A DNA stretch of 20,734 nucleotides, taken from positions 1-20,734 of IMG/VR virus record IMGVR_UViG_3300026078_000099, one strand, 5' to 3'. The DNA is from a virus. The translations under genes were made by a program, and so were the position numbers. Of this stretch, positions 1-20,734 are shown piece by piece. The notes under the pieces are model-generated. The model was not told the origin of the DNA. It saw nothing but the letters and a program-made list of their open reading frames with translations, and did no database searches. The stretch's first letter is position 1; every line of letters begins with the position of its first letter.

Positions 1-180
1 CTCAGCCATCTGCTTTTGCATGATTTCAGAGAGTTCCTGATCGAAGCGGCTAAAGAGGCGCTTGCGATAATCATCGGTCAGGCGCGAAACGATCTGGCGC
101 CGAACACTCTCCTGGAGGCTTTCCTCAGGGTTTCCGTCCTCGTCGCGGAAGACGTCATCAAGATCGATTTCAATTTTCAT
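1..180 (-). CDS. Early phage protein, partial (C-terminus beyond window)
   Basis: The reverse strand gives an open frame of 60 codons from an ATG at 180 to the window edge with no stop, so the gene continues to the left. It begins MKIEIDLDDVFRDEDG and is highly charged, with alternating acidic and basic stretches and a predicted helical second half (SVRRQIVSRLTDDYRKRL). The ATG overlaps the stop of the preceding gene (TGA 179-177), which implies translational coupling and places it last visible in the leftward early operon. I do not recognise a defined domain. By position it belongs to the dispensable early-left region of lambda-like phages, where host-takeover, recombination or anti-defence genes lie, but nothing in the sequence proves such a role. 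Confidence 0.8.
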   Translation of the reverse strand, partial: MKIEIDLDDVFRDEDGNPEESLQESVRRQIVSRLTDDYRKRLFSRFDQELSEIMQKQMAE

Positions 181-368
181 TTCCCATTCCCCCGTTCAGC
201 ACTGGCCTCGACAGCGCTGGAATGGGTGGGGCGCGCTTCCGAAGGGGACGAGGCAGCGCGGCGACGGCGAAGTTCATCGAGAACCGCCTGTTCGGCAGGG
301 TCCATCGGAAGAACCGGAGCGCCGATCAGAGACGGGGCAGAGGTGCGGAAGATGCGCAGGGCTGTCAT
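177..368 (-). CDS. Small early phage protein, 63 aa
   Basis: The ATG at 368 overlaps the stop of the upstream gene (TGA 367-365) and the stop at 179-177 overlaps the next ATG, so the frame is locked in place by ATGA junctions on both sides. The product is basic, Ala/Arg/Pro-rich and contains a short helical motif (DPAEQAVLDELRRRRAA). It has no membrane segment or recognisable domain. The operon context is the main reason to believe it; the function is unknown. Confidence 0.7.
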   Translation of the reverse strand: MTALRIFRTSAPSLIGAPVLPMDPAEQAVLDELRRRRAASSPSEARPTHSSAVEASAERGNGK

Positions 369-535
369 ACCTGCCCCCCAGCAAGCCCCAGGCCTGCAAT
401 AATGATGAAAACCAAGGCGATCAGCAGACCGCCGCCGATCCAGCCCGCCACGACCTTTGCCGGGTGATGCGGGCCATAGAGTTCCGCATGATTGGCAAGG
501 CCGGTGCGGAAGGCGTGGGTGAGGAAGGGGATCAT
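365..535 (-). CDS. Small single-pass membrane protein, 56 aa
   Basis: I chose the start at 535 because that ATG overlaps the stop of the upstream gene (TGA 534-532); a longer frame back to 619 would run deep into the well-supported upstream gene. The product begins MIPFLTHAFRTGL and has one strong hydrophobic segment near residues 33-52 (VVAGWIGGGLLIALVFIIIA) followed by a short Gly-rich tail, so it is very likely an inner-membrane protein. Small membrane proteins in early-left operons can act in superinfection exclusion or as holin-like factors, but this is early-operon context and there is no lysis partner next to it. Function unknown. Confidence 0.75.
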   Translation of the reverse strand: MIPFLTHAFRTGLANHAELYGPHHPAKVVAGWIGGGLLIALVFIIIAGLGLAGGQV

Positions 536-840
536 TTCACCCACCGCAGGCACCGCTGGATTTTGCTCCAGAGGCTCCAGTCCACCTTGTATTCGACACG
601 CAAACCCACGGCGTACCATCCGGGGTTGGGTACAGGCTCCGCAGATGCTGGCAGTTCAGTCCAGAAGCTCGGACCTTTCAGGAACTCGGCCGCGATCCAC
701 TCCTTGCTGTCGCCAGCCTCGTCAGAAAACACGAGTGTCTCCCAGTGCTCGGCTACTGGGTTGAAGCGAACAACGGCTCCAACGCAGAACGCGGTTCCAT
801 CACGGGGCGCCGTCGCCCAATCGTGCCAATCGGCCATCAT
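532..840 (-). CDS. Early phage protein with WATAPRDGT motif (DUF551-like), 102 aa
   Basis: The start at 840 (MMADWHDWATAPRDGT) is preferred because it overlaps the upstream stop (TGA 839-837) and follows an AAGGGG ribosome-binding sequence. An in-frame ATG at 846 also exists. The N-terminal W-x-x-A-P-(K/R)-D-G-T pattern recalls the small DUF551-type phage proteins that start with 'W-x-P-I-x-x-A-P-x-D-G', followed by a beta-rich body with several Trp residues (EHWETLVF, KEWIAAEF, DWSLWSKI). The biochemical role of such proteins is not known to me. Family assignment is by motif memory only and is tentative; the coding call is firm. Confidence 0.75.
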   Translation of the reverse strand: MMADWHDWATAPRDGTAFCVGAVVRFNPVAEHWETLVFSDEAGDSKEWIAAEFLKGPSFWTELPASAEPVPNPGWYAVGLRVEYKVDWSLWSKIQRCLRWVK

Positions 841-1007
841 TCCCACCCCTTGCTAAGCTCAGCCCACCGCGCTTCGCCCATCTCCAGACGGGCGACCTGC
901 GCATGGCGAGCGAGGCGGTTGGTTGTGTCCATGTCCACCGGCTTGACGCGCGGCAGATCGGCCATGGCGGACTTGAGAACCGCCAGTTCGGTTCGGGTGC
1001 CAGCCAC
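837..1007 (-). CDS. Small early phage protein, 56 aa, GTG start
   Basis: A GTG at 1007 follows directly on the TAA (1010-1008) of the upstream gene, and the frame runs to a TGA (839-837) that overlaps the next ATG. The product, starting (M)AGTRTELAVLKSAMADLPR, is charged and mostly helical (RLARHAQVARLEMGEARWAELSKGWE). Its back-to-back position between two coupled genes is the evidence for translation. Reading the segment in other frames leaves an unexplained gap of about 165 bases in an otherwise gapless operon. No domain is recognised. Confidence 0.65.
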   Translation of the reverse strand: MAGTRTELAVLKSAMADLPRVKPVDMDTTNRLARHAQVARLEMGEARWAELSKGWE

Positions 1008-1349
1008 TTAAGCAGCCCTCCCATGCCGAGCGGCAATGTCCTTGGCGCGCTGCCAAGCGGATTCCCGGCGCATCTCGGCGCGGTACTCGGCGGCCTCGGC
1101 GTGATACTCGGCAAGGTCTTCCTCGACCCGGCCAGCGATCTCGTCCTCGAACCCGGCGTAGTCGTCCTCGGTCAGTTCAACCGCGCACTTGGCGGAGATG
1201 ATCTCGAACTCGGCAGGCTCGGCGGGATGGGGGTAGTCGCCATAGAGGCGGGCCGGGCGACCGGGGGTGACAGAATACGTCACCTCAACGGGATATTCCC
1301 GCTCGGTCGGACCGCGGTAGATCCATGTTTCAAAGGTGAAGGTCTGCAT
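1008..1349 (-). CDS. Early phage protein, acidic, 113 aa
   Basis: The product has a beta-rich N-terminal half (QTFTFETWIYRGPTEREYPVEV, then a Pro-rich turn PHPAEPAEFEIISAKC) and a charged helical C-terminal half (EYHAEAAEYRAEMRRESAWQRAKDIAARHG). It starts three bases after the stop of the upstream gene, and its TAA abuts the GTG of the next one. It is the second gene of the leftward operon. The fold resembles small phage proteins of unknown function; I do not recognise a named family. Confidence 0.75.
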   Translation of the reverse strand: MQTFTFETWIYRGPTEREYPVEVTYSVTPGRPARLYGDYPHPAEPAEFEIISAKCAVELTEDDYAGFEDEIAGRVEEDLAEYHAEAAEYRAEMRRESAWQRAKDIAARHGRAA

Positions 1350-1352
1350 GGC

Positions 1353-1607
1353 TCAGGCCTCCTCTCCGTCGGTGAGGAACGAGCGCGACGTGAGCGCCAT
1401 GGTGACGACAGTCGCAGCAGCCTCTTCGGCGCTGGCGAAATCGTTGGCCCACGCAAAGCCCATGGCATCGACCACGGCATCGAAAAGGCGATTGCTGGTG
1501 CGGATGTAGGCGCGCGGATCGGCGCAAGCCTCGAACTCGCCCATGCGCAGAAGCGACGACAGAAGCCCGTCGATCTGTTCGAACTGGTAAAGGGTGATGG
1601 TGGCCAT
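1353..1607 (-). CDS. First gene of leftward early operon, 84 aa
   Basis: The start at 1607 (MATITLYQFEQIDGLL) is chosen because it sits four bases after a GGAGGAA Shine-Dalgarno sequence; the upstream in-frame ATG at 1619 would place that motif inside the gene. The protein is helical and acidic, with no membrane segment or known motif. Its leader runs back about 30 bases to the predicted PL start, so it is the first product of the repressor-controlled leftward transcript. Lambda uses this place for the antiterminator N and early functions, but this protein lacks an Arg-rich RNA-binding tail, so I do not propose N activity. Confidence 0.8.
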   Translation of the reverse strand: MATITLYQFEQIDGLLSSLLRMGEFEACADPRAYIRTSNRLFDAVVDAMGFAWANDFASAEEAAATVVTMALTSRSFLTDGEEA

Positions 1608-1643
1608 CGTTTCCTCCATTCGCTCCGGGGAGCTTGTGGAGGG

Positions 1644-1672
1644 ATATTGGCGCGTAGTTTTCTACACGTCAA
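1644..1672 (-). promoter_or_regulatory. Leftward early promoter (PL-like)
   Basis: On the minus strand a -35 TTGACG (1672-1667) is followed after exactly 17 bases by a -10 CAATAT (1649-1644). An operator dyad occupies the spacer. Predicted transcription starts near 1637, giving a leader of about 30 bases with a GGAGGAA ribosome site before the gene starting at 1607. The rightward promoter at 2483 uses the same -35 hexamer. Confidence 0.7.
1654..1665. promoter_or_regulatory. Repressor operator, left cluster, site 1
   Basis: GTAGTTTTCTAC, a 12-bp dyad with GTAG/CTAC arms, lies between the -35 and -10 of the leftward promoter, where binding would block RNA polymerase. The identical 12 bases recur at 2495-2506 over the rightward promoter, with matching flanks (C before, AC after). 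Confidence 0.7.
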
Positions 1673-1681
1673 GCACTAAAT

Positions 1682-1693
1682 GTATTTTTCTAC
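1682..1693. promoter_or_regulatory. Repressor operator, left cluster, site 2
   Basis: GTATTTTTCTAC differs by one base from the site at 1654-1665 and shares the downstream ACACGTC flank. It is centred 28 bp upstream of that site, just behind the -35 of the leftward promoter. A weaker half-match (GTAGCC at 1704-1709) may be a third, degenerate site. Confidence 0.6.
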
Positions 1694-1759
1694 ACGTCGT
1701 CGCGTAGCCTTGGCGCGAATCAACCCGCCACCCTGACAGCCCCCTCCCCTGTAGGAAAC

Positions 1760-1794
1760 GCACAAACGAAAACCGCCCCGGTTTCCCGAGGCGG
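1760..1794 (-). terminator. Rho-independent terminator of the repressor/secreted-protein transcript
   Basis: Read on the minus strand, a 9-bp stem (CCGCCTCGG with CCGGGGCGG, one G-T pair) closes a GAAA tetraloop and is followed by TTTTCGTTTGTG. It lies about 50 bases after the stop of the gene at 1843-2076 and before the leftward promoter, so it would keep repressor-operon transcripts from entering the early-left genes. Confidence 0.8.
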
Positions 1795-1842
1795 CTGGAT
1801 TGCTTGGTTGAGGTGGTCCGGGGGGAGTTCAACCCCTCCCGA

Positions 1843-2076
1843 TCACCAATTCGGCTTCGGCGGTGCATAAGGGTCAACGGTACCCTGCTTGCCGGTGTAA
1901 GGATTGACGTTGCCCTTTGTGGACCAGTTATCCGCCTTCGTGCTGTTCGGCGCGGTTTGCTGGTGGGGCTGGACGTAAGTGCCATCGTTGCGGACGTAGC
2001 CGCGAACGCTTGTTTGCTTGGCGACCGCCGGAGCGGCAATGGCAAGGACCGCCGCCGCGAATATCAGCTTCTTCAT
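1843..2076 (-). CDS. Small secreted protein, probable lysogenic-conversion gene, 77 aa
   Basis: The N-terminus is a textbook Sec signal peptide: MKK, a hydrophobic core (LIFAAAVLAIAAPA) and a likely cleavage site after AVA (residue 19). The mature part of about 58 residues is polar and rich in Gly, Pro, Asn and Thr (GYVRNDGTYV, PHQQTAPNSTKADNWST, NPYTGKQGT). It resembles small periplasmic or secreted proteins that I recall from many proteobacterial chromosomes. The start is set by an AGGAGG seven bases upstream. The gene follows the repressor on the same strand after a 41-bp gap with no visible promoter, and a terminator follows it. It would therefore be expressed with the repressor in the lysogen, as expected of a moron. 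There is no cysteine at the cleavage site, so it is not a lipoprotein. Confidence 0.85.
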   Translation of the reverse strand: MKKLIFAAAVLAIAAPAVAKQTSVRGYVRNDGTYVQPHQQTAPNSTKADNWSTKGNVNPYTGKQGTVDPYAPPKPNW

Positions 2077-2117
2077 GGTTATCCTCCTGTTGATGCCCGC
2101 CCAAACTTGTTGGCTGG

Positions 2118-2432
2118 TCAGCCGTTAGTGCCGTCGCCCTCGTTGGTGAATGTCTCCAAAACCTGAAGCGCCTGCTTGCGGCGGCGCTCGGGTATGTGGT
2201 CCCACACGAAGGAAACCTTATCGTCGTCCGGATCGCCAAACATAAGGTGGCGCAGCGAAACGCCCAAGGCGCGGGCTATGGCCTCCAGGTTCTCGACCGT
2301 GATGCTCTTGGTCTGGCGCGTCATGAATTTGTGCAGCATCGAGTCCGACAGCCCGGCCGCAAGTGACACGCTCCGATAGGTGGCGCCGTCCTTCGCGTCG
2401 ATAACCCGCTGAATTCTGGCCCGCAAATCCAT
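2118..2432 (-). CDS. Short XRE-family phage repressor (CI-like), 104 aa
   Basis: An N-terminal helix-turn-helix of the XRE/Cro-CI type is visible (about residues 17-60: TYRSVSLAAGLSDSMLHKFM, then ITVENLEAIARALGVSLRHLMFG). A short charged tail follows (FVWDHIPERRRKQALQVLETF), which may dimerise. It is much shorter than the ~230-residue lambda CI and has no S24/LexA-type peptidase domain, so RecA-stimulated self-cleavage is not possible from this sequence. I chose the start at 2432 (MDLRARIQ) because the longer frame back to 2519 would read through all three operators. No Shine-Dalgarno precedes the ATG; a CACAAT -10-like hexamer ends six bases before it, which suggests a leaderless message. 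It diverges from the Cro-position gene at 2518, and that arrangement marks it as the immunity repressor. Confidence 0.85.
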   Translation of the reverse strand: MDLRARIQRVIDAKDGATYRSVSLAAGLSDSMLHKFMTRQTKSITVENLEAIARALGVSLRHLMFGDPDDDKVSFVWDHIPERRRKQALQVLETFTNEGDGTNG

Positions 2433-2438
2433 TGCAGG

Positions 2439-2467
2439 ATTGTGCCAGTAGAACCCTACGCGGGGCG
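2439..2467 (-). promoter_or_regulatory. Repressor maintenance promoter (PRM-like), tentative
   Basis: On the minus strand CACAAT (2444-2439) lies six bases before the repressor ATG, so transcription would start at or next to the ATG. The position 17 bases further upstream (2467-2462, CGCCCC) is a poor -35. A poor -35 is typical of promoters that need activation, and an operator lies three bases beyond it. This is inferred from geometry, not from a strong hexamer match. Confidence 0.4.
2448..2459. promoter_or_regulatory. Repressor operator, right cluster, repressor-proximal site (OR3-like)
   Basis: GTAGAACCCTAC (reverse complement GTAGGGTTCTAC) keeps both GTAG/CTAC arms of the operator. It falls between the -35 and -10 positions of the predicted repressor promoter, where binding would switch off repressor synthesis, as lambda OR3 does. 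Confidence 0.65.
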
Positions 2468-2470
2468 AGT

Positions 2471-2482
2471 GTAGAATACTCC
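2471..2482. promoter_or_regulatory. Repressor operator, right cluster, middle site (OR2-like)
   Basis: GTAGAATACTCC; its reverse complement GGAGTATTCTAC matches the GTAGTTTTCTAC site at 10 of 12 positions. It abuts the -35 of the rightward promoter (2483) and is centred about 44 bp upstream of the predicted repressor transcript start, close to the activating position of lambda OR2. Confidence 0.6.
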
Positions 2483-2511
2483 TTGACGCCGTACGTAGTT
2501 TTCTACACATT
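2483..2511 (+). promoter_or_regulatory. Rightward early promoter (PR-like)
   Basis: TTGACG (2483-2488) and CACATT (2506-2511) are separated by 17 bases, with an operator dyad in the spacer. Transcription would start about seven bases downstream, at or next to the A of the ATG at 2518. No Shine-Dalgarno is present, so the first message is probably leaderless. The -10 is weak by E. coli standards, which is common in alphaproteobacteria. Confidence 0.6.
2495..2506. promoter_or_regulatory. Repressor operator, right cluster, Cro-proximal site (OR1-like)
   Basis: GTAGTTTTCTAC is identical to the left site at 1654-1665 and lies in the spacer of the rightward promoter, reaching the -10. Binding here would block early rightward transcription. 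Confidence 0.7.
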
Positions 2512-2517
2512 GGGCGC

Positions 2518-2727
2518 ATGACGGAAACTCAGCAGCTCATCGCGCGCATCAAGGCGCTGGCGGAAAAGCAGGGTCTCGCGCCTTCAACGGTCGGGGCCAA
2601 GGTTCTCGGCGGTGGCGCAGTTCTGGCGGCTCTGGAAAGCGGAAAGACCATCACACTCGCAAAGTATGAGCGGGCAAAGGCGGCGCTGGCCGAGATGGAG
2701 CGCGCCGAACCCACCAAGGCCGCCTGA
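2518..2727 (+). CDS. Cro-position early regulator, 69 aa
   Basis: This is the first gene to the right of the operator cluster, divergent from the repressor. The small helical protein (LIARIKALAEKQGLAPSTVGAKVLGGGAVLAALESGKTITLAKYERAKAAL) has the size and helix-turn-helix spacing of Cro-like regulators: a helix, a turn around GLAPSTV, a possible recognition helix and a terminal helix. The HTH call rests on pattern only. The start is fixed by the promoter geometry, since no ribosome-binding site precedes it. The next frame (2727) overlaps its stop. Confidence 0.75.
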   Translation: MTETQQLIARIKALAEKQGLAPSTVGAKVLGGGAVLAALESGKTITLAKYERAKAALAEMERAEPTKAA

Positions 2728-2876
2728 TGGACAGTACCGAACAAACTCTGGCTCGGCGCCAGCACGAACGGGAGGCCGAGCGCGCCTTTAGCCTGATCGC
2801 CGCTGCACCCGTTCGCGCACCTCTTCTGCAACGCCTTGCAGGAATGTTTCGATTTCATCGAGGACCAGATGCCTGA
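2727..2876 (+). CDS. Small early protein or gene remnant, 49 aa
   Basis: The ATG at 2727 overlaps the TGA of the Cro-position gene, as in a coupled operon, and the first 25 residues (MDSTEQTLARRQHEREAERAFSLIAAA) look like normal coding sequence. The last 89 bases, however, lie antisense to the well-supported gene at 2788-3090, and the C-terminus there (FRFHRGPDA) looks arbitrary. It may be a genuine small protein, or the 5' end of an older gene cut short when the minus-strand gene entered. Confidence 0.45.
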   Translation: MDSTEQTLARRQHEREAERAFSLIAAAPVRAPLLQRLAGMFRFHRGPDA

Positions 2877-3090
2877 CCATATCCGTATCGACCGTGCCGA
2901 CCTTGGGCGCACGAACTCCGTCCAGCGCATCACCCTGTATCCGGGTGAACGAGGCGACCTCGGCGACCGGGTCGGGCTTTGCCATGCAGCGTTCGACGTA
3001 GAGCGTGTGCAGCAGGGTTCGCAGCGCCCATCGGCTCGCCAGTGCGGAGGCTTGGCGCAGATCAGCCGGGTCGGGCGGGGGTTTGGCCAT
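2788..3090 (-). CDS. Minus-strand cargo gene, unknown protein of 100 aa
   Basis: The minus-strand frame shows coherent codon use and a well-formed helical protein: MAKPPPDPADLRQ, then ASALASRWALRTLLHTLYVERC and a long acidic C-terminal helix (TDMVRHLVLDEIETFLQGVAEEVRERVQ). The overlapping plus-strand frames look like shadows. The gene faces against the rightward early transcript, and its tail overlaps the 49-aa frame. A promoter-like pair (TTGACT 3124-3119, 17 bases, AATCGT 3101-3096) ends five bases before the ATG with no ribosome site, so expression may be independent and leaderless. No domain is recognised. Confidence 0.75.
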   Translation of the reverse strand: MAKPPPDPADLRQASALASRWALRTLLHTLYVERCMAKPDPVAEVASFTRIQGDALDGVRAPKVGTVDTDMVRHLVLDEIETFLQGVAEEVRERVQRRSG

Positions 3091-3095
3091 GCGGC

Positions 3096-3124
3096 ACGAT
3101 TCCGCGCTCTGCCCGCAGAGTCAA
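3096..3124 (-). promoter_or_regulatory. Putative promoter of the minus-strand gene at 2788-3090
   Basis: TTGACT (3124-3119) and AATCGT (3101-3096) are spaced by 17 bases on the minus strand, and the -10 ends five bases before the ATG. The match to a consensus -35 is good and to a -10 is modest. Confidence 0.4.
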
Positions 3125-3146
3125 TGCCCACCCCCTCACAGGCCGC

Positions 3147-3160
3147 CTGACCGATGGCGG
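3147..3160 (+). repeat. 14-bp direct repeat, left copy
   Basis: CTGACCGATGGCGG here is repeated exactly at 3612-3625. The two copies bracket the pair of small genes at 3192-3371 and 3364-3534. Confidence 0.6.
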
Positions 3161-3191
3161 GGGGACTCACCACACCTGAAAGGAGCGCACC

Positions 3192-3371
3192 ATGCGCAAT
3201 GATCCCGAACGCGAACTCGCGCTCGAATGCCTTCGGCTGGCCGTTGGCCACGTCGCACCTTTCAGCGGCGATGCCATACCGGTCGCTGCTGAGTATTTCG
3301 CTTTCGTCACCGGGACCGACACGGACGACGCCAAAGCCAAGCTTGAGGCCGTCCGTAAGGCGGTCAGCTGA
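3192..3371 (+). CDS. Small early phage protein, 59 aa
   Basis: The ATG at 3192 is preceded by AAAGGAG with seven bases of spacing, the best ribosome site in this part of the window. The product (MRNDPERELALECLRLAVGH, then a loop and EYFAFVTGTDTDDAKAKLEAVRKAVS) is acidic and helical and fits the style of small phage proteins. A longer frame from 3154 exists but is in another phase. Its stop lies in the palindrome TCAGCTGA, which also supplies the stop of the converging gene. Function unknown. Confidence 0.75.
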   Translation: MRNDPERELALECLRLAVGHVAPFSGDAIPVAAEYFAFVTGTDTDDAKAKLEAVRKAVS

Positions 3372-3534
3372 TCGGCTTGATCTGCATCGGTTTCTTGCTG
3401 CGTACGGTTTCGAGGCACTGAGAGAACAGCGCCAGTTCGCTGTCGACCGACTGCTTGCTCGCCCCTGCATGAGTGTCGCGAATGATGCGCCACAAAGCAA
3501 ACGCGACGGCCTCGTTGCTGGCGAAGGTCTCCAT
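3364..3534 (-). CDS. Minus-strand cargo gene, unknown protein of 56 aa
   Basis: The ATG at 3534 follows a GCAGGAGAAA ribosome site. The product (METFASNEAVAFALWRIIRD, then a Ser/Gln linker and SELALFSQCLETVRSKKP) is helical and compact. It converges on the gene at 3192-3371 and overlaps it by eight bases at a shared palindromic stop. Like the gene at 2788-3090 it opposes early rightward transcription, so it is probably expressed separately, perhaps in the lysogen. No family is recognised. Confidence 0.7.
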   Translation of the reverse strand: METFASNEAVAFALWRIIRDTHAGASKQSVDSELALFSQCLETVRSKKPMQIKPIS

Positions 3535-3576
3535 TCAATTTCTCCTGCTGGATTCGACAACCGCAGGATGACCGAA

Positions 3577-3603
3577 GGAGGCGCGGCGTCAACCCGCGCC
3601 TCC
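3577..3603. repeat. Perfect 9-bp inverted repeat
   Basis: GGAGGCGCG and CGCGCCTCC pair perfectly around a 9-base loop upstream of the minus-strand gene and just before the small frame at 3619. The loop holds TTGACG on the minus strand, the same -35 hexamer as PL and PR, but I see no good -10 after it. No T-run follows on the plus strand, so it is not a standard terminator. Confidence 0.45.
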
Positions 3604-3611
3604 GGAGGGTG

Positions 3612-3625
3612 CTGACCGATGGCGG
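3612..3625 (+). repeat. 14-bp direct repeat, right copy
   Basis: An exact second copy of CTGACCGATGGCGG (see 3147-3160), 465 bp downstream. It overlaps the start codon of the small frame at 3619. Confidence 0.6.
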
Positions 3626-3717
3626 CTTTCACACTTTGGCTGATCGCGCAGGTGCTGCTGGCACCGCTGATCGGCCGCCACATGGGAGGCGCGGCGCCTA
3701 GCCGCTGCATCAGATAG
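3619..3717 (+). CDS. Possible small membrane peptide, 32 aa
   Basis: ATG 3619 follows a GGAGG nine to ten bases upstream. The peptide (MAAFTLWLIAQVLLAPLIGRHMGG) is one hydrophobic helix with a short basic tail. It is too short to judge by composition, but a second small membrane peptide follows at 3751, and such pairs are common in phage early regions. Confidence 0.45.
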   Translation: MAAFTLWLIAQVLLAPLIGRHMGGAAPSRCIR

Positions 3718-3750
3718 TCACGCCCGGAGGGGCAATCGGGGGGTCTTAGC

Positions 3751-3885
3751 TTGGACTGGGGATCAATCACCAACGCCTGCAACGCCATAACGGCGCTGAT
3801 CGTCGGCTGTGTCGCATGGGTCGCGCTCGGGCCTGACCTGCGCGACCTCATCTGGAAGCTCTCGCGCGGGGGGATGGGGAAGTGA
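3751..3885 (+). CDS. Small single-pass membrane protein, 44 aa, TTG start
   Basis: The frame opens with TTG at 3751, behind a G-rich ribosome site (GGGGGG, 3738-3743), and codes for a hydrophobic helix (ITALIVGCVAWVALG, about residues 12-26) followed by a charged tail (PDLRDLIWKLSRGG). Its TGA overlaps the GTG of the next gene, which supports translation of both. The start codon is the least certain point. Function unknown. Confidence 0.55.
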   Translation: MDWGSITNACNAITALIVGCVAWVALGPDLRDLIWKLSRGGMGK

Positions 3886-4046
3886 ACCCGATCCTGCGCA
3901 CGGCCTTCCGCGCCCACGCCTTCCACAACTTCACCGGCAGGGCGCCGCGCCTCGCCGCCAACGATTGCCCCGCAACGGGCAAGGGGCCGGATCGGCTTGC
4001 CTCCGCCGCGTCCGGCCCCGCTGTTTCTCGCTCCTTTCACGGATAA
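3882..4046 (+). CDS. Small basic early protein, 54 aa, GTG start
   Basis: The GTG at 3882 overlaps the previous stop in a GTGA junction and follows a purine-rich GGGGATGGGGAA. The product ((M)NPILRTAFRAHAFHNFTGRAPRLAANDCPATGKGPDRLAS) is basic and mostly unstructured. The frame closes four bases before the next ATG, so it fills the gap between coupled neighbours. No homology is recognised. Confidence 0.55.
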   Translation: MNPILRTAFRAHAFHNFTGRAPRLAANDCPATGKGPDRLASAASGPAVSRSFHG

Positions 4047-4050
4047 GACA

Positions 4051-4392
4051 ATGCACGGTAACGCACCGAATGTATTCGCCTTTCTGGCCGCTCCGAGCCG
4101 AGACGCGTCCCTTTTCGCGGTGGCGAAGGTGGTTCTCGCTGTCCGGGGACTTGGGCTGACCTACAAGGAAATTGCCAAGGCCATCGACGTGTCCCCCGAC
4201 ACCATCGAGGGTGCTGCGGCTGAGAAAAGCCTGCTGTCTTTCGATGCCGTTGCGCGGCTTTGCTATCTGTTCCCCGCAGAGGCCGCCCCACTGTTCGACC
4301 TGATGCGGCCGACACGCGAACAGCCCACCATGGCGGAGCGGATCGAGCGGATCGAGCGCGAACTTTCAGCAATCCGAAAGGAAGCGGAATGA
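4051..4392 (+). CDS. HTH-like early DNA-binding protein, 113 aa
   Basis: The start at 4051 (MHGNAPNVFAF) is chosen over an in-frame start at 3997 because the longer version overlaps the upstream gene and adds only a Pro-rich stretch. Residues about 36-75 (GLTYKEIAKAIDVSPDTIEGAAAEKSLLSFDAVARLCYLFP) read as a helix-turn-helix of the XRE/sigma-like kind, with 'YKEIAKAIDVSPDTIE' as the core. The last 25 residues (ERIERIERELSAIRKEAE) form a coiled coil, probably for dimerisation. It could regulate the early genes or assist replication. Its TGA overlaps the next ATG. Confidence 0.7.
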   Translation: MHGNAPNVFAFLAAPSRDASLFAVAKVVLAVRGLGLTYKEIAKAIDVSPDTIEGAAAEKSLLSFDAVARLCYLFPAEAAPLFDLMRPTREQPTMAERIERIERELSAIRKEAE

Positions 4393-4541
4393 GCGCGCTT
4401 TCCAAGATCGCCGCCGATCTTCGCCGCCTCGCTGAGGACGCGAAAGACCCGAACAACCGCATCGATCCCTTCGACCTCACCACCCTTGCCCGGCAGGTCG
4501 AGGCTCAGGAGGAAATGCACGAGAGGGGGATCGCGGAATGA
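4389..4541 (+). CDS. Small acidic early protein, 50 aa
   Basis: ATGA junctions link it to the genes on both sides. The product (MSALSKIAADLRRLAEDAKD, NNRIDPFDLTTLARQVEAQEEM) is helical and amphipathic. No domain is recognised. The frame is supported by coupling and by consistent codon use. Confidence 0.65.
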   Translation: MSALSKIAADLRRLAEDAKDPNNRIDPFDLTTLARQVEAQEEMHERGIAE

Positions 4542-4720
4542 TCGGATCCGGACCCTTCCCCAAAGCCGCCCCCGCCGTGTTCCCCCTGCCCGGCCACCGC
4601 ACCATGGCGCAGGTGATGCGCGCCGAAGAAGCCGAGCGCCAGCGCACGATGAGGCTGAACCCGCCGTCATACCCCCTCACCGATTACGGCTCACCCTTTG
4701 CTGTGCGGAGGAGTGCATGA
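4538..4720 (+). CDS. Small early protein, 60 aa
   Basis: The ATG overlaps the previous stop and the TGA overlaps the next ATG (4717). The product is Pro-rich at both ends with a central charged helix (AQVMRAEEAERQRTMRLNPPSY). It is of unknown function; the evidence is the gapless, coupled position. Confidence 0.6.
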   Translation: MIGSGPFPKAAPAVFPLPGHRTMAQVMRAEEAERQRTMRLNPPSYPLTDYGSPFAVRRSA

Positions 4721-4872
4721 TGCCCCGGTTCCTCACCCGCTGGCTGGACCAGCGCGCCCTTACCGCATGGGAGCGCGATCTAGAGCAGCGCCTTGCCGTG
4801 CGCCGGGCCAAGCGCCCTGCCCGTTCCGACGCTGCAAAGCGCGGCTGGCAATCGCGGAGGGCGCGGGCATGA
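4717..4872 (+). CDS. Small very basic early protein, 51 aa
   Basis: A GGAGGAG ribosome site directly precedes ATG 4717. The product (MMPRFLTRWLDQRALTAWERDLEQRLAVRRAKRPARSD...) is Arg-rich throughout, with an amphipathic helix and a basic tail, so nucleic-acid binding is possible but unproven. It is coupled to the genes on both sides by ATGA overlaps. Confidence 0.6.
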   Translation: MMPRFLTRWLDQRALTAWERDLEQRLAVRRAKRPARSDAAKRGWQSRRARA

Positions 4873-5069
4873 AGCACGACCGGATCGTGAGCGATCACTC
4901 CAAATACTCCCGTCGCAACCTCATCCACGCGGTCTACGGCGAGGAATACGAGCTGCGCCACGAGCATCTTGAGGCAGGCAGCAAGGCCCTGCTCAAGGCC
5001 CTGTGGAAGCAGCATCCCGGCGCGTTGGCCTTTGCCATGCTCAATGGCCGGGAGGTGGTGCGGCCATGA
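4869..5069 (+). CDS. Small early protein, 66 aa
   Basis: ATG 4869 overlaps the previous stop; the TGA (5067-5069) overlaps the ATG of the RusA-like gene. The product (MKHDRIVSDHSKYSRRNLIHAVYG..., LEAGSKALLKALWKQHPGALAF) is His/Lys-rich and helical. It sits directly before a nuclease gene and is probably co-expressed with it. Unrecognised. Confidence 0.65.
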   Translation: MKHDRIVSDHSKYSRRNLIHAVYGEEYELRHEHLEAGSKALLKALWKQHPGALAFAMLNGREVVRP

Positions 5070-5398
5070 TCGAACTACCCTTCCCCCCGTCAAGCCTCTC
5101 AGGGCACAACAATGGCGCATGGTACGGCAAGAGCCGGATCGTCGCTACGCATCGCTCCTGGGCCTTTCATGCGACCCGCGCGGCCAAGGTAAAGGTCGAG
5201 CCGGAAGGCGACATTCGCATTCACTTCCGCTTTGTCCCGCCTGATCGGCGCGGAGACCGGACCAACTACGCCAATCGGCTCAAACCCTACATCGACGGCA
5301 TTGCCGAGGCCATGGGGATCAACGACCGCCGGTTCCTGCCTTCATATGAATTTGCCGAGCCGGAGAAGCCGGGGCGGGTGGAGGTGACCTTTGGGTGA
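5066..5398 (+). CDS. RusA-like Holliday junction resolvase, 110 aa
   Basis: The protein has the short length and layout of RusA-type endodeoxyribonucleases, which cut Holliday junctions and branched DNA during phage replication. The N-terminal IELPFPPSSLSGHNNG matches the 'PxPPSxN' opening of the family, and the core DRTNYANRLKPYIDGIAEAMGINDRRF matches the usual DxDN...K...D...DD pattern (residues 64-90). One expected acidic residue is replaced: the second Asp of DxDN is Thr66. Lys73, Asp77 and Asp87 are in register. The start at 5066 overlaps the previous stop and is preferred to one at 5003. It lies just upstream of the replicative helicase. Activity is likely but the substitution leaves some doubt. 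Confidence 0.75.
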   Translation: MIELPFPPSSLSGHNNGAWYGKSRIVATHRSWAFHATRAAKVKVEPEGDIRIHFRFVPPDRRGDRTNYANRLKPYIDGIAEAMGINDRRFLPSYEFAEPEKPGRVEVTFG

Positions 5399-5726
5399 CT
5401 ATCCACAGGGCGCGTCCCCGCAATCCACATCCCCCACCCCTACCAACAATGCAGTTCTGCCTGTAAAAGAGGCGGGCCGGGACAGTGCTACCAACACAAG
5501 TTCCCAGCCCTCACCGTCAACGCTTTCACGGAGCGCCTTGGCTATGACCCCGAATACCCGCCGCAGTCGCGGTGCGCAATCCGATTCCGCCGCTGCTTTC
5601 AACGCCTATTCCCGGGTTGTGCAGGAACACCAGCAAGTCCCCGCCCTGTGGGATGAACCGGAGCGCGCCCAAGCCCGCACCGATGCCTACATGCGGTTCC
5701 TCGAACTGTTCGAGGCCGGGCAATGA
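5391..5726 (+). CDS. Early protein of unknown function, up to 111 aa
   Basis: The frame can open with TTG at 5391 behind a GGAGGTGA ribosome site, overlapping the RusA-like gene by eight bases, or with ATG at 5544 (MTPNTRRSRG). The first 50 residues are a low-complexity Ser/Thr/Pro/Asn segment. The last 50 are a compact charged region (AAAFNAYSRVVQEHQQVPALWDEPERAQARTDAYMRFLELFEAG). Its stop overlaps the helicase start (ATGA), so it is part of the replication operon. The C-terminal part is surely coding; the N-terminal limit is open. Confidence 0.6.
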   Translation: MGDYPQGASPQSTSPTPTNNAVLPVKEAGRDSATNTSSQPSPSTLSRSALAMTPNTRRSRGAQSDSAAAFNAYSRVVQEHQQVPALWDEPERAQARTDAYMRFLELFEAGQ

Positions 5727-7069
5727 GCGATCCCCTCATCAACTATGAGGCCGAGGCCGAGCTGCTTGGCTCCATGATGCTGGCCAACGCGGCGATCGAT
5801 CGCGTGGCAGACCTCATCACGGAAGCGGACTTTGCCGAGCCGGTGCATGGCCGGATCTACTCCGCCCTGCTGCGTGAGGCGATGGGCGGAAAGACCGCCA
5901 ACGCCATGACCATCCGGGGCTATTTCGAGGGCGACGAAAGCCTGAACCCGCTTGGAGGGGTGGTCTACCTCGCCCGCCTCCAGGGATCGGCCACGGGGCT
6001 GGCCCCCTACGAGGTGGCCGGACAGGTTGCAGACCTCGCCAAGCGCCGCCGGATGCGCGCCGGCCTTTCGGTTGCCGCCCAAGCCTGCGCCGATCTGGAA
6101 AGCACTCTGTCCGAGATCGTCACACACGCTGATGCGGCCATGAACGTGACCGGAGGCAATGGCATATCGGTCCTGACCGCAGGCGAATGTATCGACGCCC
6201 TGCTCCGCAGCTTCGACGCTGGCGAGAAGGGTGTGCAGTGCCAGGTGATAGAGCCTCTAGACAGCCTTCTAGGCCCGATGAAGCCCAAGCAGCTTATCAT
6301 CGGCGCGGGCCGACCCGGCATGGGCAAGACCGCAGTGGCGTTGTCCTACGCGCTCGGAGCAGCCGAGGCGGGGCATGGGGTGCTGTTCGTCAGCTTGGAA
6401 ATGTCCGGCCCTGAATTGGGCGCGCGGATGCTGTCAGACCTATGCTTCGGCAACAACGAGCCGGTGCCCTACAACTTCATCCGCGACGGGGATTTGTATG
6501 GCAGGCAGGCCGATGCGGTAATTCGCGCAAAGGCCAAGGCCCACCATTTGCCCCTTCAGATTGTGGACACCGGAAGCCTGACGATGGGCCGCCTATCCAT
6601 GCTGGTCCGCCAGTATCAGCGCCGGTTTGCTGCCGATGGGTTTTCGCTCGATCTGGTGGTGGTCGATTACCTCCAGTTGCTCCACCCTGACAGCAAAAGC
6701 CGCTCAGCCTATGAGGCCGTGTCGGAAGTGTCGCGGGGCCTCAAGGCGCTTGCGAAGGACAACAGCGTTGCTGTGTTCGCGCTGGCGCAGTTGTCGCGCT
6801 CGGTCGAGAGCCGTGACGACAAGTCGCCGCAGCTTTCCGACCTCAGGGACAGCGGGCAAATCGAGCAGGATGCCGACGCCGTGTTGTTCTTCCTCCGCCA
6901 GGAATACTACCTGAGCAAGGAAGCCGACGAAAACCGCGATGCCGACTGGCAGGCGCTGATGGAGGATGAGCAGGGCAAGATCGACTTCATCCTTGCCAAG
7001 CGCCGCAACGGAGTGACCGGGCGCGCCAAGGGCCAATTCCTCGGCCAGTATCAGGCGGTGCGGGGATGA
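5723..7069 (+). CDS. dnaB: DnaB-type replicative helicase, 448 aa
   Basis: This is a full-length homologue of the hexameric 5'-3' helicase that unwinds the phage replication fork. The N-terminal DnaB domain (about residues 1-110) opens with NYEAEAELLGSMML, as in the family. The RecA-like domain carries Walker A GRPGMGKTA (196-204), the SLEM motif (224-227), Walker B VVVDYLQLL (312-320), the ALAQLSRSVE sensor region (353-362), the LSDLRDSGQIEQDAD motif (371-385) and the late LAKRRNG (424-430) expected to hold the arginine finger. Its length is slightly below host DnaB. It overlaps the upstream stop and the downstream ATG, placing it between the RusA-like operon and its probable loader. A phage-borne helicase implies self-directed replication initiation. 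Confidence 0.95.
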   Translation: MSDPLINYEAEAELLGSMMLANAAIDRVADLITEADFAEPVHGRIYSALLREAMGGKTANAMTIRGYFEGDESLNPLGGVVYLARLQGSATGLAPYEVAGQVADLAKRRRMRAGLSVAAQACADLESTLSEIVTHADAAMNVTGGNGISVLTAGECIDALLRSFDAGEKGVQCQVIEPLDSLLGPMKPKQLIIGAGRPGMGKTAVALSYALGAAEAGHGVLFVSLEMSGPELGARMLSDLCFGNNEPVPYNFIRDGDLYGRQADAVIRAKAKAHHLPLQIVDTGSLTMGRLSMLVRQYQRRFAADGFSLDLVVVDYLQLLHPDSKSRSAYEAVSEVSRGLKALAKDNSVAVFALAQLSRSVESRDDKSPQLSDLRDSGQIEQDADAVLFFLRQEYYLSKEADENRDADWQALMEDEQGKIDFILAKRRNGVTGRAKGQFLGQYQAVRG

Positions 7070-7632
7070 AGGGCCTTTCTGTCGAACAGATGGCCATGCT
7101 GGTTGCCAAAGGCTTCACGGCCGAGGAAATGCTCGCATTTGCGCAGATGAGCGGCGGCCGATCCAAGGGGGCCGAACGCACCGCCCGTTGGCGCGCCCGC
7201 AAGAATGGGAACGTCACAGAAAGCGTCACGCGTGACGTCACTGGTGACGCGTCACCGCCCCCCAATGATATATATTCTAACCCCCCTGTCTCATCTAACG
7301 ATGAGACTATACCGCCTGCGCGGCGCGCAAAGTCCGTCGGCCCTGCCAAGCCTGATGGGGTGAAGGACCAGACCTGGGCTGATTTCGTCGCCCTGCGGAA
7401 GCGGAAGCGCGCCGATCTGACCGAAACCGCGCTGGGGGCAATCAGCCGGGAAGCCGAGCGCGCCGGTTGGTCGCTGGAGGCGGCGCTTGCCGAATGCGTG
7501 GCCCGTGGCTGGCAGGCGTTCAAGGCCGATTGGGTCAGGGATGCGCCGAAGCCGACCGCGAACGGCAGCGGCCCGAAAAGCCCGATGGTTGCGGCGATGA
7601 TGGCTCGCAAAGTCCGTGAGGCAAGCGGTTGA
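7066..7632 (+). CDS. Probable helicase loader / replication initiator, 188 aa
   Basis: The ATG overlaps the helicase stop, and helicase-plus-loader pairs are usual in phages. The N-terminus is a short helical module (LSVEQMAMLVAKGFTAEEMLAFAQM) followed by a basic stretch (AERTARWRARKNG). A Val-Thr-rich linker (NVTESVTRDVTGD) and a Pro/Asn-rich linker come next. The C-terminal domain (WADFVALRKRKRADLTETALGAISREAERAGWSLEAALAECVARGWQAFKADWV) has the W-x-x-F...R...GW-x-x-F pattern seen at the ends of many phage replication O/loader-type proteins. The linker DNA contains the repeat cluster described as a candidate origin. The function is inferred from position and the C-terminal pattern. Confidence 0.7.
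   Translation: MKGLSVEQMAMLVAKGFTAEEMLAFAQMSGGRSKGAERTARWRARKNGNVTESVTRDVTGDASPPPNDIYSNPPVSSNDETIPPARRAKSVGPAKPDGVKDQTWADFVALRKRKRADLTETALGAISREAERAGWSLEAALAECVARGWQAFKADWVRDAPKPTANGSGPKSPMVAAMMARKVREASG
7212..7307. other. Candidate replication origin inside the initiator gene
   Basis: Six copies of the hexamer CGTCAC/GTGACG lie in 44 bases: plus-strand copies at 7212, 7224, 7236 and 7250, minus-strand copies at 7232-7237 and 7244-7249. They build perfect palindromes at 7224-7237, 7232-7241 and 7244-7255. Right after them is an AT-rich run (7264-7280) in an otherwise GC-rich gene, then a perfect 8-bp hairpin (GTCTCATC, loop TAAC, GATGAGAC, 7288-7307). The order of iterons, AT-rich patch and dyad inside the initiator gene parallels lambda ori in gene O. 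Confidence 0.55.
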
Positions 7633-7826
7633 GCCTCCCCACCCAGCCCATCCCCGCGCCGGGTTTCCAGACGATCTCCGGCAAGCGCAACCCACCAGAC
7701 GACGGAACAAAATACCATGTCCAGTACCGCAACGGCTACGTCTGCAAGTGGACCTACGGGGCCAGCCAACTGCGCTGGAAGCATGACGGCAGCGATTGGG
7801 ACGTGGTGGCTATCAAGCGCGCCTGA
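7629..7826 (+). CDS. Small protein of unknown function, 65 aa, TTG start
   Basis: The TTG at 7629 overlaps the stop of the loader gene and follows a GAGG at suitable distance; no ATG or GTG start fits better. The protein is beta-rich and aromatic (GTKYHVQYRNGYVCKWTYGASQLRWKHDGSDWDVVAIKRA), looking like one small folded domain. It ends the run of coupled early genes. Unrecognised. Confidence 0.65.
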   Translation: MSLPTQPIPAPGFQTISGKRNPPDDGTKYHVQYRNGYVCKWTYGASQLRWKHDGSDWDVVAIKRA

Positions 7827-7864
7827 TGGCCAGTGGATCGAATTTCTCAGGATAGGGGGATAGC

Positions 7865-8428
7865 ATGGGACGGAAGGGACGGCCGCAGAAGCCGGGCAAG
7901 CGCAAGAGCGGTCGCCCGGTAGTTGATCGCAGCTTCGACCGGGGTAGCGAATGGGTCCAGCGCCAGCGCGAACGCTTTGGCGAACACTACGGCTCTGCCA
8001 TCGGCCGGGCCTATGCCGCCGGCCTGCTTGGGGATGGATCTCAGGCCAAGGATCGCTTCGATGCGGCCAAGCGGTTCTCTCGCGCCTACATGCGGATTAT
8101 CTCGCAGGATCGCTATCGCTGCGCACTGGACCGCACACCCAGGGGCAACCTTGCCATCGACCTTTCGCCCGAGGCCAACGCATTCGAGATGGAAGAGCAG
8201 GAATGGCTGTTCGAGGCGTTGGACACGCTAGACCGGACCGGAACGCGCCCGTTCTTCGACCAGCTCATCTCGACGCTGCACGCGGACAAGGGGCCGTACT
8301 GGTTGAACAACCTTCTTAATGGCGGGAAACACCCAGCAGACATCGCCGTTCTAGCGGCGGCCCTGAAAGCGATTGACGCGATCACGCCGAAGCGTGCGGT
8401 TGGCGTGATCCGTGTGGTGCGGACTTGA
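7865..8428 (+). CDS. Basic protein at the late-regulator (Q) position, 187 aa
   Basis: A purine-rich ribosome site (GGATAGGGGGATAGC) precedes the ATG. The N-terminus is strongly basic and disordered (MGRKGRPQKPGKRKSGRPVVD, with two GRP/GRK AT-hook-like bits). A helical body follows (WVQRQRERFGEHYGSAIGRAYAAGLLG, AKDRFDAAKRFSRAYMRI) and an acidic helical region (NAFEMEEQEWLFEALDTLDR). I do not recognise the family. The position is suggestive: last gene before a strong terminator and a long leader in front of the virion genes, exactly where lambda-like phages keep the late antiterminator Q. A role in late transcription is inferred from that alone; a DNA-binding packaging accessory is an alternative. 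Confidence 0.8.
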   Translation: MGRKGRPQKPGKRKSGRPVVDRSFDRGSEWVQRQRERFGEHYGSAIGRAYAAGLLGDGSQAKDRFDAAKRFSRAYMRIISQDRYRCALDRTPRGNLAIDLSPEANAFEMEEQEWLFEALDTLDRTGTRPFFDQLISTLHADKGPYWLNNLLNGGKHPADIAVLAAALKAIDAITPKRAVGVIRVVRT

Positions 8429-8475
8429 CGAATCCGCCGAATTATGGTTTGGTGCGGTAAATGATCCTCAAACGT

Positions 8476-8505
8476 GCGCCCGGCAGAGATGCTTGGGCGC
8501 TTTTT
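8476..8505 (+). terminator. Rho-independent terminator before the late genes
   Basis: GCGCCC (8476-8481) pairs with GGGCGC (8495-8500), with an inner GCA/TGC pairing in the loop, and is followed by TTTTT (8501-8505). It lies 47 bases after the stop of the gene at 7865-8428 and would stop early transcripts before the virion genes, or be the target of late antitermination. Confidence 0.8.
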
Positions 8506-8778
8506 CGTCTACGCCTAGCGCCGCAGATGATTTGCAACCCTCGCTGCGGATGATGCGTCTTGGTTGGACGCGAAGTGCCAGCCACGGCCCGGTCAGCTTA
8601 ACAAGCGCGGGAACACCCGTTTCAGACAGGCCGGACCCTCTCCCCGGCCTAGCCCGCCCCACCACTGACAACAGCAGACGCGCAGACCTATGGGCGCGGC
8701 ACAGTGCGATGCGCGGCGGGCGAAATTCCAAGTGCACCTGATCCTCAGCCAACGCTGTGAAGCGTAGGAGCCTTTGCC
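8506..8778 (+). other. Late-region leader without a convincing gene
   Basis: The stretch from 8429 to 8778 holds the terminator above and then about 270 bases with no supported gene. Short frames here (for example a plus-strand frame around 8550-8741 and a minus-strand frame crossing it) have arbitrary composition and no ribosome sites. I see no tRNA. A late promoter is expected, but no clear -35/-10 pair can be defended. It ends in TAGGAG, the ribosome site for the gene at 8779. Confidence 0.5.
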
Positions 8779-9615
8779 ATGTCCCTGACTGAAGCGCAGT
8801 ACCGCGCAACGCCTCCGACCCTGACCGATGGCCAGCTTTCCCTTCTGCGCGTCGATTCCGCTGGCGCACTGGTTACGACTGGTGGCGGTGGTGGCATGGT
8901 TGCCATCGATCAAACCACGCCCGGCACGACCAACGGCGTCGTCGCTACCGGCAATGTGGCCTCTGGCGCGGCCGACAGCGGAAATCCGGTCAAGGCCGGC
9001 GGCGTGTTCAACACGACCCCTGCAACCCTCACCACCGGCCAGCGTGGCGACCTTCAGCTTTCCTCAAAGGGTCTGTTGCGTGTTGTCCTCGGGGACGGAT
9101 CGGGCGGCACGACCAACCTCAGCACCATCATCAACAGCGCGCAGGACAGCCTGTTGAACGGCCAGAATGGCGTTGTGACCTTCGGCCTCAACAGCTTCTA
9201 CAACGGTTCGACCTGGGATCGCCAGCGCGGCGATGCCAACGGCGCGGTTATTCAGGCTGGACTGTCCTCGACCTTCTGGAACTACGCGGCTGCCACTGGC
9301 GGGATCGTCAACACCACGACGGCAGTGACGATCAAGGCCGCTGCCGGCGCTTCGGTGCGCAATTATCTCAAGACGCTGACCATCGCCCACGACACGCTCG
9401 GCGGCGCTACGGAACTTGCCATCCGCGATGGTGCGGCCGGCACTGTCCTGTGGCGCGGCAAGCTCCAGACTGCGGCGATCGATAGCTGTCAGGCTGCCTC
9501 CATCGAGTTCGACCCGCCCCTCAAGGGCACTGCCAACACCTTGATGGAAGTCGTTACCCTCACCGCTGTGACCGGCGGCGTGTTCGTCTGCGCCACTGGC
9601 TTCACTGGCATCTGA
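8779..9615 (+). CDS. Phage structural protein, repeat-containing, 278 aa
   Basis: The protein is rich in Gly, Ala, Thr and Ser with predicted beta structure, as in capsid decoration or fibre proteins. Two related segments can be seen: PTLTDGQLSLLRVDSAGALVT (residues 13-33) and PATLTTGQRGDLQLSSKGLLRVV (about 81-103). Both follow the pattern T-L-T-x-G-Q-x-x-x-L-x-x-(D/S)-(S)-x-G-x-L-x-V. The C-terminal 100 residues (NYLKTLTIAHDTLGGATELAIRDGAAGTVLWRGKL...) look like a jelly-roll-type domain. It is the first gene of the late cluster, upstream of terminase, with a good ribosome site (TAGGAG). A virion surface role is likely; which structure it decorates cannot be said. Confidence 0.7.
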   Translation: MSLTEAQYRATPPTLTDGQLSLLRVDSAGALVTTGGGGGMVAIDQTTPGTTNGVVATGNVASGAADSGNPVKAGGVFNTTPATLTTGQRGDLQLSSKGLLRVVLGDGSGGTTNLSTIINSAQDSLLNGQNGVVTFGLNSFYNGSTWDRQRGDANGAVIQAGLSSTFWNYAAATGGIVNTTTAVTIKAAAGASVRNYLKTLTIAHDTLGGATELAIRDGAAGTVLWRGKLQTAAIDSCQAASIEFDPPLKGTANTLMEVVTLTAVTGGVFVCATGFTGI

Positions 9616-9669
9616 TAATCCCAGCCACTACCGGCCCACCGCTTGCGGAGCCGGGAAAGCGAGGAACAC

Positions 9670-9939
9670 ATGGCCGATAAACAATCGGCGGGAATCGGCA
9701 AGGGCACTCCCGGCCCCGGACGCAAGAAGGGCGTCCCGAACAAGAATACCGCCGCCCTGAAGGATATGATCCTGAAGGCCCTCGGGGATGCTGGCGGGGT
9801 TGAATATCTTGTGCAGCAGTCCCGCGAAAACCCTGCTTCATTCATGACCTTGGTGGGCAAGGTTCTCCCGCTCGACGTGAACGCCAACCATGACGGCAAG
9901 GTCGTCGCGGAAGTGGTGTTCAAGGGCCTCAATGGATAG
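9670..9939 (+). CDS. terS: Terminase small subunit-like protein, 89 aa
   Basis: The start at 9670 (MADKQSAGIGKGTPGPGRKKGVPNK) follows a GAGGAA site; an upstream in-frame ATG at 9643 has none. The N-terminus is a basic, Gly/Pro-rich, AT-hook-like segment typical of small phage DNA-packaging proteins of the DUF5681 style ('GRPKGxPNKxT'). The rest is helical (AALKDMILKALGDAGGVEYLV, ASFMTLVGKVLPLDV). Small terminase subunits recognise the packaging site and bring the large subunit to it. The gene overlaps terL by eight bases. The call rests on that position and on the N-terminal pattern; at 89 residues it is short for the family. Confidence 0.75.
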   Translation: MADKQSAGIGKGTPGPGRKKGVPNKNTAALKDMILKALGDAGGVEYLVQQSRENPASFMTLVGKVLPLDVNANHDGKVVAEVVFKGLNG

Positions 9940-11194
9940 CGTCATACTGACCTCACCCTATGAGGTGCGGGAACAGTTCAAGCCGCTTCACACCCGCAAG
10001 ACCCGCTGGTCGATTGGTGTTTGCCATCGGCGCGCGGGAAAGACGGTAAGCCACATTAACGAGCTGGTGATGGGCGCGGTGCGCTGCACGGACCCGAACC
10101 CGCGCTTTGCCTACGTTGCCCCGCAGCTCAACCAGGCCAAGGACATCGCCTGGACCTATCTGAAGGAATACACGGCCTTCCTCTCGCCCAAGGTGAACGA
10201 AAGCGAACTGTGGGTCGAACTGCCGGGCGGCAAGCGCATTCGGATCTACGGCGCAGACAACCCCGATCGCCTGCGCGGCATCTACCTCGACGGGGTAGTG
10301 CTGGACGAGTTCGGGGACATGGACCCGACCATCTGGACGCAGGTCATTCGCCCGGCGCTGTCCGACCGCAAGGGATGGGCCTGCTTCATCGGGACGCCAA
10401 AGGGCAAGAACACGTTTCACAAGCTCTGGCTGGCGGCGGACGGCGATCCGGAGTGGACGCGCCTGATGCTCAAGGCTTCGGAGACGGGCCTGATCGAACC
10501 GCAGGAACTGGACGACGCGCGCAAGATGATGAGCGCGGACGAATACGCGCAGGAATACGAGTGCAGTTTCGAGGCGGCGGTTAAGGGAGCTTATTACGCC
10601 CATGAAATGAACGCGGCCGAGGCGGATGAGCGGATTACCTCTGTTCCCTATGACCCGCGCCTTCCGGTGCATACTTCATGGGATTTGGGCGTAGCGGACT
10701 CCACCGTCGTCTGGTTCTGGCAGTGCGTCGGACGCGAAACCCGCGCAATCGACGTTCTGAAGGGCGAAGGGGTCGGTCTCGACTGGTATGCCAAGCGGCT
10801 CCAGGAACGCGATTACCTGTGGGGCAACCATTATCTGCCGCATGACGTGGAAGTGCGGGAACTAGGCACCGGCAAGAGCCGCAAGGAAGTGCTGGAAGGT
10901 CTCGGGATCAAGGTCACGGTCTGCCCGAACATCCCCGTTGCCGACGGCATTCAGGCGGTGCGGATGCTGCTGCCAACGTGCTGGTTCGATGCGGTCAAGT
11001 GCCGGGACGGGATCGAGGCGCTGCGCATGTATCGCCGCGAGTTCGATGAGAAGCGGCAGGAGTTCAGGGTGGCACCGTTGCACGACTGGACCAGCCACTA
11101 CGCAGACGCCGCGCGGTATTTCGCCGTGGCGCATCGTGAGAAAGCATCGGTCGGCAAGCTCGACCTTTCCAGGCTGACAAGGGGCATGGTATGA
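9932..11194 (+). CDS. terL: Terminase large subunit (packaging ATPase-nuclease), 420 aa
   Basis: This is the motor that cuts concatemeric DNA and pumps it into the prohead through the portal. The start at 9932 (MDSVILTSPYEV) is preferred to 9890 because it overlaps the small subunit by only eight bases. The ATPase domain shows Walker A CHRRAGKT (31-38), Walker B GVVLDEFGD (121-129, Asp-Glu 125-126) and the coupling motif FIGTPKG (152-158). The RNase H-like nuclease domain shows the first acidic motif TSWDLGVADSTVVWFW (Asp251, Asp256) and the last, DWTSHYADAARY (Asp385, Asp392). All expected catalytic groups are present. The stop overlaps the portal start. Confidence 0.95.
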   Translation: MDSVILTSPYEVREQFKPLHTRKTRWSIGVCHRRAGKTVSHINELVMGAVRCTDPNPRFAYVAPQLNQAKDIAWTYLKEYTAFLSPKVNESELWVELPGGKRIRIYGADNPDRLRGIYLDGVVLDEFGDMDPTIWTQVIRPALSDRKGWACFIGTPKGKNTFHKLWLAADGDPEWTRLMLKASETGLIEPQELDDARKMMSADEYAQEYECSFEAAVKGAYYAHEMNAAEADERITSVPYDPRLPVHTSWDLGVADSTVVWFWQCVGRETRAIDVLKGEGVGLDWYAKRLQERDYLWGNHYLPHDVEVRELGTGKSRKEVLEGLGIKVTVCPNIPVADGIQAVRMLLPTCWFDAVKCRDGIEALRMYRREFDEKRQEFRVAPLHDWTSHYADAARYFAVAHREKASVGKLDLSRLTRGMV

Positions 11195-13305
11195 ATGAAA
11201 TGCCCGAAGCCGATCAGTCGTTCGATCCGGACAAGCTGGCGGCGATCCTGTCGCGCGAGTATGACGCGGCACGGAATTACACCGACCAGCTCGCCACCAT
11301 GCAGACGGTCGCGTTCAAGTATTACGAAGCGGACATTTCGACATTCCCGGCGCGTGAGGGCGGTTCGCAGATCATCCTGCCCGACGTGCAGGAATCGATC
11401 GATTACATGACGCAATCTGTCCTGCGCACGTTCCTTTCAGGGGAGCGCGTGGTGGAGTTCGAGGCGACCGAGGAAGAGCACGAACAGGCCGCAGATGATG
11501 CCACGGCGGCGATCAACTACAACTTCATGCGCCAGCAGGACGGCGCCCGGCTGCTTCACGACGGCCTGGTCGATGGCCTGCTGAAAAAGATTGGCGTGTT
11601 CAAGACCGTCCGCGAGACAGAGGAAAAGGTTTCGTGCGAGACGGTGCAGGCGACCATGGAAGAGCTGGCTGTCGCTGCCCAAGAGCAGGGGCTGGACATC
11701 GAGGATGTGCAGGACAACGGCGACGGCACGGTTACTGCGAAGATCAAGCGGGAAAAGATCATCACCCGCTTTGTCGATTATGCCGTGCCGGTGCAGCGGT
11801 TCAAGTTCTCGCCCAACGCCCGCCATGAGGACGTGGCCGATTACCTGTGCCACGATGAGCCTAAGACCCGTTCCGAACTGGTCGAGATGGGGTTCGACCG
11901 GGATCAGGTCTATGCGCTCCCCGCATGGACCGATGTGACGGACTGGCGCTACAACGAGAGTTCGCAACTCGACAACGCGCTCCGTGACAGCTCGCAGCCG
12001 GAACTGGAGATGGTCCTGCTGTGCGAGGAATATGCGCGGATCGATATCGACAACGACGGCATTGCCGAGCGGGTCAAGGTCTATCGCGTCGGAACGGAGA
12101 TCCTGCGCGAGGACGGCGAACTGTCTATCGAGACGGTGGACGATCAGCCGTTCAGCGTGTTCAGCCCGTTCCCTCGCCCGCACCGCATGGTTGGCTATTC
12201 GCTGGCCGACAAGGTCATGGACGTGCAGCTTGCCCGTTCGTTCGTCGCCCGGCAGTTGTTCGACGGCATGGCTCTGGCCAACATGCCTCGGCCTATCGTG
12301 GACACTGATCTTGCCGATGCCGACACGTACAACGACATCCTGACGCCGATCCCCGGCAGCCCGATCCGGGCCAAGGGTGGCGCTGCGGCGGTGCAGCCGT
12401 ACCAGACCGGCTTTGATGTGGGCAAGTCGCTTCAGAGCCGGGAGTGGCTTACCGGGGAGCGCGAAAGCCGCACGGGGATCACCCGGCTTAACCAGGGTCT
12501 TGATGCCGACGCGCTGAACAAGACGGCGACGGGCACGGCGCTGATGCAGGCGCAGGGCCAGCAGGGCGAGGAAATGATTGCCCGGCAGTTGGCCGAGACG
12601 GTGAGTCGCCTGTTCGTCAAGAAATACCGCCTGATGCGGGCCGAGGGCGAGGCATTCAACGTCAAGGTCGATGGGCAGTATCGCCAGATCGATCCGAAGA
12701 CGTGGCCCGAGGACATCAACATTGTCGTGCGCGTCGGCCTTGGCAGCAATTCCAAGGATAAGCGCATTCAATACCGCATGGCCCTTGCCAGCGCCCTTGA
12801 GGCCAGCGTGGCGCAGGGGATGAGCGGGCCTGAGCACGTATTCAAGTGGTTCGACGGCATGGCGCGCGATTGCGGGCTTGGGCAGGGAGATGACTTCTGC
12901 ACCGATCCGAACGCGCCGCCGGAGATTGGTCCTGATGGACAGCCTGTCCAGAAGCCTGAAAAGCCCGATCCGGCCATGGTGAAGGTTCAGGCTGATATGC
13001 AGACCCAGCAGGCGCAGCTTGAACTGGACCGCCAGCGCGCCGGGGCGCAGTTGCAGCTCGACCAGCAGAAGGCGGCGGCCACGCTCGACGCGATGCGCGA
13101 GAAGCACGCACTGGAAATGGACCAGAAGCGCCAGCAGGCCGAACTGGATGCCCAATTGGCGCGGGAAAAGGCCGATCAGGAAGCGCAGATCGCCATCTAC
13201 ACGGTGAACAAGCAGGCTGAGGTTGCTGCCTATCAGGCGCACATGAAGGCCGAGACGGACCTTGGCGTAAGCAAGTTCCGCGAAGGAGGAGCACTCGATG
13301 CTTGA
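11191..13305 (+). CDS. Portal protein (head-tail connector), P22-like size, 704 aa
   Basis: The portal forms the dodecameric ring at one capsid vertex through which DNA passes. The length and the order after terL fit podovirus portals of the P22/SU10 type. Visible parts are the N-terminal wing (YTDQLATMQTVAFKYYEAD; GGSQIILPDVQESIDYMTQSVLRTFLSG, about residues 57-84), a stem region with the tell-tale RPHRMVGYSLADKVMDVQLARSFVARQLFDGM (329-360), and a crown/clip region to about 565. From about 593 to 685 there is a long Gln/Ala-rich coiled coil that fits the C-terminal barrel of P22-like portals. ATG 11191 overlaps the terL stop. Confidence 0.9.
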   Translation: MNEMPEADQSFDPDKLAAILSREYDAARNYTDQLATMQTVAFKYYEADISTFPAREGGSQIILPDVQESIDYMTQSVLRTFLSGERVVEFEATEEEHEQAADDATAAINYNFMRQQDGARLLHDGLVDGLLKKIGVFKTVRETEEKVSCETVQATMEELAVAAQEQGLDIEDVQDNGDGTVTAKIKREKIITRFVDYAVPVQRFKFSPNARHEDVADYLCHDEPKTRSELVEMGFDRDQVYALPAWTDVTDWRYNESSQLDNALRDSSQPELEMVLLCEEYARIDIDNDGIAERVKVYRVGTEILREDGELSIETVDDQPFSVFSPFPRPHRMVGYSLADKVMDVQLARSFVARQLFDGMALANMPRPIVDTDLADADTYNDILTPIPGSPIRAKGGAAAVQPYQTGFDVGKSLQSREWLTGERESRTGITRLNQGLDADALNKTATGTALMQAQGQQGEEMIARQLAETVSRLFVKKYRLMRAEGEAFNVKVDGQYRQIDPKTWPEDINIVVRVGLGSNSKDKRIQYRMALASALEASVAQGMSGPEHVFKWFDGMARDCGLGQGDDFCTDPNAPPEIGPDGQPVQKPEKPDPAMVKVQADMQTQQAQLELDRQRAGAQLQLDQQKAAATLDAMREKHALEMDQKRQQAELDAQLAREKADQEAQIAIYTVNKQAEVAAYQAHMKAETDLGVSKFREGGALDA

Positions 13306-13537
13306 GCAAACCGCCCTGTCCATTCGCCCAGTGGCCCTGCCCGCCATCATCAACGAGGCATGGGTAGAGGGGGGGCTGAATACCGTCATCAAGGCGAAGC
13401 AGCGCAAGGACTACGCGAGCGCGGACTACATCAAGCGGACACTCTCCGAGTTCATCTCCGTTTCAGAGCATACTGACGGGCTGATCCGGTGGTCGTGGAA
13501 GCCCCTGACGCCGGAATCGAGATACTGGGATGCGTAA
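13298..13537 (+). CDS. Small virion-cluster protein, 79 aa
   Basis: AAGGAGGAG precedes the ATG, which overlaps the portal gene by eight bases. The product (LSIRPVALPAIINEAWVEGGLNTVIKAKQRKDYASADYIKRTLSEFISVSEHTDGLIRWSWKPL) is a compact mixed helix/strand protein. It sits between portal and scaffold and is probably made late with them. Unrecognised. Confidence 0.7.
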   Translation: MLEQTALSIRPVALPAIINEAWVEGGLNTVIKAKQRKDYASADYIKRTLSEFISVSEHTDGLIRWSWKPLTPESRYWDA

Positions 13538-13895
13538 CCTCCTCGTCCGCTTCGCCCTGTGGCTGTGCCGCGTACTGGACGTGAACCCGGTTGAACAGGC
13601 TCGCCTCAAGGCCAGCCCCGACGCGGTTAAACGCGCCATGCGGTGGGATGCGTTCTATCGCGAGGAAGGCGGACTTTCCGACATGATCGCGGCACTGCGG
13701 ATCGAGGCATTCGAGGCCGCCGCCGAACTGGACCCGTCCGATACGGACAAGATCTATTACTGGGCCACTGCCGACCGCAACCTGCGCCGGCTGGAAGGCA
13801 AGGTGCGCGCCATCGTCGCCACCGGACGCCTTGCGAAGGACAAGGCCGACGAAGCCGAGCGCATGGCGGCTATGAGGCTCATCAAGTCGATTTAA
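13530..13895 (+). CDS. Virion-cluster protein between portal and scaffold, 121 aa
   Basis: The frame overlaps its neighbour by eight bases. A short hydrophobic N-terminus (MRNLLVRFALWLCRVL) is followed by charged helices (EQARLKASPDAVKRAMRWDAFYREEGGLSDMIAALRIEAFEAAAEL; ADRNLRRLEGKVRAIVATGRL). Similarly placed proteins of about this size are common in podovirus-like prophages, where their function is not defined. It could be an assembly factor. Confidence 0.75.
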   Translation: MRNLLVRFALWLCRVLDVNPVEQARLKASPDAVKRAMRWDAFYREEGGLSDMIAALRIEAFEAAAELDPSDTDKIYYWATADRNLRRLEGKVRAIVATGRLAKDKADEAERMAAMRLIKSI

Positions 13896-13931
13896 GACCG
13901 CCCCGTCGGGGCACAACACCAGGAGCATGAA

Positions 13932-14924
13932 ATGGCCCATCCGCAATCTGCGGAAGCCGTTGACGCGCCTGCACCCCAGAGTGCGAGCGAAAAGGCGGCT
14001 GACTTCGAGAATTACCTGTTCGGCGACGACGAACAGGACGAGACCGAACCGACCGAAGGCGAAGGCGAACCCGATGAGGGCGACCTTGAGCTTGAGGAAG
14101 GCGAGGAACAGGACGACGCGGAAGACGAACCGGAAACGGCCATCGACGCTCCCGTCAGCCTGAATGCGGAGGAAAAGAAGGTCTTTGCGCAGCTTCCCCC
14201 GGAAGCCCAGCAGGCATGGGCCGCGAGCGAATCCCGCCGCAACCAGCAGGTGCAAGAGGCCACCACCAAGGCCGCCGAACGCGAACGCGCTGCACAGACC
14301 GCAGCCGCGCAAGCCGAAGCGCAGGCCGACCAGAGGCGCGCAGCCCAGCTCAAGGCGTTCATGGAGCCGTTTCGACCCCAGATGCCATCACCGCAGCTCG
14401 CGCAGACGGACCCCGCCTCATACATCGCCGCCAAGGCCCAGTACGACTTCGAGGCTGCCCAGTTCGCCACCATCGAACAGCAGATCGAAGCGCTCGGCGT
14501 GGAGGCCCAGAACCGGATGCAGGGAATCGACGTGCAGTCGCGCGTTGCCGACCTGATGACGGTGCCCAAGCTGGCCGATGCAGCGACCCGCGACGAATAC
14601 GTCAAGGCTTCGCTGGAACTGGTCAATGAGCTTGGTCTGGACCCCGCCCAGTTCGAACAGGTTGCCGGCTCCGAGGACTTCCGCGCGCTCGACAAGATCG
14701 GCGAATGGAAGGCCAAGGCCGAACGGTTCGACAAGGCCATAGCGAAGCAGATGCAGAAGGTTCGTGCCGGCAAAGGCAAGACCCTTCGTCCGAGCGCCGC
14801 ACCCCAGGGCAATTCCAGGGCGGCGAACAGCGACCAGGCATGGCAGCGCGTCAAGGCCGCGCCGACCAAGACGGCGCAGGCTGATGCCTTTGCCGAGTTC
14901 CTGACCGCTTCGGGCCACCTCTAA
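13932..14924 (+). CDS. Capsid scaffolding protein, 330 aa
   Basis: The sequence has the hallmarks of a phage scaffold: a very acidic disordered region (about residues 30-70, Glu/Asp-rich), a coiled coil (about 95-142, NQQVQEATTKAAERERAAQTAAAQAEAQADQ) and a helical C-terminal region with basic patches (KAIAKQMQKVRAGKGKTLRP) that would touch the capsid protein. It lies directly before the major capsid gene. AGGAG precedes the ATG. Scaffolds line the inside of the prohead and leave before packaging; no protease gene is seen nearby, so exit without cleavage, as in P22, is likely. Confidence 0.85.
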   Translation: MAHPQSAEAVDAPAPQSASEKAADFENYLFGDDEQDETEPTEGEGEPDEGDLELEEGEEQDDAEDEPETAIDAPVSLNAEEKKVFAQLPPEAQQAWAASESRRNQQVQEATTKAAERERAAQTAAAQAEAQADQRRAAQLKAFMEPFRPQMPSPQLAQTDPASYIAAKAQYDFEAAQFATIEQQIEALGVEAQNRMQGIDVQSRVADLMTVPKLADAATRDEYVKASLELVNELGLDPAQFEQVAGSEDFRALDKIGEWKAKAERFDKAIAKQMQKVRAGKGKTLRPSAAPQGNSRAANSDQAWQRVKAAPTKTAQADAFAEFLTASGHL

Positions 14925-15006
14925 GCCGGTTTTCTCCATCCACGTCGCGAGACGTTGACCCTCCCACTTCGCGGGCTGCGGCCTGCACCAGAAGGACATT
15001 TCCACC

Positions 15007-15963
15007 ATGGCTGTTCCCAGCAACACCATCCAGAACGTCGCCCGGGTGGGCGTTCGTGAGGATCTTGACGACAAGATTGCCGAGCTGTTCCCCGACGACA
15101 CCCCGTTCATCAACGGGATCGGGCGCAGCAAGGCATCGAACACCTACACCGAATGGCAGACCGACGCGCTCGCGGCGGCCAATGCCAACAACTACGCGAT
15201 CCAGGGCGATGACCTGAGCAACGCGAGCCGCGCCAACACCACCCGCGTCGGTACGCATACCCAGATCTTCACCAAGGTCGTGGGCGCTTCGACCACCGTC
15301 GAGTGGACCAGCAAGGCTGGCCGCAAGTCGGAAATGGCGCGCGAACTGATGAAGTCGGGCCGTGAACTGCGCACTGACATGGAAAAGCGTTGCGCAGGCA
15401 ACTATGCCTCGGTGGCCGCTGCTGCCGGCACCGCTGGTCAGACGGCGGGCGCTCTGGCGTGGCTGACGACCAACACCTCGCTCTCGGGCGCGGGTTCGCC
15501 GGCCAACGGCGGGTTTTCGGCGGGCATCGTTGCGGCGGCCACCAACGGCACGCAGCGGACCTATACGGAAGCCCTGCTCAAGACGGTGCTTCAGTCGGTG
15601 TGGGTTGCCGGTGGCAATCCCAAGTTTGTCATCACCAACGGCACGCAGAAGCAGAACCAGGCCGCGTTCTCCGGTCTGGCCACCCAGCGCCGCGAAACCG
15701 GCAACAAGCGCGCAACGATCGTTGCCGGCGCCGACATCTACGTGTCGGACTTCGGTGAGATCCAGTTCGTGCCGGATCGCTTCGCCTCGGCTCGTGATGC
15801 GCTGATCGTGGACCCGGAATACTGGGATGTTGCGGTCGGTGAGGCCCTGACGACCTTCGACCTTGCCCAGACCGGCCTTGCGACCCGCAAGGCGCTGCGC
15901 ACCGAAATTGCCCTGCGCTGCCTCAACGAGGCTGCCTCGGGCGTGGTCCGTGACCTGACGTAA
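15007..15963 (+). CDS. Major capsid protein, DUF5309/SU10 type, 318 aa
   Basis: The sequence matches the SU10-type major capsid family (DUF5309) in its opening (GVREDLDDKIAELFPDDTPFINGIGRSKASNTYTEWQTD), in the N-arm/E-loop part (SNASRANTTRVGTHTQIFTKVVGASTTVEWTSKAGRKSEMARELMKSGRELRTDMEKRC) and in the C-terminal half (NPKFVITNGTQKQNQAAFSGLATQRRE; DIYVSDFGEIQFVPDRF; DALIVDPEYWDVAVGEALTTFDLAQTGLATRKALRTEIALRCLNEAA). This is an HK97-like shell protein. The size fits the family. It follows the scaffold gene after an 82-base gap with an AAGGA ribosome site and is followed at once by a terminator, so its message could be a distinct, abundant unit. Confidence 0.9.
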   Translation: MAVPSNTIQNVARVGVREDLDDKIAELFPDDTPFINGIGRSKASNTYTEWQTDALAAANANNYAIQGDDLSNASRANTTRVGTHTQIFTKVVGASTTVEWTSKAGRKSEMARELMKSGRELRTDMEKRCAGNYASVAAAAGTAGQTAGALAWLTTNTSLSGAGSPANGGFSAGIVAAATNGTQRTYTEALLKTVLQSVWVAGGNPKFVITNGTQKQNQAAFSGLATQRRETGNKRATIVAGADIYVSDFGEIQFVPDRFASARDALIVDPEYWDVAVGEALTTFDLAQTGLATRKALRTEIALRCLNEAASGVVRDLT

Positions 15964-15972
15964 CAACTGATC

Positions 15973-16000
15973 GGGGCCGGCTTTCGGGTCGGCCCCTTTT
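15973..16000 (+). terminator. Terminator after the capsid gene
   Basis: GGGGCCG (15973-15979) pairs with CGGCCCC (15990-15996) over a short T-rich loop and is followed by TTTT. It starts ten bases after the capsid stop codon, so it would set the end of a capsid message and lower read-through into the tail genes. Confidence 0.75.
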
Positions 16001-16013
16001 ACATGAGGTTTCC

Positions 16014-16349
16014 ATGACCGACTGGGAACTGATCGATGACGGTTCGTGGAATGGCGTCCGCCGATGGATGCGTGCCACGGACGAAGATGAAGGCACGGTC
16101 CAGATCCGCTCCGAAGGGATCGGAGAGACGGCCATCATCGAAGAAAACAAGCGTGCCGAAGCGCCGGACAAGCGTTCGGACATGTGGCACGTCGCGCACA
16201 TTCCGGCCTCTATCGGCCTCAAGTGGCTGGTCGAGGATGGCTTGGACATCTGGTCCACCGATGACGACATGCGCAAGCGCGTCCTGAAGCGGGCAATGGA
16301 CTCCGACTATCGCCATCTGGTGCCCGGCCTCGCCCGGATCATTCTCTAG
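16014..16349 (+). CDS. Virion-cluster protein downstream of capsid, 111 aa
   Basis: GAGG precedes the ATG. The product has a beta-rich N-terminal half (DWELIDDGSWNGVRRWMRATDEDEGTVQIRSEG) and a helical C-terminal half (LKWLVEDGLDIWSTDDDMRKRVLKRAMDSDYRHLVPGLARI). Genes of this size and place are often found between capsid and adaptor in podovirus-like phages. I cannot assign a role. Confidence 0.7.
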   Translation: MTDWELIDDGSWNGVRRWMRATDEDEGTVQIRSEGIGETAIIEENKRAEAPDKRSDMWHVAHIPASIGLKWLVEDGLDIWSTDDDMRKRVLKRAMDSDYRHLVPGLARIIL

Positions 16350-16361
16350 GAGCGTGCGGCC

Positions 16362-16985
16362 ATGACGACGGTTTTCGACGTTCGCGCCAGCTATGCGCTC
16401 GATGAATACGCCGACCTCGTTGCGGCGATCAACGACTGGCTGGACCGGGACGACATCGAGGGCGCCGCGCAACAGATGATCGCGCTGGCCGAAGCCCGGA
16501 TGCGGCGTGAACTGGCGCCATTTTTCAGCGAGACTACGGACGCGGTTACGACCTCTGGCGGAATTGGACCGCTGCCGTCCGACTGCGGAACGCTGATCCG
16601 CGTTGTCTACGGTACGCGCGCCCTGCCACAGATGTCGGCCGCAGCGGCGCTCAACATGCCGACCGACTATTCCGAGCCGTATGGCTATACCATCGAAGGC
16701 GGTTCGATCCGCCTGTGGCCGGCGCTCGATACGAGCATCACCGTGCTTTATCAGCAGCAACTTGTCAGTCTGTCCGAAGAAACCCCGACGAACGCCCTGC
16801 TGACCGCCCATCCTGATCTCTATTTCTACGGCTCGCTGATGTTCGCCCACGGCTATGAGGCGAACGACGAGCGCGCCGGTCTGTTCAAGGGCCTGTGGGA
16901 CGAAGCCCTTGCCAGCGCCAAGGCGTACCTGATGCGCCAGAGGTTCGCCGGGCCGCTTGTCCCGCGCGTGGTATTCGTGCCGTGA
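16362..16985 (+). CDS. Head-tail adaptor, T7 gp11-like (tail tubular A), 207 aa
   Basis: The N-terminal half (EYADLVAAINDWLDRDDIEGAAQQMIALAEARMRREL) is the helical start typical of gp11/gp4-type adaptors, which form the dodecameric ring below the portal. The sequence goes on with PLPSDCGTLIRVVYG, YTIEGGSIRLWPALDTSITVLYQQQL and a helical end (DLYFYGSLMFAHGYEANDERAGLFKGLWDEALASAKAYL). That pattern of 'LPxDxxxxxxV', 'YxIEGGxIrlxP' and 'YYqxl' is shared by phage adaptor proteins. An AGGAG site precedes the ATG and the stop overlaps the next GTG. Confidence 0.75.
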   Translation: MTTVFDVRASYALDEYADLVAAINDWLDRDDIEGAAQQMIALAEARMRRELAPFFSETTDAVTTSGGIGPLPSDCGTLIRVVYGTRALPQMSAAAALNMPTDYSEPYGYTIEGGSIRLWPALDTSITVLYQQQLVSLSEETPTNALLTAHPDLYFYGSLMFAHGYEANDERAGLFKGLWDEALASAKAYLMRQRFAGPLVPRVVFVP

Positions 16986-18400
16986 AGCAGGTTGTCCCGC
17001 TTCCCGAATACACCCCGGATCAATCGGTCAATACGGGCGGCCTGCTGACCGCGACGAACGTTTACCCGAGGACGGACGGCTACGGCCCCCTGCGCGCCCT
17101 TGCAGCGGCCTCTGAGGCGCTTCCCGGCGACTTCCGGGGCGGTGTGTCGATGACGGCCACCAGCGGCGGCTCTTATCTGCTGGTAGGCACTGACAGCGGC
17201 CTTGTTCGCTACAACAGCGGCGCATGGGACGTACTGGAAAGCGGCCTGTCCATCACCGGGCACTGGCGGTTCGCGCAATTCGGAGATTATGCGCTCGGGG
17301 TGAACGGCACGGCGACCAAGGTTGTCGATCTCAATGCCGGGACCAGCGGAAACCTGACCGGCGCACCTGCCGGGGCCTGCATTGCCATTGTCGGGGATTA
17401 CGTCGTCATCGGGCAGGACGTGGGCGACATTCTCGGGATCTACACCTCAGGCTTTAACGACCATACCGACTGGAACCCTGCCGGGACCGGAGGGGCGACG
17501 ATCCAGCCCATGCTGGCAGGCGGCGAAGTCATGGGGCTGGCAGGGGGTGAGTACGGGGTTATTCTCCAGCGCCAGCGGATCATGCGCATGACGCGCACCG
17601 GGGATGCAACTGCACCGTTCCAGTACGACGAAATCACCCCCAACGTGGGTTGCGCGTCCAAGGCGTCCATCGTGCAGGTCGGGCGGACGGTGTTCTTCCT
17701 GTCGGATCGTGGCTTCATGGCGCTGGACGACGGCCAGAGCCTCGTCCCCATCGGTTCCGAGAAGGTTGACCGCACGTTCCAGGCCATGACGGCGCGGGAC
17801 GACTACGAACGCATTTTCGCCTCGGTCGATCCTCAGAACAAACTGGTTTTCTGGTGTGTGCCGGGCAATCCGGGGGCGCTTTGGGTCTACAATTTCGAAC
17901 TGCGCCGCTGGTCCTATGGGCAGTTCTCGATTCAGGGCATTTTCTCCGGGTTTACCTCGTCCATCGGGCTTGAGACGGTCTCGGCCTCCTATCCCGATCT
18001 CGATGCCATGCCCTATTCGCTGGACGATCCGCGCTTTTCGGGTGGGTCTCCGCAGCTTTACGGGGTCAGTGACGGGGCCTTGGGCACGTTCACCGGGGAC
18101 ACCCTCAACGCGGAGTTTGAGCTGTCGTTCGTGCAATTCGTTCCGGGGCGGGTGACGCGCCTCAGGGCCATTCGTCCGGTCGGAGATGCAGTCGAGGGGC
18201 AGTCGGTCTCGGTCGATACGCGGGCACGGCTTGGGGATGCCGGGATTGTGAAGGCCGCCGGAGCGCTGCGGACCAGTGGCATTCTGCCGATCCGCTGCTC
18301 CGGGCGCTACATGAAGCCGCGTTGGGCGATCTCCGGCGGGTCCGAATGGTCCTACGCGCAAGGGATGGAGTTCGAGTTCGAGGCCGGCGGTGCCCGGTAG
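16982..18400 (+). CDS. Tail nozzle / tail tubular B-like protein, 472 aa, GTG start
   Basis: GTG 16982 overlaps the adaptor stop (GTGA); an upstream in-frame start at 16895 would run through the adaptor gene. The product is almost all beta, with repeated blade-like segments (GGSYLLVGTDSGLVRYNSGAWDVLESG; GDYALGVNGTATKVVDLN; GDYVVIGQDVGDILGIYTSG; VGRTVFFLSDRGFMALDDG), consistent with the beta-propeller of T7 gp12/P22 gp10-type tail nozzles. The position right after the adaptor agrees. It would form the distal part of the short tail. Confidence 0.75.
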   Translation: MKQVVPLPEYTPDQSVNTGGLLTATNVYPRTDGYGPLRALAAASEALPGDFRGGVSMTATSGGSYLLVGTDSGLVRYNSGAWDVLESGLSITGHWRFAQFGDYALGVNGTATKVVDLNAGTSGNLTGAPAGACIAIVGDYVVIGQDVGDILGIYTSGFNDHTDWNPAGTGGATIQPMLAGGEVMGLAGGEYGVILQRQRIMRMTRTGDATAPFQYDEITPNVGCASKASIVQVGRTVFFLSDRGFMALDDGQSLVPIGSEKVDRTFQAMTARDDYERIFASVDPQNKLVFWCVPGNPGALWVYNFELRRWSYGQFSIQGIFSGFTSSIGLETVSASYPDLDAMPYSLDDPRFSGGSPQLYGVSDGALGTFTGDTLNAEFELSFVQFVPGRVTRLRAIRPVGDAVEGQSVSVDTRARLGDAGIVKAAGALRTSGILPIRCSGRYMKPRWAISGGSEWSYAQGMEFEFEAGGAR

Positions 18401-18620
18401 GGTCGTGCCGGAGACGGCGAACCGCCCCGACTGGCCGCGATTGGTCGCACAGGCTAACAAGGACCACGAAGCCCGCATAAAGGCGCTGGAAACCGCGCTG
18501 GACGCGCTGAAGCTGGCCAACCTGACCGACTATGCCGATGACGCGGCGGCTGCGGCAGGGGGCGTTGCGGTGGGCGAATACTACCGCACGGGTTCTGCGA
18601 TCATGGTCCGCGTGTCGTGA
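18390..18620 (+). CDS. Small tail-cluster protein, 76 aa, GTG start
   Basis: The GTG at 18390 is preceded by GAGG inside the nozzle gene (11-bp overlap); a second GTG at 18405 is possible. The N-terminal half is basic and helical with a short coiled coil (NKDHEARIKALETALDALKLA). The C-terminal AAAAGGVAVGEYYRTGSAIMVRVS matches a short motif often seen at the end of small phage tail-region proteins. The stop overlaps the next start. Function unknown. Confidence 0.65.
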   Translation: MPGRVVPETANRPDWPRLVAQANKDHEARIKALETALDALKLANLTDYADDAAAAAGGVAVGEYYRTGSAIMVRVS

Positions 18621-18988
18621 AGGTGGATCACTGGTCCGCATATCAGCGGCACCATCTGGAAGTGCAAAGCCTGCTGGATGAACGGTTCTACCCGATTGCA
18701 TGGGTGGATCAGCGGGTCTGGATGGGCGCGATCCGGCTGCTGGCCGACGATCATGCGATCATCGGGTTCGAGATCAAGCAATACCCCGGCGGGGCAAGGG
18801 AACTGCACGGAATGTTCGCCTGCGGGGCGATGGGTAGCATCCTGGCGCTGATTGACGAGGCGGTCGAGTTCGCCCGCGAGATGGGCTGCCACGTCGCCTG
18901 CATCGAAAGCCGCCCCGGATGGGCCAAGGTTTTGAAGTCGCGCGGATTTGAGCCGCACCAACTGCGCATAGTGAAGGAACTGGGCTGA
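18617..18988 (+). CDS. GNAT-fold-like protein in the tail cluster, 123 aa
   Basis: The GTG overlaps the previous stop. The layout resembles a Gcn5-type acetyltransferase domain: a helical start with 'YPIAWVDQRVWMGAIRLLADDHAIIGFEIKQYPGGARELHGMFACGAMGSILALIDEAVEFAREMGCHVACIESRPGW' split as strand-strand-strand-helix, and an ending 'GWAKVLKSRGFEPHQLRIVKEL' like the C-terminal helix and strand of GNAT proteins. The acetyl-CoA loop (Q/R-x-x-G-x-G/A) is degraded (here C-G-A-M-G), so catalysis is doubtful. T7 gp13, a core-associated protein of similar size and place, is comparable. Its role may be in assembly of internal proteins. Confidence 0.6.
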   Translation: MKVDHWSAYQRHHLEVQSLLDERFYPIAWVDQRVWMGAIRLLADDHAIIGFEIKQYPGGARELHGMFACGAMGSILALIDEAVEFAREMGCHVACIESRPGWAKVLKSRGFEPHQLRIVKELG

Positions 18989-19650
18989 TGGGTCTCTCTG
19001 GCAGCAGCAGCACGACAACCAACAAGCCGATTTACGGCCAGCAACTGACCGACGCTGCCGGTCGCGTTACGTCCGCATATGACACGAATCTGCCGAATAT
19101 CCAGCAGGGTTCGCGGCAGCTTTTCGACCTGATGCCGGGCATCTTGCAGAAGTACAAGAACGGCAGCCCGGCGATCAACGCGGGCAATCGCTACATCGCC
19201 GATATGCTCAGCAGTGACCCGGCCAACAACCCGGCGCTGGCGGGGATGATCTCGCAGACCAACAACGACGTGGCGAACACGACGAACGCCAAACTCGGCA
19301 CGCGCGGGCTGACGGGCGGAACGGTGATGCAGGACATGCTCTCGCGCAACCTCGCCCAGAACGAGACGGCGCTGCGCTATCAGGATTACACCAACCAGCA
19401 GCAGCTTCGCGCGCAGGCAGCCGGGATGGCCCCAGCGATGTCGGCGGCCGATACGATCCAGATTGCCCCGCTGCTCCAGACCTATCAGGCGGCGTCTGGC
19501 GTACCGATCGATGCGGCCACCCAGCAGGCGGCGGCGATCAACGGGCTGCTTGGGCAGTATCAGACGACAACCCAGAAAACGAGCAATCCTGGGGGATTCT
19601 TCGGGTCTCTGCTCGGCGGTCTCGGCGGGCTTATTGGCGGGGGGAAATAA
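18988..19650 (+). CDS. Internal virion / DNA ejection-type protein, 220 aa
   Basis: The ATG overlaps the previous stop by one base (TGATG). The protein is Gln/Asn/Ala/Thr-rich, helical and low in charge, like ejection proteins of podoviruses (P22 gp7, T7 gp14). It ends in a glycine-zipper hydrophobic tail (NPGGFFGSLLGGLGGLIGGG) that could insert into the host membrane during DNA entry. The order before a lytic transglycosylase and another internal-type protein fits. The precise homologue cannot be named. Confidence 0.7.
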   Translation: MGLSGSSSTTTNKPIYGQQLTDAAGRVTSAYDTNLPNIQQGSRQLFDLMPGILQKYKNGSPAINAGNRYIADMLSSDPANNPALAGMISQTNNDVANTTNAKLGTRGLTGGTVMQDMLSRNLAQNETALRYQDYTNQQQLRAQAAGMAPAMSAADTIQIAPLLQTYQAASGVPIDAATQQAAAINGLLGQYQTTTQKTSNPGGFFGSLLGGLGGLIGGGK

Positions 19651-19653
19651 GCC

Positions 19654-20307
19654 ATGGCACTCTTTGGCACCAAGCGGACCGATCCGATGGCCGGCCTGCC
19701 CGGCGCGATCATCGGCTATGGTGGCGGCACGTTCAATCCCGATGGAAGTCAGGCAACCCCGGCGCGCCAGACGTTCGACCAGGCATTCGGCACGGGATCT
19801 GAATCGCAGGCTGATATCGGCGCGCCGAAGAAGTCCGGCGGCCTGTTTGGACAGAACAGCGCCCTGTGGAAGGTTCTGGGCACGGTTGGGGACTCGTTGA
19901 GCGCGGTGAACGGCATTGCGCCCACCTATGCCCCGATGATGGCCCAACAGCGCCAGCACCAGCAGACCATGGCCGAGAAGGCTGCGGAGCGGGAGGCGAC
20001 ATATCAGCGCGAAATGGACCTTGCCCGCTTCAAGGCAACCCTGCCGGCTAACAACGATACGGCAAATGACTATGCCTTCATCGCACAGCATCTCGGCAAG
20101 GACGCGGCTGACAAGTATCTAGGCAACATCGGCGATCCGATCGTGACGGTCCAGCTTCCCGGCAACCGGGTCTACAGCGGCCCGCGCTCTGGCATGGCTG
20201 CGGCGCTCGGTGGTGGGCAGTCAACCCCGATCACGGCTGACGACTGGAACAAGGGCACTCCGGTGGGAGGTGGTGCCAGCAATGGCACCAGTGGCTTTCG
20301 CCCCTGA
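19654..20307 (+). CDS. Second internal virion-type protein, 217 aa
   Basis: GGGGGAAATAAGCC precedes the ATG, three bases after the previous stop. The N-terminal half is Gly-rich (LPGAIIGYGGGTFNPDGSQAT), with a short hydrophobic helix (SALWKVLGTVGDSLSAVNGIAP). A charged coiled coil follows (QQRQHQQTMAEKAAEREATYQREMDLARFKA), then a Gly/Ser tail. It looks like a structural or ejection protein rather than an enzyme. It overlaps the transglycosylase gene by 26 bases. Confidence 0.7.
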   Translation: MALFGTKRTDPMAGLPGAIIGYGGGTFNPDGSQATPARQTFDQAFGTGSESQADIGAPKKSGGLFGQNSALWKVLGTVGDSLSAVNGIAPTYAPMMAQQRQHQQTMAEKAAEREATYQREMDLARFKATLPANNDTANDYAFIAQHLGKDAADKYLGNIGDPIVTVQLPGNRVYSGPRSGMAAALGGGQSTPITADDWNKGTPVGGGASNGTSGFRP

Positions 20308-20665
20308 TTACAGGGCATTCAAATCCGCCATCATCGGGCAGGAAAGCGGGGGGCGTTACGGCGTTCCCAATGCGCAAGGCTCCGGTGCGATGGGCGTCGG
20401 ACAGATCATGCCGGCGACAGGTCAGGTTCTTGCCCAGCGTCAGGGTCTGCCGTGGCGGCCCGATCTCATGCAGGGCAGCCATCCTGAGGCGCGGCAGTAT
20501 CAGGACGCACTGACTGAAGCGGCCACCCGCGAGGCATGGAGCGCCGGCCAAGGCGATCCAGCCATAGCAGCGAAATACTACTTCGGCGGATCGAACCGGG
20601 CCAAGTGGGGTCCGAAAACGCAGCAATATGCCCGGAACATCCTCGGGCGGCTTGGGGGCAACTAA
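20282..20665 (+). CDS. Virion-associated lytic transglycosylase (SLT type), 127 aa
   Basis: The domain shows the SLT/goose-lysozyme-like motifs: I-I-G-Q-E-S-G-G (catalytic Glu21), then GAMGVGQIMPATGQVLA (residues 35-51) and a later YYFGG with a helical ending. It would cleave peptidoglycan between MurNAc and GlcNAc, opening a local path for DNA entry. The start at 20282 (MAPVAFAPDYRAFK) is preferred because the longer frame from 20210 adds an arbitrary stretch. It has no signal peptide or membrane segment. With ejection-type genes upstream and no holin in view, an entry role is more likely than lysis. In T7 the comparable activity is fused to gp16; here it is a free-standing small protein. 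Confidence 0.85.
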   Translation: MAPVAFAPDYRAFKSAIIGQESGGRYGVPNAQGSGAMGVGQIMPATGQVLAQRQGLPWRPDLMQGSHPEARQYQDALTEAATREAWSAGQGDPAIAAKYYFGGSNRAKWGPKTQQYARNILGRLGGN

Positions 20666-20734
20666 TGGCCGAACGTCGCGTCATCAACGGCACCGTTTAC
20701 GAGAAAGGCGACGACGGAGTTATCCGTCCTGTCG
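20665..20734 (+). CDS. Start of a further virion-cluster gene, partial
   Basis: The ATG at 20665 overlaps the TAA of the transglycosylase gene, and 23 codons (MAERRVINGTVYEKGDDGVIRPV) run to the window edge without a stop. The peptide is charged and polar. By position it could be the large internal virion protein, but too little is present to say. Confidence 0.6.
   Translation, partial: MAERRVINGTVYEKGDDGVIRPV

Follow-up and report, generated by a model that had tools for sequence, protein, structure and literature searches.

The stretch of viral DNA analysed here (20,734 bases, referred to as the window) encodes podovirus-like head proteins (portal, phrog_1216; capsid, phrog_1328; terminase), a helicase of the DnaB type and a resolvase resembling RusA. 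It also contains a divergent pair of genes for a short repressor and for a protein in the position of Cro, together with five dyads and several promoter candidates, the coordinates of which are given in Table 1.

Table 1. Genes, dyads and candidate promoter elements of the locus (coordinates of the window; a dot stands for sites without strand)
Feature	Position	Strand	Remarks
First gene of the putative PL-driven leftward transcription unit	1353..1619	-	ORF of 88 aa, unknown
PL -10 candidate	1644..1649	-	CAATAT
OL1	1654..1665	.	GTAGTTTTCTAC; in the PL spacer; equivalents in L007, L008, L023, L041, L046/L055 and L056
PL -35	1667..1672	-	TTGACG
OL2	1682..1693	.	GTATTTTTCTAC; upstream of the PL -35; distance to OL1 28 bp, in relatives 28-29 bp
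Intrinsic terminator-like hairpin	1771..1796	-	separates the transcription unit of the repressor from PL
Repressor gene	2118..2432	-	XRE/HTH_3-type ORF, 104 aa; shorter in-frame ATG, backed by relatives; start 2432 possibly leaderless
PRM extended -10	2439..2447	-	TGGCACAAT; 6 nt before the repressor ATG; without recognisable -35
O3 (OR3-like)	2448..2459	.	GTAGAACCCTAC; adjoins the upstream end of the PRM extended -10; window, L005 and L006 only
O2 (OR2)	2471..2482	.	GTAGAATACTCC; abuts the PR -35; its other edge precedes the PRM -35 position by a few bp
PR -35	2483..2488	+	TTGACG; 17-bp spacer; TTGAC[G/C] adjoins O2 in all lineages
O1 (OR1)	2495..2506	.	GTAGTTTTCTAC; within the PR -35/-10 spacer; equivalent place in 7/7 lineages
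PR -10 candidate	2506..2511	+	CACATT; 6 nt before the Cro-position ATG
Cro-position gene	2518..2727	+	ORF of 69 aa; phrog_7669 (unknown function); four-helix, HTH-like

For the repressor the Pfam profiles HTH_26 and HTH_3 score above the cut-off and only HTH models pass; the S24/LexA-like peptidase domain, a defining C-terminal feature of lambdoid CI proteins that serves cooperativity and RecA-stimulated cleavage, was searched for and no peptidase model matched the 104 residues. Its AF2 model consists of a five-helix HTH and C-terminal helices of low confidence, and the fold matches in the PDB are P22 C2, 434 and SinR-like proteins (E 0.005-0.06). Having an HTH_3-type fold with a canonical recognition helix by both Pfam and PDB folds, the protein can be assigned to the XRE (HTH_3) group. 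A sequence search of the PDB gave one marginal regulator match, 4ICH. An antirepressor would be one option for the induction of a repressor without S24 domain.

The Cro-position protein is modelled by AF2 with a pLDDT of 84 and helices at residues 3-18, 22-30, 33-40 and 47-62; its matches to PDB folds are weak (E > 0.5). A homologue of this protein is encoded at 5001-5195 of contig L011 (and in L012), with a TTGACC promoter-like sequence upstream. The leftward 88-aa ORF has no match in Pfam or PHROG. The DNA around the hairpin (1715-1797) is 80% conserved in the related contig L023, where it also lies beside OL.

Three dyads of the GTAGnnnnCTAC type had originally been predicted between the divergent genes, and they are found at 2448, 2471 and 2495, the 2471 dyad being imperfect with one mismatch in its right half. 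The predicted spacing agrees with the distances from start to start (23 bp for 2448-2471, 24 bp for 2471-2495), and the centre of the O2 dyad is 44.5 bp away from the A of the repressor ATG, where about 44 bp had been given. The outer copies also lie where they had been placed, the left one at the repressor promoter (O3 adjoins the PRM -10) and the right one within the spacer of the rightward promoter. Two further dyads of the same type are present at 1654 and 1682. The consensus is better written as tGTAGnnnnCTACa, as the four central bases are variable.

Allowing at most one mismatch, GTAGNNNNCTAC matches six times in the window against 1.8 expected matches; none of 100 shuffles reached six, and five of the six matches fall within 1654-2506. 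An independent matrix of 18 positions was built from 20 sites of five other lineages, with the sites of the window excluded. Applied to the whole window, this matrix ranks the five dyads as the five best positions, with 24.8 bits (2495), 24.5 (1654), 23.5 (1682), 19.4 (2471) and 10.4 (2448), followed by the next-best position with 8.5 bits; the training sites score between 17.7 and 25.9 bits. Chance palindromes were rejected as an explanation for the set of five on the basis of this ranking under an independently trained matrix.

Dyads in related contigs and the protein they probably belong to

Viral contigs were searched for the repressor with protein and profile queries and for the sites with DNA patterns. 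The same module with all five sites occurs in L005 and L006, whose aligned DNA segments are 93-99% identical to the window, with one short piece of 88%. In six divergent lineages (L007, L008, L023, L041, L046/L055 and L056/L057) a repressor of 33-45% identity is encoded together with a Cro-position gene oriented divergently from it. L023 and L046 were first picked up by the DNA dyad pattern alone and both encode the repressor and the Cro-position protein, an unbiased link between sites and repressor. No repressor was matched in the other contigs picked up by the first pattern besides L023, nor in L047, L049, L050 and L052, and these were set aside as chance matches. In 12 whole records all matches of the R-Y 12-mer dyad lie in OR or OL except for one in G403. 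That relatives with the same repressor should keep the dyads holds for two OR sites and the OL pair in all lineages, but not for the third site, which is absent from six of them.

No close relative was found in the phage and plasmid collections, the repressor search of the phage collection listing Atu_ph08 only (41.5% over 63%); the Cro-position protein had no match in the phage collection and the L041 repressor none in the plasmid collection. A loose peptide pattern derived from the repressor alignment hit, among the matches listed for genome contigs, only unrelated XRE proteins, and 399 sampled genomes of one phylum gave one weak match (G083, E 5e-9).

The dyads are most likely the operators of the divergent repressor, because they follow it in seven lineages, occupy fixed positions at the promoters, recur at OL and change together with the recognition helix. 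Very improbable, in our view, is the alternative that they belong to the Cro-position protein and not to the repressor. The dyad region does lie directly upstream of the Cro-position gene, and in lambdoid phages repressor and Cro share sites (PMC4488713). However, L011 and L012 encode a Cro-position protein which is 75% identical, yet they have no repressor match and no dyads, while L007 keeps the dyads with a Cro-position protein of only 37% identity; in addition, the sites change along with the recognition helix of the repressor. Sites of the Cro-position protein only were therefore rejected, as the dyads follow the repressor, whereas binding of the same operators by both proteins may occur.

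The change of the repressor operators with the helix is found in L056. All four sites of this contig (2926, 2950, 4873 and 4902; operator sequences TGTAATTTATTACA, AGTAAATTCTTACA, TGTAAAAAAATACA and TGTAATAATATACA) have GTAA instead of GTAG half-sites, perfect or with one mismatch, and the recognition helix reads SDSALHKF instead of SDSMLHKF (M32A), with SDS[M/L]L.KF in the other lineages. This covariation is a single evolutionary event which includes all sites at once, and the Cro-position protein of L056 has diverged too. We interpret the L056 operator set together with M32A as a natural change of immunity specificity.

Promoter geometry and the third site

On the repressor side the start of the O2 12-mer is exactly 50 bp away from the ATG in seven of seven lineages. 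The TGGCA of the extended -10 begins 35 bp after the O2 start, again in all seven, and the gap between hexamer and ATG is 6 nt; the longer TGGCAnAAT is found in five of the seven, its last letters being different in L008 and L056. At 15-19 bp spacing the best PRM -35 match in the seven lineages has 2-4 of 6 letters, mostly three or less. On the rightward side O1 fills the PR spacer, and a -10-like hexamer follows 17 bp after TTGAC[G/C]; from its end to the Cro-position ATG there are 6-7 nt in six lineages and 10 nt in L041. The distance between O1 and O2 is 24 bp in all lineages but L041 (27 bp). The PR -10 elements are poor in comparison with the sigma-70 consensus, the rules of which may not be those of the host, and a consensus promoter scan does not call the candidate of the window. 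If these -10 elements are used, there is no room for an ordinary leader, and thus the mRNAs of the repressor and of the Cro-position gene are probably both leaderless.

The left operator consists in every lineage of a dyad pair located past the repressor gene, with 28-29 bp between the two sites; TTGAC[G/A] stands one base before the second OL site, and the putative PL directs transcription away. The segment from the repressor stop to OL is a variable cargo slot. It is nearly absent in L007, L008 and L041, where the OL pair lies approximately 7-11 bp past the repressor stop, comprises about 0.4 kb in the window (1700-2117, with an ORF of 77 aa at 1843-2076 which has a signal-peptide-like start) and 1-2 kb in others (L009, 1660-3415; L023, 2250-3400; L056, 3450-4870). 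Just downstream of the left operator of L041 (3445-4551) there is an ORF with many near-identical short repeats of the SKLAASG type.

The number of OR sites differs between the lineages: three in the clade of the window, the third being weak, and two in the six others, in which the best third-site score is -5 to -11 bits compared to +10 to +11 in the window clade. In a matrix scan of the stretch from O2 to the repressor ATG, only the window, L005 and L006 showed a third site. For L056 the GTAG-trained matrix is not a fair test; there is no GTAA dyad in this stretch either. These comparisons leave a pair of sites at PR and another at PL as the conserved unit. Hence the claim that the locus reproduces the logic of lambda OR3-OR2-OR1 stands for the layout, the spacing and the short repressor, but the third site (window, L005 and L006) is not general. 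As six lineages possess only two PR sites, the three-site autorepression logic would be a local addition, if functional, and a gain of O3 in one clade appears more parsimonious than six losses.

The full lambda logic would mean that O1 and O2 repress PR and activate PRM, that O3 autorepresses PRM and that Cro prefers O3. We consider this possible rather than probable. In the window and its two relatives O3 stands at 23 bp from O2, adjoins the PRM -10 and thus has the side that OR3 takes in lambda; matches as good as this site are expected by chance 0.26 times per 20.7 kb and about 0.001 times per 90-bp intergenic region (first-order Markov null). Its core is unchanged between contigs with differing flanks; the three intergenic substitutions between the window and L005 spare every site core, which is weak evidence for conservation of O3. 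However, O3 is the weakest of the five sites, with 10 bits in comparison to 17-26 for all others, it is missing from the six divergent lineages, and binding of Cro to it is hypothetical. We can therefore propose a function of O3 no more than tentatively.

At the other extreme the operators could be two-site operators, with a repressor that only represses PR and PL, a constitutive PRM and O3 as a chance palindrome of a small clade. This reading, to which we give less weight and which we regard as rather unlikely, agrees with the conserved unit of two plus two sites, with the weak and unconserved O3 and with the fact that an extended -10 can function without a -35. By hand comparison the residues at the lambda positive-control positions also appear to be non-acidic in this repressor, which we take to count in its favor. 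What it leaves unexplained is the distance from O2 to the ATG. All seven lineages keep it at 50 bp, although O1-O2 can be either 24 or 27 bp, which suggests a role of O2 at PRM beyond blocking PR. This fixed distance together with the missing -35 suggests activation of PRM from O2, an activation towards which we lean slightly.

The sequences themselves show the sites in a fixed geometry, the way these go with the repressor, and the coordinated change. On this basis the region is very likely the immunity switch of a temperate phage, with the dyads as operators of the 104-aa repressor. In such a switch a repressor dimer would bind each tGTAGnnnnCTACa site. Binding to O1 in the PR spacer and to O2 at the -35 would silence the Cro-position gene along with the early genes to the right, and OL1 and OL2 at PL, beyond the repressor gene, would act likewise on those to the left. 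From O2 the repressor probably recruits RNA polymerase to PRM, with its extended -10 and without -35, and the mRNA made there for the repressor would be leaderless. In the phage of the window and its nearest relatives a protein bound at O3 would block the promoter, as the site lies directly upstream of TGGCACAAT, so that high levels of repressor, or the Cro-like protein, could turn the repressor gene off. Three relatives that possess this switch (G002, G406 and G407) encode tyrosine integrases. No integrase was found in the window contig, which is a fragment, so that lysogeny of this very phage is putative.

Likeness to known switches

In the literature searched, which covered part of the field only, this switch family was not found described. 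We regard the combination of features, with the sampled steps of site gain and specificity change, as a variation on a known type of switch; two plus two sites are listed for 16-3, small repressors occur in P2 and BPs and a reduced operator set in 933W. Our proposal, put forward as conceivable and still short of probable, is an undescribed family of minimal lambda-like switches with a repressor of ~105 aa, two OR and two OL sites and activation from O2, in which one clade gained a functional autorepression site and another exchanged one operator letter in each of its four sites along with a single residue of the recognition helix. If true, these phages would offer natural snapshots of the assembly of a lambda-type operator and of a change in immunity specificity. 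They also form a small divergent test set for two old questions, namely what share of the three-site operator of lambda is required in a working lysogeny switch, and by which steps the specificity of a repressor shifts jointly with that of all its operators. Because the layout is very compact (~85 bp between the start codons and a 104-aa repressor), it is testable in reporters.

At the sequence level the locus shares with lambda an operator which overlaps PR and PRM and is flanked by divergent genes for the repressor and the Cro-position protein. It also shares a second operator, located past the repressor gene at an early promoter directed leftward (1654/1682 in the window, present in all lineages). 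The distances of 24 bp (O1-O2) and 23 bp (O2-O3) match the operator spacing of lambda, and in both cases the PRM -10 is set 6 nt before the ATG. The cI mRNA of lambda is leaderless, and lambda rexAB occupy the place of the cargo slot between repressor and OL. In contrast to lambda, the repressor lacks a domain for cooperativity and autocleavage and the operator sequence is unrelated, as had been anticipated in the original prediction, which described a different operator and a much shorter repressor in this layout. Further differences are the three OR sites in one clade only, the two sites at OL and the Cro-position mRNA, which is probably leaderless too.

The operator sequence of Rhizobium phage 16-3 differs from these dyads. 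For the C repressor of this alphaproteobacterial phage the site list in PMC12429752 gives oL1, oL2, oR1 and oR2, and it is by this list only that we liken its two sites at each of two operators to the switch described here. The C repressor of phage P2, which controls lysogeny, is similarly small (99 aa) and its sites are 22 bp apart from centre to centre; unlike the repressor here it binds two 8-bp direct repeats (PMC4752584). Mycobacteriophage BPs shares a repressor of similar length (gp33, 103 aa in its active form), 12-bp palindromes and an operator inside PR, between -10 and -35. It differs in its integration-dependent immunity, the 33-residue-longer form of the repressor, the five genome regions bound and a full site made of two palindromic half sites (PMC4557955). 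A precedent for a leaderless pair is the telomere phage PY54 with divergent cI/cro genes, the mRNAs of which are leaderless by RACE; unlike here, it has one operator only (OR3), bound by Cro (PMC4488713). The lambdoid switch of 933W lacks OL3, thus having fewer than six sites, and its binding is not cooperative, indicating that the design tolerates such losses, although its three OR sites and its usual lambdoid repressor are unlike the situation here (PMC3317979).

In the rightward early region of the window a second HTH protein is encoded at 4063-4389 (+), with weak sigma-r4/Xre-like Pfam matches. The position of this gene corresponds approximately to that of cII in lambda.
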